64,000 nt of DNA, taken from assembly GCF_028290435.1 (NCBI RefSeq), contig NZ_JAQGJV010000078.1, forward strand, positions 1-64,000. The letters are read 5' to 3'. This stretch comes from Devosia sp. GTDB lineage: Bacteria > Pseudomonadota > Alphaproteobacteria > Rhizobiales > Devosiaceae. Shown in pieces: positions 1 to 64,000 of the stretch. A program made the position numbers and the translations under genes. Each line of letters starts with the position of its first letter. Position 1 is the stretch's first letter. The notes under the pieces were generated by a model. The model saw only the letters and a program-made list of their open reading frames with translations, did no database searches and was not told where the DNA came from.

Positions 1-1
1 G

Positions 2-2014
2 GAGCGGCTGCGCTTCGTGTCGATCTCGGCCAACAATCTCGACGAGTTCTACATGGTCCGCGTTGCCGGGCTGAAGGGGCAGATGCGGGCCGGGCTGACC
101 AAGCAGAGCGCCGACGGGCTGTCGCCGGCCGAGCAGATGGAAGAGATCGCCACGCTGGCGCAGCATCTGCAGCTCGAGCAGCAGGATCACTGGCAGAGCC
201 TGCGGGAAGAGCTGTTTGCGCAGAATGTGGTGATCCACGAGGCCGACGATCTGACGCCGGACCAGGTGGACTATCTGCAAAAGCTGTTCCGCGAGGAGAT
301 CGTGCCGGTGCTGACGCCGATCGCGGTCGATCCGGCGCATCCGTTCCCGTTCATCCCCAATCTCGGGCTGGCGTTGGCGTTCGAACTGAATCGGCCCAAT
401 CATGATCAGCCGCTGACGGCGCTGGTGCGTATTCCGTCCAATCTGGACCGCTTCATCAACCTGCCCGGTGGGCTGGTTTCGGAAGGGCGCAGCGAGGTCG
501 TGACCATCGATACGCTGGTCAAGCTGTTCTTCCACAAGATGTTCCCCGGTCACGAAGTGGTAGGCTCGGGCGCGTTCCGGCTGATCCGCGACAGCGAAAT
601 CGAAATCGACGACGAAGCTGCCGATCTCGTGATCGAATTCGAGACGGCGCTGCGGCAGCGGCGGCGCGGGCAGGTGATCCGGCTGGAAGTCGAAAGCACC
701 ATGCCGCGGGCCCTCAAGCGCCAGATCAGCGAGCAATTGCGCGTCAAGGACGGCGATATCTTCGAGGTGCACGGGTTTCTCGGCCTCGCCGATGCCGCCA
801 AGATTTGCGATATCGACCGGCCGGACCTCAAGTTCACGCCCTATCACGCGCGGTTCCCCGAGCGTATCCGCGACTATAGCGGCGACAATTTCGCGGCGAT
901 CCGCGCCAAGGATATCCTGGTCCACCATCCCTTCGAAAGCTTCGACGTGGTGGCGCAGTTTCTGATCCAGGCGGCGCGCGACCCCGACGTGGTCGCCATC
1001 AAGCAGACCCTCTATCGCACCTCGGCGGATAGCCCGATCATCAAGGCGCTGGTGCTGGCCGCCGAGGCCGGCAAGTCGGTGACGTGCCTCGTCGAGCTCA
1101 AGGCGCGCTTCGACGAAGAGGCCAATATCCGCTGGGCGCGCGATCTGGAGCGGGCCGGGGCGCAAGTCGTGTTCGGATTTATCGAACTCAAGACCCACGC
1201 CAAGCTCAGCCAGGTGGTGCGGCGCGAAAAGGGCAAGCTGGTGAGCTATTGCCATATCGGCACGGGCAATTATCACCCAATCACCGCCAAGGTTTATACC
1301 GACCTTAGCTATTTCACCATCGATCCGGCGATTACGCGCGATGTGGCACGGGTGTTCAATTTCATCACCGGCTACGCGCGGCCGACCGAATTGGAGACCA
1401 TCGCGGTTTCTCCGGTCAACCTGCGCGAGACGCTGATGGACAGCATCAACCGCGAAATCGAGTTCGCGAAAAACGGCCAGCCGGCAAGCATTCTGCTCAA
1501 GATGAATTCGCTGGTCGATCCGCAGATCATCGATGGCCTCTACGATGCCAGCCAGGCGGGCGTAAAGGTCGACCTGATCGTCCGCGGCATCTGCTGCCTG
1601 CGTCCCGGTATCCCCGGATTTTCCGAGAATATCCGGGTCAAATCCATCGTCGGCCGCTTCCTCGAACACTCTCGCATCTACTGCTTTGGCAATGGCGAGG
1701 CCATGCCCAACCCGCGTGCCACGGTCTATATTTCTTCGGCCGACCTGATGGGGCGGAACCTCGACGGGCGGGTTGAAGTGATGGTTCCCATCCTCAACAA
1801 GACCGTGCATAAGCAGATCCTCGACCGGATTTTGGTTGCCTACCTGAAGGATAACCAGCAGAGCTGGGAAGTGCTTCCAGACGGTAGTTCACACCGGATC
1901 AGGCTTGGCGAGGGGGAAGAACCCTTCAACGCGCACGATTACTTCATGACCAATCCATCGCTTTCGGGACGCGGCAGCGCCGGATTGCACGAAGGCGACG
2001 AGGGCTTCGATTGA
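2..2014 (+). CDS. ppk1: Polyphosphate kinase 1, 5' end missing
   Basis: Makes and reverses the synthesis of inorganic polyphosphate from ATP. The reading frame is open to the first complete codon of the window and already encodes the conserved [20 protein letters not shown] stretch, so the N-terminal part lies upstream; the GTG at 17 is an internal valine, not a start. Both family histidines are visible: the phosphorylated one in [10 protein letters not shown] (codon at 1253) and the second in FLEHSRIY (codon at 1667). About 670 residues are present of the roughly 690-730 usual for the family. The stop overlaps the start of ppx as TTGA, so synthesis and breakdown of polyphosphate are translationally coupled. 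Confidence 0.97.
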
Positions 2015-3549
2015 ATTCATTCTGGGGCGTCGACGCCGATCCGACCGCGCAGGGGCGCATCAAGGGCGCCAGGCCGGTGGCGGTGCTCGATATCGGCTCC
2101 AATTCGGTCCGTCTGGTCGTCTATGAGCGCCACGCGAGGGCGCTGACGCCGCTCTACAACGAGAAATCGGCGTGCGCGCTGGGGCGGGGCATTGCGCTGA
2201 CCGGGCGGCTGGCCGATAGCAACGTCGCTCGGGCGCTGGTTGCCATCAAGCGGTTCGCGCTGGTGGCCCGGATGATGCGCGTCGGCAAAATCCATGTACT
2301 GGCCACCTCGGCGGTGCGTGACGCCGCCAATCGCACCGAATTTGTTGCCGCAGTCGAGGCCATTATCGGCTCCAAGGTGCAAGTGCTGAGCGGCGAGCAG
2401 GAAGCTCATTTTGCCGCGCTCGGCGTGGTCGCGGGCATCCCCGATTTCAGCGGCATGGTCGGCGATCTTGGCGGCGGCAGCCTTGAACTATCCACCATCG
2501 CCAGCGGTGCCGATACCAATGGCGAAACCTATGAGCTGGGCGTCATCCGGCTGCAGGACGATAGCGGTGGCTCGGCGGCCAAGGCCGGCGAGATCGCCCG
2601 CGAACGCCTGAAGGATTCGTCGTTGGCGCGCGGCCCCGGCGGCGGCGCATTTGCTGCCATCGGCGGGACGTGGCGGTCGCTGGCTAAGCTGCATCAGGTC
2701 CGCCGGCATTACCCGCTCCAGATGGTGCAGCATTACGTCGTACCTGTGGCCGACATGCTGGCGCTCTGCGACGAAATCGTGGCCGCCGGCTCGCTCAAGG
2801 ATTATCCGGGCTCCGGCAGCGTCAGCTCGTCGCGCCGCGATCTGGTGCCGTTCGGTGCAGTCGCCTTGGCCGAAGTCTTGCGCGCCGGGCGCTTCGATAC
2901 CGTGGTTTTCTCCGCGCTGGGCGTGCGCGAGGGCTATCTCTACGGCCTGCTCGACAGCCGCGAACAGGCGATCGACCCACTGATCCAGGGCTCGGAAGAG
3001 CTTTCCGTACTGCGCTCGCGCTCCCCGGCGCACGCCAATGACCTGATCGAGTTCAGTACCCAATATCTCGTAGCGGCCGGTGTCAGCGAGACACCGGAGG
3101 AAACGCGATTGCGCCAGGTTTCGTGCCTCCTCGCCGATATCGGCTGGCGCGCGCACCCCGATTATCGCGGGGCCCAGAGCGTCGACGCCGTGGCCTATGG
3201 CTCGCTGACCGGTGTAGATCACCCCGGTCGGGCCTTCCTCGCTCATGTCATTGCGGTGCGCTACAACGGCCTCAAGCTCAAGGGCGTCACGCAGCCCCTG
3301 GTTGGCCTTGCGGGACATACCGCCTCCGCCCGCGCCAAGCTGATCGGCGCTCTGTTCCGCGTCGCTTATCCAATGACCGCCGCCATGCCGGGCATCCTGC
3401 CGCGCATCCGGTTCCTGGTCGAAGGCAACACGCTGGTCCTCGTCCTGCCGCAGGACTTCGCGTTTCTGGACGGCGAACACCTGCAAGGCCGGCTCGACCA
3501 ATTCGCCGGCGTCGCCGGCCACAAGAACGCCAAAGTTCGGATCACTTAG
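2011..3549 (+). CDS. ppx: Exopolyphosphatase / guanosine pentaphosphatase family
   Basis: Releases phosphate from the ends of polyphosphate chains, the counterpart of PPK. The 512-residue protein has the ASKHA-fold phosphate-1 loop DIGSNSVR (residues 27-34) and the second nucleotide/phosphate motif [10 protein letters not shown] (151-160). The C-terminal half, from about residue 330, matches the helical HD-like region of Ppx/GppA enzymes. The start is a TTG lying in the ppk stop region (TTGA overlap), which implies expression by coupling. The sequence cannot show whether it also accepts pppGpp. Its stop is 18 bases from the convergent stop of the RNase D gene. Confidence 0.95.
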
Positions 3550-3567
3550 AGCAGGCGCGGGAGCTGA

Positions 3568-4737
3568 CTACTCCGCCGGCGTCGTGTCCTTGACTGCAAA
3601 CTCCACCACGCCCTTGCGCGTCGCGACGAGACCCACGCGGCCGTGCTTAATATCCAGCGCCTTGTCGCCGAACAGCTTGCGGCGCCAGCCTTTGAGGGCG
3701 GGGACGTCGGCTTCGTCATCGAGCACCAGGGCGTCGATTTCGTCGGAGGTGGCGATGATACGTGCGGCGACGCCGTGTTGTTCGGCAACCGATTTCAGCA
3801 GCACCCGGATCAGGTCGCCGACGGCGCCCTTTGGCGATGGCCCGCGATAGCGATCCGGCATATGGGGCAGCTCGGATTTGTCGAGCGCTTCGACTTCCTT
3901 GAGCATGACCATGATTTCGGCGGCGGCGCTGCTGCGGCCAAAACCGCGCGGCACGGCGCGCAGCTTGTCGAAGGCGTCGGGCGTCAGCGGACGCTGCATT
4001 GCCAGCTCAAACAGCACGTCGTCCTTGAGGACGCGGCTGCGCGGCTGATCGCCGTCCTGCGCGCGCTTTTCGCGCCAGCCGGCGAGGCGCTTCAGTGCCG
4101 CCAGGTCGCGGGGACGGTTGATCTTCATCTTCAGGCGTTCCCAAGCCTGATCGGGCTGCACCACATAGGTGTCGATGCTGCGCAGCACGCCCAGCTCGTC
4201 CTCCACCCAGTCCCAGCGCTTGGTGGCGTCGACCTGCTTGCGCAGCTCGAGATAGATATCGCGCAGATGGGTGACGTCGGCGGCGGCATAGAGGCGCTGC
4301 TTTTCGCTGAGCGGACGCGCCGACCAATCGGTAAAGCGCGAGGATTTGTCGAGTTCGACATTGGTGATGGCGCGGACGAGATTGTCATAGGAGACGCTGT
4401 CGCCAAAGCCGCAGACACTGGCGGCGATCTGGGTGTCGAAGATATTGACCGGCACCTTGCCGGTGAGCTTGACGAAAATTTCGATGTCCTGCCGCGCGGC
4501 ATGGAACACCTTGGTGACCGCCGGATTGGCCAGCAGCACGAAGAACGGCGCAAGGTCCAGCCCCGGGGCGAGTGGGTCGATCAGAATCGCCTCATCGGGC
4601 GTCGCCGCCTGAATCAAGCAGAGCTTGGGCCAGTACGTGGTTTCACGCAGGAACTCGGTATCGACCGTTACAAAATCAAACTGTGCGGCGCGCTCGCAGA
4701 ACCCCGCGAGTACGTCTGTGGATATAACGAGGTCCAT
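3568..4737 (-). CDS. rnd: Ribonuclease D
   Basis: 3'-5' exoribonuclease that trims tRNA and other small RNA precursors. With the ATG at 4737 the protein has 389 residues, the normal length; a longer open frame to 4944 would add 69 unrelated residues and is rejected. The DEDD exonuclease site is complete: VDTEF (D26, E28), FHAARQDIEIF (D84) and YAAADVTHL (Y150, D154). An HRDC domain follows at about 207-285. The gene is divergent from aspS across a 200-base region that must hold both promoters. Confidence 0.95.
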   Translation of the reverse strand: MDLVISTDVLAGFCERAAQFDFVTVDTEFLRETTYWPKLCLIQAATPDEAILIDPLAPGLDLAPFFVLLANPAVTKVFHAARQDIEIFVKLTGKVPVNIFDTQIAASVCGFGDSVSYDNLVRAITNVELDKSSRFTDWSARPLSEKQRLYAAADVTHLRDIYLELRKQVDATKRWDWVEDELGVLRSIDTYVVQPDQAWERLKMKINRPRDLAALKRLAGWREKRAQDGDQPRSRVLKDDVLFELAMQRPLTPDAFDKLRAVPRGFGRSSAAAEIMVMLKEVEALDKSELPHMPDRYRGPSPKGAVGDLIRVLLKSVAEQHGVAARIIATSDEIDALVLDDEADVPALKGWRRKLFGDKALDIKHGRVGLVATRKGVVEFAVKDTTPAE

Positions 4738-4937
4738 ACCGGCTTCCGTCTCAAAATCGTCGTATTTCTTCCTAGCAGGTGCAGCAGCCCCACTCCAGAA
4801 GGGATTTGTTAAGCTTTGAGAATTGGTTAGCCTCGAAGGGTACGAACCGTACCTTCGGCCCCGCCGCGCTGCTTGACAAGTGCTGACTCCCATGCGCTTT
4901 TCCCGCCAAGATTCCGGCCTTTTTCGGTGGTTACGAC
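4738..4937. promoter_or_regulatory. Divergent rnd/aspS intergenic region
   Basis: 200 bases between two divergent starts. It holds an imperfect inverted repeat (4834-4857) and must contain promoters for both genes; I cannot assign -10/-35 boxes with confidence. Confidence 0.5.
4834..4857. repeat. Inverted repeat in the aspS leader
   Basis: Arms CGAAGGGTACG and CGTACCTTCG pair over 10 base pairs with one bulged G and a 3-base loop. It lies about 80 bases before the aspS start. It may be an RNA hairpin in the aspS leader or a protein binding site; no T-run follows, so it is not an intrinsic terminator. Confidence 0.55.
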
Positions 4938-6728
4938 ATGACAATGCATCGCTATCGCTCCCACACCTGCGGCGCGCTGACTGCGCAGGATGCGGGCCAG
5001 ACCGTCCGGCTCAGCGGCTGGGTTCACCGCGTTCGCGATCATGGCGGGCTGCTGTTTTTCGACCTGCGCGATCATTACGGGCTGACCCAGTGCGTTATCG
5101 ATCCGGATTCGCCGGCTTTTGCCGCGGCCGAACAGATTCGCTCCGAATGGGTCGTGCGCATCGATGGCGAAGTGAAGCTGCGCGACGCAACGGCGGTGAA
5201 CACCAACCTGCCGACCGGCACGATCGAAGTGTTCATCCGCGAAATCGAAGTGCTGTCGGTGGCCAAGGAACTACCGATGCCGGTGTTTGGCGAGCCCGAT
5301 TATCCCGAAGACATCCGCTTGCGCTATCGTTTCCTCGATCTGCGCCGCGAAACGCTGCACGCCAATATCGTCAAGCGCACCAAGGTCATCTCCTCGATGC
5401 GCCGCCGCATGGAAGCCATTGGTTTTGGCGAATATTCGACGCCCATCTTGACCGCTTCCTCGCCCGAAGGCGCGCGCGATTTCCTGGTGCCGAGCCGTAT
5501 TCACCCCGGCAAGTTCTTCGCGCTGCCGCAGGCGCCCCAGCAGTACAAGCAATTGCTGATGGTGGCCGGGTTCGATCGCTATTTCCAGATCGCTCCGTGC
5601 TTCCGCGACGAAGACCCGCGCGCCGATCGCCTGCCGGGCGAATTCTATCAGCTCGACCTGGAGATGAGCTTCGTCACCCAGGAAGAAGTCTGGGACACGA
5701 TGGCGCCGGTGATCACGAGCCTGTTCGAGGAGTTCGCCGACGGCAAGCGCGTCACCAAGGAATGGCCGCGCATTCCCTATGACACGGCGCTCCGCAAGTA
5801 CGGTTCGGACAAGCCCGACCTGCGCAACCCGATCGAAATCAGCCAAGTCACCGAGCACTTTGCCGGCTCCGGCTTCAAGGTGTTCGCCGGCCAGATCGAG
5901 AGCGATTCGAAGGTCGAGGTGTGGGCGGTCCCGGCCAAGAACAAAGCGGGTGCCGAGCCGATCGGCCGCGCGTTCTGCGATCGCATGAACGCCTGGGCGC
6001 AGGGCGAAGGTCAACCAGGCCTGGGCTACATCTTCTTCAAGGACGGCCAGGGAAGCGGCCCCATTGCCAAAAATATCGGCGAGGAGCGCACAGCCGCTAT
6101 CAAGAGCCAGCTCGGCCTTGAGGACGGCGATGCCGTGTTCTTTGTCTGCGGTCGCCCAGAGAAGTTCTACAAGTTCGCCGGCGAAGCCCGTACCAAGCTT
6201 GGAACCGATATCGGGGTGGTCGATACCGAGCAGTTTGCGCTGTGCTGGATCGTCGATTTCCCGTTCTACGAGCTGGACGACGAGAACAAGATCGATTTCG
6301 CCCATAACCCGTTCTCGATGCCCAAGGGCGGGATCGACGCGCTGAACAACGAAGATCCGCTGTCCATCAAGGCGTACCAGTACGACGCGGTCTGCAACGG
6401 CTTCGAAATCGCCTCCGGCTCGATCCGCAACCAGTTGCCCGAGACCATGGTCAAGGCGTTCGAACTGACCGGCAAGTCGCGCGATGAGGTCGAGGAGCAG
6501 TTCGGCGGGCTCTATCGCGCATTCCAATTCGGCGCCCCGCCGCATGGTGGCGCTGCATTCGGCATCGACCGCATCGTCATGCTGATCTGCGGCCGGCAGA
6601 ACCTGCGCGAAATCACGGCGTTCCCGATGAACCAGCAGGCCGAAGACCTGTTGATGGGCGCGCCGAGCCCGGCGTCTCCGAGCCAGCTGCGCGAATTAAG
6701 CATTCGTTTGAACGTGCAGGACAAGTAA
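4938..6728 (+). CDS. aspS: Aspartyl-tRNA synthetase
   Basis: Charges tRNA(Asp), and in many alphaproteobacteria also tRNA(Asn) for later amidation by GatCAB; the sequence alone does not settle which type this is. The 596-residue protein is of bacterial type: an N-terminal OB-fold anticodon-binding domain (about 1-105), class II motif 1 with [15 protein letters not shown], motif 2 around [10 protein letters not shown], the bacterial GAD insertion (about 280-410), and motif 3 [12 protein letters not shown] near residue 545. The ATG at 4938 gives the standard N-terminus. A terminator follows 24 bases after the stop. Confidence 0.97.
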
Positions 6729-6752
6729 GCCGCTTGTTCGACTTGCCTCGGT

Positions 6753-6788
6753 GGCTCTGTCCCTTGCGGGGCAGAGCCGCTTTTTTTT
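6753..6788 (+). terminator. Intrinsic terminator after aspS
   Basis: GGCTCTGTCCC pairs with GGGGCAGAGCC (one G:T pair) and is followed by a run of eight T. Confidence 0.9.
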
Positions 6789-6891
6789 GCACTGAGAGCA
6801 GTTTCCTCGCCTGCTTTCGAGCACCATTAGCGGTCCGTTAAACGCTCATTGATACTCAATTGAATGCAATTGGGCCCGGTGGATTCGTGCG

Positions 6892-8493
6892 TTGAAATCC
6901 CGCTACAACCACATTCTGATGCTGCTGGGCGCCATTCTGGCGTTTATCCCGATCATCGCCGTCGATTACCTGCTGGACGGGTACGTGCGGGTGCGGGAAA
7001 AAGACGTGGCGCAGCAGTCGATCAGCGCCATCACCTCGCAGGTTGAAATCAACACCAATGACGCGATTTCGGCCTTGCGCCGGATCATGACCGATAGCCC
7101 GTCGCTGTGCACGCCCACCTTCGTGGCCAATGTGCAGCACGAAATCGAATCCAGCCTGACCATGAAGCAGGTGCTGGTCGAAAATCGTGATGGCGTGCAA
7201 TATTGCGATGCCTTCGGGCGCACGGTTGCTTATTCGCCGGTTTCGGCGAGCCTGCCAGTGCCGGGACACTCCGAGACCATGACCGTGGTCAAGCTGGCGG
7301 ACATGGCCATGCCGGTGCTCAAGATCACCCAGGCGTTTGGAGATACGCGCCGGATTTCGGCCTTCGTGCCGCTGATCGGCCAGACGACGGGGGCATTGGC
7401 AAACGGACTGAGCCCTGCGGCTTTGCTGCGATTCATGCTGACTGACGGCACCGCCATCCTGACGGTGGGCGATCCGACGGCGTTCGACCGGCGCACCTCC
7501 AGCACCGATTTTGTCTATGCCCAGGCCTTTGCGGGCGAGTTGCCACTGCTGGCTGAAACCGCGGTGCCGTTCGCGATGGTGCGGGCGAGCTATGCTGATC
7601 TCGATGCCAGCTTCACCATCGTCGGCTGCCTCATGAGCGCCAGCTTCCTGCTGATGGCGCTGCAATATGTGCGGCGCACGCGTGTTCCGGCGTTCGACCT
7701 CGAGCGCGCCGTCGCCAATGGCGAGATCAAGCCGTATTACCAGCCGGTGATCAACCTTAAGACCGGCGATCTGGTCGGCTGCGAAGTGCTGTGCCGCTGG
7801 GAGAAGAAGAACGGCGACGTGGTGCCGCCCGGCGCCTTCATCGATTATGCCGAGGTCACCGGCCTCGCCATCCCGATGACGCTATCGCTGATGGAGCAGG
7901 TCAAGGTCGACCTGGGTGTGCTGTGCAAGACCATGCCGGACATGAAAATCTCGATCAACCTGTTCGAAGGGCACTTCCGCGATAGTTCGATCGTGGAAGA
8001 CGTGCAGGCCATCTTCGGCGGCTCCAGCATCAATTTTCGCCAACTGGTGTTTGAAATTACTGAGCGCCGGCCGCTGGGCAATTCGATGCAGGCCAATAGC
8101 GTCATCGCGGGGCTGCACGCGCTGGGCTGCCGCCTCGCCATGGATGACGCCGGCACCGGCCATTCGAACCTGGCCTATCTGCAGACGCTGGGCCTCGACA
8201 TCATCAAGATCGACCGTGTGTTCGTCGACATGATCAAGCCGGACACCACCCAGGTGCCGGTGCTCGACGGGCTGATCGCCATGTCGCGCGATCTGAATTG
8301 CGAAATCATCGCCGAGGGCGTCGAGACCGAGGCGCAGGCGCTGTATCTGCGGGCGCGCGGCGTGCTGCATGCGCAGGGCTATATCTTCGCGCCGGCGCTC
8401 AAGGCCCCGGCCTACAAGGAACTGGCGCTCGCCCTGCAGTCCAGCAAGCAGCCGCGCCGTCCCGCCGAAGGCGTGGTCGCCGCCGCCGCCTGA
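6892..8493 (+). CDS. PdeC-like EAL phosphodiesterase with periplasmic redox domain
   Basis: Predicted inner-membrane enzyme that hydrolyses cyclic di-GMP. Layout of the 533 residues: TM helix at about 9-25, a periplasmic domain of CSS type with two cysteines at 73 and 105, TM helix at about 240-258, and a cytoplasmic EAL domain from about 270. The EAL signature is EVL (CEVLCRW); the other active-site blocks are intact (SINLFEGHF, FEITE, DDAGTGHSNL, IKIDRVFVD, EGVET, QGYIF), so activity is expected. The cysteine spacing matches the redox-controlled CSS domain of E. coli PdeC. The start is TTG at 6892; an in-frame ATG lies at 6919. It stands alone between aspS and maeB. Confidence 0.85.
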   Translation: MKSRYNHILMLLGAILAFIPIIAVDYLLDGYVRVREKDVAQQSISAITSQVEINTNDAISALRRIMTDSPSLCTPTFVANVQHEIESSLTMKQVLVENRDGVQYCDAFGRTVAYSPVSASLPVPGHSETMTVVKLADMAMPVLKITQAFGDTRRISAFVPLIGQTTGALANGLSPAALLRFMLTDGTAILTVGDPTAFDRRTSSTDFVYAQAFAGELPLLAETAVPFAMVRASYADLDASFTIVGCLMSASFLLMALQYVRRTRVPAFDLERAVANGEIKPYYQPVINLKTGDLVGCEVLCRWEKKNGDVVPPGAFIDYAEVTGLAIPMTLSLMEQVKVDLGVLCKTMPDMKISINLFEGHFRDSSIVEDVQAIFGGSSINFRQLVFEITERRPLGNSMQANSVIAGLHALGCRLAMDDAGTGHSNLAYLQTLGLDIIKIDRVFVDMIKPDTTQVPVLDGLIAMSRDLNCEIIAEGVETEAQALYLRARGVLHAQGYIFAPALKAPAYKELALALQSSKQPRRPAEGVVAAAA

Positions 8494-8612
8494 TGCCACC
8501 TTCCGACTTTAGTCGAACGGCCTTGAGAGCAGAGGCCCTTTCATTGCCGATGGAATGGTGGCACGAACCCTTCGGGTGACGGTGGATCATGCTCACCGCA
8601 GAATCGTGCATT

Positions 8613-8619
8613 GGGAGGA
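8613..8619 (+). promoter_or_regulatory. Ribosome binding site deciding the maeB start
   Basis: GGGAGGA, five bases before the GTG at 8625, supports that codon over the in-frame upstream ATG at 8589. Confidence 0.7.
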
Positions 8620-8624
8620 ATTCG

Positions 8625-10910
<2,286 letters not shown>

Positions 10911-10912
10911 AC

Positions 10913-11206
10913 ATGATCCGTCATAGCGTCATCTTCACCCTCAAGCATGCAGCCGGCTCCAGCGAGGAGGCGGCCTTCCTGCGCGATGCGAAAATCCTCG
11001 CCACCATTCCCGGCGTGACCAAGTTCGAGCAGCTCCGTCAGGTCAGCCCCAAGAAGAACGATTATGCCTTCGGCTTCTCCATGGAGTTCGCCGACCAGGC
11101 CGCCTATTCGGGCTATGACAACCATCCGGACCACGTGGCGTTTGTCCGTGATCGCTGGGTGCCGGAGGTGGCGAAGTTTTTGGAGATCGATTACGTGCTG
11201 GTGTGA
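10913..11206 (+). CDS. Dabb (stress-responsive alpha/beta barrel) protein
   Basis: Small dimeric ferredoxin-like fold protein of unknown function, 97 residues. The Dabb signature is visible: an opening IRHSVIFTLK strand, a GVTKFEQL segment, a central strand YAFGFSMEF and the terminal YDNHPDHVAFV block. It starts 2 bases after the maeB stop and is probably co-transcribed with it. No catalytic residues can be named. Confidence 0.85.
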   Translation: MIRHSVIFTLKHAAGSSEEAAFLRDAKILATIPGVTKFEQLRQVSPKKNDYAFGFSMEFADQAAYSGYDNHPDHVAFVRDRWVPEVAKFLEIDYVLV

Positions 11207-11210
11207 GGAC

Positions 11211-11246
11211 TTCTTCACCTCTCCCCCCAAAGGGAGAGGCGAAGAA
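11211..11246. repeat. Hairpin repeat after the Dabb gene
   Basis: TTCTTC-A-CCTCTCCC, 6-base loop, GGGAGAGG-C-GAAGAA: fourteen pairs with one mismatch. It could end transcription of maeB-Dabb but has no T-run. It shares the CTCCC/GGGAG core with hairpins at 30519 and inside the element at 55407, so it may belong to a dispersed repeat family. Confidence 0.7.
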
Positions 11247-11300
11247 ACCCCCCGTTAAACCCTTGGCAGGCATAGTGGGCTTCTCCAATTCGGTTCGCCC

Positions 11301-11699
11301 ATGCCCACCCGTCTCAAGAAACGTGCAATCTGGCGCTCGCTCGCGTTGAGCGCGGCGCTGCTGTGTTTTCAGGGCTATCTCGGCTTTTCCGCCATTGGCG
11401 GGCAGTTCGGCACCGAGAACCGCAAGCAGATCATCGCCGATATCGAGGTTCTGAAATCGCGATCCTCGGCGCTGCAGGCCGAAATCGACGCCTATAAGCA
11501 CCGCGCCAGCCTGATGGATACGCGGCGGCTCGATCCGGATCTGGTGACCGAGCGGGCGCGGGCACTGCTTAACATGGCCAATGCCGACGACATCATCGTC
11601 ATGGTCGATCCAGCGACAGGTAAGCCTATTTCCAGTTCATATTCAGAATTATCTGAAAACCAGTTAAACCCGAATTTGACTGATGTTATAGACCATTAG
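11301..11699 (+). CDS. ftsB: Septum formation initiator FtsB/DivIC family
   Basis: Bitopic membrane protein of the division apparatus that works with FtsL and FtsQ. The 132-residue protein has a short basic N-terminus, a single TM helix at about 14-31, and a periplasmic coiled coil (about 38-75, ending KHRASLMDT). The tail DLVTERARALLNMANADDIIV is the typical alphaproteobacterial version of the family's C-terminal block. It sits just upstream of pdhA, as is common in Hyphomicrobiales; 113 bases with a promoter candidate separate them. Confidence 0.85.
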   Translation: MPTRLKKRAIWRSLALSAALLCFQGYLGFSAIGGQFGTENRKQIIADIEVLKSRSSALQAEIDAYKHRASLMDTRRLDPDLVTERARALLNMANADDIIVMVDPATGKPISSSYSELSENQLNPNLTDVIDH

Positions 11700-11725
11700 C
11701 GACGATTGTGTGACCCGTGCTGTCC

Positions 11726-11754
11726 TTGCTAGGGCAGGGCGACTTGCGCTATTG
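11726..11754 (+). promoter_or_regulatory. Candidate promoter of the pdh operon
   Basis: TTGCTA, 17 bases, CTATTG. This resembles the alphaproteobacterial sigma-70 pattern and lies 59 bases before the pdhA start. Confidence 0.4.
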
Positions 11755-11812
11755 TGCCGATCTATGGCCAACTCGGCCACACAGAAATCCCAATCGATGC
11801 GGAGCGTATGTC

Positions 11813-12832
11813 ATGGCGCGTAAGGCGGTGGCCACCAAGGCCAAGGCACAGTCCAATGTTCCCGAATTTTCCAAGGAGCAGGAGACCGAGGCGTATCGCG
11901 AGATGCTGCTGATCCGGCGTTTCGAGGAAAAGGCCGGCCAGATGTATGGCATGGGCCTGATCGGCGGGTTCTGCCATCTCTATATCGGCCAGGAAGCCGT
12001 CGTCACCGGCGTCACCATGGCCTCCAAAAAGGGCATCGATGCCCAGATCACCGGCTATCGCGATCACGGCCACATGCTGGTCATGGGGCTAGACCCTAAG
12101 GGCGTGATGGCCGAGCTGACCGGTCGCGAAGCCGGCCTGTCGCGCGGCAAGGGCGGCTCGATGCACATGTTCTCCAATGAGCACCGCTTCTACGGCGGCA
12201 ACGGCATCGTGGGCGCCCAGGTCTCGCTCGGCACCGGCCTCGCCTTCGCCGCCAAATATCGCGGCGACGGTTCGGTCAGCATCGCCTATTTCGGCGATGG
12301 CGCGGCCAATCAGGGCCAGGTTTATGAGAGCTTCAACATGGCCAAGCTCTGGAGCCTGCCGGTCGTTTTCATCATCGAAAACAACAAGTATGCCATGGGT
12401 ACCTCGATCGAGCGCGCCGCGGCGACCACCGATTTGTCGACGCGCGGCGCGTCGTTCAATATCCCCGGCGAGCAGGTCGACGGCATGGATGTGCGCCTGG
12501 TGCACGACGCCGCCGAGCGCGCCATCGAGCATGCCCGTTCCGGCAAGGGCCCCTACATCCTCGAAATGCTGACCTATCGCTATCGTGGCCACTCCATGTC
12601 CGATCCGGCCAAGTATCGCACCAAGGACGAAGTGACCAAGTATCGCCAGGAGCGCGACCCGATCGAACAGGTCAAGGCGCGTCTGCTGGAAGCCGGCTAC
12701 GAGACCGAGGATAGCCTCAAGAAGATCGAGGCCGATATCCGCGCTATCGTCACCGAAGCCGCGGATTTCGCCACCACCGCGCCCGAGCCTGATGCGGCCG
12801 AGCTGTGGACCGACATCACGGTCAGCGCATAA
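11813..12832 (+). CDS. pdhA: Pyruvate dehydrogenase E1 component, alpha subunit
   Basis: With PdhB forms the thiamine-diphosphate-dependent E1 that decarboxylates pyruvate and acetylates the lipoyl groups. The ATG at 11813, 8 bases after GGAG, gives 339 residues; the frame is open back to 11717 but that extension is not conserved in type. GKGGSMHMF (112-120) and the thiamine-diphosphate motif from GDGAANQG (161) to IENN (188-191) are present, as is the phosphorylation-loop-like YRYRGHSMSDP. The gene is first in the pdh block; a small membrane protein gene intervenes before pdhB. Confidence 0.97.
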   Translation: MARKAVATKAKAQSNVPEFSKEQETEAYREMLLIRRFEEKAGQMYGMGLIGGFCHLYIGQEAVVTGVTMASKKGIDAQITGYRDHGHMLVMGLDPKGVMAELTGREAGLSRGKGGSMHMFSNEHRFYGGNGIVGAQVSLGTGLAFAAKYRGDGSVSIAYFGDGAANQGQVYESFNMAKLWSLPVVFIIENNKYAMGTSIERAAATTDLSTRGASFNIPGEQVDGMDVRLVHDAAERAIEHARSGKGPYILEMLTYRYRGHSMSDPAKYRTKDEVTKYRQERDPIEQVKARLLEAGYETEDSLKKIEADIRAIVTEAADFATTAPEPDAAELWTDITVSA

Positions 12833-12836
12833 CGTC

Positions 12837-13244
12837 ATGACCATCCTGGCCGGCGTCGTCGCAGTTTTGGCTCTCCTTACACTGGCCGTCGCCGTGCGTG
12901 AGGCGATGTCCGTTGTCCGGCTGTCGCCCAAGGCCCAGGGCCTGGGCGGTTTCTTCCTGCTCGGCTGGTGGAAATTCAAGGACCTTGCGGCCAAGTCTGG
13001 CCCCGAGGCCAAGCCGCATCTGGCGATCTACCAGCGTTCGGTCATCGTGTTCGTCGTGCTGGTGGTCATCGGCGTGGTGCTCGGTGGCCTTGGCTCCCGC
13101 TCGGTGCCAGCTGCTGCCACAGTCGCCGAGGGGCCGGCCCTCATCAATGATCCACGCGTCATTCCGGCGCAATTTGCCAACATAGTCCCGTTTCCCGCGT
13201 CCCGGGCGGCAGCAATGCCCCAGCTCGCGCGGCAGGAGAGCTAA
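12837..13244 (+). CDS. Small membrane protein of unknown function inside the pdh operon
   Basis: I do not recognise this 135-residue protein. It begins at the ATG 12837, four bases after the pdhA stop, and its TAA lies directly against the pdhB ATG, so it is surely co-expressed. It has an N-terminal hydrophobic helix (2-20), a glycine/aromatic patch GGFFLLGWW (37-45), a second TM helix (68-86) and a Pro/Ala-rich tail of about 45 residues. No cofactor or catalytic motif is visible. Its place between the two E1 subunit genes suggests a link to the complex or to membrane tethering, but that is inference. Confidence 0.75.
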   Translation: MTILAGVVAVLALLTLAVAVREAMSVVRLSPKAQGLGGFFLLGWWKFKDLAAKSGPEAKPHLAIYQRSVIVFVVLVVIGVVLGGLGSRSVPAAATVAEGPALINDPRVIPAQFANIVPFPASRAAAMPQLARQES

Positions 13245-14633
13245 ATGCCCAATATTCTGATGCCCGCGCTGTCGCCCACCATGGAAGAAGGCAAGCTGAG
13301 CAAATGGCTGGTCAAGGTCGGTGATACCGTCAAGTCCGGCGACGTGCTGGCCGAGATTGAAACCGACAAGGCAACGATGGAAGTCGAGTCCGTCGATGAA
13401 GGCGTGGTCAAGGCGCTGCTGATCGCCGAGGGCACCGACAATGTGAAGGTCAATACGCCCATCGCCCTGATCCTAGCCGAAGGCGAAACGGCTGAGGCTG
13501 CTCCCGCTCCCGCCGCCGCGCCGGTCGCAGAAGCCGCTCCCAGTATGGTCGAGGCAGAGGCGCCGGCTCCCGCGCCAACGGTTGCGGCGGCGCCTGCTGC
13601 TCCCAAGTTTGAGGCCCAGGGTGATCCCGATCTGCCGGCCGGCGTGGAAATGGTCGAAATGACCGTCCGCCAGGCGCTCAACGAGGCCATGGCCGAAGAG
13701 CTGCGCCGCGACAAGGACGTCTTCATCATCGGCGAGGAAGTCGCCGAATATCAGGGCGCCTACAAGATCACCCAGAACCTGCTGCAGGAATTCGGGCCCG
13801 AGCGCGTCATCGATACGCCGATCACCGAGCACGGCTTCGCCGGTCTCGCCGTCGGCGCGGCTTTTGCCGGCCTGCGTCCCATCGTGGAATTCATGACCTG
13901 GAACTTTGCCATGCAGGCCATCGACCAGATCATCAACTCCGCCGCCAAGCAGCTCTATATGTCGGGCGGCCAGGTCAAGGCGCCCATCGTGTTCCGCGGC
14001 CCCAATGGCGTCGCCTCCCGCGTCGGCGCGCAGCACAGCCAGGATTATTCGGCGTGGTACTCCCATGTTCCCGGCCTCACCGTCATCGCGCCCTATAGCG
14101 CCGCCGATGCCAAGGGCCTGCTGAAGGCGGCGATCCGTTCGCCCAACCCGGTCGTGTTCCTCGAAAACGAAATTCTCTACGGCTCGACGGGTCTCGTCCC
14201 CAAGGTCGATGATTTCGTGCTGCCTATCGGCAAGGCGCGCATCGCCCGCTCGGGCAAGGACGTGACCATCGTCTCGTTCTCGATGGGCATGCGCTACGCG
14301 ACCCAGGCCACCGAAAAGCTGGTTGCGGCCGGGCTCGATGTCGAACTGATCGACCTGCGCACGCTGCGCCCGCTGGACATCGACACCGTCATCGCCTCGG
14401 TCAAGAAGACCGGCCGCCTGGTGACGGTCGAAGAAGGCTGGCCGCAGGGCGGCATCGGCGCCGATATCTCGGCCCGCGTCATGGAAGCGGCGTTCGACTA
14501 TCTCGACGCGCCGATCCTGCGCGTCACCGGCAAGGACGTCCCGATGCCCTACGCCGCCAACCTCGAAAAGCTGGCGCTGCCGAACGTCGATGAAGTGATC
14601 GCGGCGGTCAACGCCGTGACCTACCGTTCGTAA
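13245..14633 (+). CDS. pdhB: Pyruvate dehydrogenase E1 component, beta subunit, with lipoyl domain
   Basis: Second half of the E1 heterotetramer. The 462-residue protein starts with a biotinyl/lipoyl domain (1-78, lipoylated lysine K42 in [11 protein letters not shown]), then an Ala/Pro linker (about 82-125), then the transketolase-like E1 beta domain (from about 137: [28 protein letters not shown]) and the C-terminal domain. The extra lipoyl domain on E1 beta is typical of alphaproteobacteria such as Sinorhizobium. A GGAGAG ribosome binding site precedes the ATG, and the start touches the upstream TAA. Confidence 0.97.
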
Positions 14634-14645
14634 GGGAGAGTTCTG

Positions 14646-16013
14646 ATGCCGATCGAAATCACCATGCCGGCGCTCTCTCCCACGATGGAAGAGGGCAAGC
14701 TTGCCAAGTGGCACGTCAAGGAGGGCGACAGCGTCTCCTCCGGCGACGTGATTGCCGAAATCGAGACCGACAAGGCGACGATGGAAGTCGAAGCCGTCGA
14801 TGAAGGCACGATCGGCAAAATCTTGGTCGCCGAAGGCACCGATAACGTCAAGGTCAATGCCGTGATTGCCGTGCTGCTGCAGGAAGGCGAAAGCGCCGAC
14901 GCCATTGGCGCGCCTAAGGCGGCCCCGGCACAGAAGCCGGAAACCAAGGCGGACGCTGGCACCATCACGCGTGCCGATGCGGCCACTCAGACCGCGCCCA
15001 CCGCCAAGGCCGATACCACGGCCACCCCGGCTCCGGCTGCAAAGCCCGCTGCTGCCCCAGCGCCGGCCAGCGCCAATGGTAAGGTCTTTGCCTCGCCACT
15101 CGCCCGCCGCCTCGCCAAGGAGGCCGGCATCGATGTTTCGGCCATCTCGGGCTCCGGCCCGCATGGCCGCGTGGTCAAGTCCGACGTCGAAGCCGCCAAA
15201 TCCGGCAAGACACCGCTCAAGGCCGCGACTGCTGCGTCCGCATCCGCCGCTGGCGGTGCTGCACCGACCGGCATGACCAAGGCCCAAGTCCTCGCGCTCT
15301 ATCCCGAGGGCAGCTACGAGCTGGTGCCCAACGATGGCATGCGCAAGGTCGTGGCTGCGCGCCTCACCGAGTCCAAGCAGACCGTTCCGCATTTTTACCT
15401 GACGCTTGATTGCAAGATCGACGCGCTGCTCGCCGCTCGCGAGCAGATCAATGCCACCGCCCCCAAGGGCAAGGACGGCAAGCCGGAATTCAAGCTATCG
15501 GTCAATGACTTCGTCATGAAGGCCTGGGCCGTCGCCTTGCAGCGCGTTCCCACCGCCAATGCCACCTGGGCCGGCGACAGCATCCTCTACCACAAGCGCT
15601 CCGACGTGGCCGTCGCCGTGGCGGTGCCCGGTGGCCTCTTCACCCCCGTGGTGAAGTCCTGCGATACCAAGTCGCTCCGCCAGATCTCCGAAGAGGTCAA
15701 GGACCTCGCCACCCGCGCCCGCAACAAGAAGCTCGCGCCCCACGAATACCAGGGCGGCGCCTCGTCCGTGTCCAATCTCGGCATGTTCGGCATCAAGAGC
15801 TTTTCGGCCGTCATCAACCCGCCGCATGGCACGATCCTCGCCGTCGGCGTCGGCGAAGAGCGCGTCTATGCCGAAGCCGGGCAGGTGAAAATCGCCAACT
15901 TCATGACCGTCACGCTCTCCTGCGACCACCGCTCGGTCGATGGCGCGCTCGGCGCCGAAGTGCTCGGCGTGTTCAAGGGACTGATTGAAAATCCCGTGAT
16001 GATGCTGGCCTAA
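14646..16013 (+). CDS. pdhC: Dihydrolipoamide acetyltransferase (pyruvate dehydrogenase E2)
   Basis: Core of the pyruvate dehydrogenase complex; moves the acetyl group from lipoyl to CoA. The 455 residues comprise one lipoyl domain (1-79, lysine K43), an Ala/Pro/Thr linker, the peripheral-subunit-binding domain (about 148-184, [15 protein letters not shown]...GRV) and the catalytic acyltransferase domain with the DHRSVDG motif (catalytic H428). It lies 12 bases after pdhB with an AGGGAGAG ribosome binding site. Only one lipoyl domain is present here, the second being on E1 beta. Confidence 0.97.
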
Positions 16014-16025
16014 GGGGCAGGGCGG

Positions 16026-16667
16026 ATGAAAACCATTCTGGCCTATGGCGATAGCCTGACCTGGGGCCATGCCCCGGAAGGCGGCGGCGTGCGCCATCCC
16101 TATGCCGACCGCTGGCCAAGCGTGCTGGAGGCTGGGCTGGGCGGGCAGGCGCGCGTCATCCCTGAGGGATTGAATGGTCGCACGACGGCGTCGGACGATT
16201 TCACTGCCGCCTCGGACCGCAACGGCGTGCGCCTGCTGCCGACAGTGCTCGACACCCATCAGCCGCTCGACCTTGTCGTCATCATGCTGGGCACCAACGA
16301 CATCAAGACTTTCATTGTCGGCTCCGCTTTCGCCGCGGCTAATGGCATGAAACGGCTGGCCGAAATCGTCCGGACCTTTCCCTATCTGAATGGTTTGGCG
16401 CCCAGGATCATTTTCGTCGCGCCGCCGCTAACAGTGCCGTCGCCGCGCAATGTCGCGCCGGCCAGCGTGTCGCCCCGCACGACGGACGATCAGCTGTTCG
16501 ACCACTACTACGCTGCTGCGGCCAAGGAAGTTGGCGCCGGTTACTTCAATGCCGCCTCGGTCGCCGTAGCCTCGCCCATCGACGGCGTCCATCTGGACGC
16601 GGCGAACACTCGGGCGATCGGCATGGGACTGATACCGGTGGTGAAACAGGCATTGGGACTGCAATGA
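16026..16667 (+). CDS. SGNH/GDSL hydrolase, copy 1
   Basis: Predicted cytosolic esterase or acyltransferase of the arylesterase type also found in Mycobacterium smegmatis MsAcT. The 213-residue protein carries block I GDSLTWG (Ser10), block III MLGTNDIK and block V DGVHLD (Asp186, His189), so the triad is complete; no signal peptide is seen. It follows pdhC by 12 bases and overlaps a second, clearly related gene by ATGA. The natural substrate is unknown, and its place in the pdh operon is unusual for a non-PDH enzyme. Confidence 0.88.
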   Translation: MKTILAYGDSLTWGHAPEGGGVRHPYADRWPSVLEAGLGGQARVIPEGLNGRTTASDDFTAASDRNGVRLLPTVLDTHQPLDLVVIMLGTNDIKTFIVGSAFAAANGMKRLAEIVRTFPYLNGLAPRIIFVAPPLTVPSPRNVAPASVSPRTTDDQLFDHYYAAAAKEVGAGYFNAASVAVASPIDGVHLDAANTRAIGMGLIPVVKQALGLQ

Positions 16668-17314
16668 AAACCATTCTCTGCTACGGCGACAGCATCACCT
16701 ATGGCGCCAATCCTGCCCCCGGCGGCGCGCGCCACGCCTATGAAGACCGCTGGCCGGGCGCGCTCGAAGCCGGCCTCGGCGGCCAGGTCCGCGTCATCGC
16801 CGAAGGGCTGGGCGGCCGCACCACCTCGTCCGACGATTTCACCGCAGATGCCGACCGCAATGGCGCACGCATCCTGCCGACTTTGCTCGCCAGCCACGCC
16901 CCGCTGGACCTCGTCGTCATCATGCTGGGAACCAATGACCTGAAACCGGCCATTTTCGGCACGGCGCTGATGGCCTCCTACGGCATGCGCCGCCTGGTAC
17001 AGCTCACCCGCGGCCATTTCCACATGTTGGGCGAGCAGGTACCGGGTATCGTCATCGTCTCGCCACCGCTGGTGGTCGATAGTGAAAACGCCGATATGCT
17101 CGGCCATTTTGGCGGCCTGCCACATGCTGCCAAAGAATCCGCCGAGTTCGCCTATCACTATGCCCGCCGGGCCGCTGAACTGGGCACCGGCTTCTTCGAC
17201 GCCGCGACCGTCGCCAGGCCCGACCCGCTGGACGGCGTGCATCTGGACGCCGCCAACACTCGCGCAATCGGGCAGGGCCTGGTGCCGGTGGTCAAGCAGG
17301 CGCTCGGGCTTTGA
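16664..17314 (+). CDS. SGNH/GDSL hydrolase, copy 2
   Basis: Tandem paralogue of the preceding gene, 216 residues, with GDSITYG (Ser10), MLGTNDLK and DGVHLD (Asp190, His193). The two proteins share their first residues (MKTIL.YGDS), an EGL.GRTT.SDDFTA segment and nearly the same C-terminus, so the pair arose by local duplication. The main differences lie in the middle (about 100-175), which shapes the substrate pocket in this family. The start overlaps the upstream stop (ATGA), and its own stop overlaps the next gene (TTGA). Confidence 0.88.
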   Translation: MKTILCYGDSITYGANPAPGGARHAYEDRWPGALEAGLGGQVRVIAEGLGGRTTSSDDFTADADRNGARILPTLLASHAPLDLVVIMLGTNDLKPAIFGTALMASYGMRRLVQLTRGHFHMLGEQVPGIVIVSPPLVVDSENADMLGHFGGLPHAAKESAEFAYHYARRAAELGTGFFDAATVARPDPLDGVHLDAANTRAIGQGLVPVVKQALGL

Positions 17315-17823
17315 GCGATCAATTCATCATTCGTGAGGCCGTTCGCGACGACTTCAGCCGTGCGAGCTGGCTTGCATTTGACGCGATGATGCCGGGGCTG
17401 CCTGACATGGCGTGGAACAAGCGTCCCGTGAAGATGGCGGTAGCCGAGGCAGGCGACAAGCTCGTCGGAATGATCGTTGGTCACACAGTGCAGGTGGCTT
17501 CCGATGACCCTTCGAACGAAAATCCCTTTGGGGGCATCTATCAGCTTGAGGTCATCGCCAGCGGCAGCTGGCTCATTCGCTGTCTTGGCGCTGATCGCGA
17601 TTGGAAAAATCAAGGCGTCGAACGTCAACTGCTTGAGTTCGCCGAAGGGTTGGCTGACGCTGCGGGAGCCACAGGATTGAGTGTTGTCTTCGGACGGGTA
17701 CGGACCGATTTTGTGCCGTTCTTCGAGGGCGAGGGATTTTCAGTTCTTGCGGAGCGTGACGGGCTCTATTCGCTGGGTCTGCCAGTGACTTGGGTGCTGA
17801 TGGCGCGGGAGAATGTGCATTGA
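17311..17823 (+). CDS. GNAT-family acetyltransferase, divergent
   Basis: 170-residue protein with the general N-acetyltransferase layout: an opening IREAVRDDFSRASWLAFDAM, a central strand YQLEVIA and an acetyl-CoA loop region RDWKNQGVERQLLEFAEG. The loop deviates from the usual Q/R-x-x-G-x-G/A, so the call is less firm than for its neighbour. The start is TTG inside the upstream TGA; the stop in turn overlaps the next GNAT gene as TTGA. The substrate cannot be told from the sequence. Confidence 0.7.
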   Translation: MSDQFIIREAVRDDFSRASWLAFDAMMPGLPDMAWNKRPVKMAVAEAGDKLVGMIVGHTVQVASDDPSNENPFGGIYQLEVIASGSWLIRCLGADRDWKNQGVERQLLEFAEGLADAAGATGLSVVFGRVRTDFVPFFEGEGFSVLAERDGLYSLGLPVTWVLMARENVH

Positions 17824-18410
17824 CTGCACAGTTCGCCCTTCGGCCGGCGCGCAAGTCTGATGCCGCGGAGATTGCCCTCTTGGTCAATATCGCCGTGCAT
17901 GGCAGCATCGGGCCTGGCTGGGCGCAGGACAAGCGGGCGGCCGGAACCTATGATCCGCTCGAAGTCGGGCGGCTTGACATGATGCGTGAAGACACCGAGT
18001 TCAACTGGCGCAGCGCCACCATGGCCGAGGCCAATGGCGAAATTGCCGGCATGCTGCTCGGCTATCGCAAGGCGGATGAACGCGAGGCGGTACCGGACAC
18101 TGTCTGGGCGCCGATGCGGCCGATCGAGGAATTGGAGGCGGAGGCCAATGGCCGCTGGTTCATTTCCATGGTCGGCGTGCACAAGACCTGGCGCGGCAAG
18201 GGTGTCGGATCGGTGTTGCTCGACCATGCCGATGCGCAGGCCCGGGCGACACAGGCGAATGGACAAGCACTGATCGTCGAGGATGCCAATGAAGGCGCTC
18301 GGCGATTGTATGAAAGCCGCGGTTTCGCGGTAACGGCGAGCCGCCCCATGCTGCCGTTTCCCGGCACGCCGCAGCATGGAACGGACTGGCTGTTGATGGT
18401 GAAGGAATAA
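17820..18410 (+). CDS. GNAT-family N-acetyltransferase
   Basis: 196-residue acetyltransferase. The acetyl-CoA pyrophosphate loop is plain (VHKTWRGKGVGSVLLDHA), as is the C-terminal NEGARRLYESRGF block. The frame is open back to 17790, but the TTG at 17820, overlapping the previous stop as TTGA, fits the coupling seen elsewhere in this cluster. It ends 3 bases before lpdA. The substrate is unknown; it could modify a metabolite or a protein N-terminus. Confidence 0.85.
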   Translation: MTAQFALRPARKSDAAEIALLVNIAVHGSIGPGWAQDKRAAGTYDPLEVGRLDMMREDTEFNWRSATMAEANGEIAGMLLGYRKADEREAVPDTVWAPMRPIEELEAEANGRWFISMVGVHKTWRGKGVGSVLLDHADAQARATQANGQALIVEDANEGARRLYESRGFAVTASRPMLPFPGTPQHGTDWLLMVKE

Positions 18411-18413
18411 ATT

Positions 18414-19853
18414 ATGGCTGACCAATACGATCTTCTCGTCATCGGCGCCGGCCCCGGCGGCTATGTTGCGGCTATCCGTGGTGCCCAATTGGGTATGAAG
18501 GTGGGCATTATCGAGCGCGAGCACATGGCCGGCATCTGCTCCAACTGGGGCTGCATTCCGACCAAGGCGCTGCTGCGCACGGCCGAGGTCTATGGCCACA
18601 TGAGCCACGCCAAGGACTATGGCCTCACCGCCGGCGATTACGGCTTTGATCTCGACGCCATCGTCAAGCGCTCGCGCGGCATCGCGGCGCAGATGAACAA
18701 TGGCGTGCAGTTCCTGATGAAGAAGAACAAGGTCGACATCATCTGGGGCGAGGCCGTCATCACCAAGCCGGGCGAGGTCAAGGTCAGCCCAACCAAAAAG
18801 GCCATCGTGCAGCCACAGGGCCCGGTGCCAAAAAACCCGCTGGGCGAGGGCACCTACACCGCCAAGAACATCATCATCGCCACCGGCGCGCGTCCGCGCG
18901 TGCTGCCCGGCATCGAGCCCGATGGCGACAAGACCTGGACCTATTTCGAGGCAATGAAGCCCGCCACCATGCCGAAATCGCTGGTGGTCATGGGCTCGGG
19001 CGCCATCGGCGTCGAATTCGCCTCGTTCTACCGCTCGATGGGCGCCGAGGTGACGATCATCGAGCTGCTGCCGCAGATTCTGCCGGTGGAAGACGCTGAA
19101 ATCTCCGCGCTCGCCCGCAAGCGGCTGGAAAAGCGCGGCATCAAGATTTTGACCGATGCCAAAGTGTCCAAGGTCGAAAAGACCAAGGATGGCGTAATCG
19201 CCCATGTCGAGCTGAAGTCCGGCGAAAAGCAGGAAATTTCCGGCGACAAGCTGATCTCGGCCATCGGCGTGATGTGCAATATCGAAGGGCTGGGGCTGGA
19301 GACGGTCGGCGTCAAGACCGAGCGCGGCGCCATCGTCATCGACGGCTATGGCCGCACCAATGTTGCGGGCATCTGGGCCATCGGCGACGTCGCCGGCCCA
19401 CCCATGCTGGCGCACAAGGCCGAGCATGAAGCCGTCGTCACCGTCGAGACCATTGCCGGCCTCAAGGTGCATGGCCTCGACAAGACCAAGGTTCCCGGCT
19501 GCACCTATTGCGAGCCGCAGATCGCCAGCGTCGGCCTGACCGAGGCCAAGGCCAAGGAAGCCGGTCGCGAGATCAAGGTCGGCCGCTTCCCGTTCGTGGG
19601 CAATGGCAAGGCCATCGCACTGGGCGAGCCCGATGGGCTGGTCAAAACCATCTTCGATGCCAAGACCGGTGAGCTGCTCGGCGCGCACATGGTTGGCGCC
19701 GAAGTCACCGAGTTGATCCAGGGTTTTGTCGTGGCCATGAACCTCGAGACCACCGAGGAAGAACTGATCCACACCATATTCCCGCATCCCACTTTGAGCG
19801 AGACTCTCAAGGAAAGTGTGCTCGATGCCTACGGACGCGCGCTGAACATCTAG
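18414..19853 (+). CDS. lpdA: Dihydrolipoamide dehydrogenase (E3)
   Basis: FAD enzyme that reoxidises dihydrolipoyl groups of the pyruvate dehydrogenase complex with NAD. The 479-residue protein has the FAD-binding GAGPGG (11-16), the redox-active disulfide C42/C47 in ICSNWGCIPTK, the NAD-binding GSGAIGVEFASFY, a second FAD block IWAIGDV and the C-terminal HPTLSE of the dimer interface. The W in the disulfide loop is unusual next to the more common NVGC but occurs in alphaproteobacterial E3 proteins. It closes the pdh set after two hydrolases and two acetyltransferases. Confidence 0.96.
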   Translation: MADQYDLLVIGAGPGGYVAAIRGAQLGMKVGIIEREHMAGICSNWGCIPTKALLRTAEVYGHMSHAKDYGLTAGDYGFDLDAIVKRSRGIAAQMNNGVQFLMKKNKVDIIWGEAVITKPGEVKVSPTKKAIVQPQGPVPKNPLGEGTYTAKNIIIATGARPRVLPGIEPDGDKTWTYFEAMKPATMPKSLVVMGSGAIGVEFASFYRSMGAEVTIIELLPQILPVEDAEISALARKRLEKRGIKILTDAKVSKVEKTKDGVIAHVELKSGEKQEISGDKLISAIGVMCNIEGLGLETVGVKTERGAIVIDGYGRTNVAGIWAIGDVAGPPMLAHKAEHEAVVTVETIAGLKVHGLDKTKVPGCTYCEPQIASVGLTEAKAKEAGREIKVGRFPFVGNGKAIALGEPDGLVKTIFDAKTGELLGAHMVGAEVTELIQGFVVAMNLETTEEELIHTIFPHPTLSETLKESVLDAYGRALNI

Positions 19854-19900
19854 CTGCCGCTTTCCGCAGGCATTGCACAGGTTTTCAAGGAGTTATCCAC

Positions 19901-20941
19901 ATGGTCAAAGCCATTCAAGTCGGCCTCGGACACTGGGGTTTCAGCTGGACCAAGGAAGTTATCCCCAAAGTTCCTGCTATTCACATGGTGGGCTATGTGG
20001 ATGCCAATCCCGACGCGGTCAAACGCGTGCAGACCGAGCTGGGCATCGACGAGAAGCGCTGTTTCCTCAGCCTCGAGGAAGCCGCCAAGGGCACCGAAGC
20101 CGACCTCGTGATCGCGACCTTGCGCACAGAGGCGCATTATCCGGTGGTCAAGCAGGCGCTGGAGCTAGGCTTCAACGTGCTGGTGGAAAAGCCCTTCGCC
20201 TCCACCATCGCCCAGGCTAAGGAACTGGTGGCACTGGCCGAGGCGCATAACCGCATCCTGATGGTCAGCCAGAATTACCGCTTCCAGCCCGCGCCGATTG
20301 CGGCGGCTGAACTCATCGGCGCGCAAAAATTCGGCCCGGTCAATCTGGTCTCGATCGAATTCCGCCGCCATGCCCCCAGCCAGGGCTATCGCTATTGGGA
20401 CATGCCCGATCCGCTGCTGGCCGATATGTCGATCCACCATTTCGACCTGATGCGCATGGTGCTCAACGACAATCCCAAGCGCGTCTCCTGCCGCACCTGG
20501 AACCCGGCGGCGAGCCCCTTCGGGCATCATCCCATCGGCGTGGCGACCGTCGAGTTCGAGAAGGGCACTATCGTGTCCTATCGCGGCTCGTGGATGAGCA
20601 GCGGGCCGGTCACGCCATGGGCCGGCGAATGGACCATGGATTGCTCAGAAGGCGAAATCTGGTGGACCTCGCGCGACCATTTCATGGGTAAGAACGGACC
20701 GGACCGGCTGACGACCCGCGCGCGCGATGCCCAGCCGGTGGAAGTGGCGCTACAGCCCGTCGAATATGCCGACCGTACCGGCACGCTGGCGGCCGTCGCC
20801 AAGGTGATCGAAAGCGGCTCGATGCCGGCGCGGTTCAGTTCCGGGCAGGATAATTTGCATTCCCTGGCACTGGTGCAGGCGACCATCCTGTCGGCTAGCC
20901 GGAACGGTGAATGGGTCGAAATCGCCGAGGTGATGGCATGA
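19901..20941 (+). CDS. Gfo/Idh/MocA-family oxidoreductase
   Basis: Predicted NAD(P)-dependent dehydrogenase of a sugar, inositol or similar polyol, 346 residues. The Rossmann motif is VGLGHWG (8-14), and the family's EKPFA catalytic-lysine block is present, followed by the alpha/beta substrate domain. A strong ribosome binding site (AAGGAG, 19887-19892) precedes the ATG. The substrate cannot be deduced. Its stop overlaps the next start as ATGA. Confidence 0.88.
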   Translation: MVKAIQVGLGHWGFSWTKEVIPKVPAIHMVGYVDANPDAVKRVQTELGIDEKRCFLSLEEAAKGTEADLVIATLRTEAHYPVVKQALELGFNVLVEKPFASTIAQAKELVALAEAHNRILMVSQNYRFQPAPIAAAELIGAQKFGPVNLVSIEFRRHAPSQGYRYWDMPDPLLADMSIHHFDLMRMVLNDNPKRVSCRTWNPAASPFGHHPIGVATVEFEKGTIVSYRGSWMSSGPVTPWAGEWTMDCSEGEIWWTSRDHFMGKNGPDRLTTRARDAQPVEVALQPVEYADRTGTLAAVAKVIESGSMPARFSSGQDNLHSLALVQATILSASRNGEWVEIAEVMA

Positions 20942-21186
20942 CACAAGAAATCTGGATTTTCCTCGCTATCGGCCTCGTCGCCGGCACGCTGGCTGGCTTC
21001 GTCCTCGGCGGCGGCGGATTGCTGCGCAATCTGATCGTCGGCGTCATCGGCTCGTTTGTCGGCGGCTATGTGCTGACCGCAGCAAAAATTACGCTGCCAA
21101 TCGAGAACGTCCTTCTGAGCCAGGTCATCACTGCGACCATCGGCGCGGTTGTCGTCATCGTCATAGCGCGCGTCATCGCGCGATAA
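20938..21186 (+). CDS. GlsB/YeaQ/YmgE-like small membrane protein
   Basis: 82 residues, almost wholly hydrophobic, with three predicted TM helices: 5-23 (glycine-rich AGTLAGFVLGGGG end), 28-48 and 60-80. The glycine pattern and size fit the transglycosylase-associated/GlsB family, whose role is still vague (stress and envelope). The ATG at 20938 overlaps the upstream stop as ATGA; a reading from 20911 would only add a shadow of the previous gene. Confidence 0.7.
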   Translation: MTQEIWIFLAIGLVAGTLAGFVLGGGGLLRNLIVGVIGSFVGGYVLTAAKITLPIENVLLSQVITATIGAVVVIVIARVIAR

Positions 21187-21199
21187 ACTATAGGCCGGG

Positions 21200-21228
21200 T
21201 TGAACCGGCACGCCCTGGGAGCGATATA
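21200..21228 (+). promoter_or_regulatory. Candidate lipA promoter
   Basis: TTGAAC, 17 bases, GATATA. This would put the transcript start about 25 bases before the TTG of lipA. Confidence 0.4.
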
Positions 21229-21259
21229 GTCGGCATTGACTGCCAGTTAGGACCATAAA

Positions 21260-22213
21260 TTGGTTACGCTCATCGACAATTCCATCGACCGGCCGCGGCA
21301 TCCTGAAAAGGCCAATCGCCCGGATACCGTCACCCTGCGCAAGCCGGACTGGATTCGCGTCAAGGCGCCCGGTTCGCCGATTTACAAGGAAACCCAGGCC
21401 ATCGTGCGCGAGCACGGGCTGGTGACCGTGTGCGAAGAGGCCGGCTGCCCCAATATCGGGGAGTGCTGGAGCAAGAAGCACGCCACCATGATGATCATGG
21501 GCGAGATCTGCACCCGCGCCTGCGCGTTCTGCAACGTGCGCACCGGCATGCCCGGGCCGCTCGATCCGAACGAGCCCGAAAATGTCGCCAAGGCCGTCGA
21601 GAAGCTCGGCCTCCAGCACGTTGTCATCACCTCGGTGGACCGCGACGACCTGGCCGATGGCGGCGCCCGTCACTTTGCCGACGTGATCCTGGCCATCCGC
21701 GCCCGCAATCCGCGCACCACCATCGAAATCCTGACGCCGGACTTCCTGCGTAAGGAGGGTGCTCTCGAGATCGTCGTCGCCGCAAAGCCCGATGTGTTCA
21801 ACCACAATCTCGAAACCGTGCCGTCGAAATATCTCAAGGTTCGCCCCGGCGCCCGTTACTTCCACTCGATCCGGCTGCTGCAGAAGGTCAAGGAACTCGA
21901 CCCCACCATGTTCACCAAGTCGGGGATCATGGTTGGCCTTGGCGAAGAGCGCAACGAAGTGCTCCAGCTCATGGACGACCTGCGCTCTGCCGATGTGGAT
22001 TTCCTCACCATCGGCCAGTACCTGCAGCCGACCAAGAAGCATCATCCGCTGATCCGCTTCGTCACCCCCGACGAGTTCAAATCCTTCGCCACCGTGGCGA
22101 CCGCCAAGGGCTTCTCGCTGGTGTCGTCGAGCCCGCTGACTCGCTCGTCCCACCACGCAGGCGAGGACTTCGCCGCCCTCAAGGCCGCACGCCTCGCAAA
22201 GCTTGGTCACTGA
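21260..22213 (+). CDS. lipA: Lipoyl synthase
   Basis: Radical SAM enzyme that inserts two sulfurs into protein-bound octanoyl groups, making the lipoyl cofactor used by PdhB and PdhC encoded upstream. The 317-residue protein shows the auxiliary cluster cysteines (C58, C63, C69 in [12 protein letters not shown]), the radical SAM cysteines (C84, C88, C91 in CTRACAFC) and the cluster-ligating serine block RSSHHAG near residue 296. The start is TTG at 21260 behind a weak AGGA. The next gene begins within its stop (TGATG). Confidence 0.96.
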
Positions 22214-22647
22214 TGAAGCGTTTTTTCGAGCACCACGTGCGGCACCTGCCGCAGAAAATGTACGAGATCGTCGCCGATCTTGAGGATTATCCGCGCTTCG
22301 TGCCGAACTGCAAAGCCATGACGGTGCGCCCTGGCAGTGCCGACGATACCAAGCTGGCCACCATGACGCTGTTTTTCGGGCCGATCACCCAGGCCTATAC
22401 CAGCCGCGTGGTGCTCGACCCGGCGGCGCATACCATCAAAGCCCAGGCCCTCGATGGCCCCTTCGCCTATCTCGATAGCGTCTGGAGCTTCGAGCCGGAG
22501 GGCATGGGCACCCGCGTGCGCTTCGAGGTCGACTTCAAGATTTCCAACGTCTTGATCGCCGCCGTGGCCGAGCCGGCCTTCGCCGCCAAGCAAGCCGAGA
22601 TCATCCGGGCCTTTGTCGACGAGGCCGACCGGCGTTACGGCGACTAA
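22213..22647 (+). CDS. Polyketide cyclase/COQ10-like START protein (RatA family)
   Basis: 144-residue SRPBCC-fold protein. The opening FEHHVRHLPQKMYEIVADLEDYP and FVPNCKAM are characteristic of the COQ10/RatA family. Members bind ubiquinone (COQ10) or are reported to act on the 50S ribosomal subunit (RatA); in alphaproteobacteria the quinone role seems more likely. It is translationally coupled to lipA (TGATG), an arrangement common in this class. Confidence 0.85.
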   Translation: MKRFFEHHVRHLPQKMYEIVADLEDYPRFVPNCKAMTVRPGSADDTKLATMTLFFGPITQAYTSRVVLDPAAHTIKAQALDGPFAYLDSVWSFEPEGMGTRVRFEVDFKISNVLIAAVAEPAFAAKQAEIIRAFVDEADRRYGD

Positions 22648-22729
22648 ACTCGTCCCACGCCACATTTTCCCAAGTATTTCCCACCCATGGTCTCTTGCGA
22701 GCGCTCAAGGGGCCGCGCATCGTCGTCAG

Positions 22730-22749
22730 GTTGAGAAGGCTTTCTCAAC
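22730..22749. repeat. Inverted repeat before the esterase gene
   Basis: GTTGAGAA and TTCTCAAC with a 4-base spacer, ending 15 bases before the start codon. It could be an operator or a leader hairpin close to the ribosome binding site. Confidence 0.5.
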
Positions 22750-22764
22750 GTGGGGGGAATCCAA

Positions 22765-23649
22765 ATGCGCATTCTGTTTATGGCCGCCGTTTCGGCGGCA
22801 CTGCTGACCTGTGCCGTTCCGGCAAATGCCGCCGGTATCGTCGAGTATAATCTTGAGGCCCCAAGCCCTGTTCTCGGGCGGCCAATACCCTACGCCCTCT
22901 ATAAGCCATTTCCGTTTCCGCCCGAGGGCGAACGCTGGCCCGTGGTTTATCTGCTGCATGGTCTGGGCGGCGCCGGTGGGGATTGGTTCACCTGGGGCAA
23001 TCTCGGGCCGATCCTGGATCAGGCGATTGCCGATGGACGCATCCCGCCCATGGTGGTGGTGGCGCCGAGCGCCGGTGACAGCTGGTATGTCGACAATCCC
23101 GATCCCGGCGGGCTGGGCCTGATCGACACCGCCTTCGCGACCGATCTGGTGGCAGCAATCGACACGAGCCTGCCGACGGCCGCGTGTCGTCAGGGCAGGG
23201 CTGTTGGCGGATTGTCCATGGGCGGGGCAGGCGCCTTGCTCCAGGCCATCAATCACCCGCAGACCTATGTCGCCGCCATGAGCTTTTCGGGCGCGCTGCA
23301 TCGGCCCATGCAACCGAACGATCCGCGTCAGCAATGGATTCCGGACCTTTACAAGAACGTCTTCGGCGCGCCGTTCGATGCGGCCCGGTTCAATGCTGCC
23401 AATGTGTTCAAGCGCGCTCCGAGCGTCAGGGCGCTGAAGGAAAAACCAGCGTTCTATCTCACCATCGGCGATCGGGATTATCCCGACCTGATCGAGGCCA
23501 ATGCCGTGTTTCACAACCTGCTGGTCACCACCAAGGCCGATGTCAGCCTGCGCATCGGGCCCGGCCACCATTATTGGGACACCTGGCAACAAGCTATCGT
23601 GCCGGCCCTCGAATGGCTGGCGCCCCATCTTGACGCCAGTTGCTCCTGA
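22765..23649 (+). CDS. Secreted alpha/beta-hydrolase, esterase D-like
   Basis: Predicted exported esterase of 294 residues. The ATG at 22765 follows GGGGGGA and opens a clear signal peptide (hydrophobic core FMAAVSAALLTCA, cut near ANAA-GI). The esterase D/S-formylglutathione-hydrolase-like fold shows the oxyanion block VVYLLHGLGG, the nucleophile elbow GGLSMGG, an acidic residue in GDRDYPDL and the histidine in GPGHHYWDTW. The substrate is unknown; export makes a formaldehyde-detoxifying role unlikely. Confidence 0.85.
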   Translation: MRILFMAAVSAALLTCAVPANAAGIVEYNLEAPSPVLGRPIPYALYKPFPFPPEGERWPVVYLLHGLGGAGGDWFTWGNLGPILDQAIADGRIPPMVVVAPSAGDSWYVDNPDPGGLGLIDTAFATDLVAAIDTSLPTAACRQGRAVGGLSMGGAGALLQAINHPQTYVAAMSFSGALHRPMQPNDPRQQWIPDLYKNVFGAPFDAARFNAANVFKRAPSVRALKEKPAFYLTIGDRDYPDLIEANAVFHNLLVTTKADVSLRIGPGHHYWDTWQQAIVPALEWLAPHLDASCS

Positions 23650-23726
23650 TCGGGCCTTGTTTATGGGGCCGATTGCCGTAAAAGGGACGGCGTCGTTCAC
23701 TCTTTGTTCGACACAGGGGGCAGGAA

Positions 23727-24092
23727 ATGATCAAGAAAATCGAGTGCGTCTGTATCGCAACCAAGAACGTCGCTGAGTCGGCGGCGTTCTATATTTCGCT
23801 GGGTCTCAAGCAGGCCTGGACGATCGAGCGGCCGCTGCCGAGCGGTCAGGTGTGGACGCTGACCGGGCTGAAATTCCCCGATGCCGCCAGTTCCGAACTG
23901 GTGCTCAGCGACAATCCCGATGTCGATTTCACCGAAATCGAGCTGGCAGTCGATGACGTGCGCGAAAGCTTCGCCAAAATGCGCGGCAATCCCGGCATCA
24001 CCTGGATACGCGAGCCGTTTGCCACCGAATCTGGCCACGTCGCCGTGATGGAAGCTCCTGACGGCAACGTGTTCGTGCTCGTCGGCGCCTAG
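23727..24092 (+). CDS. VOC-superfamily (glyoxalase/bleomycin resistance-like) protein
   Basis: 121-residue single-module VOC protein with paired beta-alpha-beta-beta-beta units: IECVCIATKNVAESAAFYISLGL at the start and ELAVDDVRESFAKMRGN in the second half, ending in MEAPDGNVFVLVG. Metal ligands are not obvious enough to name an activity. Its stop codon overlaps that of the convergent cinA gene by four bases (CTAG). Confidence 0.8.
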   Translation: MIKKIECVCIATKNVAESAAFYISLGLKQAWTIERPLPSGQVWTLTGLKFPDAASSELVLSDNPDVDFTEIELAVDDVRESFAKMRGNPGITWIREPFATESGHVAVMEAPDGNVFVLVGA

Positions 24093-24601
24093 CGCTCGGC
24101 CGCCTGCGTGCCAGTCAGCACCTGGATCACCACATCAAGCGCGGCGGCGACGCTGCGCTTGCGGATTTCGGCACGGCCGAGATCACTAAAGCGGTGTTCG
24201 ATGACCAGCGTTGCCAGTTCCGACGATACCGCCACATAGACCAGGCCGACCGGCTTCTTCTCGCTGCCGCCATCGGGGCCGGCGATGCCGGTGACCGCCA
24301 CGGCGTAGTCGGCATGCGCCGTATTGCGAGCGCCATCGGCCATGGCCCGGGCGACCTGGTTGCTGACGGCGCCATAATCGCGGATCAGCCGCGCCTGCAC
24401 ATGGATCATGCGTGACTTGGCGCTATTGGCATAGGTGATATAGCCGCCAAAGAACGCCGCTGACGAGCCGGGGATGTCGGTCAGCGCGGCGCCGATCATG
24501 CCCCCGGTGCAGCTTTCGGCGGTGACGATGGTTTTGCCCGCTGCGGTGAGCAAGGTGATGATCTGCTGGGCCGGATCGACCGTTGGCTTTGCCGCCGCCA
24601 T
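24089..24601 (-). CDS. CinA C-terminal domain, NMN amidohydrolase (PncC-like)
   Basis: 170-residue stand-alone CinA-C protein, predicted to convert nicotinamide mononucleotide to nicotinate mononucleotide in NAD recycling. Key blocks: TVAESCTGGMIGAALTDIPGSS near the N-terminus, GGYITYANSAK and VTGIAGPDGGSEKKPVGLVYVA. The start ATG at 24601 overlaps the ispDF stop by one base; a longer open frame to 24883 is antisense or frame noise in ispDF. The N-terminal molybdopterin-binding-like domain of full-length CinA is absent, as in many bacteria. Confidence 0.92.
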   Translation of the reverse strand: MAAAKPTVDPAQQIITLLTAAGKTIVTAESCTGGMIGAALTDIPGSSAAFFGGYITYANSAKSRMIHVQARLIRDYGAVSNQVARAMADGARNTAHADYAVAVTGIAGPDGGSEKKPVGLVYVAVSSELATLVIEHRFSDLGRAEIRKRSVAAALDVVIQVLTGTQAAER

Positions 24602-25791
24602 CAAGAATACCTCGGCAATTCTATACTCGCACTTGCCATCGCCACGATCCCTTCCTCCCGCCCGACAAAGCCGAGCTTCTCGCTTGTTGTCGCCTTGATG
24701 GCGATCCTTGAAGCTTCGATTCCCAACGCCTCGCCGATGACGGCGCGCATCGCCGGAACATGTTCGGCGATCCTGGGCCGCTCGGCAACTATTGTCACGT
24801 CGAGATTGACGATCCTTCCACCGGCTTTGCCAACAAGAAATCCAGCATGCTTGAGAAAAACCGTGGATGCTGCACCCTTCCACTGCATGTCGCTGGGTGG
24901 GAAATGAGTGCCGATATCACCCTCGCCGATGGCGCCCAGAATGGCATCGGTCAGTGCATGCAACGCCACGTCCGCATCGGAGTGTCCCTGCAGCTTTGCC
25001 GTATGCGCAATGCGCACACCGCCCAGCCACACGGCATCGCCGGGCTCGAACGGATGCACGTCATAGCCCGTGCCGATGCGGGTCTCCATGGGCTGGTCTC
25101 CTAGAATGATGCGCTCACCCCGCTCGAAATCCTCGGGATGGGTGATCTTGATATTGTCTCTGGCGCCCATGACCATGGCGACGCGCAGCCCGGCCCACTC
25201 GGCGATTTCGGCGTCGTCGGTGAACTGGCGCGGATTGCTCGCGGCGCGCATATGGGCGGAAAAAATCTGCCCGAAGCGGAATCCTTGCGGCGTCTGGGCG
25301 GCATAGAGCTGGCTGCGATCTTCTGTATTTACAATGACTTGGCCGTCCAGCGAGCGCTTGATAGTATCGGTGACCGACAGCGCGGGCAGGGCGCCGTCAT
25401 GGGTTTCCAGCACCGCGATCACGTCGCCGATCAGGTCCGGCGCGGCGAACGGCCGCGCACCATCCTGGATCAGCACCAGATCGGGTCGCAACGGCGCCAG
25501 CGCCTTGAGGCCGGCCAGCACCGAGGCCTGCCGCGCGGCGCCGCCGACGACAGGCGGCATCAGCCGGGGATCGGTCAGGCTCAGGGCTGCATAGCGCTCA
25601 CTGTGATCAGGGTGGATGACAGGCAAAATATGGGTGACGTGAGGATAGTTGAGGAAGGACTGAATAGTCCGGCTCAGCACAGGCACGCCGGCCAAAAGCC
25701 GGTATTGCTTGGGTTCGGAGGCTCCATCGACATTGACGCGCTCGCCCCGTCCGGCGGCGACGATGATGACAGCGATGGATTTAGCACGCAT
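24601..25791 (-). CDS. ispDF: Bifunctional IspD/IspF of the MEP isoprenoid pathway
   Basis: Fusion of 4-diphosphocytidyl-2-C-methyl-D-erythritol synthase (IspD, about 1-225) and 2-C-methyl-D-erythritol 2,4-cyclodiphosphate synthase (IspF, about 235-396), steps 3 and 5 of the pathway. IspD shows VAAGRGERV and PKQY, plus LIQDGARPF; IspF shows IGTGYDVHPF with the Asp/His metal ligands and GHSDADVALHALTDAILGA. The fusion is typical of alphaproteobacteria. I take the ATG at 25791; a GTG four codons upstream (25803) is possible. It is divergent from dusB. Confidence 0.95.
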   Translation of the reverse strand: MRAKSIAVIIVAAGRGERVNVDGASEPKQYRLLAGVPVLSRTIQSFLNYPHVTHILPVIHPDHSERYAALSLTDPRLMPPVVGGAARQASVLAGLKALAPLRPDLVLIQDGARPFAAPDLIGDVIAVLETHDGALPALSVTDTIKRSLDGQVIVNTEDRSQLYAAQTPQGFRFGQIFSAHMRAASNPRQFTDDAEIAEWAGLRVAMVMGARDNIKITHPEDFERGERIILGDQPMETRIGTGYDVHPFEPGDAVWLGGVRIAHTAKLQGHSDADVALHALTDAILGAIGEGDIGTHFPPSDMQWKGAASTVFLKHAGFLVGKAGGRIVNLDVTIVAERPRIAEHVPAMRAVIGEALGIEASRIAIKATTSEKLGFVGREEGIVAMASASIELPRYS

Positions 25792-25957
25792 GAGGGGTGG
25801 CACTCGAACAAGAAACTGTCGTATCTGCGTGGTCTAACGCTGGCCCCAGCAAGCGGCAAGGGCGACCGCTCAAATTGGATTGAACGGGCGATAAGTGGTT
25901 GCGTGCGGCGTCATTTTGACTATTGTGCAGGCAACAATCCGAAAATGACCGTTTCTG

Positions 25958-26968
25958 GTGCAGTCCTTGTCTGAAAATGCCTGCGAGTTGAGCATCGGCA
26001 ACCAGTCTGCCCGGAATAACGCGTTCCTCGCACCCATGGCTGGTATTACCGACCGCCCGTTCCGCGACATCGCCGAACGGTACGGCGCCGGTCTGGTCGT
26101 GTCCGAGATGATTGCCAGCGCGGCGTTGACCACCGGCAATGGCGATATGGTCCGTAAGCTTGGCAAGGTCGGAAACCTGCCGCACGTGGTGCAACTGGCC
26201 GGCTGCGAGCCCGAATGGATGGCCCTGGGCGCCAAGATTGCCTACGAAGCCGGCGCCGACGTCATCGACATCAATTTCGGCTGTCCTTCCAAGCGCGTAA
26301 CCAACGGCTATGCCGGCTCGGCGCTGATGCGGGTGCCGGACATCGCCATGACGCTGGTCGATGCAGTGGTTGCGGCAACGCCGTTGCCGGTCACGGTCAA
26401 GATGCGGCTGGGCTGGGATGATGACAGCCTCAACGCTCCGGACATGGCGCGGCGTGCGGTCAATGCAGGCGCGCGCATGATTACCGTGCATGGGCGCACG
26501 CGGCAGCAATTCTACAAGGGCTCTGCCCGTTGGGCGCCGGTGCGGGCGGTGGTCGATGCGGTAGACGTGCCGGTCGTGGTCAATGGCGACATCGTCGATC
26601 TGGAGAGCGCCCGTTCGGCGCTGGCCGAGTCGGGCGCGGCGGCGGTCATGCTGGGCCGTGGCGCGCAGGGACAGCCCTGGTTGGTTGGACAGATCGGGGC
26701 TCAACTGCGTGGCGAAGCGCCGATGGCGGCACCCGAGGGCGACGAACTGGTGGCGCTGATCCGCGAGCATTACGAGCAGATGCTGATCGAATATGGCGTG
26801 CAGGTCGGTGGGCGCGCGGCGCGTAAGCATCTCGATTGGTATGCCGAGGCGGCGGGGCTGGCGCTGGAAAAGCCGGTGCGCAATGCTCTGTTGAACAATG
26901 ACGACCCGAAAGCGGTGCTGGCGATGATTGGCGACATTTTTTCTGGCGACTGGAAGGCGGCGGCATGA
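25958..26968 (+). CDS. dusB: tRNA-dihydrouridine synthase B (NifR3)
   Basis: FMN enzyme that reduces uridines in tRNA. The 336-residue protein has [15 protein letters not shown], the catalytic cysteine C109 in [10 protein letters not shown], and [13 protein letters not shown]. The start is taken as the GTG at 25958; a TTG at 25967 is an alternative. The gene leads the dusB-ntrB-ntrC series long known as nifR3-ntrBC in rhizobia and Rhodobacter, and its stop overlaps the ntrB start (ATGA). Confidence 0.94.
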
Positions 26969-28089
26969 TCGAGGCTTTGGGGGCGGAAACGTCGACCGCC
27001 GTATTGCAGGCGCTGCCGCAGCCGATCATCGTCTGCGGCGAGCAGCACCAGATCGTCTTCGTGAACTATGCTGCCGAGGCCTTCTTTGGCGCCTCGATGA
27101 GCGTGCTGGCGCGGCAGCGGCTGGACGACCTGATCGCGTTCGGCTCGCCGATCATCAGCCTCGTGGAAACCGTCATGCTGCGTCGGGCGCCAATGACCGA
27201 ATACCGGGTGCGAGTGGGCTCGTCGCGCTTTGGCGATGAGCGCATTGCCGACGTCTTCGCCAGCCCGATCTCGGACACTGACGGGAGAGTGGCGCTGCTG
27301 ATCCAGGAGCGCACCATGGCCGATAAGATAGACCGGCAGATGGTCTCTCGCGGCGCGGCGCGCTCGGTGACGGGCCTGGCCTCGATGCTGGCCCATGAGA
27401 TCAAGAACCCGCTCTCGGGCATTCGTGGCGCGGCGCAGCTGCTGGAACAGAGCGTCGCCAGCGATGAGGTGCCCTTGGCGCGGCTGATCCGCGAGGAGAC
27501 CGACCGTATTGTCGGGCTGATCGACCGGGTAGAAGTGTTCGGCGACGAGCGGCCGCTGGAGCGCGAACCGATCAACATTCACGTAGTGCTGGACCGGGTG
27601 AAGCTGCTGGCCCGCAACGGGGTCGGGCAGGGCATTGCCTTCTCCGAGGAATACGATCCGTCGCTGCCGCCCGTGTTCGGCAATCGTGATCAGCTCATCC
27701 AAATCTTCCTGAACTTAGTGAAGAACGCCTCGGAAGCCCTTGAACGAACTCAAAAACCTGAAATAAAATTCTTCACCGCTTTCCGGCCGGGCATTCGCAT
27801 CAGCGTGATGGGCGTCTCCGAGCGTATCTCGCTGCCGCTGGAAATCGTCATCGAAGACAATGGCCCGGGCGTGCCCCCGGATATCCTGCCATTCCTGTTC
27901 GATCCGTTCGTGACCACCAAGCAGAACGGCTCCGGGCTGGGGCTGGCGCTGGTGGCTAAAATTGTCGGCGACCATGGTGGGGTGATCGATTGCGATAGCC
28001 GCCCCGGCCGCACGCGGTTCCGTATCCTGCTGCCGGTGGCCAGCGGGGCTTTCAGTACATCGCCGTTCGAAGAGGTTGGCGTCAAATGA
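26965..28089 (+). CDS. ntrB: Nitrogen regulation sensor histidine kinase NtrB
   Basis: Cytosolic kinase/phosphatase that relays PII-signalled nitrogen status to NtrC. The 374 residues comprise an N-terminal PAS domain (about 8-115), the dimerisation/phosphoacceptor helix with H144 in [11 protein letters not shown], and the ATPase domain ([27 protein letters not shown]). There is no TM segment, as expected. It overlaps dusB and ntrC by four bases each (ATGA), so the three are one unit. Confidence 0.95.
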
Positions 28090-29534
28090 GCCATGTTGTG
28101 CTGCTTGCCGACGATGATGCCGCGATCCGCATGGTGCTCAACCAGGCGCTGACGCGAGCCGGATACGAAGTGCGCCCGACCGGCAATATTTCCACGATGT
28201 GGAACTGGGTCAGCCGGGGCGAAGGCGACGTGCTGATCACCGATGTGGCGATGCCCGATGGCAATGCCTTCGAGGTCATGCCCAAGATCAAGAAGCTGCG
28301 GCCCGACCTGCCGATGATCGTGATGAGCGCGCAGAACACCTTCATGACGGCCATCCGGGCCAATGAGGTTGGAGCCTACGAATATTTGCCCAAGCCGTTC
28401 GACATCACCGAGGTGTTGTCTGTGGTGGCGCGGGCGCTGGCGGACGCCAAGAAGCCGACGCGCGCGGAGCGCAAGGCCGAGGAGCCCGGCGAGACCATGC
28501 CGCTGGTCGGCCGCTCGACCGCCATGCAGGACATCTACCGGGCGCTGGCGCGGCTGATGCAGACCGACCTGACGGTGATGATCACCGGCGAGAGCGGCAC
28601 CGGCAAGGAACTGGTGGCGCGGGCACTGCATGATTTCGGCAAGCGCCGCAATGGACCGTTTGTGGCGATCAATATGGCCGCCATTCCGCGCGACTTGATC
28701 GAGGCTGAACTATTCGGGCACGAGAAGGGCGCCTTTACCGGCGCGAATACCCGCTCGTCGGGCCGGTTCGAGCAGGCCGAAGGCGGCACGCTGTTCCTCG
28801 ACGAAATCGGCGACATGCCGATGGATGCCCAGACCCGCCTGCTGCGCGTATTGCAGGAAGGCGAATATACGATGGTCGGGGGCCGCTCCTCGATCAAGAC
28901 CAATGTGCGCATCGTCGCCGCCACCCACCGCGATCTCAGCCAGATGATCCGGCAAGGGCTGTTCCGCGAGGATCTGTATTACCGTCTCAACGTGGTGCCG
29001 ATCCGCCTGCCGCCGTTGCGCGAGCGCATCGACGACATCGGTGACCTGGCAGCGCACTTCCTCAAGACCTCGCAGCGCGAGGGTGAACCGATCAAGTCGA
29101 TCGCGCCCGAAGCCATCCGGCTGATGCAGAACTATTCCTGGCCGGGCAATGTGCGCGAGCTGGAAAATCTGGTGCGACGGCTATCGGCGCTCTACGCCGA
29201 TGAAAGCATCTCGGCTGAGATCGTGCAGAACGAGCTCAATATCAGTGACAGGCCGCAGGCGGCCGGAGCTGCGGGGCCGATGGACGTATCGATGGCGGTC
29301 GAGACCCATGTCGGGCAGTTGCTACGCGAATATGAGCCGAACCTGCCGCCGGCGGGGCTCTATCAGCGGGTGATCGACCGCGTGGAAGCGCCGCTTATCG
29401 CCATGGCGCTCAATGCATGTGGCGGCAATCAGATCAAGGCGGCCGATTTGCTGGGGCTGAACCGTAATACCTTGCGCAAGAAAATCCGCACGCACAGCAT
29501 CGAGATCGTCAAGCACAGTCGCCGCAATGGGTGA
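28086..29534 (+). CDS. ntrC: Nitrogen regulation response regulator NtrC
   Basis: Sigma-54-dependent activator of nitrogen-limitation genes. The 482 residues comprise a receiver domain (phospho-acceptor D53), an AAA+ domain with Walker A GESGTGKE (168-175), an intact sigma-54 contact loop GAFTGA (215-220), Walker [14 protein letters not shown], and a C-terminal Fis-type helix-turn-helix ([20 protein letters not shown]). All parts needed for activation are present, in contrast to the NtrX encoded downstream. Its last 8 bases are shared with the next gene. Confidence 0.96.
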
Positions 29535-30456
29535 GGCCGTGCGGCCGATTCTGTGCGTTGGTGCGCTGACGCTGGATACGATTTTCGAGATGGCGGAACT
29601 GCCGTCAGGGCCGGGGAAATTCATCCCGGTCGCGGCGGTGGAGATTGCGGCTGGCATGGCGTCGAGCGCGGCGACCGCGATAGCGCGGCTGGGTTGCGCG
29701 GTGGCGCTGTGGGCGTCAGTTGGCGAGGATGCGACCGGGACACGCCTCATTGGGGAAATAGCGGCCGAAGGCGTGGATTGTGCCGCGGTGCGAACCGTCT
29801 CTGGTGCCCGGTCGGCGTTCGCTACCATATTGGTCGATCAGGCGGGCGAGCGCATCATCGTGCCGCATTACGATCCTGCACTGCTGACGGCGCCAGAGAC
29901 CATGCCTGCGATTTCGGGCCGGACGCATTCGGCCGTGCTGGTGGACGTTCGCTGGCCGCTCGCAGCGGCGCGGGCGCTGACCGCAGCGCGGCAGGCCGGG
30001 ATCCCAGCGGTGCTGGATGCCGATGTCGCCCGGGCCGAGACTCACGCGCTGCTGCTGCCTCTGGCGAGCCATATCGTGGCGTCCGAGCCGGCGGCGGAGC
30101 AACTGACCGGCTGTGCCGGCCCGGCAGCGGCGGTGGAGCGGCTGGCTGCGCAGTTCGATAGCTTCGTGTCGGTGACCGCTGGGCCGAGCGGCGTCTATTG
30201 GTTCGACCGTGACAGCAAGCAGGTCCGCCATTGCGCCGCCCCCAGGATTGTGGCGCGCGATACCCTGGCGGCGGGCGACGTGTTCCACGGCGCTTTTGTG
30301 CTGGGCTTGGTCGAAGGCCGGCCGATGGAGTGGATCATGCGGTTCGCGGCGGTGGCAGCGGCGATCAAGTGTGAGTCGTTTGGCGGTCGCCTGGGAGCGC
30401 CGAAGCGGGGTGAAGTCGAAGCGCGAATGGTGTATGAGGGCGCCACGACATCGTAG
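29527..30456 (+). CDS. PfkB-family carbohydrate/nucleoside kinase between ntrC and ntrY
   Basis: 309-residue ribokinase-like protein. The N-terminal PfkB block is seen in [22 protein letters not shown], and the C-terminal signature in [16 protein letters not shown] with the catalytic Asp of the GAGD-type motif (here AAGD). The substrate is unknown; sugar, fructose-phosphate and nucleoside kinases share these features. The ATG lies inside the end of ntrC (8-base overlap), so it is translated from the ntr transcript. A perfect 12-bp hairpin follows it and may separate it from ntrY. Confidence 0.88.
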
Positions 30457-30518
30457 TTCGGGATCGTGTTTGCGGAGCATCTGGGCCCTGCGAGCATAGC
30501 TCTTCGGGCCTGATCGCC

Positions 30519-30558
30519 TAAAATCTCCCCACTGGGGAGATTTTACCGCCGAAGGCGG
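30519..30558. repeat. Double hairpin between the PfkB gene and ntrY
   Basis: TAAAATCTCCCC pairs perfectly with GGGGAGATTTTA over 12 bp with a 3-base loop (30519-30545), followed by CCGCC-GAA-GGCGG (30546-30558). The T-run in the right arm could allow termination in both directions. The CTCCCC/GGGGAG core recurs in hairpins at 11211 and in the 55407 element. The rest of the 191-base gap holds the ntrY ribosome binding site and presumably its promoter. Confidence 0.7.
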
Positions 30559-30647
30559 CCGGCGATCAGTGTCACATTTTGGCAACAATTGTCTTGAAGG
30601 GTTGGCGAAATTGGGCCAGACTCTGTTGTCTCCCGCGGAGAAGCCGT

Positions 30648-32993
30648 TTGGCTTTTGAAATGAGCGACGCGACAGCACCGATTGAGGGCATTGGCAACAC
30701 GACGCCGACGACGCCCAAGCCACCACGGGCGCCGTTTTTTGCCGTGCAGAACAACCGTGCGCTGCGCATGCTCGGCCTCGTTGTGGTGCTGGCATCGGTG
30801 GCGATGTCGTCGATCTCGTTCCTGATCCTGTCCGGTACCACCAATATCGAGCCTTCGGCCGAAGTGTGGACCATCATCTGGATCGTCACTGGCGTGCTGG
30901 TGCTGCTGATGATCGCCTTGGTGGTGACCGAGGCCATGCTGCTGGTGCAAGCGCGGGCACAGAACCAGGCTGGCGCCGGGCTGCAAATCCGCATGGTGAC
31001 CATGTTCGCGCTGGTGGCAGCCGTTCCGGCGGTGATCGTGGCCGTGGTGGCGACCATCGCGCTCAACCAGGGGCTCGACCAGTGGTTCTCCGAACGCACC
31101 AGGGCCATGGTGGAAAGCTCGCGGCTGGTGGCGCGCTCCTACATGCTCGAACATGCGCAGGTGCTGCGTGACGATATCATCTGGGTTGCGACCGAGCTGG
31201 AGCAGGCGCGTGGCACCTTCGAATCGGATCGCGATCGCTATCAGCGCATCCTGACCGCGCTGGCGGTGACGCGCTCGCTGCCGTTTACCTCGCTGATCTC
31301 GCAAGACGGCGATACGCTGATGCGGGCGCAGATCAACGTACAGGGCGCCAGCCCGAAGCTGCCGAAGGGCATTACCCAGGGCGTGGTCGAGGGCACGCCA
31401 ACGGCAATCGCGCCCGGTTCGACCAATCTGGTCGGCTCGGTGGTCAAGCTGCGCGGCTACGACAATACGTTCCTGTTCGTCGCCCGGCCGGTGGATGCCG
31501 AAGTGCTCGAATATATGCGCCTAACCGACGAGAATATCACCGAATACCGCCAATATGCCTCCAATCGGCTGGTGTTCCAGATCACCTTCACCATCATGTA
31601 TGTGGGCCTCGCCGTGGTGCTGCTACTGGCGGCTTTGTGGATCGGTATCGCCCTGGCCAACCGCTTTGTTGATCCGATTCGAAACCTGATGATTGCGTCG
31701 AACCGGGTCAGCCAGGGCGACCTGGATGTGCAGGTGCCGGTGCAGGAGGGCAGGGGCGATTTTCGGGATTTATCCAGCCGCTTCAATCGCATGACGCAGC
31801 AGCTCAAGAGCCAGCGTGAGGCGCTGCTGAGCGCCAGCGAAATGAACGAGAAACGACGGCAATTTACCGAGGCCGTGGTGGAAGGCGTCTCGGCGGGCAT
31901 TATCGGGCTAGATCCGTTCGGGGCGGTGACGCTGGTCAATGCTCGCGCCTGCGAAATGTTGGGTCGCGACGAAATTGCCATGATGGGCGAGGCGATCGAG
32001 GAGGTTATGCCGCAACTGGCCCCAATCCTCGAACGCGCGCGCTCGGCACGGCGCGGGCAGGTGCGCGATCAAATCTATCTCGGCAACGAGACCGACCGGA
32101 AAACCTATCAGGTGCAGTTGACCCGCGAGGGCTCGATGACCGAGTCAAAAGGCTACGTGCTGACATTCGACGACATCACGGACCTCGAGTCGGCGCAGCG
32201 CACGAGCGCGTGGGCGGATGTGGCGCGCCGGATTGCCCATGAGATCAAGAACCCGCTGACCCCGATCCAGCTATCGGCCGAACGCCTGCGCCGGCGCTAC
32301 GGCACGCGGCTGGAGGACGATCGCGAGGTCTTCGACAAGTGCATTAACACCATCGTGCGCCAGGTGGGCGATATCGGCCGCATGGTCGATGAGTTCTCGG
32401 CGTTTGCGCGTATGCCCGAGGCGGCGCCCGAAGTGGCCGATCTGAGCGATACCGTGCGGCAGGCGGTGTTCCTGGAAAGCGTGCGACTGCCGGAAATCAG
32501 CATTCAGACCGAATTGCCGGAAATGCCGATCTACGCCTATTTCGATAGCCGGCTGATTTCGCAGAGTCTAACTAATCTTATCAAGAATGCGGTAGAAGCT
32601 TTTGAAGCCGTTGATATATCGGATTTCGGGCCTGCTATTCTCGTGCAGGGGCAGATTGAGGGTAACCATGCTAGAATTGCCGTATCGGACAATGGCAAGG
32701 GCTGGCCCAAGGATAATCGCCAGCGCCTGCTGGAACCCTATATGACGACCCGTGAAAAGGGGACTGGGCTCGGTCTGGCCATCGTGGCCAAGATCATCGA
32801 GCAACATGGTGGCCTGGTTGAACTGGTGGACGCCGAACCCGATGTGAATGGCCGTATCGGCGCCTGTGTCACCTTTACGCTGCCCCTGACTTCCCCCCAC
32901 AAGACATCGACTGACGGCGAGATTGCCGAGCGAACCGAGGCAATGATCGCCCAAATGGAGGAGCCGCTGCTGGCAGCGGTCGTGCACAAATAA
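30648..32993 (+). CDS. ntrY: Membrane sensor histidine kinase NtrY
   Basis: Sensor partner of NtrX. The 781 residues comprise an N-terminal membrane region with three or four TM helices (first at about 43-65), an extracytoplasmic segment, a last TM helix (VGLAVVLLLAALWIGIALA), HAMP, a PAS domain (TEAVVEGVSAGIIGLDPFGAV), the phosphoacceptor block [22 protein letters not shown] and an ATPase domain (NLIKNAVEAF, GTGLGLAIV). I chose the TTG at 30648 because GGAG lies seven bases before it; the ATG at 30660 is the alternative. Its stop overlaps the ntrX ATG (TAATG). Confidence 0.94.
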   Translation: MAFEMSDATAPIEGIGNTTPTTPKPPRAPFFAVQNNRALRMLGLVVVLASVAMSSISFLILSGTTNIEPSAEVWTIIWIVTGVLVLLMIALVVTEAMLLVQARAQNQAGAGLQIRMVTMFALVAAVPAVIVAVVATIALNQGLDQWFSERTRAMVESSRLVARSYMLEHAQVLRDDIIWVATELEQARGTFESDRDRYQRILTALAVTRSLPFTSLISQDGDTLMRAQINVQGASPKLPKGITQGVVEGTPTAIAPGSTNLVGSVVKLRGYDNTFLFVARPVDAEVLEYMRLTDENITEYRQYASNRLVFQITFTIMYVGLAVVLLLAALWIGIALANRFVDPIRNLMIASNRVSQGDLDVQVPVQEGRGDFRDLSSRFNRMTQQLKSQREALLSASEMNEKRRQFTEAVVEGVSAGIIGLDPFGAVTLVNARACEMLGRDEIAMMGEAIEEVMPQLAPILERARSARRGQVRDQIYLGNETDRKTYQVQLTREGSMTESKGYVLTFDDITDLESAQRTSAWADVARRIAHEIKNPLTPIQLSAERLRRRYGTRLEDDREVFDKCINTIVRQVGDIGRMVDEFSAFARMPEAAPEVADLSDTVRQAVFLESVRLPEISIQTELPEMPIYAYFDSRLISQSLTNLIKNAVEAFEAVDISDFGPAILVQGQIEGNHARIAVSDNGKGWPKDNRQRLLEPYMTTREKGTGLGLAIVAKIIEQHGGLVELVDAEPDVNGRIGACVTFTLPLTSPHKTSTDGEIAERTEAMIAQMEEPLLAAVVHK

Positions 32994-34375
32994 TGGCACT
33001 CGATATTCTGATCATCGACGACGAAGACGATATCCGCGACCTGATCGCCGGCATCCTTGAGGATGAGGGGTTTGAAACGCGACAGGCCCACGATGCCGAT
33101 AGCGGGCTCAACGAGATTGCGCGACGGCGGCCGAGTCTTGTCTTCCTCGATATCTGGATGCAGGGGTCGCGGCTCGACGGGCTGCAACTGCTCGACGTGT
33201 TCCAGAGCCAGCACCCGGACATGCCGGTCGTGATGATCTCTGGCCACGGTAACGTCGAGACTGCTGTGTCGGCGATCCGGCGCGGCGCTTACGACTATAT
33301 CGAGAAGCCATTCAAGATTGACCGACTGCTGCACATTACCCAGCGGGCGATGGAAGCGACGCGGCTGCGCAATGAGGTCGCCGAGCTCAAGGAACGCTCG
33401 TCGGCCAAGAGTGGCGATATGGTGGGTTCGTCCCCGGCGCTGCAGCAGGTGCGCGGTGTGATTGAGAAGTCGGCACCAACAAATTCGCGCATCTTTATCT
33501 CGGGGCCGTCGGGCGCCGGCAAGGGCTTGGTGGCCCGCCTGATCCACCAGCGCAGCCCGCGTGCGGACGCGCCGTTTGTCGAGATTAACGCCTCGCTGTA
33601 CGCGCCCGAGGAAGTGCCGGTGGTGCTGTTCGGCCGCGAAGTGCGCGAGAAAACCGGCACCTTGCGGGCGGAAGTCGGCGCGCTGGAGAAGGCGCATGGC
33701 GGCACGCTCTATCTGTCCGAAGTGACGACCTTGCCGGCGCAGACTCAGACGGCGCTATTGCGCACGCTGGTGGAGAACCGCTTCACCCGCGTTGGCGGCA
33801 CCCAGGCGGTGCCGATCGACGTGCGCATCATCGCCGCCAGCTCGCAGAACGTGGCGGCGCAGATCGAGGCGGGCGAGTTCCGAAGCGACCTGTTCCACCG
33901 CCTGTCGATCGTGCCCCTGCCGCTGACGCCGCTCAAAGAGCGCCGCGAGGACGTGCCGCCGCTGGTCAATGTGTTCATCGACCAGGTCTGCCGCATGCAT
34001 AATCTGCAGCGCCTGACGATTGGCGACGACGCCATGGCGGTGTTGCAGGCGCAGGAATGGCCGGGCAATGCGCGGCAATTGCGCAACTCGATTGAGCGGC
34101 TGTTGATTCTGATGAAGGACCAGCAGCCCGAGGACGGGATCATCACGGCGGCCATGTTACCGTCCGATATCGGCGAGGTGCTGCCCACAGTCGGGGACAC
34201 CGACGCTTCGGCGCACCTGATGAGCCTGCCGCTGCGCGACGCCCGCGAAGTGTTCGAACGGCAATATCTGGTGGCCCAGATCGAGCGGTTTGGCGGGAAC
34301 ATTTCCAAGACTGCGGAGTTCGTGGGAATGGAGCGCAGTGCCTTGCATCGCAAGATCAAATCGCTTGGTCTGTGA
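32993..34375 (+). CDS. ntrX: Response regulator NtrX, without the sigma-54 contact loop
   Basis: 460-residue NtrC-family regulator linked to nitrogen, redox and envelope control in alphaproteobacteria. Receiver domain with D53; AAA+ domain with Walker A GPSGAGKG (171-178); Fis-type helix-turn-helix at the C-terminus (NISKTAEFVGMERSALHRKI). Two features depart from NtrC: the GAFTGA loop is missing, the segment reading FGREVREKTGTLRAEVGALE, and the Walker B block reads GGTLYLSEV, with Ser in place of the metal-binding Asp. It is therefore unlikely to activate sigma-54 promoters and probably acts as a DNA-binding repressor or activator of other kinds. Confidence 0.94.
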   Translation: MALDILIIDDEDDIRDLIAGILEDEGFETRQAHDADSGLNEIARRRPSLVFLDIWMQGSRLDGLQLLDVFQSQHPDMPVVMISGHGNVETAVSAIRRGAYDYIEKPFKIDRLLHITQRAMEATRLRNEVAELKERSSAKSGDMVGSSPALQQVRGVIEKSAPTNSRIFISGPSGAGKGLVARLIHQRSPRADAPFVEINASLYAPEEVPVVLFGREVREKTGTLRAEVGALEKAHGGTLYLSEVTTLPAQTQTALLRTLVENRFTRVGGTQAVPIDVRIIAASSQNVAAQIEAGEFRSDLFHRLSIVPLPLTPLKERREDVPPLVNVFIDQVCRMHNLQRLTIGDDAMAVLQAQEWPGNARQLRNSIERLLILMKDQQPEDGIITAAMLPSDIGEVLPTVGDTDASAHLMSLPLRDAREVFERQYLVAQIERFGGNISKTAEFVGMERSALHRKIKSLGL

Positions 34376-34443
34376 GCGTACAGAAATATCGCCCGTGCCA
34401 TGCGTGGGGCGCGGGTAGGCAGTAAAAGTGTTCTGTGTAATAG

Positions 34444-34461
34444 TCGTTAGCGGTCTAACGA
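34444..34461. repeat. Inverted repeat upstream of hfq
   Basis: TCGTTAG and CTAACGA with a 4-base spacer in the 184-base gap between ntrX and hfq, about 100 bases before the hfq start. No T-run follows; an operator is as likely as a hairpin. Confidence 0.4.
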
Positions 34462-34559
34462 TTATGGACTGTGCGGGGGCAGGGCGGCTGTCCCCGGCGA
34501 GACCTGGCACTCCCAGGCAATGATAACAGCGGCATGCAATGCCGCGAGAAGAGGCCTCG

Positions 34560-34811
34560 ATGGCGAGTGAAAAACAACAAAATCTGCAAGATTCCTTCCT
34601 CAACCACGTTCGCAAGCAGAAGGTGCCGGTCACAATCTTCCTCGTGAACGGCGTCAAGTTGCAGGGTGTCATCACCTGGTTCGACAATTTCTGCCTGCTG
34701 TTGCGGCGCGATGCGCAATCGCAGCTTGTCTACAAGCACGCGATTTCGACCATCATGCCGGGCGCGCCGATCCAACTGTTCGATCCCGAACAGAACCAAG
34801 ATAGCGACTGA
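34560..34811 (+). CDS. hfq: RNA chaperone Hfq
   Basis: Hexameric Sm-like protein that pairs small RNAs with mRNAs. The ATG at 34560 behind AGAAGAGG gives 83 residues; the frame is open back to 34539 but that start lacks a ribosome binding site. Sm1 ([21 protein letters not shown]) and Sm2 ([12 protein letters not shown]) are typical, with the KH pair of the poly(U) site. It sits between ntrX and hflX as in most Hyphomicrobiales, though here no trkA lies between ntrX and hfq. Confidence 0.97.
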
Positions 34812-34819
34812 TCCCAGCA

Positions 34820-36190
34820 ATGGATGACCACGACGACGACGAGGCCGCCGCACGGGGCGGCCCAAAGGCATTTATCGACCAGCAACAGCATGCGACCCGT
34901 GTGGGCCTCGTGGTCCCCGACGTGCGTGGTAACTTTTCGCAACACGGCATTGATGCGCGCAAGGCTGAATTCGAAGGACTGGCCGGAGCGATCCGCCTCG
35001 ATATCGTGTTTTCCGAAGTCATCAAGGTGCGCGAGGTCAAGCCGTCGACCTTCATCGGCGGCGGCCATACCGAGAGCCTCAAGGCTCGAGTGAAGGCCGA
35101 GGATATCGACCTGCTATTGGTGGATGCTTCGCTGACGGCTATTCAACAGCGCAATCTGGAGCAGGAAACCGGCGCCAAGGTGCTGGACCGCACGGCGCTG
35201 ATCCTGGAAATTTTCGGCGAGCGGGCGGCGACACGCGAAGGCGTGCTGCAGGTCGAACTCGCGCATCTGAATTATCAGAAGGGCCGTCTGGTGCGGTCCT
35301 GGACCCATCTGGAGCGCCAGCGCGGCAGCGGCGGCTACGGCTTCATGGGTGGTCCGGGCGAAACCCAGATCGAAAGCGATCGCCGGCAGATTACCGACCG
35401 CATCGTGCTGCTGGAAGACCGACTGGAGAAGGTCAAGAAGACCCGCGCCCAGCAACGTGCCAAGGGCAGCGATACACCGACCGTGGCTTTGGTCGGCTAT
35501 ACCAATGCCGGGAAATCCAGCATTTTCAATATGCTGACTGGGGCAGGGGTGTTCGCCGAGGATCTGCTGTTCGCGACCCTCGATACCACCGTGCGCAAGC
35601 TGGAACTGCCCCATGGGCGACAGATCATGCTGAGCGATACCGTCGGGTTCGTCGCCGATCTGCCGACCGATCTGGTGGCGGCCTTCCGCGCGACCTTGGA
35701 AGAAGTGCTGGACGCCGACATCATCCTGCACGTACGCGATGTGGCCAATGAGGATCATCTGGCTCAGGCGCTGGATGTGCTCAAGGTTCTGGGCGATCTC
35801 GGTGTTTCGACCGACACGACGCCGATCATCGAAGTTTGGAACAAGATCGACCTGTTACCCGCCACCGATGATCCGGATGGGCTGCTGAATACGGCCAAGC
35901 CGATCGGCAAGGTGTCGGCCGTGGTGCCGGTTTCAGCCAAGACCGGGCAGGGGCTGGATCAGCTCAAGCTCGCCATTGAGGCGGGCCTCGCCGAGAAGAG
36001 CCGGACCTATCATGTGCACGTGCCACACAGTGCCGGAGCGGACATTGGCTGGCTGCATAGCCATGCCGAGATCATTTCGCGTGACGAGCCGAACGAAAAA
36101 GGCAGCGGCTTTGTTGTGCGCATTGAGCCGCGGCAGAAGACTGCGTTTCTTGAACGGTTCAACGGCCGGATCGAGAGTTCGGACGCCTAA
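34820..36190 (+). CDS. hflX: GTPase HflX
   Basis: Ribosome-associated GTPase that splits stalled ribosomes under stress. The 456 residues show the glycine-rich linker GSGGYGFMGGPGETQIESDR (about 169-188), G1 GYTNAGKS (226-233), G3 DTVGF, G4 NKID and a C-terminal domain. The N-terminal ATP-binding HflX domain occupies about 25-200. It follows hfq by 8 bases and is probably co-transcribed. Its TAA overlaps the TAG of convergent mazG by four bases. Confidence 0.95.
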   Translation: MDDHDDDEAAARGGPKAFIDQQQHATRVGLVVPDVRGNFSQHGIDARKAEFEGLAGAIRLDIVFSEVIKVREVKPSTFIGGGHTESLKARVKAEDIDLLLVDASLTAIQQRNLEQETGAKVLDRTALILEIFGERAATREGVLQVELAHLNYQKGRLVRSWTHLERQRGSGGYGFMGGPGETQIESDRRQITDRIVLLEDRLEKVKKTRAQQRAKGSDTPTVALVGYTNAGKSSIFNMLTGAGVFAEDLLFATLDTTVRKLELPHGRQIMLSDTVGFVADLPTDLVAAFRATLEEVLDADIILHVRDVANEDHLAQALDVLKVLGDLGVSTDTTPIIEVWNKIDLLPATDDPDGLLNTAKPIGKVSAVVPVSAKTGQGLDQLKLAIEAGLAEKSRTYHVHVPHSAGADIGWLHSHAEIISRDEPNEKGSGFVVRIEPRQKTAFLERFNGRIESSDA

Positions 36191-36996
36191 CCTTTATCCG
36201 CCGCTCGAATTTCGTTCCAGTAGCCATCGAGCCGGTCGAGGCCAGCCGCCTCGATCGCCACGCCGTCTCCGCGAGCTCGCGCTTCGACGTGGTGAAACCG
36301 CCGAGTGAACTTCTGGTTGGCATCGCGCAGGGCGGCTTCGGCATCGACGCCGGCGTGGCGCGCCAGATTGGCGACGGCGAAGAGCAGGTCGCCGATTTCC
36401 TCGTGCGTGGCGGCAGCGTCGCCTGAGGCTGCGGCTTCAGAGACTTCGGCCAGTTCCTCGGTGACCTTGGCCGCGACGGCGGCGAGATCGGGCCAGTCGA
36501 AGCCGACGCGGGCGGCGCGCTTGGTCAGCTTTTCAGCGCGGGCAAGTGCGGGCAGCGTGGCAGCGACGTCGTCGAGAACCGAGGGAACGGTATCGCCTTT
36601 GCGTGCGGCCTTGGCGGCGCGTTCCTCGACCTTGATGGCTTCCCAACGGCCCTGCGCGGCTTGTGCATCATTGGCATCGAGATCGCCGAAGACGTGGGGA
36701 TGGCGACGGATCAGCTTTTCGGTGATGCCATAGATGACGTCGCCGATATCGAAGTGGGCGGCCTCGCTGGCCATCTGCGCGTGGTAGATCGGCTGCAGCA
36801 GCAGATCACCGAGTTCCTCGCGCAGGTCGGCAAAATCCTGGCGCTCGATAGCATCGGCGACCTCGTAGGCTTCCTCTATGGTGTAGTGGCGGATGGTGGA
36901 AAAGTCCTGCACCAGATCCCAGGGGCAGCCGCCGACGGGATTGCGCAAGGCGGCCATGATTTCGATCAGACGGGAAATATCGCGGGAGGGCTGCAT
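36187..36996 (-). CDS. mazG: Nucleoside triphosphate pyrophosphohydrolase MazG
   Basis: House-cleaning enzyme hydrolysing (d)NTPs to monophosphates and possibly lowering ppGpp in starvation. The 269-residue protein has the two MazG repeats: the N-terminal one with EEAYEVADAIERQDFADLRE followed by ELGDLLLQ, and the C-terminal one with EELAEVSEAA and EEIGDLLFAVANLARH, each carrying the EExxE...ExxD metal site. Its length matches full-size MazG. It is convergent with hflX. Confidence 0.95.
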   Translation of the reverse strand: MQPSRDISRLIEIMAALRNPVGGCPWDLVQDFSTIRHYTIEEAYEVADAIERQDFADLREELGDLLLQPIYHAQMASEAAHFDIGDVIYGITEKLIRRHPHVFGDLDANDAQAAQGRWEAIKVEERAAKAARKGDTVPSVLDDVAATLPALARAEKLTKRAARVGFDWPDLAAVAAKVTEELAEVSEAAASGDAAATHEEIGDLLFAVANLARHAGVDAEAALRDANQKFTRRFHHVEARARGDGVAIEAAGLDRLDGYWNEIRAADKG

Positions 36997-37077
36997 GGCG
37001 GGCTCGATGATGGAATCGGTGAGCCGAGCTTAGCAAGGGTGCCGGAGCATGTCGTCAGCGCGGTACCTCAACCGGCC

Positions 37078-37761
37078 CTAAGCGGTCGCCTGATTGATCA
37101 AGCCGGTCCGGGCCGAGGCGATGTGCCGGCGCATCAAAAGTTCTGATAGTTCTGCGTCGCGATCGGCTATGGCCTCCACGATACGCTCGTGTTCGGCGAG
37201 AGCGCGTTGGGCGCGACCTGGGACGATCCGATGCCGCATGCGGTACAGCCGGAACAGCGTGTAGTATTCTCCACACAGCAGGTCGAACAGATGCTGGTTG
37301 CGCCCGATGCGGGCGACCATGAAGTGAAAATCGGAATTTGCCGTCGCCTGCCAATAGACCATGGCGTCCGGCTTGGAGAGCGCTTGGCGATGGCCCGCGA
37401 GCATCGTCCTGAGATCTTCGATTTCCGCATCAGTGGCGTTGTCGGCGGCGTGGCGGGCGGCCAGCCCCTCCAACACCTCACGGATCGTGAAAAGCTCCAG
37501 CGCGTCCTCGGGAGTCGGCACCACGACGCGCACGCCCTGGCGCGGGGCGCTGGTGACGAGCTTGCGCTCTTCCAGCCGCCGGATCGCCTCCCGGACGGGG
37601 CCGCGGCTCACGCCATATTGCGCTGCGAGCCGCGGTTCGCTGAGCTTTGAGCCCGGGGCGAACGTCCCCATGACGATGGCTTCGCTGAGCTGGTCGAAAA
37701 GTTGGTCGGTGAGCAGCCGGTCGTCAGCCGGGTCGTGCTTTTCGTCGGCTAATGTGCTCAC
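37078..37761 (-). CDS. GntR-family (FCD/FadR-type) regulator of the tct operon
   Basis: 227-residue transcription factor: winged helix-turn-helix at about 17-85 (recognition helix in YGVSRGPVREAIRRLEERKLV) and an FCD ligand-binding domain at about 95-220 with the histidine/aspartate pattern of metal-binding FCD proteins. It is the last gene of the minus-strand unit tctC-tctB-tctA-mmgE/prpD-lyase, 12 bases after the lyase. Regulators of this type usually control the adjacent catabolic genes and respond to a pathway carboxylate. Its likely operators are the palindromes at 43260 and 43322; that link is inference. Confidence 0.9.
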   Translation of the reverse strand: MSTLADEKHDPADDRLLTDQLFDQLSEAIVMGTFAPGSKLSEPRLAAQYGVSRGPVREAIRRLEERKLVTSAPRQGVRVVVPTPEDALELFTIREVLEGLAARHAADNATDAEIEDLRTMLAGHRQALSKPDAMVYWQATANSDFHFMVARIGRNQHLFDLLCGEYYTLFRLYRMRHRIVPGRAQRALAEHERIVEAIADRDAELSELLMRRHIASARTGLINQATA

Positions 37762-37773
37762 CGTTGCAATCCT

Positions 37774-38652
37774 CTAGTCCCTGGTTGCGTAACGTTTTTC
37801 CAGCTCGTCGAACAGCGGCTTGTTCACGAGCCGCTGGCGCTCCTTGAAGCTGGCAACCGGACCGGTTTCGTCCAGGCTGCCATTGCTTTTGAGCTGGCCG
37901 AGCGCCGCCTGCATGCCATAGATCGCGCCCTGTAGCGCCACATTGGCGTACAGCACCAGTGAAAAGCCCATCCGGTCCAGCTCTTCGAGCCCCAGGATCG
38001 GGGTGCGCCCGCCGACGACCAGATTGACCAGTTGGGGCGTATTCTTGAGTTGGGCGGGGATGCTGCGGATTTCCTCAATGCTCTCGGGAGCTTCGACGAA
38101 GGTGATGTCGGCTCCGTCCTCGATAAAGGCCTGCGCGCGCTCGATTGCCGCAGCAAAGCCCTGCGTCGCGCGGGCGTCAGTGCGGGCGATGATCAGCAGG
38201 TTGGGGTCCTGCCGCGCATCCACCGCAGCCTTGATACGGCTGCGTGCCTCGCCCAGATCGACCACGTCCTTACCCGCAAAATGGCCGCATCGCTTGGGAT
38301 TGACCTGGTCCTCCAACTGGATGGCGCTGGCGCCGGCCCGCTCGAGCGTGCGGATGGTGTGGCGCACGTTGAGGGCGTTGCCGAAGCCGGTATCGGCATC
38401 GACAACGATGGGCAGGTCCGTGGCGTCGCGGATGGTGGACGTATGCTGGGCGATTTCGGGCAGGCTGACAAAGCCTAAGTCCGGCATGCCCAGATAAGTG
38501 TTGGTGAGACCTGCGCCCGACAGATAGATCGCCTCGAAACCCAGATCGGCAATGATGCGGGCAGCCAGCGCGTTGGCCGCTCCCGGCATCAGCACGGCGC
38601 CGCCCTTGTCCAGGCGCGCGCGGAAGGCTTGGTTGATTTCGTGGTTGAGCAT
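37774..38652 (-). CDS. Isocitrate lyase/PEP mutase family lyase (methylisocitrate lyase-like)
   Basis: 292-residue (beta/alpha)8-barrel lyase. The metal-binding VDADTGFGN (84-92) and the catalytic-loop cysteine in PKRCGHFAGK (C122) place it with C-C bond lyases such as 2-methylisocitrate lyase (PrpB) and 2,3-dimethylmalate lyase, not with PEP mutase or phosphonopyruvate hydrolase, which lack this cysteine. It would cleave a 2-hydroxy di- or tricarboxylate to pyruvate (or glyoxylate) plus another acid. It lies three bases from the MmgE/PrpD gene. No methylcitrate synthase is near, so the substrate is probably imported and the prpB name is withheld. Confidence 0.88.
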   Translation of the reverse strand: MLNHEINQAFRARLDKGGAVLMPGAANALAARIIADLGFEAIYLSGAGLTNTYLGMPDLGFVSLPEIAQHTSTIRDATDLPIVVDADTGFGNALNVRHTIRTLERAGASAIQLEDQVNPKRCGHFAGKDVVDLGEARSRIKAAVDARQDPNLLIIARTDARATQGFAAAIERAQAFIEDGADITFVEAPESIEEIRSIPAQLKNTPQLVNLVVGGRTPILGLEELDRMGFSLVLYANVALQGAIYGMQAALGQLKSNGSLDETGPVASFKERQRLVNKPLFDELEKRYATRD

Positions 38653-38655
38653 GGT

Positions 38656-40179
38656 CTAGTCCAGTCCGCGGTCGAAAATGCCCTGGCCGGTGGGCTTGGA
38701 AGGAATGACCGAACCGCCCGGCAAGGCGGGCACCAGGCCATCGAGCGCTTTGGCGGGCAGGGCGGTGAAGCCCTTGGCGGCGGCCAGGAACGCCTGGCGT
38801 TCGGAGGCGCCCAGCGTGTCGCGGGTCAGCGTTTCGAATTTTCCGGCATAGTCGGGCCAGGTCCAGGGATGGGCGCCATTGGGATGGGCGTCGGCAACGG
38901 CGCGCTCGCCCACGATGGTGGTGCCGTCCAGCATCGTCACGACGATCTTGCCGCCGAAGGCCCGCTTGTCCGGGTCGACCTCAAGATAGCGTCGCGTCCA
39001 TTCGGGATCTTCGACAGTGGTGATCTTGTGCCACAGCGCCACGGTCGATGGCGTACGGGCCCGTTCGCGGGCATAGCTGTCGACATGGTGCCATCTGCGG
39101 TCTTCGAGCGCGACGGCAAGAATATACATGATCGAATGATCCAGCGTTTCGCGGCTGGCTTCGGGATCGCTCTTCTGCGGGTCGTTGGCGCCCGTGCCGA
39201 TCACGTTATGGGTGTGATGGCTGGTTTCGAGCAGCACCGATTTAACCTGGCTGAGATCGCCGATCTGACCTGACAGGTCGATGGCAAGGTCGATCAGGGC
39301 CTGCGCCTGGTACTCGGCCGAGTGCGCCTTGGTATAAGTTTCCAGAATCTGGCGTGGGCTCTCGCCGGGCGCCGGCAGGCTGACGCTATAGCGCTCGTCC
39401 CTCCCGCCCAGCATCCAGGCCAGCACGGATTCCTCGCCCTCATAGATTGGCGATGGCGATGCTTCCCCGCGCATGGCGCGGTCGATGCACTCGATGGCCA
39501 GCTTGCCCGAAAAGCCGGGCACATAGGCCTTCCACGAACTGATCTCGCCCTTGCGCGACTGTCGGGTTGAAAACGCCAGGTGCACTGCCTGGTTGACCGC
39601 CTGGTAGATCACCTCGGTGGAAAGACCCAACATGGCGCCGATGCCGGCGGTGGTGGCCGGTGCCAGGTGCGCGACGTGGTCCTTCTTGTACTTATGCAGC
39701 GAGATCGCCTTCACCAGGGCGACATGAACCTCGTAAGCCACAGCGGCGCCCCTCGCCAGCGCCGCGCCGTCGAGGCCCATCTGCTGGGCGACGGCGATCA
39801 GCGGCGACAGGGAGTCGCCGGGATGGGAATAGTCGGCAGCCAGGAACGTGTCATGGAAGTCGAGTTCGCGCACGGCGGTAGCATTGGCCCAGGCGGCCCA
39901 TTCGGCATCCACCCGGCTCGATGCATCCAATCCGTAGAGGGTAGCGCCGCCCTTGCGTGGATGCGCCAGCGCCATGGAGCGGGCCGCCGCGACCGGAGCC
40001 CGGTTGATGGCGGCCAGGGCCACGCTGGCATTGTCCACGATCCTGCAGGCGATCATCTCGCGCACGTCGGCGTCGATTGGCCCGCAATGGGCGGCAAATT
40101 CGGCGATGTGCCAGGCGAGCTGCTGCTGGCGGGGCAGATTGGCGGCGGAGGCGTGAACCTTGACGTCGTAGGTCTTCAT
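38656..40179 (-). CDS. MmgE/PrpD-family protein
   Basis: 507-residue member of the family that includes 2-methylcitrate dehydratase (PrpD), cis-aconitate decarboxylase and iminodisuccinate epimerase. The two-domain layout is normal: a helical N-terminal domain (AWHIAEFAAHCGPIDADV, WANATAVRELDFHDTFLAADYSHPGD) and a C-terminal alpha/beta domain. The HDTF...HPGD region, where catalytic residues of the family cluster, is intact. I chose the ATG at 40179 because the AAGGA lies directly against the other ATG at 40191. The reaction is uncertain: dehydration, epimerisation and decarboxylation are all possible. Confidence 0.87.
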   Translation of the reverse strand: MKTYDVKVHASAANLPRQQQLAWHIAEFAAHCGPIDADVREMIACRIVDNASVALAAINRAPVAAARSMALAHPRKGGATLYGLDASSRVDAEWAAWANATAVRELDFHDTFLAADYSHPGDSLSPLIAVAQQMGLDGAALARGAAVAYEVHVALVKAISLHKYKKDHVAHLAPATTAGIGAMLGLSTEVIYQAVNQAVHLAFSTRQSRKGEISSWKAYVPGFSGKLAIECIDRAMRGEASPSPIYEGEESVLAWMLGGRDERYSVSLPAPGESPRQILETYTKAHSAEYQAQALIDLAIDLSGQIGDLSQVKSVLLETSHHTHNVIGTGANDPQKSDPEASRETLDHSIMYILAVALEDRRWHHVDSYARERARTPSTVALWHKITTVEDPEWTRRYLEVDPDKRAFGGKIVVTMLDGTTIVGERAVADAHPNGAHPWTWPDYAGKFETLTRDTLGASERQAFLAAAKGFTALPAKALDGLVPALPGGSVIPSKPTGQGIFDRGLD

Positions 40180-40226
40180 AGTCGATGGCATTCCTTAGTC
40201 GAAGTGAAACAGGGCCCTAGGGCCGT

Positions 40227-41714
40227 TCAGGCATTGGCGCGCAGGCGCCGAAGCAGTGGAGGCACGGCCAAAAACAGCAGGGCGATGACCATCAGCGTGC
40301 CCGAGAGCGGGGTCGAGACGAGGACGATGGGGTTGCCCTGCCCAGCCGCCAGGGCCGTCCGCAACTGGGTTTCGGCCATGGGGCCGAGGATCAGGCCGAT
40401 CAGTACCGGCGCGATGGGGAAATCGTAGACCCGCATCACATAACCCATCAGGCCGATGACCAGCATGATGGCGAGGTCGGTCCAGGAGCCGGCGAGGCCC
40501 CAGACGCCGATCATGGCAAAGACCAGAATGCCGGCATAAAGCTGCGGACGCGGGATGCGCAGCAATTGTACCCAGATGCCCACGAGCGGCAGGTTGAGCA
40601 CGAGCAGCATGACATTGCCGATATAGAGCGAGGCGATGAGGCCCCAGATCAGCGCCGGGTTGGACGTGAAGAGGAAAGGGCCGGGCTGCAGGCCGTAATT
40701 CTGGAAGGCGGCGAGCAGCACGGCGGCGGTCGCCGAGGTCGGCAGGCCCAGGGTCAGCAGCGGCACGAGAATGCCGGCGGCGGCGGCATTGTTGGCGGCT
40801 TCGGGACCGGCGACGCCCTCAATGGCGCCATGGCCGAACTCGTCCTTGTGGCGCGAGAGTTTACGCTCGAGCGTATAGGACAGCATGGTGGGAATTTCCG
40901 AGCCGCCGCCGGGCAGGGCGCCCATTGGAAAGCCGATAAGGGTCCCGCGTAGCCAGGGTTTCCAGGATCGGGCGAAGTCCTCTCGCGTAAACCACGCCTG
41001 GCCCTTGACGGACGCCATGGCGGCCGGGGCCGAGCGGAAGCGGCTGGCGACATAGAGCATCTCGCCGACGGCGAACAGCGACACCAGCACGACCGTAAGT
41101 TCAACACCGCGCAAAAGCTGCATGACGCCGAAGGTGAGCCGGGGCTGGCCGCTCATGGAATCGATGCCGATGACGCCGATGGCTATGCCGATAAACAGCG
41201 AAATGAATCCGCGTGTGCGCGAGTTGCCCATCACCACGGCGACCGAGCAGAAGGCCAGCGTGGTTAAGGCGAAATAGTCGGCGGGCTTGAAGTAGAACGC
41301 CAGCTCGGCAATGGCCGGCGCCGCAAAGGTGAGGGCCAGCGTGGCGATGGTGCCTGCCACGAAGGAGCCAAGCGCAGCGGTGGTCAGGGCAGCGGCGCCA
41401 CGGCCGGCGCGCGCCATCTTGTTTCCCTCAAGCGCGGTCATCATCGAGCCGGCTTCACCGGGTGTATTCAGCAGGATCGAGGTGGTCGACCCGCCATACA
41501 TGGCGCCATAGAGAATGCCGGCGAACATGATGAAGGCCGAGGTGGGTTCGAGTGTGGTGGTGATGGGCAGCAGGAGGGCGATGGTCAGCGCCGGCCCGAT
41601 GCCTGGGAGGATGCCGATTATGGTGCCCAGGAGCGAGCCCACCAGGGCCCACATCAAATTGACCGGTTGTACGGCAACGGCGAAGCCGTCCAGGAGCAGC
41701 CCGAAGGTTTGCAT
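40227..41714 (-). CDS. tctA: Tripartite tricarboxylate transporter, large permease TctA
   Basis: 495-residue inner-membrane protein with about 10-12 TM helices. It has the TctA hallmarks [21 protein letters not shown] near the N-terminus and [14 protein letters not shown] in the middle, as well as the repeated glycine/proline loops of the family. With TctB and the binding protein TctC it forms a secondary, sodium- or proton-coupled importer for a carboxylate. It lies four bases after tctB and 47 bases before the MmgE/PrpD gene. Confidence 0.93.
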
Positions 41715-41717
41715 GCG

Positions 41718-42248
41718 TCAAAACCCCAAGGGTGGAAAAAAGCCGCCCAGTTGCAAACCGAGACGGGCAAACAGGAACCAGGCGAGGGCGGCGAGTACGG
41801 CGCCGCAGATTAGGTCCAGCCACCAGCGGCGCGAGCCGAAGGCATTGGCGACCAGCATGAACGCGATCGTGGCGGTAAAGGGCATTCCGAGCGGCTTCAT
41901 GGTGGCGATCGGGACGGCAACGGCGACAAGCGCCGTAAAGAAAGCCCGGCGATCCATGCCGGCATCGGCTTGGGCGTCTTCCGCCTCTTGCGGCTCGAAG
42001 CTTTCGCCGCGCCATATCTGCAGAATGAGGATGGCGCCCAGTACCAGCAGGGCAGCACCCGATATGGTGACGAAAAGGCCCGGACCAACGGCTGCATAGC
42101 GAGCGCCCTGCGGCAGGCCGGAGGCTCCATAAAGCCAGACCGCTCCGATGGCCATGACCCCGATTCCGATCCAGTAGGGGCGGGCGGGTGCGGAGGCGGC
42201 CGCGGGGCCGCCTCCATTCTGGCTGTTATCCTGCCCGTCAGTTGACAA
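41718..42248 (-). CDS. tctB: Tripartite tricarboxylate transporter, small permease TctB
   Basis: Four-TM small subunit (about 176 residues). Hydrophobic segments lie at about 20-37, 49-69, 95-125 (two helices) and 135-165. The frame is open to 42413, but that part is antisense noise over tctC. I take the TTG at 42248, eight bases after AAGGA, which overlaps the tctC end by 11 bases; the ATG at 42257 is a close alternative. TctB proteins vary greatly in sequence, and the call rests on size, topology and position between tctC and tctA. Confidence 0.82.
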   Translation of the reverse strand: MSTDGQDNSQNGGGPAAASAPARPYWIGIGVMAIGAVWLYGASGLPQGARYAAVGPGLFVTISGAALLVLGAILILQIWRGESFEPQEAEDAQADAGMDRRAFFTALVAVAVPIATMKPLGMPFTATIAFMLVANAFGSRRWWLDLICGAVLAALAWFLFARLGLQLGGFFPPLGF

Positions 42249-43194
42249 GGCCGGCATCCTTGAGGACCTTGCCCTGGGTCGCGGTCTCTTGCGCGATGAA
42301 CGCGCCGAAGTCTTCACCGGCGAGGAAGTAATCGTCCCAACCTTGGGTTTCGAGTACGGCCTTCCAGGCATCGCTCTTGGAAAGCTGCGTGAAGCGATCG
42401 ACCCATTGGGCATAGTTGTCGTCCGGCGCGCCAGGCGCCGCCAGGATGCCGCGCCAGTTGGCGAGCTCGATGGGATAGCCGGCTTCGGTGAAGGTCGGCA
42501 CGTCGGGCAGGTTGGTACGGCGTTCGGCGGCGGTGACTCCCAGCAGCTTGATGCGGCCCTGCTCGGCGAACTGGGCGAATTCGGACGTGCCCGAAACGCC
42601 GGCCGTCAGTGTACCGTTGACGATGGCAGTTACCGTCTCGGCGCCAGAGGTCTGCGGGATATAGTTGAGGTCGGCTACCGGAATGCCGCCTTCCTGCGCC
42701 AGCAGGGCCACGGCGATATGGTCGACACCGCCGGCCGAACCGCCGCCGATCGGATGAGCGCCTGGATCGGCCTTGAGGTCGGCGACAAGGTCGGCCAGCG
42801 TGTTGTAGGGCGAGTCAGCCGCTACCGCGACAACCAGGTATTCGGCGGTCAGCCGTGCCACTGGACGGAAATCCGCCAGGTTGATGGGCGAACTGTTGAG
42901 CTGGATGGCGCCCACAGTGATCGCGCCGAACACGGCCAGCGCATCGGGCTGGCCGGTCGAGGTGCCCAGGAACTCGGCAAGTCCAACAGTGCCGCCGGCG
43001 CCGCCGGTATTGGTGAAATTGACGCCGTCTGTATAGATGCCGGCATCCTTGAGAGCCTGGAAGGCTTGGCGGCCCGTACCGTCCCAGCCGCCGCCGGGGG
43101 CGGCGGGCAGCATGACATTGACCTGGGCGCTGGCTGCGCCCGTGCCAAGCGCCGCCGTCATGGCAAGCGCAATCAGTGTCTTCGAAAGCTTCAT
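42238..43194 (-). CDS. tctC: Tripartite tricarboxylate transporter, periplasmic binding protein TctC
   Basis: 318-residue solute-binding protein of the Bug/TctC type. It has a signal peptide (MKLSKTLIALAMTAALGTGAASA, cut before QVNVMLP), then the family blocks PAAPGGGWDGTGR and FTNTGGAGGTVGLAEF, the loops that grip the carboxylate. A strong GGGAGGA lies six bases before the ATG. It is the first gene of the operon and sits next to the promoter and operator region. The ligand cannot be read from sequence; relatives bind citrate, tricarballylate, aspartate or phthalates. Confidence 0.93.
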   Translation of the reverse strand: MKLSKTLIALAMTAALGTGAASAQVNVMLPAAPGGGWDGTGRQAFQALKDAGIYTDGVNFTNTGGAGGTVGLAEFLGTSTGQPDALAVFGAITVGAIQLNSSPINLADFRPVARLTAEYLVVAVAADSPYNTLADLVADLKADPGAHPIGGGSAGGVDHIAVALLAQEGGIPVADLNYIPQTSGAETVTAIVNGTLTAGVSGTSEFAQFAEQGRIKLLGVTAAERRTNLPDVPTFTEAGYPIELANWRGILAAPGAPDDNYAQWVDRFTQLSKSDAWKAVLETQGWDDYFLAGEDFGAFIAQETATQGKVLKDAGLVN

Positions 43195-43229
43195 TATTGA
43201 TCCTCCCGAGCGTGCGGTGTTTATTGCGC

Positions 43230-43258
43230 TATCTGGCGCCTTTGTCCGTCACGCTCAA
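43230..43258 (-). promoter_or_regulatory. Candidate tctC promoter
   Basis: On the minus strand TTGAGC (43258-43253), 17 bases, CAGATA (43235-43230). The -35 box directly abuts the palindrome at 43260. Confidence 0.35.
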
Positions 43259-43259
43259 A

Positions 43260-43271
43260 TCTGTCGACAGA
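43260..43271. promoter_or_regulatory. Operator-like palindrome 1
   Basis: TCTGTCGACAGA is a perfect 12-base palindrome, extended on both sides by AA/TT pairs after one mismatch. It shares the pattern TCTG-N4-CAGA with site 2, whose centre is 63 bases away (six helical turns). This is probably the binding site of the GntR regulator. Confidence 0.55.
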
Positions 43272-43321
43272 ATTGACGTTTCAGAGGTCACCATAACGCC
43301 AAAAGGACGTCAACCCCAAAG

Positions 43322-43335
43322 TTCTGCTGACAGAA
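43322..43335. promoter_or_regulatory. Operator-like palindrome 2
   Basis: TTCTGCTGACAGAA: arms TTCTG/CAGAA around CTGA, matching site 1 in arms and spacing. Two sites in phase suggest cooperative binding or looping. Confidence 0.5.
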
Positions 43336-43446
43336 TGGTGCGTTGGTGATGGCTGCGCCTGAGCGAAATCCCGATGCGATCAGCAAAGGGGGCGGGGGTG
43401 CCAAATTTGAATGGCGAATTGCACCTGCCAAGCCCGTACTGGGCAG

Positions 43447-43479
43447 CGGTCGCGCAATTGCCATGCGCTTGCGCGACCG
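43447..43479. repeat. Eleven-base-pair hairpin
   Basis: CGGTCGCGCAA and TTGCGCGACCG pair perfectly around an 11-base loop. No T-run follows on either strand, so it is not a standard terminator; it may be an RNA element or a protein site. Confidence 0.6.
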
Positions 43480-43586
43480 TGGCTCGCTCCGAAAATGGAC
43501 GGTGGCAGTTGAGTGACCAACGGCCTAGTTGCGATCCGCTGTGCAGCACTTTTCGGTTCGCAATCGTGAGGCCTGAGGCGAGGCAG

Positions 43587-43601
43587 ATCGATTGAATCGA
43601 T
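43587..43601. repeat. Palindrome
   Basis: ATCGATT-G-AATCGAT, perfect 7-base arms around one base. Confidence 0.5.
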
Positions 43602-43634
43602 TGGATGCAGTGCTGCCGGCTGGAGCGTCTGATT

Positions 43635-43667
43635 GTGAAGGGGTGGTGGATCGTGAAGGGGTGGTGG
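43635..43667. repeat. Tandem direct repeat, period 18
   Basis: GTGAAGGGGTGGTGG occurs at 43635-43649 and again at 43653-43667, separated by three bases. Confidence 0.7.
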
Positions 43668-43702
43668 GGACCGAGTCAATCGAACCGTCGATCCGTGATT
43701 CG

Positions 43703-43773
43703 CATAATATATATTATGGAACTTTTGTATTGATCTAAGGCATTGATTCAATGGAGGTTTGTATAAAAATACA
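43703..43773. repeat. Cluster of three AT-rich palindromes
   Basis: CATAATATATATTATG (43703-43718, perfect 16 bases), CATTGATTCAATG (43741-43753) and TGTATAAAAATACA (43760-43773). They lie within 71 bases in an otherwise GC-rich region, upstream of the whole tct unit and just downstream of the minus-strand MBL gene. Confidence 0.6.
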
Positions 43774-43845
43774 GGTTTTCGCGTTCAGCGGCTAGCGGCG
43801 GTGGCGCCATCATAGCTCAGCGCGGCGGCACGAGGATAAGTCGGC

Positions 43846-44682
43846 TCAGAGGTTGATGATGGTTCCTGCCACGACGTCGATGCGCATGCCGTCGAAGGCT
43901 GGTTCGACATTGGCGGGCAAAGTCGATTGCAGCGTCCGGTAGTCCATATCGATGTGCATGTTCGTGAGCACGGCTTTGCCTGGCGCGAAGCGCTCGATTA
44001 GATCCAGGGTTTCCGGCAAGCTCAGATGGCTTGGATGTGGCGCGTGGCGCAAGGCGTCGACGATCCAGAGGCTCAATCCAGATACGGCGGCGTCGGAGTT
44101 GGCGGGAATGGCCGACAGGTCGCAGGAATAGGCGAAATTGCCGACGCGGAAGCCAAGAGACTCAATGTTGCCGTGCACTTGGCTGAAAGCGTCGATGCGG
44201 ATGGTGCCGCCGGGTCCATTGATCGACAGCACGGTGCCTGCCTCGATTTCATGGGCATTGAGGATGGGCGGATAGTCGCTGCCGGGTGGCGCGGTGAAGC
44301 AATAGCCAAAGGCCTCGCGGATGCGGGCGCCAGCCTCGCGGGTGAAATAGACGTCGACGCGCTGGCGGTTATTCAGCGCCAGCACACGCAAATCATCGAT
44401 GCCGTGCGTATGGTCGGCGTGTTCGTGAGTATAGAGCACCGCGTCGACGCGATTGACCTCGGCATCCAGCAATTGCTCGCGCAGGTCGCAACCGGTGTCG
44501 ATGAGGACGCGGGTTGGCTCGGCGACGCCGTCGGTCCAGCCTTCGATCAGCAGCGCGCAGCGGCGGCGGCGGTTGCGCGGCTCGGCGGGATCACAATCGC
44601 CCCAGATATTGCCGATGCGCGGCACACCGCCGGACGAGCCACAGCCAAGCACCGTGGCAATGATCTTTTGCGCGTCGGCCAT
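43846..44682 (-). CDS. MBL-fold metallo-hydrolase (PhnP-like)
   Basis: 278-residue metallo-beta-lactamase-fold protein with the metal motif THEHADHTHGIDD (H86, H88, D90, H91), an N-terminal VLGCGSSGGVPRIG strand-loop and further histidines toward the C-terminus (QVHGNIESLG, NMHIDMDY). Sequence type is that of PhnP/cyclic-phosphodiesterase-like enzymes. In alphaproteobacteria this gene regularly follows tmk-holB-metG-tatD, as here; its own substrate is not established. It starts three bases after the tatD stop. Confidence 0.88.
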   Translation of the reverse strand: MADAQKIIATVLGCGSSGGVPRIGNIWGDCDPAEPRNRRRRCALLIEGWTDGVAEPTRVLIDTGCDLREQLLDAEVNRVDAVLYTHEHADHTHGIDDLRVLALNNRQRVDVYFTREAGARIREAFGYCFTAPPGSDYPPILNAHEIEAGTVLSINGPGGTIRIDAFSQVHGNIESLGFRVGNFAYSCDLSAIPANSDAAVSGLSLWIVDALRHAPHPSHLSLPETLDLIERFAPGKAVLTNMHIDMDYRTLQSTLPANVEPAFDGMRIDVVAGTIINL

Positions 44683-44685
44683 GGT

Positions 44686-45465
44686 TTATGCGAGGCCAGT
44701 TTTGGCGAACAGCCGGGCGAAATTCGCGGTAGTTTCTGCGCCGAGCGCTTCTATGCTCAGGCCGCGGACTTCAGCGACTTTTTCAGCGGTGAAGCGCACG
44801 AAGCTGGGTTCGTTCGAGGCGCCGCGATGCGGGATCGGCGCCAGGTAAGGCGCATCAGTTTCCACGAGATAGCGATCCGCCGGGACAAACTTGGCGACCT
44901 CGCGGATGTCCTCGGCATTCTTGAAGGTGATGATGCCGGAGAATGAAATATAGCCACCCAGATCGAGTGCGGTGCGAGCCAGATCCTGGCCGGCGGTGAA
45001 GCAGTGCAGAACGAAAGGGAAGGCCCCCTGCCCGGCTTCTTCGGTCAGGATGGCGGCCATGTCGTCGTCGCACTTGCGGCTGTGGATAACCAGTGGAAGA
45101 CCGGTGATTCTGGAGGCAGCGATGTGGCGGCGCAGGCCCGTGGCCTGGGCCTCGCGCGGTGCATTATCATAGAAGTAGTCGAGCCCCGCTTCGCCAATCG
45201 CAACGCAGCGTGGATGGGCACTTAGGCGCACCAGATCGTCGGTCTGGATGTGCAATTCCTTGTCGGCATTGTGCGGATGGGTGCCGACTGAGCACCAAAC
45301 GTTCGGGTAACGTTCCGCGATGGCAGCGTATGTGGAAAAGTTATCCACCAGTGTGGATATCGTGACCATTCCGGTCACCCCGGCAGCGGCGGCGCGAGCC
45401 AAAACGCCGTCGATATCGCCGGACAGCGCCTCGAAATCCAGATGGCAGTGACTGTCGATCAGCAT
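44686..45465 (-). CDS. tatD: TatD-family metal-dependent hydrolase
   Basis: 259-residue TIM-barrel hydrolase, a 3'-5' exonuclease or deoxyribonuclease in characterised members. Metal ligands: HCHLD (H6, H8), the glutamate in AIGEAGLDY, LVIHSRKCDDD, FVLHCFTAG and the aspartate in LVETDAPYLAP. Length and motifs are complete. It lies between metG and the MBL gene with gaps of three bases on each side. Confidence 0.94.
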   Translation of the reverse strand: MLIDSHCHLDFEALSGDIDGVLARAAAAGVTGMVTISTLVDNFSTYAAIAERYPNVWCSVGTHPHNADKELHIQTDDLVRLSAHPRCVAIGEAGLDYFYDNAPREAQATGLRRHIAASRITGLPLVIHSRKCDDDMAAILTEEAGQGAFPFVLHCFTAGQDLARTALDLGGYISFSGIITFKNAEDIREVAKFVPADRYLVETDAPYLAPIPHRGASNEPSFVRFTAEKVAEVRGLSIEALGAETTANFARLFAKTGLA

Positions 45466-45468
45466 GGT

Positions 45469-47019
45469 CTATTCGGCCTTGCGCTCGAGGCGGGCGAATA
45501 CGCCTTGGGGCACGGGAAGTTCGGTGCCGGGAACGAGGCGATCGGGGACGAGTGCGTCGGCAAGCATGCGCTGGTCGGCGGGTACACCCAACTGGTTGAG
45601 CAGGACTTCGGCCGATGCCGGTACAAAGGCCTGCATCGGGATGGCCAGACGGCGAACCGTATCGGCGGTGAGGTATAGGACCGTGGCCATGCGGACGGGA
45701 TCGGTCTTTTTCAGCGCCCAGGGCTCCTGGCCGGCGAAGTAGTTATTGGCCGAACTCAGGGCTGCGATGATAGCGCCGGCGGCGTCATGGACCAGTTGGC
45801 CGTCCATGGCCTTCTGGGCGGCGTCGAGGGCTTCATCGACTTCGCGGATCAGTGCCAGATCCTCGGGCGTGTGCGGGCCGTGCTCGGGCACCTTGCCGTC
45901 GAGGTTCTTGTTGATCATCGACAGCGAGCGCTGGGCCAGATTGCCCAGATTGTTGGCGAGGTCGGCATTGACGCGGTTGACCAGCTTGTCGCGGCTATAG
46001 TCGCCGTCCTGGCCGAAGGAGACCTCGCGCAGCAGGAAATAACGCAACTGATCGACGCCGAATTCCGACGCCAATTCAAAGGGATCGACGACGTTGCCGA
46101 GCGATTTGCTCATCTTCTGGCCATCGACGGTCAAGAAGCCATGGGCGAAAACGCGATGCTGCACGTCGATGCCGGCGCTCATCAGGAAGGCGGGCCAATA
46201 GACGGTGTGGAAGCGGATAATGTCCTTGCCGATGACATGCAGGTCAGCGGGCCAGAATTTCTTGAACAGCTCGCTGTCCATGTCGGGGAAGCCGACGCCG
46301 GTGATGTAATTGGTCAGCGCATCGACCCACACATACATGACGTGGCCCGGCGCGTCGGGCACCGGGATTCCCCAATCGAAGGTGGTACGCGAGATCGACA
46401 GATCCTGCAGTCCGCCTTTGACGAAGGAGATGATTTCGTTGCGGCGTTCTTTGGGCGCAATGAAGTCTGGATTGGCTTCGTAGAGATCGAGCAGCTTTTG
46501 CTGGTAGGCCGAGAGACGGAAGAAATAGGTCGGCTCTTCAACCCAATTGACCTCGGCGCCGGACGGGGCGAAGCGCTTGCCGTCCTTTTCCGTCAACTCG
46601 TCTTCGTCGAAATAGGCCTCGTCCCGGACTGAGTACCAGCCTTTGTAGGTCGACTGGAAAATGTCGCCATTGTTGTTGGCGGCCATCCTCTTCCAGATGT
46701 CCTGGCTGGCCTCGTGGTGACGCTGCTCCGTGGTGCGGATGAAGTCGTCGTTGGAGATATTGAGCGTCTCCGCGAGGCGGCGGAACTCGGCGGAGTTCTT
46801 GTCAGCCAGCTCGCGCGGCGTGACGCCCTGGGCGGCGGCGGTCTGGACCATCTTTATGCCGTGCTCGTCGGTCCCGGTCAGGAAATAGACCTCGCGCCCT
46901 TCCAGCCGCTTGAAGCGGGCGATGGCGTCGGTGGCGATCATTTCATAGGCGTGGCCGATATGGGGAGCGCCGTTGGGATAGGAAATCGCGGTCGTGACGT
47001 AGAAAGGTTTGGCGGTCAT
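45469..47019 (-). CDS. metG: Methionyl-tRNA synthetase
   Basis: Class I synthetase of 516 residues from the ATG at 47019, which overlaps the holB stop (TGATG). HIGH is at 20-23 (PHIGHAYEM), and KMSKS is intact ([10 protein letters not shown]). The zinc-knuckle cysteines found in the E. coli enzyme are absent (the segment around [15 protein letters not shown] has none), and there is no C-terminal tRNA-binding appendix, so it is the short type common in alphaproteobacteria. A 5' extension of the frame to 47151 overlaps holB and is rejected. Confidence 0.96.
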
Positions 47020-48044
47020 CAGGGCTCGATGGAAACTGGTGTGGTGGTCTCGATATGCTTGCGGATCGCGTCGAAGATAGCGACGAGCGTCTGCTTCATA
47101 TCCAGATTGATGCTGTCGGCCTCGGCAAGCATGGCCTGTGCCTTGTCCCATAGTGCATTGGCCGAGGCAAGGCGATAGCGGCCATTGGGCGCGATGGCAG
47201 CGTTGCGGGCTTCGGCCGCCAGCCAGTCGGTCAGCATTTCCCGGGCGAAGGAAAGCTCAGTGCTTTGGGTATTGGAGCCCAAGGCTTCGGCGAGTTGGAT
47301 ATGGAGCGCTGCAGGATGACTGTTGGGCGCAGTGAACCATGCCTGGAGAGCGCCGAGCGCGCTCCCATCGCCCAGCGTCAGGGTTTCGAAGGCGCGGCGA
47401 GGCCGGCCGCCAGCGAGCGACACGGCGCGATCGAGCTGGTCGGACGGCAGGTCCGGCCTTTGCTCGGCCACAACAGCGCGGACCTCGGCATCGGTTAGCG
47501 GGCGCAGCGCAAGGCTGTGGCAGCGCGATTTGATGGTGGGCAGCAGTTGGCCGGGGCGGTGAGACACGAGGAAGAACGTCGTGTCGGCCGGCGGCTCTTC
47601 GAGCGTTTTCAGCAGGGCGTTGGCGGCGGACGGATTGCAATCGTCGATGCTGTCGATGATGGCGATGCGGTGGCCGGCGCGACCGCGGGTCTGGTGGAGA
47701 TCCTCGCGCAGGTTGCGCACGTCCTCGACGCGGATAACGGTATAATAGCTCTTGGCGTCCTTGGGACGACGGCGCAGCAAAGCCAGGTTGGGATGGGAGA
47801 GCGCAGTGACCTGCTGGTCGACGCGGTTGGCGTCCTCGTCGCCTGTGGCGGCGAAGATCAGGCGCGTCAGGTTGAACGCCAGCGTCGCCTTGCCGATGCC
47901 TTGCGGGCCATGCAGCAGGATGGCGCCGGGGAGCCGGTGATTGTTCAGCCGTTCGAGAATAGTCGCCTTGGCGGCGGCGTGGCCCCAAAGCGTGCGGTGC
48001 TGCTCGGGCGCAGCCACATCATCCAGACCATCGGGATCGGTCAC
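47019..48044 (-). CDS. holB: DNA polymerase III, delta prime subunit
   Basis: Clamp-loader subunit, 341 residues. The Walker A region is GPQGIGKA (46-53), altered from GKT and consistent with weak or absent ATPase activity of delta prime; the SRC block ([11 protein letters not shown]) that provides the arginine finger is present. It overlaps tmk (ATGA-type, 4 bases) and metG (1 base). Confidence 0.93.
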
Positions 48045-48727
48045 GCGCGCGCCCTGCCCGTGACTTCGGGGAATTTATCGCTGACCACAGCCCAGATCGC
48101 GCCTTCCAGCGCATCTTCGCCCTGATCGGCGGAGATGACGACGCAGCGGTTGGGATTGGCCTTGGCGATTGACAGGAAGCTGTCGCGCAGCCGCTTGTGC
48201 CAATCGATGTCTTCTTTTTCGAAGCGGTCGCCGGTGAGCGCTAGGCCATCTTCGATGGCGCGTTGGGCGACGCGGCGGAAGGCAATCTCGGGATCCATAT
48301 CGAGCACGATGGTCAAGTCCGGCGCATGGCCGTCCAAAGCCAGAGCTTCGAGTGCTGCGATCAGCTTGTCATCGACGCCGCCGGTCAGGCCCTGATAGGC
48401 GCGGGTCGAATCGTGGAAGCGGTCGGAGATCACCCATTTGCCTGCGGCGAGGTTAGGGGCGATCAACTCGTTGACGTGATTGAGGCGCGCTGCGGCGAAG
48501 AGCACAGCTTCACCACCGGCGCCCCAGCTTTCGGAACGGCCCTGCAGGATGAAGGAGCGCACGGCCTCAGCCTTGGGCGTGCCGCCTGGCTCGCGGGTGC
48601 GCACGGCCTGGATCGAGGTTTCGGCCAGGCTCGCCAGCAGGCGCTTGACCTGGGTAGATTTGCCGACGCCTTCGCCACCTTCAAAGGTAATGAAACGGGC
48701 GCGGCTGGCCTGGGAAGCGTCGAGCAT
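48041..48727 (-). CDS. tmk: Thymidylate kinase
   Basis: Phosphorylates dTMP to dTDP. The 228-residue protein has the P-loop EGGEGVGKST (16-25), the DR block VISDRFHDSTRAYQG and the LID region near VAQRAIEDGL. It is coupled to holB by a 4-base overlap, and both serve DNA replication. It starts 19 bases downstream of the D,D-carboxypeptidase gene. Confidence 0.95.
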   Translation of the reverse strand: MLDASQASRARFITFEGGEGVGKSTQVKRLLASLAETSIQAVRTREPGGTPKAEAVRSFILQGRSESWGAGGEAVLFAAARLNHVNELIAPNLAAGKWVISDRFHDSTRAYQGLTGGVDDKLIAALEALALDGHAPDLTIVLDMDPEIAFRRVAQRAIEDGLALTGDRFEKEDIDWHKRLRDSFLSIAKANPNRCVVISADQGEDALEGAIWAVVSDKFPEVTGRARA

Positions 48728-48746
48728 TGGTGATGTCGTTCCCTAC

Positions 48747-49916
48747 TTAGAGCCAGCCCAGCGCCAATTGCTTGAGCGCATCGGTCGCCTTGCGCACGAT
48801 GTCACCCTCTTCCACCGTGTCGGCGGCGAACAGGGGCGCGGTCTGCACCAGTTTGTCATCGCAGAACACGCGCAGTTCCGCAATCTTGGCGCCCTGCTCC
48901 ACCGGCGGCATCAGGGGGCCCGTATAGACGATACTGGCTTGCAGGCATTTGCGCGAGCCGCGCGGCAGGTAGAGCGCAACCTCGCCGTCACCCACGAGGC
49001 CAACGCTGCCGCTGGTGCCGCCATAGACGTTGGCATAGCCGATGATGTGGCCTTCGGGGAATGCCGAAACCCGTTCAAAGGCGCGTGCGCCCCAGGTTAT
49101 CAGCTTGCGGCCCTCCTCGGTGCGCTCGGCCATGGATTTCATGCCGTGCAGCACCGCGATGAGGCGGCGTCCCCCGTCAGCAGTGGAAATCACCGAACCA
49201 TAGCCAGCCGCCAGCGTATGGCCAGTCTTGAGGCCGTCGACGCCGATGCCGAGCTCGACCAATGCGTTGCGGTTGGGCTGCTTGATGTTGTTCCACTCCA
49301 TCTCGGGCTCCGAGAAGTAGTGATAATATTCGGGAAATTCGCGGATCAGGTAGCGGGCGACAACGGCAAGGTCGCGGGCGGTCATGTACTGGTCGGGGTC
49401 CGGCAGGCCGGTCGGATTGACGAAGTGCGAGTCTTCCAGCCCGATCGTGCCGGCCAGCTCATTCTCCATCGCCGCAAAGCTCAGCTCGGACCCCGCAATG
49501 CCTTCGGCCAGCACGATGGCTGCGTCGTTGCCGGATTGGATGATGACCGATCGGATCAGGTCTTCAACCTTGATCTTGGAATTGAGGACAGCGAACATGG
49601 TGGAGCCGCCCGAGGAGGCGCCGCCGGTGCGCCAGGCGTTTTCCGAGACGAAGAATTCATCGGTCAGCTTGACCCGGCCAGAGCGGACTTCGTTGAACAC
49701 CACGGCAATGGTCATGAGCTTGGCCATGCTGGCCGGCTCCATGGCGGTATCGGCATCCTTCTGAAAGATGACGGTGCCAGACTCCTCGTCCATCAGAATG
49801 GCGTATTTGGCCTTGGTGTCAAAATCGGCCGCTGCCTGAGCAAAGACCGGCGTCGTCAAGGTAAAGACCGCAAAGGCAAGCCACAAAAGCCGTTTCACGA
49901 TCGTCCTCAATTCCAT
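48747..49916 (-). CDS. D-alanyl-D-alanine carboxypeptidase (PBP5/6 type)
   Basis: Periplasmic serine enzyme that removes the terminal D-Ala of peptidoglycan pentapeptides. It has 389 residues from the ATG at 49916 (another ATG lies one codon before). Signal peptide at about 1-27 (ending TTPVFAQA); active-site motifs SMAK (63-66), SGN (128-130) and KTG (230-232) are all present. A beta-rich PBP5-C domain follows from about 280. The C-terminus lacks a long amphipathic anchor. The rlpA gene lies just upstream, so two cell-wall genes are adjacent. Confidence 0.93.
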   Translation of the reverse strand: MELRTIVKRLLWLAFAVFTLTTPVFAQAAADFDTKAKYAILMDEESGTVIFQKDADTAMEPASMAKLMTIAVVFNEVRSGRVKLTDEFFVSENAWRTGGASSGGSTMFAVLNSKIKVEDLIRSVIIQSGNDAAIVLAEGIAGSELSFAAMENELAGTIGLEDSHFVNPTGLPDPDQYMTARDLAVVARYLIREFPEYYHYFSEPEMEWNNIKQPNRNALVELGIGVDGLKTGHTLAAGYGSVISTADGGRRLIAVLHGMKSMAERTEEGRKLITWGARAFERVSAFPEGHIIGYANVYGGTSGSVGLVGDGEVALYLPRGSRKCLQASIVYTGPLMPPVEQGAKIAELRVFCDDKLVQTAPLFAADTVEEGDIVRKATDALKQLALGWL

Positions 49917-49957
49917 CATCTTCTCGCACAGATGCGGCGCAAGCCGCCCTATACTCA

Positions 49958-51022
49958 TTAATAGACGGTAATATCGTCGAGGCCAAGTTCGCGGGCAAGA
50001 TCAAGCGCATCGGTACGCGCTACGCCGGGCTTCAAATGCGTCAGAGTGAGGCGGGTCGCCGGACGACCGTTGACGGTGACCTGGTCTTCGTCGACTGCCC
50101 CAAGGAAAGCGAAGCGTTCCGAAAGCTCGATCGCCTTGTCCTGATCGGCGAATACGCCGAGGCCGAGCTTGATGTTCCGCGCGTCGAGATCGGTGGAGTT
50201 GACCCAATCCTGCAGCCCCGGCGAGCGGGTCGCCATGGCATCGACGGCCGCATGGGCGGTTTCGATCGCGATGTCTTGTTTTTCAGGCGTGGTATCGGCG
50301 TAGGAGAACAAGCTGCCGAAGAAATTGCCGGCCATGTCCATGGCGCTGTTGGTGCCGTCATTGCTGGCCATGCGCGTGCCGCTATTGCTGCCGCGGCCGT
50401 AATCGGAGGGGCCATCATAGCTGGCCATCAACATGCGGGTATCATCGCCTTCGAGCGGTGCGCGGCCCACATATTGAACGGCGATCTGGGCATGGCCATT
50501 GTTCACATAGCCCAGCATTTCGGCGGCACGAAACGACAGGTCCATGACACGACCGGGCATATAGGGGCCGCGATCATTGACCCGCACGATCAGCGAGCGG
50601 CCGTTTTCCCGATTGGTGACGCGCACATAGGATGGCAGCGGTAGGACCGGCGAGGCACCCGTAATGGCATTGGCCGAGAAGATTTCGCCATTTGCGGTGC
50701 GGCGCCCATGGAAGTCCGAGCCGTACCACGAGGCTTCGCCGACCGCCTGGTAATTGGGATCTTCGGTGGGAGTATAGACCTGGCCGCGCACGGTATAGGG
50801 CTTGCCGACCTGATACCGACCGCCGCCCTTGGGCGGATTGGGATTATTGGTGACGCGGGGCGACGACTTGACGCCAAATTCGGCGGACGTAAAAGCACCG
50901 CGCTTGACAGTGGCGCCAAGACCGCCGCCACCGCAGGCAGCCAGTATCGGCGCAAGCAAAGCGGTAAGGACGACAAGGCGAGTGGCATTACGCCAGGGGG
51001 ATGTCGGTGTACTCAACGTCAT
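49958..51022 (-). CDS. rlpA: RlpA-like septal lytic transglycosylase, lipoprotein
   Basis: 354-residue outer-membrane lipoprotein that cleaves glycan strands lacking stem peptides. The lipobox LAAC places the lipidated cysteine at 30. The double-psi beta-barrel runs from about 94 to 182 (ASWYGSDFHGRRTANGE; RVNDRGPYMPGRVMDLS); E113 and D150 have the spacing of the catalytic pair in characterised RlpA. A C-terminal SPOR-like domain (about 275-354) should bind denuded septal glycans. A low-complexity linker joins the two parts. Confidence 0.92.
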   Translation of the reverse strand: MTLSTPTSPWRNATRLVVLTALLAPILAACGGGGLGATVKRGAFTSAEFGVKSSPRVTNNPNPPKGGGRYQVGKPYTVRGQVYTPTEDPNYQAVGEASWYGSDFHGRRTANGEIFSANAITGASPVLPLPSYVRVTNRENGRSLIVRVNDRGPYMPGRVMDLSFRAAEMLGYVNNGHAQIAVQYVGRAPLEGDDTRMLMASYDGPSDYGRGSNSGTRMASNDGTNSAMDMAGNFFGSLFSYADTTPEKQDIAIETAHAAVDAMATRSPGLQDWVNSTDLDARNIKLGLGVFADQDKAIELSERFAFLGAVDEDQVTVNGRPATRLTLTHLKPGVARTDALDLARELGLDDITVY

Positions 51023-51191
51023 ACGCTCTTTACTATTGGAGCCTGGACATTACCCCATGCTCGCCATCCCCGCGCGTATGGAACGGGTTTTGGGTTTCGG
51101 TTCGGTTAAGGCGAGCGAAGCGTTAAACGATTTGGTGGCAATTGTGTCGAAGCCAAAGCAGGAGCCGTCACTGGCTTTTGGCGCTTGAATG

Positions 51192-51211
51192 ATATAAAGA
51201 TATCTTTATAT
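51192..51211. promoter_or_regulatory. Perfect 20-base palindrome at the metH promoter
   Basis: ATATAAAGATATCTTTATAT is its own reverse complement. It lies 51 bases before the metH start and covers the spacer and -10 of a candidate promoter (TTGAAT 51185-51190, 17 bases, ATATGA 51208-51213). The position fits a repressor site; an ArsR-family SAH-responsive regulator (SahR) is a reasonable candidate. Confidence 0.7.
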
Positions 51212-51262
51212 GAATGCGTATGTGCTTCGGCTGACTGCCTAGAACGATCAGATAGGACGACG

Positions 51263-54200
51263 ATGATGAGCTCAGATTCAACTTCATCAACTCCCCCTGC
51301 CCTCCGCGACGGCGCCGAAATTCTGGCGGCGCTGACGGCGGCGGCGCGCGAGCGTATCCTGATCCTCGATGGCGCCATGGGCACTATGATCCAGCGGCTC
51401 GGCTATACCGAGGACAATTTCCGTGGCGACCGGTTCAAGGATTGGCAGAAGCCACTGCAGGGCAACAATGACCTGCTGATCCTGACCGAGCCCAAGGCGC
51501 TGGAGGATATCCATTATGCCTATGCGAAGGCGGGTGCGGATATCGTGGAGACCAATACCTTCTCCGGCACCAGCATCGCCCAGGCCGATTACGGCATGGA
51601 AGCCGTTGTATATGAGTTGAATTTCGAGGGCGCGCGGATTGTACGACGGGCACTCGATCGGGCAACCGCTGAGGACGGCGTACGCCGGTTCGTGGCCGGA
51701 GCGCTGGGGCCCACCAATCGCACGGCCTCGATTTCGCCGGACGTGAACAATCCCGGTTTCCGGGCGGTCAGCTTCGATGAGCTGCGTATTGCCTATAGTG
51801 AGCAGGTGCGCGGGCTGATTGACGGCGGCGCTGATGTCATCCTGATCGAGACCATTTTCGACACGCTGAATGCCAAGGCCGCAGTGTTCGCGACCGAGGA
51901 AGTGTTTGCTGAAAAGGGCATTCGCCTGCCGATGATGATTTCGGGGACGATCACCGATCTGTCCGGCCGCACGTTGTCCGGTCAGACACCGACGGCGTTC
52001 TGGTATTCGCTGCGCCACGCCAGCCCGTTCACCATCGGGCTGAACTGCGCCTTGGGTGCTGACCTGCTGCGTGGGCATATCGCCGAGATTTCGGCCATCG
52101 CCGACACCTTCGTTTGCGCCTATCCCAATGCGGGCCTGCCCAACGAATTTGGCGGCTATGACGAAACGCCCGAACTCATGGCCGAGCAACTCGGGCGCTT
52201 CGCTGCCGAGGGGCTGATCAATATCGTCGGCGGTTGCTGCGGTTCCACGCCGGACCATATTCGCGCCATCGCCGCCGCGGTCCGTCCACATCCGCCGCGC
52301 AAGGTGCCCGAGATCGCACCACAAATGCGCCTGTCGGGCCTGGAGCCCTTCACGCTGACCAAGGACATTCCCTTCGTCAATGTGGGCGAGCGCACCAACG
52401 TCACGGGTTCTGCCCGCTTCCGGAAGCTGATCACGGCTGGCGACTATACCGCTGCCCTGGCCGTGGCGCGCGACCAAGTCGAGAATGGCGCCCAGATCAT
52501 CGACATCAACATGGATGAAGGCCTGATCGACTCCAAGGCGGTCATGGTCGAGTTCCTCAATCTGATCGCCGCCGAGCCCGATATCGCCCGCGTGCCAATC
52601 ATGATCGACAGTTCCAAATGGGAAGTGATCGAGGCCGGCCTGAAGTGCGTTCAGGGCAAGGCGCTTGTCAATTCAATCTCGATGAAGGAAGGCGAAGAGG
52701 CTTTCCTGCATCATGCCCGTCTGGTGCGCGCCTATGGCGCCGCCGTGGTGGTGATGGCGTTCGACGAGCAGGGCCAGGCCGATACGCTGGCGCGCAAGGT
52801 CGAAATCTGCACGCGGGCCTATAAGCTGCTGACTGAGGAAGTGGGTTTCCCGCCGGAAGATATCGTGTTCGATCCGAACGTGTTCGCCATCGCGACCGGC
52901 ATCGAAGAGCACAATAATTACGGCGTCGATTTCATTGAAGCCACCAAGATCATCACCGACACCCTGCCCCATGTCCACATTTCGGGCGGTATCTCGAACC
53001 TGAGCTTTTCATTCCGCGGCAATGAGCCCGTGCGCGAAGCCATGCATGCTGTATTTTTGTACTATGCCATCCAGAATGGCATGGACATGGGAATCGTCAA
53101 TGCCGGGCAGTTGGCCGTCTATGAATCCATCGACCGGGAACTGCGCGATGCCTGCGAGGACGTGATCCTCAATCGCCGCGCTGACGGAACCGACCGCCTG
53201 CTGGAGATCGCCGAAAAATATCGCGGTGCCAGCGGCAAGGAAGCCGCCGCCAAGGATCTGCGCTGGCGCGATAAGTCCGTCGAGGAGCGCATCGGCTATG
53301 CCATGGTCAATGGCATTACCGAATTCATCGATGCCGATACCGAGGAAGCCCGGCAGGCGGCAGCGCGGCCGTTGCATGTCATCGAGGGCCCGTTGATGGC
53401 CGGGATGAGCATTGTCGGCGACCTGTTTGGCTCGGGGAAGATGTTCCTGCCGCAGGTGGTGAAATCCGCCCGGGTGATGAAGCAGGCCGTGGCGCTGCTC
53501 TTGCCCTACATGGAAGCCGAAAAGCTCGCCAATGGCGGTGGCAGCGAACGCCAGAGCGCCGGTAAGATTCTGATGGCGACGGTGAAGGGCGATGTGCACG
53601 ACATCGGCAAGAACATCGTTGGCGTCGTGCTGGCCTGCAACAATTACGAGATCATCGATCTCGGCGTCATGGTGCCGGTCGCCAAGATTTTGCAGACGGC
53701 GCGCGAGCAGAATGTCGACATCATCGGGCTCTCCGGGCTTATCACGCCGTCGCTGGACGAGATGGCCCATGTCGCTGGCGAAATGGAGCGCGAGGGGTTC
53801 AACATCCCGCTGCTGATCGGCGGGGCCACGACCAGCCGTGTGCATACCGCGGTGAAGATCCACCCCCGCTACCATGCCGGGCAGACGGTCTACGTGAACG
53901 ACGCCAGCCGTGCGGTGGGCGTTGTGTCTAACCTGTTGTCGCCCGACACCAAGGTTGCATTCATCGAGAACGTACGGGCCGAATATGCTAAGGCAGCAGC
54001 GGCGCATGAGCGGGCCGAGAACGACAAGCAACGCCTGCCGCTGATCAAGGCACGCGCCAATGCCTTCAAGCCGGACTGGGCCGGCTATACGCCGCCCGTA
54101 CCGAGCTTCCTCGGAACGCGGACGTTCACTAGCGCTGACTTCAGCCTTGAGGAACTGGCCAAGTACATCGACTGGACCCAGTTCTTCCAGACCTGGGAGC

Positions 54201-55042
54201 TTAAGGGGCGCTACCCGGCGATCCTGCAGGACGAAAAGCAGGGCGAGGCGGCGCGGCAATTGTTTGCCGATGCGCAAGCCATGCTCAAGCTGGTGATCGA
54301 CGAAAAGTGGTTCGAGCCGCGTGGCGTGGTAGGCTTCTGGCCGGCCAATGCCGTGGGCGACGATATCCGCCTGTTTACCGACGAAAGCCGCAAGGACGAA
54401 CTGGCAACGCTGTTCACGCTGCGCCAGCAGCTCAGCCGCCGTGATGGCAAGCCGAATATCGCCCTGTCCGATTTCATCGCGCCGGTCGATAGCGGCAAGC
54501 CCGACTATGTCGGCGGGTTCGTGGTCACGACCGGCATCGAGGAAGTGGCGATCGCTGAAAAGTTCGAGCAGAAGAACGACGATTATTCGTCAATCCTGGT
54601 CAAGGCCTTGGCGGACCGTTTCGCCGAAGCCTTCGCCGAAAAGATGCACGAGAAGGTGCGTCGCGAGTTCTGGGGCTATGCGGCCGACGAGACCCTGCAG
54701 CCCGAGGACCTAATCGGCGAACCCTATCGCGGCATCCGCCCTGCCCCCGGCTATCCCGCGCAGCCGGACCACACCGAGAAAACGACACTGTTCAAGCTGC
54801 TGGACGCCGAGAAACATGCTGGCGTGACGCTGACCGAGAGCTTTGCCATGTGGCCGGGCTCGTCCGTGTCGGGCATCTACCTGTCGCATCCCGAGAGCTA
54901 TTATTTCGGTGTGGCCAAGGTCGAACATGACCAAGTGCTCGACTATGCCGAGCGCAAGGGCATGGGCGTGGCCGAAGTCGAACGCTGGCTCGGGCCCATC
55001 CTGAACTACATCCCCGGCCCAGCAGTAGCGGCGGCCGAGTGA
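51263..55042 (+). CDS. metH: Cobalamin-dependent methionine synthase
   Basis: Transfers a methyl group from methyl-tetrahydrofolate to homocysteine through cobalamin. About 1259 residues from the ATG at 51263 (or the next codon), after AGGA. All four modules are present: homocysteine domain with zinc ligands in GLNCALG and [10 protein letters not shown]; folate domain ([15 protein letters not shown]); cobalamin domain with cap and the lower-ligand motif [11 protein letters not shown]; and the SAM activation domain ([12 protein letters not shown]). The frame reaches back to 51185 but that part overlaps the promoter palindrome. The stop overlaps the next gene as TGATG. Confidence 0.97.
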
Positions 55043-55407
55043 TGAGCGCCGCGGTTCAGTTCAGAGCCGACCAGATCCCGGTGACGCTGGTGACCACCGC
55101 CGGGCGGCTATTGCCGCTTGACAGCGGCACGGCGCTGGTGCGGCTGGCGGCCAATACCGGGCATGGGCATGCCGATGGGTTTCAGTGTGTCGCCTGCGCG
55201 GGGCGTGGCGACGTGCGGGCGATATTGTTCGACCTGCTGGAGGAAGTCCGGCTGGGGATGCGGCCGCCTTTCACCAGCGTGATGGTGGATGCGTCAGCGG
55301 TGGTGGATACCGGCGTGGTCGTGGATGCGTTGACGGGGAAATTGCAGGCGACCGCACTGCGCGATCATACGGTGGCGCGGCGGTTTTATCTGGCAGGGAC
55401 GGCGTAG
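55042..55407 (+). CDS. Reduced CobW/G3E-like protein without P-loop, coupled to metH
   Basis: 121-residue protein whose order of segments follows the middle of CobW-family G3E GTPases: IPVTLVTTAGRL where VTLxTGFLGxGKT is expected, GFQCVACAGRGDVRAILFDLL like the CxCC-xRGDL block, and PFTSVMVDASAVVDTGVVVD like the Walker-B-side ETTGLADP region. The P-loop lysine is gone, CxCC has become CVAC, and the whole C-terminal half is missing. It cannot be a normal GTPase. The homology is my own reading and needs a profile search. It overlaps metH, so a role in cobalamin or metal handling for MetH is possible. The stop codon's last base is the first base of the repeat element that follows. Confidence 0.55.
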   Translation: MSAAVQFRADQIPVTLVTTAGRLLPLDSGTALVRLAANTGHGHADGFQCVACAGRGDVRAILFDLLEEVRLGMRPPFTSVMVDASAVVDTGVVVDALTGKLQATALRDHTVARRFYLAGTA

Positions 55408-55565
55408 GGCAGACACCCTCACCCGACCTCCGCTTCTGTGGGCCACCCTCTCCCAGATGGGGAGAGGAATCTTGCGGGCACGGTGCCCTAGATAAGGGGC
55501 GACTTCCTATTCTTCTCCCCGCCGGGGAGAAGGTGGCGCGCAGCGCCGGATGAGGGTGTCTGCCC
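55407..55565. mobile_element. 159-base element with terminal inverted repeats (MITE-like)
   Basis: The ends GGGCAGACACCCTCA (55407-55421) and TGAGGGTGTCTGCCC (55551-55565) are perfect 15-base inverted repeats. Inside are two hairpins, CCTCTCCC/GGGGAGAGG (about 55444-55466) and TTCTCCCC/GGGGAGAA (about 55522-55540). There is no coding capacity. It fills the gap between two convergent genes and may act as their terminator. The inner hairpins resemble those at 11211 and 30519. Confidence 0.7.
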
Positions 55566-55569
55566 CCTC

Positions 55570-56115
55570 CTACCCCTCGTATTCCACCAGCTTGGTATCC
55601 AACCGCAAATACAGCGGGTGCTTGGGGCTCCCATCGGCATTGGTGCCGAAGCACATGATCCTGATGTCATGGGCGCGGAGTGCCGCGACGATCTCACGGG
55701 CCGGCCCCACCAGCGCGCGATTCAGCTTGCCGTGGCACAAGATCACCAAGCTCGCTCCCTTGGCCGCCTCCATCAGCGACGGCAAATTCGCGGGCGATGA
55801 CGCCACCACGCCCGGAGCCAGCAGTGCCTTGGGGACAGTGGCGCGATAGTCGCCGACATTGCCCTTGGCCATGCCCGAAAACCCCTCACGCAGGCTGAAA
55901 TTCCATTCACGGGCGCAGGTCGGATCGTTCACGGTCGCATCGGCCGTGCTGGGGTTCATACCGATAAACAAGCTGTAGCGATCCGGAAAGCGATCCCCGG
56001 TCCAGCGCCGCATGATCTGGCGGTGTTGGTGGTCGCTGAAAATCGCATCGCCATGCACGCCGGGCGGCAGTGCCAGGCGGACCTTGCCGCCTGGATCGTG
56101 GTCGTCGCCGATCAT
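55570..56115 (-). CDS. DUF1643 domain protein
   Basis: 181-residue protein of unknown function. The DUF1643 pattern is clear: [21 protein letters not shown] near residue 45, then VILCHGKLN and a C-terminal [20 protein letters not shown]. The conserved N/S/T-rich loop suggests a nucleotide-related fold, but no activity is established to my knowledge. The ATG at 56115 overlaps the folD stop (ATGA), so it depends on folD expression. Confidence 0.8.
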
Positions 56116-57014
56116 GCCGTCAGATCGCTTGGCGGCACGAGGCCGTTGATCAGCGAGGCGGTGGTGATGGTATTGGCCAGTAGGCACGCGATGGTCATCG
56201 GTCCGACGCCGCCGGGAACCGGCGTGATGGCGCCAGCGACTTCGGCCGCGGCGGCATAGTCGACGTCGCCGACGAGGCGCGTCTTGCCCTCCCCGCGTTC
56301 GGGAGCATCGATGCGGTTGATACCGACGTCGATGACCGTAGCGCCCGGCTTGATCCAGTCGCCCTGGATCATCTTCGGTCGGCCAACAGCAGCGACGACG
56401 ATGTCAGCACGACGTACGACCTCGGCGAGGTTCTTGGTGCGCGAATGCGCCATGGTGACCGTGCAATTATCGGCCAGCAGCAATTGTGCCATCGGCTTGC
56501 CGACAAGGTTGGAGCGGCCGATGATGACGGCATCCAGTCCCGCGAGCGAGCCGAGTTGGTCGCGCAGCAGCATCAGGCAACCCAGAGGCGTACAGGATAC
56601 CGGGCCCGGCAGCCCGATGACCAGTTTGCCGACGCTGGTCGGGGTGAAGCAATCCACGTCCTTGTCGGGCGAAATGGTCTGGATGATCTTCAATGAATCA
56701 ATATGCTTGGGCACAGGCAACTGCACCAGGATGCCGTGAATGGCCGGATCGGCATTGAGCTTTTCCACCAGCGCCAAAACGTCGGCTTCGCTGACCGTTT
56801 CCGGCAATTCATATTTTTCGGAATGCATGCCCATTTCGACGGTCTGCTTGGCTTTTTGCGCGACATAGACCTGGCTGCCGGGATCATGGCCGACGATGAC
56901 CACTGCCAGGCCCGGAGTAATGCCGTGTTCGGATTTCAGCCGCGCTACATGGCCCGCGATGCGGGTGCGCAGGCCTTCGGCAAACAGTTTTCCGTCGATG
57001 ATCTTGGCTGCCAT
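56112..57014 (-). CDS. folD: Methylene-tetrahydrofolate dehydrogenase / methenyl-THF cyclohydrolase
   Basis: Bifunctional one-carbon enzyme, 300 residues. The catalytic YVAQK motif gives Y50 and K54; also present are [10 protein letters not shown], the NADP-binding GRSNLVGKP and the C-terminal [15 protein letters not shown]. The ATG at 57014 has GGAG six bases upstream; the frame continues four codons further but without a better start. Together with metH nearby it links folate one-carbon supply to methionine. Upstream on the same strand lies a structured leader with an intrinsic terminator. Confidence 0.96.
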
Positions 57015-57019
57015 GCTGC

Positions 57020-57144
57020 ACTCCATGGAATGTCCGCGGCGCCGAAAACCGGCGGGCGAGCTGCTGGTGGGGAACGGGTTTCCCTTACGGAAATCGCGGC
57101 TCTACGTCTACGCCCTTGGCGCAGAACATGGCGCGGACCGACAT
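57020..57144 (-). other. Possible folded folD leader with a 19-codon open frame
   Basis: CGCGGAC (57132-57138) and GTCCGCG (57032-57038) could close a domain of about 107 bases on the minus strand. Inside is a hairpin CGCCG/CGGCG (57040-57054) and a GGGAAACCCGTTCCC segment. A minus-strand frame of 19 codons (57144-57085, [19 protein letters not shown]) starts just inside; no ribosome binding site is evident. Both readings are tentative. Confidence 0.3.
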
Positions 57145-57152
57145 GGTGGAGA

Positions 57153-57290
57153 CAAGAAAAAGGGCTGCAACGGTATCTCTACCATCACAGCCCTGGGGGA
57201 AATCCACCCACCGCACTGTTGAGGGCTTGGGGGACAAGCGGCGAAAAGGAAATCCCTAGTTCGCCGGGCGCATGGGTCGCTTGCGTGTCC
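57153..57290 (-). ncRNA. Candidate structured small RNA or attenuator upstream of folD
   Basis: Minus-strand stretch of about 138 bases ending in an intrinsic terminator. Before it are nested stems: GGAC/GTCC with AAGCG/CGCTT, enclosing GGCGAA/TTCGCC (57265-57241). AGCCCT (57227-57222) can pair with AGGGCT (57194-57189), which is also the left arm of the terminator, so antiterminator and terminator forms exclude each other. The segment GGATTTCC occurs twice, in both loop regions. I cannot assign it to a named class; 6S RNA and a folate-related riboswitch are worth testing. Confidence 0.45.
57156..57194 (-). terminator. Intrinsic terminator of the minus-strand transcript
   Basis: AGGGCTG/CAGCCCT, continued by four A:U and wobble pairs and GGTA/TACC, closed by a GAGA tetraloop and followed by TTTTTC. 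It lies about 140 bases before the folD start and so ends a transcript that does not include folD, or attenuates one that does. Confidence 0.8.
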
Positions 57291-57476
57291 TTTGAACTGC
57301 TATCAAGATGGTGCGCAATTGCGGCAGGAAAAGTGGGGTTCACTCAAGTGTGAAAAGCGATGGATCGTCGTGCCGAGATTGCCGCCACGCCGATAAACTG
57401 TCATGGCATGGGGTTATCGCAATCTATCGTCCGCCAGACGGGGGGCTCAATCCGGAGCCCGCAAACGAGAACAAGA

Positions 57477-58952
57477 ATGACAACGATCAGCCCGCCGCGC
57501 CTTGAAAAGCAGTCTTTCACCGATCCTGAAAAAGCCTGGGCCTATCTCGCCGAAATCTATCACCGCAATACCGGTTTTATCCGCGGCCACCTGAACGCGC
57601 TGGCCCAGGGCATCGTCCCCGAGGGCAAGGTGCGCGCCTGCTACCCGCAGATCGAGGTGCGCTCCACCAGCTACGGCAAAAGCTCATCCACCCTGCCCTA
57701 CGGCTACCTGCATACACCGGGTATCTATCGTACCACGGTGACGGCGCCGGACCTGTTCCGCACCTATTTCCAAGAGCAGTTCACAGTCATCTTGAAGAAT
57801 CACGGCGGCACCATCGATATCGGGGAGTCCGATACCCCGATCCCGCTGCATTTCGCGGTGGCGGCCAGCGACCGGGTCGACGGCGAGGCGCTCAACAAGC
57901 TTAATATTCCCCTGCGCGATGTGTTCGATGCGCCCGACCTGGGTAATACCGACGACGAAATCGCCAATGGCACCTTCGTGCCCCCGAAAGGCGGACCCTA
58001 CCCGCTGGCCGCGTTCACCGCGCCGCGCGTCGACTATTCGCTGTATCGGCTCAGCCATTACACCGGGACGGATGCCGATCACTTCCAGAATTTCGTGATT
58101 TTCACCAATTACGGCTTCTACATCGACGAGTTCTGCCGCGTGGCCAAGGAGCATATGGCGACCGGGCACGAGCACTATACGAGCTTCATCGAGCCGGGAA
58201 ATGTCATCACCACCAATGAACGGCTGGGCGGCGGCACGGTCGGCACACCCACGGCGCGCGTGCCGCAAATGCCGGCCTATCACCTAACGGCGGATCGTGG
58301 CCGCGGCATCACCATGGTCAATATCGGCGTTGGCCCGTCCAACGCCAAGACCATTACCGACCATATCGCCGTGCTGCGTCCGCATGCCTGGATCATGCTG
58401 GGGCATTGTGCAGGGTTGCGCAATTCGCAGGAACTAGGTGACTACGTGCTGGCGCACGCCTATGTGCGCGAAGACCACGTGCTGGACGCTGACCTGCCCC
58501 TATCGGTACCGATCCCGGCGCTGGCCGAAGTGCAGGTGGCGCTGGAGCAGGCGGTGGAGGAGATTACCCAGCTCGAAGGGCTCGAGACCAAGCGCATCAT
58601 GCGCACCGGGACAGTGGCCACCTTCGACAACCGCAATTGGGAATTGCGCGACCAAGCCGAAATTACCCAGCGGCTGAGCCAATCTCGTGCGGTGGCGCTG
58701 GATATGGAAAGCGCGACGATCGCGGCCAATGGTTTCCGCTTCCGGGTGCCGTATGGGACGTTACTCTGCGTGAGCGATAAGCCGCTGCATGGCGAGCTGA
58801 AGCTGCCCGGCATGGCCTCGGACTTCTACCGCACCCAAGTCAACCGGCACCTGCTGATCGGTCTTCGCGCGATGGAAATCTTGCGCGACCAGCCCGCCGA
58901 ACGGCTGCATTCGCGGAAGTTGCGCAGTTTTGCTGAGACGGCGTTTCAGTAG
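57477..58952 (+). CDS. amn: AMP nucleosidase
   Basis: Splits AMP into adenine and ribose 5-phosphate, a brake on the adenylate pool. The 491-residue protein has the N-terminal AMN domain (about 1-170, with WAYLAEIYHRNTGFIRGHL) and a C-terminal nucleoside phosphorylase-like domain (TMVNIGVGPSNAKTITDH, IMLGHCAGLRNSQELGDYV, VALDMESATIAANGFRFRVPYGTLL). The ATG at 57477 gives the usual N-terminus; the frame runs back to 57360 without family-like sequence. It is divergent from folD. Confidence 0.94.
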   Translation: MTTISPPRLEKQSFTDPEKAWAYLAEIYHRNTGFIRGHLNALAQGIVPEGKVRACYPQIEVRSTSYGKSSSTLPYGYLHTPGIYRTTVTAPDLFRTYFQEQFTVILKNHGGTIDIGESDTPIPLHFAVAASDRVDGEALNKLNIPLRDVFDAPDLGNTDDEIANGTFVPPKGGPYPLAAFTAPRVDYSLYRLSHYTGTDADHFQNFVIFTNYGFYIDEFCRVAKEHMATGHEHYTSFIEPGNVITTNERLGGGTVGTPTARVPQMPAYHLTADRGRGITMVNIGVGPSNAKTITDHIAVLRPHAWIMLGHCAGLRNSQELGDYVLAHAYVREDHVLDADLPLSVPIPALAEVQVALEQAVEEITQLEGLETKRIMRTGTVATFDNRNWELRDQAEITQRLSQSRAVALDMESATIAANGFRFRVPYGTLLCVSDKPLHGELKLPGMASDFYRTQVNRHLLIGLRAMEILRDQPAERLHSRKLRSFAETAFQ

Positions 58953-59025
58953 GACGCGGCTATTATTAAGCCATAATCGGGCCAGCAATCTCCCGGGTAT
59001 TCGTTAACAATATTGGGGTCATAGA

Positions 59026-59781
59026 TTGTTTGCGTTCAAACGAATGTCACTTGCGTTGCTGCTTGCCGTCAGTTGTTCGACGGCAGTGTTTGCGCAGTCC
59101 GAAGAGGCGCCGTCGGCTGCGAACACGATGTCTATCGCGGGGCAAGGTGAATTCTGGGTTGTGCCCGAAATGGCGGAATTTTCCGGCAGCGTCGTCACCA
59201 AAGGCGACACGCTCGCCGAGGCGAGGGACGCTCATCCGGCGATTGCGCAACAGGTCAGGGCTGCCGTCGACGGGCTGGCGCAAAGCGGACTTAGGCTGGA
59301 AACGGCTCAGTACAGCATAAGAGAGATCGATCTCTGCGGTGGCGGCTTCAGGGTTCTTCGCGATGGCGAGGAATGCACCGAAAAACCGTACTTCGTCGCA
59401 ACGACCAAATTCGACATGTCGACGGCCAATCTGGCCGGCCTGGAGAGCATCATCTCGACCTTGGCCGAAGGCGACCTGCTGGTTGAAAACATCCATTTCA
59501 CCGTCAAGAACAAACGCATTCCCTTGCTGGAAGCCCGCAAGGACGCCGCTCGCGATGCTCTGGAGCAGGCTACGGCCTATGCGGAGGCGCTCGGCGTCGA
59601 CCTTGTCGATATTAGCAACGTCACCGATGGCGATGCGAGTCCGCCGGACTATGGCGAGGCCGACCTAGCTATCCCAACCACCCGCGATGGGAGAATTCCT
59701 CTCAGCATCGCGATTCCCGCCCAGTTGGAATACAACGCAAGCGTCAGGGTAAACTGGACGATTGGACGACCTGCGTCTTGA
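59026..59781 (+). CDS. SIMPL-domain (DUF541) exported protein
   Basis: 251-residue protein with a signal peptide (hydrophobic core LALLLAVSCSTAVFA, cut near AQ-SE) and a SIMPL domain (SIAGQGEFWVVPEMAEFSGSVV onward, then ARKDAARDALEQATAYAEALG). Members of this family, such as E. coli YggE and the periplasmic protein BP26 of Brucella, form oligomeric rings and are linked to oxidative stress. The start is the TTG at 59026 with GGGG upstream; the ATG at 59044 would leave a shorter signal peptide without a ribosome binding site. Confidence 0.88.
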   Translation: MFAFKRMSLALLLAVSCSTAVFAQSEEAPSAANTMSIAGQGEFWVVPEMAEFSGSVVTKGDTLAEARDAHPAIAQQVRAAVDGLAQSGLRLETAQYSIREIDLCGGGFRVLRDGEECTEKPYFVATTKFDMSTANLAGLESIISTLAEGDLLVENIHFTVKNKRIPLLEARKDAARDALEQATAYAEALGVDLVDISNVTDGDASPPDYGEADLAIPTTRDGRIPLSIAIPAQLEYNASVRVNWTIGRPAS

Positions 59782-59797
59782 GATAACGCGCCTGCAA

Positions 59798-59825
59798 CAA
59801 AAAAAGCCCGGCATCGCTGCCGGGC
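59798..59825 (-). terminator. Intrinsic terminator of eno
   Basis: GCCCGGC/GCCGGGC with a 6-base loop (59806-59825), followed on the minus strand by eight T. It lies 22 bases after the eno stop. Confidence 0.9.
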
Positions 59826-59847
59826 TTCGTCATTTCTGTGAAACGGC

Positions 59848-61209
<1,362 letters not shown>

Positions 61210-62175
61210 TTATTTGGCGGGGTCGGCTACCTGTCCGTCCGCAATCAGCCATTGCACCGCCTCCTCCACAGCCTGCAAAGAGGTGTAGCGCGGGACGTAG
61301 CCGAGCAGTCGCCGGGCCTTGGCGATGGAGCAATTGGGGCTGCGCGCGATGTGTTCCCAGGTGGCCTTGGCCTCCTCGGGGTCCTGCCCCGCCGCCCAGG
61401 CTTCATATGGCTGGAAGCTTAGGTCTGGCTCACGCCCGAACCAGCGGAACATATGCTCTGCATAGAAGCGCAGCGTTAGCGCACCGGACGAGACGGCGTG
61501 AAAGCTTTCGCCGACAGAACTGCTCCAGTTGGCGATTGCTGCCATGAACATCTGGGCGACATCGTCGGCGTGGACGTGGTGGACGGTTTCAAGCCCGAAA
61601 TTCGGCAGTGTCAGGGGTTCACCGCGCGCGATCGCTGAAAACACAGCCGGATTGAAATGCCCGGCAGGATTGAGCGGCGCCCAGCCGGGGCCGACGATGT
61701 GGCCGGGATGGATCAAGGTTGCTGGGAAGCTGTCGCGGTGAGCGCGATCGAGCAGGTAGGTTTCGATGGCAGCTTTCTGGACGCCGTAATCGCCGAATGG
61801 ACGCTTGGGTGTCTCTTCTAGCGTGGGCACGACGGTGGAGAAACCATGGGTCCAGATCGTGCCGGTATGGAGGAAATGGCTGACCTTGCCGGCCAGCGCC
61901 TCCGCTAGCTGCTGCGCGCTTGGCAGGGTGAAGCAGATCATGTCGATGACGATATCGCCCTTGAGTGCGGCAATGGCGGGGCCGAAGCTGCCGTCCGCTT
62001 CCATGGGTTCGCGGTCCATGACTTTGTGTTCAACGCGATCCCAGGCGCGGTTGGGCGCATAAGGCTTGGCCTTGCCCCGGCTGATGGCGACGACATCGTG
62101 GCCCCCCTCAACTAAACGCGGCACAAGATAGGTGCCGACGTGTCCCATTGCTCCGATGACGACGATCCGGGCCAT
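61210..62175 (-). CDS. NAD-dependent epimerase/dehydratase (extended SDR-like)
   Basis: 321-residue Rossmann protein with IGAMGHVGTYLVPRLVEGGHDVVAISR at the N-terminus (GxxGxxG variant at 8-14) and a YGVQK catalytic pair (about residue 130). The HPGHIVGPGW block after it is typical of atypical/extended SDRs that act on nucleotide sugars or isoprenoid groups. The substrate is unknown. It lies 34 bases downstream of the small DUF4169 gene on the same strand. Confidence 0.85.
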   Translation of the reverse strand: MARIVVIGAMGHVGTYLVPRLVEGGHDVVAISRGKAKPYAPNRAWDRVEHKVMDREPMEADGSFGPAIAALKGDIVIDMICFTLPSAQQLAEALAGKVSHFLHTGTIWTHGFSTVVPTLEETPKRPFGDYGVQKAAIETYLLDRAHRDSFPATLIHPGHIVGPGWAPLNPAGHFNPAVFSAIARGEPLTLPNFGLETVHHVHADDVAQMFMAAIANWSSSVGESFHAVSSGALTLRFYAEHMFRWFGREPDLSFQPYEAWAAGQDPEEAKATWEHIARSPNCSIAKARRLLGYVPRYTSLQAVEEAVQWLIADGQVADPAK

Positions 62176-62208
62176 GCGGCTCTCCTGTTGTGCTGCGCCG
62201 CGTGGCGC

Positions 62209-62385
62209 TTAATCGTCCAGCTTATGCCCGTCGAGGCGTTTTTTGGTCAGTTCGGACTTGGCCTCGGCCAGGCTCTTTTCAACCTTGGTGCGGCCGAACA
62301 CAACGCGGTTCTCCGCGGCGGTCTCGGCTTTTGCGTCCCGGGCCTTGCGCTTGCGAACGGTTCGGAGGTTGACGATATCGGCCAT
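62209..62385 (-). CDS. DUF4169 small basic protein
   Basis: 58-residue protein, highly charged: MADIVNLRTVRKRKARDA at the start, a helical GRTKVEKSLAEAKSELTKK middle and a short RLDGHKLDD end. The N-terminal block is that of DUF4169, small proteins found throughout alphaproteobacteria and of unknown function. Coding is supported by the family match, an ATG start and the compact fit between its neighbours. Confidence 0.8.
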   Translation of the reverse strand: MADIVNLRTVRKRKARDAKAETAAENRVVFGRTKVEKSLAEAKSELTKKRLDGHKLDD

Positions 62386-62419
62386 GGTCGTGTCCTGGGC
62401 TGTTGCCAGTGCGCTGGCG

Positions 62420-62917
62420 TCAGGGGCGTATCAGTTCAAGATAAATGGTATCGCACCATTCATCGCCCAACTGGAAGTCCCGTTCAACGCGTCCCGTTTC
62501 GACAAATCCCAGCTTGCCGAGGACTGTCAGCGACGCGATGTTGCGCGGATCGACTTCCGAGCGCAGCAGCGGCACATCGCTTCTGGCAAAGACATAGTCC
62601 AGAAATGCCCGAGATGCTTCGCTGACAAATCCCCGCCGCCAGAAGTCGGGATGGATGATAAAGCCAAAGCTGGGTAGACGCCCTGCCCCAACGGTGCCGA
62701 TCGCAACCCCATCATGCTCGATGATGAAGTCCTCGCCGCCTGCGTTCGTCCTGGCGATCATCTGGTCCAGCCAAGCGCGCGTCACGTCAATGTTGCTGTG
62801 CGGCAGCGTCGACCAGTAGCGCATGGCCATCGGGTTCGACATGATGGCGAACATGGCGTCGAGATCGTCCAGGCGCGGCCGGCGCAAGACCAGCCGCTCC
62901 GTGACGAGCACGGTCAA
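62420..62917 (-). CDS. GNAT acetyltransferase of the RimJ/RimL type
   Basis: 165-residue acetyltransferase. It opens with [24 protein letters not shown] and contains [25 protein letters not shown], the acetyl-CoA loop of the RimJ/RimL subgroup, then [20 protein letters not shown]. The TTG at 62917 overlaps the pyrG stop (TTGA) as at several other junctions here; a GTG at 62911 is possible and the frame is open further upstream inside pyrG. The target could be a ribosomal protein, an aminoglycoside-like compound or another amine. Confidence 0.86.
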
Positions 62918-64000
62918 ACCAGCCGGCTCTGCTCGATCGCGGCGGCGATGAAGCTGGCGAACAGCGGATGCGGTTCGAACGGCTTGGATTTCAGTTCCGG
63001 GTGGAACTGCACGCCGATGAACCACGGATGATCGGTGCGCTCGACGATTTCGGGCAGCTTGCCATCCGGCGATACGCCAGAGAACAGCAGACCGTTCTTT
63101 TCGAGCACCTTGCGGTAGTCCATGTTCACCTCATAGCGGTGGCGATGGCGCTCGGAGATGTGGGTGGTGCCATAGATATCGGCAACGCGCGAACCACGCG
63201 TGAGCTGGGCCGGATAGGCCCCGAGGCGCATGGTGCCGCCCAGGTCGGTGCCGTCCTTGCGGGTCTCGGTATCGTTGCCCTTGAGCCACTCGGTCATCAT
63301 GCCAACGACTGGCTCCTTGGTGGGGCCGAACTCGGTGGATGATGCATTCTTGACGCCGGCCATGTTGCGGGCCGCCTCGATGCAGGCCATCTGCATGCCA
63401 AAGCAGATACCGAAATACGGCACGTCCTTGATGCGGGCAAAGCGCGCCGCTTCGATCTTGCCGGCCGATCCACGTTCGCCGAAACCGCCGGGGACCAGGA
63501 TACCGTGGACGTGTTCGAGGTAAGGCGCGGGTTCGTCGCGCTCGAACACCTCGCTGTCGATCCATTGCAGGTTGACCTTGACCCGGTTGGCGATGCCGCC
63601 ATGGGCCAGCGCCTCGCTGAGCGACTTATAGGCGTCCTTGAGGCCGGTATATTTGCCCACGATGGCGATATTGACCTCGCCCTCGGGATTGTGGAGGCGA
63701 TGGGAAACCTCGGTCCAGGCCGTCAGATCCGGGGTCGGCGCATCGGTGATGCCGAAGGCGGCGAGCACTTCGGTGTCGAGGCCTTCCTTGTGATAGGCCA
63801 GCGGCACGTCGTAGATCGAGGCGACGTCGAGGCCCTGGATCACGGCGCTTTCGCGCACATTGCAGAAGAGGCTGAGCTTTTTCTTTTCGCCTTCTGGAAT
63901 GGGGCGATCGCAGCGGACCAGCAGGATATCGGGTGAAATGCCGATGGAGCGCAATTCGCGGACCGAGTGCTGGGTCGGCTTGGTCTTGAGTTCGCCGGCG
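62914..64000 (-). CDS. pyrG: CTP synthase, C-terminal part (5' end beyond window)
   Basis: Makes CTP from UTP, ATP and glutamine. The visible 362 codons begin in the synthetase domain ([39 protein letters not shown]) and include the whole glutaminase domain: [14 protein letters not shown], the nucleophile cysteine in [10 protein letters not shown] and the His-Glu pair in VQFHPE. The reading frame is open to the last base of the window, so the start (about 180 codons more) is outside; the TTG at 63954 is an internal leucine. Its stop is shared with the GNAT gene downstream. Confidence 0.97.

Follow-up and report, generated by a model that had tools for sequence, protein, structure and literature searches.

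The window analysed here is a 64,000-nucleotide stretch from the genome of a Devosia species, a soil bacterium. It contains six genes, all on the minus strand and running from 43194 to 37078, whose families agree with those given in an earlier note on this DNA: TctC-TctB-TctA, MmgE/PrpD, a lyase, and a GntR regulator. From tctC to the GntR gene, the intergenic gaps are −20, 3, 35, 3, and 12 bases; the start codon of tctB was chosen in this analysis and gives a 20-base overlap with tctC. The note had extended the gene cluster to 43845. The genes stop at 43194, and 43195-43845 is an intergenic region of 651 bases that contains the predicted control sites.

tctC, 42238..43194, minus strand: periplasmic substrate-binding protein of a tripartite tricarboxylate transporter (Pfam TctC 96.7 bits, cut-off 27)
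tctB, 41718..42257, minus strand: small membrane subunit (Pfam TctB 62 bits, cut-off 29.1)
tctA, 40227..41714, minus strand: large membrane subunit (Pfam TctA 505.9 bits)
MmgE/PrpD, 38656..40191, minus strand: proposed 2-methylcitrate dehydratase (Pfam MmgE_PrpD_N and _C)
KRCGH lyase (PEP-mutase/ICL-type), 37774..38652, minus strand: proposed 2-methylisocitrate lyase
GntR regulator with FCD domain, 37078..37761, minus strand (Pfam GntR 72.6 bits, FCD 85.2 bits)
Predicted operator O1, 43322..43335: TTCTGTCAGCAGAA on the minus strand
Candidate -35 element TTGACG, 43308..43313, minus strand: from the alignment upstream of tctC
Predicted operator O2, 43259..43272: TTCTGTCGACAGAT on the minus strand, 63 bases from O1

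An Rfam search of 36900-44000 returned no match, and terminator-like sites numbered 7 versus 4.7 in shuffles.

Transporter and conservation of the gene set

TctA, TctB, and TctC all score above their Pfam cut-offs and their genes are adjacent, giving a complete tripartite tricarboxylate transporter (TTT) set; the PDB relatives of the tctC product are TctC-type binding proteins. The substrates of these transporters are still little explored, according to an excerpt of PMC5812351, in which the word “methylcitrate” does not occur. A citrate symporter and tcuA adjoin 2 of the 5 TctA relatives opened. The likeness to TctCBA systems for citrate or tricarballylate uptake lies in the complete three-part transporter, but the Devosia operon lacks a citrate-specific regulator and ties TctCBA to PrpD-type and methylisocitrate-lyase-type enzymes.

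Conservation was assessed in 15 distinct genomes whose MmgE is that of the window or at least 79% identical to it. TctCBA and GntR each stand beside MmgE in 14 of the 15 and the lyase in 7, and the arrangement occupies 11 different chromosomal sites, so it is more than chance. TctCBA-MmgE-GntR is thus kept together in close relatives, and the lack of shared neighbourhood that the note had named as its refutation was not found, although the full six-gene set that it described does not hold throughout, the lyase being optional. Among more distant members of the clade (70-71% identical), L069, L070, and L071 have no TctCBA beside MmgE and L073 has TctC alone. In a Rhodoplanes relative, a citMHS citrate:proton symporter stands where TctCBA would be.

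GntR regulator and candidate operator pair

The regulator combines the GntR helix-turn-helix with an FCD domain, as expected of an FCD-type GntR protein. Across relatives, a pair of palindromes, mostly spaced 62 to 64 bp, flanks the tctC promoter, and the TTGAC of the candidate -35 element is the same in all 16 rows of the alignment, which represent 14 distinct operons. No -10 element was identified beside it, and a scan with the sigma-70 consensus gave 0 sites (mean of 1.4 in shuffles). In the 2.3 Mb scanned, operator pairs occur only at tctC, citMHS, and prpC. The pair lies upstream of prpC in five related species and is absent from prpC in G007, G014, G065, and G073; in G007, GntR and the operators are jointly missing. 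The five prpC genes with the pair all come from a single set of closely related genomes in which the operon sits at the same place, and so count as one origin. With one mismatch allowed, the operator pattern matches 7 sites in the window genome and its reversed control 4, so that the remaining six resemble background.

MmgE/PrpD as a putative 2-methylcitrate dehydratase

In the phylogenetic tree, the operon-type MmgE/PrpD clade is sister to PrpD of prpDCB operons. The window protein scores 717.8 bits against the NF042438 PrpD profile, under the cut-off of 950, as does PrpD from a Devosia prpDCB operon (906.2). Operon-type MmgE and PrpD share 158 near-invariant positions and show 8 fixed differences, and the conserved PrpD motif blocks are kept. 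From this placement and these motifs, dehydration is the most likely of the three activities proposed earlier, ahead of isomerisation and decarboxylation.

The operon MmgE is the only strong PrpD in all 15 genomes, 9 of which encode a true PrpC (79-88%). G014 and G022 have metE-prpC-prpB without prpD, whereas G031 has metE-prpD-prpC-prpB; D. enhydra has PrpC, lacks PrpB, and has no strong PrpD besides the operon MmgE. The protein thus apparently replaces PrpD where PrpC and PrpB exist, as judged from gene content. Mutual exclusion of the two PrpD types was also considered for the genus and is not significant: tct-type and prpDCB-type PrpD each occur in 6 of 37 genomes and never together (Fisher p 0.56).

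The stem of the operon-type clade is long (0.36), which could mean a changed substrate. The same chemistry might then act on a longer 2-alkylcitrate, or on another tricarboxylate entering as the free acid, and the 8 fixed differences from PrpD and the TctA relative that adjoins tcuA (tricarballylate dehydrogenase) fit such a shift. We consider this quite unlikely, given the unchanged motif blocks, the apparent role as sole PrpD beside PrpC and PrpB, and the operator common to tctC and prpC.

KRCGH lyase

The window lyase carries the KRCGH sequence claimed for it, a form of the Cys-containing K(R/K)CGH motif of the methylisocitrate lyase PrpB. Its score against TIGR02317 (prpB) is 283.0 bits, under the cut-off of 354.4, and three lyases from prpC-acnD-prpF operons are also under it (274-284). 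Lyase kin lie within such operons in 5 of the 9 annotated plasmid loci opened. Sources name this subfamily merely PEP mutase/isocitrate lyase family.

Among the 15 genomes, 6 have only the operon lyase, 8 only canonical PrpB, 1 (G014) both, and none neither. The operon lyase is absent only where canonical PrpB exists and present in 6/6 PrpB-less genomes. This complementarity gives a Fisher p of 0.0014 when kinship is ignored, and about 3 changes on the tree are enough to account for lyase presence. A role as isocitrate lyase was rejected (about 60 bits against the AceA profile TIGR01346, cut-off 275.9). True isocitrate lyase is above the cut-off in 5 of the 15 genomes, 4 without the operon lyase and 1 with it (G068), so AceA does not explain the lyase pattern.

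2,3-Dimethylmalate lyase and petal death protein are among the PDB matches of the lyase, and a protein 95% identical to it is called 2,3-dimethylmalate lyase by one source, which would suit a dimethylmalate- or citramalate-type pathway ending in a C4-C6 malate lyase. Such a pathway is highly improbable in our view: the dehydratase is PrpD-type, the lyase has kin within prpC-acnD-prpF operons, a citrate symporter replaces TctCBA in Rhodoplanes, and the operon holds no further pathway gene.

Methylcitrate-cycle genes and the source of the substrate

The reported absence of PrpC holds in the window genome, an assembly of 99 contigs, where the best match is 31% identical. No AcnD scored above the curated cut-off in the 15 genomes, a weak test since none of 14 control genomes passes either.

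PrpC is found in 9 of the 15 module genomes and the operator is common to prpC in five, so the PrpD/PrpB functions could be part of an internal propionate (methylcitrate) cycle that obtains methylcitrate from an ordinary citrate synthase, with TctCBA serving to recover intermediate that has leaked out or to take up citrate. The window genome does have three citrate-synthase-like matches, but none is above the TIGR01800 cut-off. Moreover, 6 of the 15 genomes have no PrpC, 5 of them with an in-operon lyase, and the persistent transporter-enzyme linkage would be left unexplained. We regard an internal cycle of this kind as unlikely.

Several observations count against a 2-methylcitrate system: both enzymes fall under the curated PrpD and PrpB cut-offs, G014 has the lyase and PrpB together, four prpC genes lack the operator, and distant clade members lack TctCBA.

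Proposed pathway

The earlier note had left the substrate open. The PrpD sister clade, the apparent PrpD and PrpB replacement, the operator shared with prpC, and the citrate-symporter replacement favour 2-methylcitrate over tricarballylate and itaconate-like or dimethylmalate-like acids. We think it reasonably probable that the operon serves 2-methylcitrate uptake and cleavage under GntR control. TctC would bind external 2-methylcitrate and TctAB import it; MmgE/PrpD, to judge from its place in the tree, its conserved motifs, and its apparent substitution for PrpD, would dehydrate it to 2-methyl-cis-aconitate, which a housekeeping aconitase would rehydrate to 2-methylisocitrate. On the evidence of its subfamily, its gene neighbourhood, and an occurrence complementary to that of PrpB, the KRCGH lyase would cleave this to pyruvate and succinate. 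GntR is predicted to act at the palindrome pair, spaced by 63 bases, that flanks the tctC promoter, probably as a repressor that is relieved when substrate or product appears. The comparative events behind the assignment are few, and we infer import and all of the reactions from sequence comparison. The uptake-dehydration-cleavage scheme put forward earlier is well supported by the genomic evidence, except that the lyase, present in only 7 of 15 genomes, is not a fixed part of it. In genomes with prpC and prpB, the module would provide the methylcitrate cycle with its PrpD; the window genome yielded no PrpC, so imported methylcitrate would be the sensible source of substrate there.

Relation to known systems

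Paracoccus denitrificans has an annotated prpDCB (Pden_1348-1346, in an excerpt of PMC10370305). The window operon resembles this one and that of Devosia L029 in having a PrpD-type dehydratase (about 60% identical) and, after it, a PEP-mutase-type lyase; it differs in lacking PrpC and in having TctCBA and its own GntR, and its lyase belongs to another subfamily (35-42% identical to Devosia PrpB in the alignment). The prpC-acnD-prpF-lyase operons (L178, L180, L181, L195, L196) share the lyase subfamily (about 60-64% identical) but have PrpC, and AcnD plus PrpF in place of PrpD; that of V. paradoxus includes a TctC gene. A Roseibium/Labrenzia plasmid cluster (L176, L200), with TctCBA-AcnA divergent from GntR-lyase, resembles the window operon in transporter, GntR (39%), and lyase (70%), but has an aconitase instead of MmgE/PrpD and a TctA only about 30% identical. 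The Devosia variant would be a methylcitrate cycle without the synthase and with an importer; its parts are familiar, but together they point to an import route for a compound that is usually regarded as internal to the cell.

Implications

2-Methylcitrate has figured mostly as a toxic intermediate inside the cell. The listed titles and abstract openings of open-licence papers describe no methylcitrate importer. Tentatively, and at slightly less than an even chance, some Devosia and relatives that no longer make methylcitrate may live partly on that of propionate-using neighbours, with GntR as the sensor, in a dedicated form of bacterial 2-methylcitrate scavenging. If so, different species would be running the methylcitrate cycle between them, TctCBA would be the first methylcitrate importer to be assigned, and 2-methylcitrate, given a dedicated uptake system, would become an exchanged metabolite. 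Neighbouring genes and a shared operator here predict the substrate of a tripartite tricarboxylate transporter in a directly testable way, and the operator-defined regulon suggests what an uncharacterised GntR regulator and a lyase subfamily may do.

Conservation of the operon

Spanning 43194 to 37078 on the minus strand, the six genes are separated by intergenic gaps of −20, 3, 35, 3, and 12 bases, and their products carry the Pfam domains TctC, TctB, TctA, MmgE_PrpD_N with MmgE_PrpD_C, PEP_mutase with ICL, and GntR with FCD. An intergenic space of 651 bases lies upstream of the operon, and 81 bases separate the GntR gene from mazG. Joint conservation, the check suggested in the earlier note, holds among close relatives for the transporter and the regulator and not for the lyase. 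Our sample comprised 15 distinct genomes whose MmgE/PrpD protein (MmgE) is the window's own or at least 79% identical to it, drawn in part from the best 80 loci, so that the full membership may be larger, and leaving out G064 and G069 as duplicates of G029 and G003. TctCBA and GntR each adjoin MmgE in 14 of the 15 genomes, and the lyase stands beside it in 7. More distant members of the clade also count against a fixed unit: 3 loci at 70% to 71% identity (L069, L070, and L071) have no TctCBA beside MmgE, and in another (L073) TctC is the only transporter gene in that position, and GntR and lyase are divergent. Because flanking genes are common to one group of 5 loci only (L024, L059, L060, L061, and L068), the operon occupies 11 different sites among the 15 loci; L027 and L063 have one flanking gene in common at 52%, which was left out of the site count.

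A Trueperaceae (Deinococcota) MAG carries TctC, a 151-amino acid gene, TctA, MmgE (63%), and a lyase that resembles PrpB more closely (45%) (L085, 2138–7554). This cluster is a distant version of the operon gene set.

The MmgE/PrpD protein as a proposed methylcitrate dehydratase

The window MmgE scores 717.8 bits against the PrpD model NF042438, whose cut-off is 950, and the PrpD of a Devosia metE-prpD-prpC-prpB locus likewise falls below it at 906.2 bits. Of 92 candidate proteins, 10 were dropped; in the tree of the other 82, the 21 operon-type proteins form one clade with 100/100 support, standing beside the Trueperaceae protein and apart from 60 prpDCB-type proteins. Near-invariant in both groups alike are 158 positions, including the blocks DFHDTF..HPGD, RQSRKGEISSWKA, KxHSAEYQ, and SHHTH, with 8 positions showing a fixed difference between the groups. 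The operon MmgE is the sole PrpD relative at E < 1e-100 in all 15 genomes, 9 of which encode PrpC at 79% to 88% identity (the G062 copy is split over 2 contigs). The prp locus reads metE-prpC-prpB in genomes G014 and G022 and metE-prpD-prpC-prpB in G031. These sequence comparisons are most simply explained if the operon MmgE serves as the PrpD of genomes that have PrpC but no other PrpD.

The lyase and canonical PrpB

The operon lyase is 35% to 42% identical to Devosia PrpB, varying by protein and alignment. Its score against the prpB model is 283.0 bits, with 274 to 284 bits for 3 prp-operon lyases tested, and the motif KRCGH is found in 11 of 13 aligned proteins, KKCGH in the remaining 2. 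Canonical PrpB (at least 77% identity) occurs in 9 of the 15 genomes: one has both enzymes (G014), 6 the lyase only, 8 PrpB only, and none lacks both (Fisher p = 0.0014, uncorrected for kinship). The corresponding test of lyase against PrpC in the same sample gives p = 0.04. Lyase presence needs about 3 changes on the tree, so the apparent replacement of PrpB by the lyase represents a few events rather than 15.

For the window genome, G003, and G029, the search for PrpB used the lyase as query, which did recover PrpB in sister genomes. PrpB itself served as a further query against the assemblies of G003 and G029 (through their duplicates G069 and G064, respectively), yielding in G064 a 136-residue PrpB piece at 78% and nothing more. 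In G029 (D. psychrophila), the first part of a frame at L143, 11869–12783, matches PrpB at 78% identity across 136 residues, after which the two diverge; the frame adjoins TctA- and TctC-like frames and is perhaps a PrpB remnant. A second cluster in G003 combines TctA (43%), lyase (43% identical), and TctC (26%) (L142, 7364–10949). D. enhydra is an informative case: its PrpC (79%) is encoded about 1.7 kb away from the operon, and a search of its genome found no PrpB and no second strong PrpD.

Lyase relatives in other contexts

Lyase relatives matched 33 plasmid records, of which 12 were opened, 3 unannotated and 9 annotated. Among the annotated loci, prpC-acnD-prpF-lyase is the gene order in 5; another 2 carry TctCBA-AcnA in divergent orientation to GntR-lyase, and the last 2 have neither arrangement. 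A thioesterase gene is interposed in the Azospira prpC-acnD-prpF-lyase cluster, and that of Variovorax paradoxus contains a gene for a TctC-type binding protein (L196, 1068–2048). The TctCBA-AcnA/GntR-lyase loci lie on Roseibium (L176, 1425–8873) and Labrenzia (L200, 425–7873) plasmids; their lyase is 70% identical to the window's, and they have an aconitase where the window operon has MmgE/PrpD.

A class-wide scan gave a lyase match at E up to 1e-95 in 14 of 385 genomes. The 13 non-window matches include 2 in acnD-prpF-lyase order (L185 and L187, with prpC in view in one), 3 with TctC or TctA nearby (L182, L193, and L183, the same stretch as L073), 2 adjoined by a PrpF-like gene (L188 and L194), and 6 with none of these neighbors. 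At L182, 7190–14736, a lyase (78% identical) stands next to a sensor kinase, a response regulator, and divergent TctCBA, without MmgE/PrpD. In L188 (7450–11054) and L194 (5777–9361), the PrpF-like gene is followed by a lyase relative (54% to 59%), with an FAD-binding dehydrogenase ahead of it in L188; these loci possibly represent another tricarboxylate route.

A candidate operator pair

Upstream of tctC, an invariant TTGAC lies between 2 palindromes of the form TTCTGTCGACAGAA, which are candidate operators. We scanned 2,315,848 bases, drawn from loci that overlap in part, for pairs 50 to 80 bases apart with both sites above 13 bits and one above 17. The 20 resulting rows comprise 13 at tctC that represent 11 distinct operons, 1 before Rhodoplanes citMHS, and 6 before prpC (5 genomes: G022, G061, G062, G063, and G070), and no pairs were found elsewhere in the bases scanned. 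The tctC sites are recovered by construction because the matrix was built from them; those at prpC and citMHS played no part in building it. Spacing is 62 to 64, except in D. enhydra (74), and 2 of the 13 GntR-bearing tct operons (L026/L062 and L065) have a single strong site only.

Neither GntR (E up to 1e-40) nor the operator was found in G007, and the 6 prpDCB genomes of the genus have no GntR at the same threshold and no operator pair in their loci. No operator was found at prpC of G007, G014, G065, or G073. All 5 operator-bearing prpC genes belong to the single group with a common operon site, so the operator at prpC counts as one origin.

Substrate and proposed pathway

The position of TctCBA behind the same operator pair is taken in Rhodoplanes (L064) by a citrate:proton symporter of the citMHS family (531.6 bits against a cut-off of 259.7); a search of this genome found PrpB and no PrpC. 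Of 5 TctA relatives opened on plasmids, one is next to a citrate:proton symporter and one next to tcuA, and 3 give no clear hint. Judged by gene neighborhood, the transporter context points to a tricarboxylate in general.

No PrpC was found in a search of the window genome assembly, and its enzymes are therefore best explained by a supply of substrate from outside. The same genome has a divergent pair of citrate-synthase-like genes (contig C18, 72050–74335), also present in many other Devosia genomes searched. The gene set, its distribution, and the operator pattern are established; we infer the substrate, every reaction, and the sign of regulation. 2-Methylcitrate would be taken up from outside, dehydrated, rehydrated by aconitase (the window genome encodes an aconitase-family protein, G000 C1), and cleaved into pyruvate and succinate, with GntR presumably controlling the pathway.

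A literature search of open-licence papers found no methylcitrate importer described. The component families are all known, and what is new is their combination without the synthase and with an importer and regulator of its own. The chemistry of the operon is familiar; the predicted substrate is specific.
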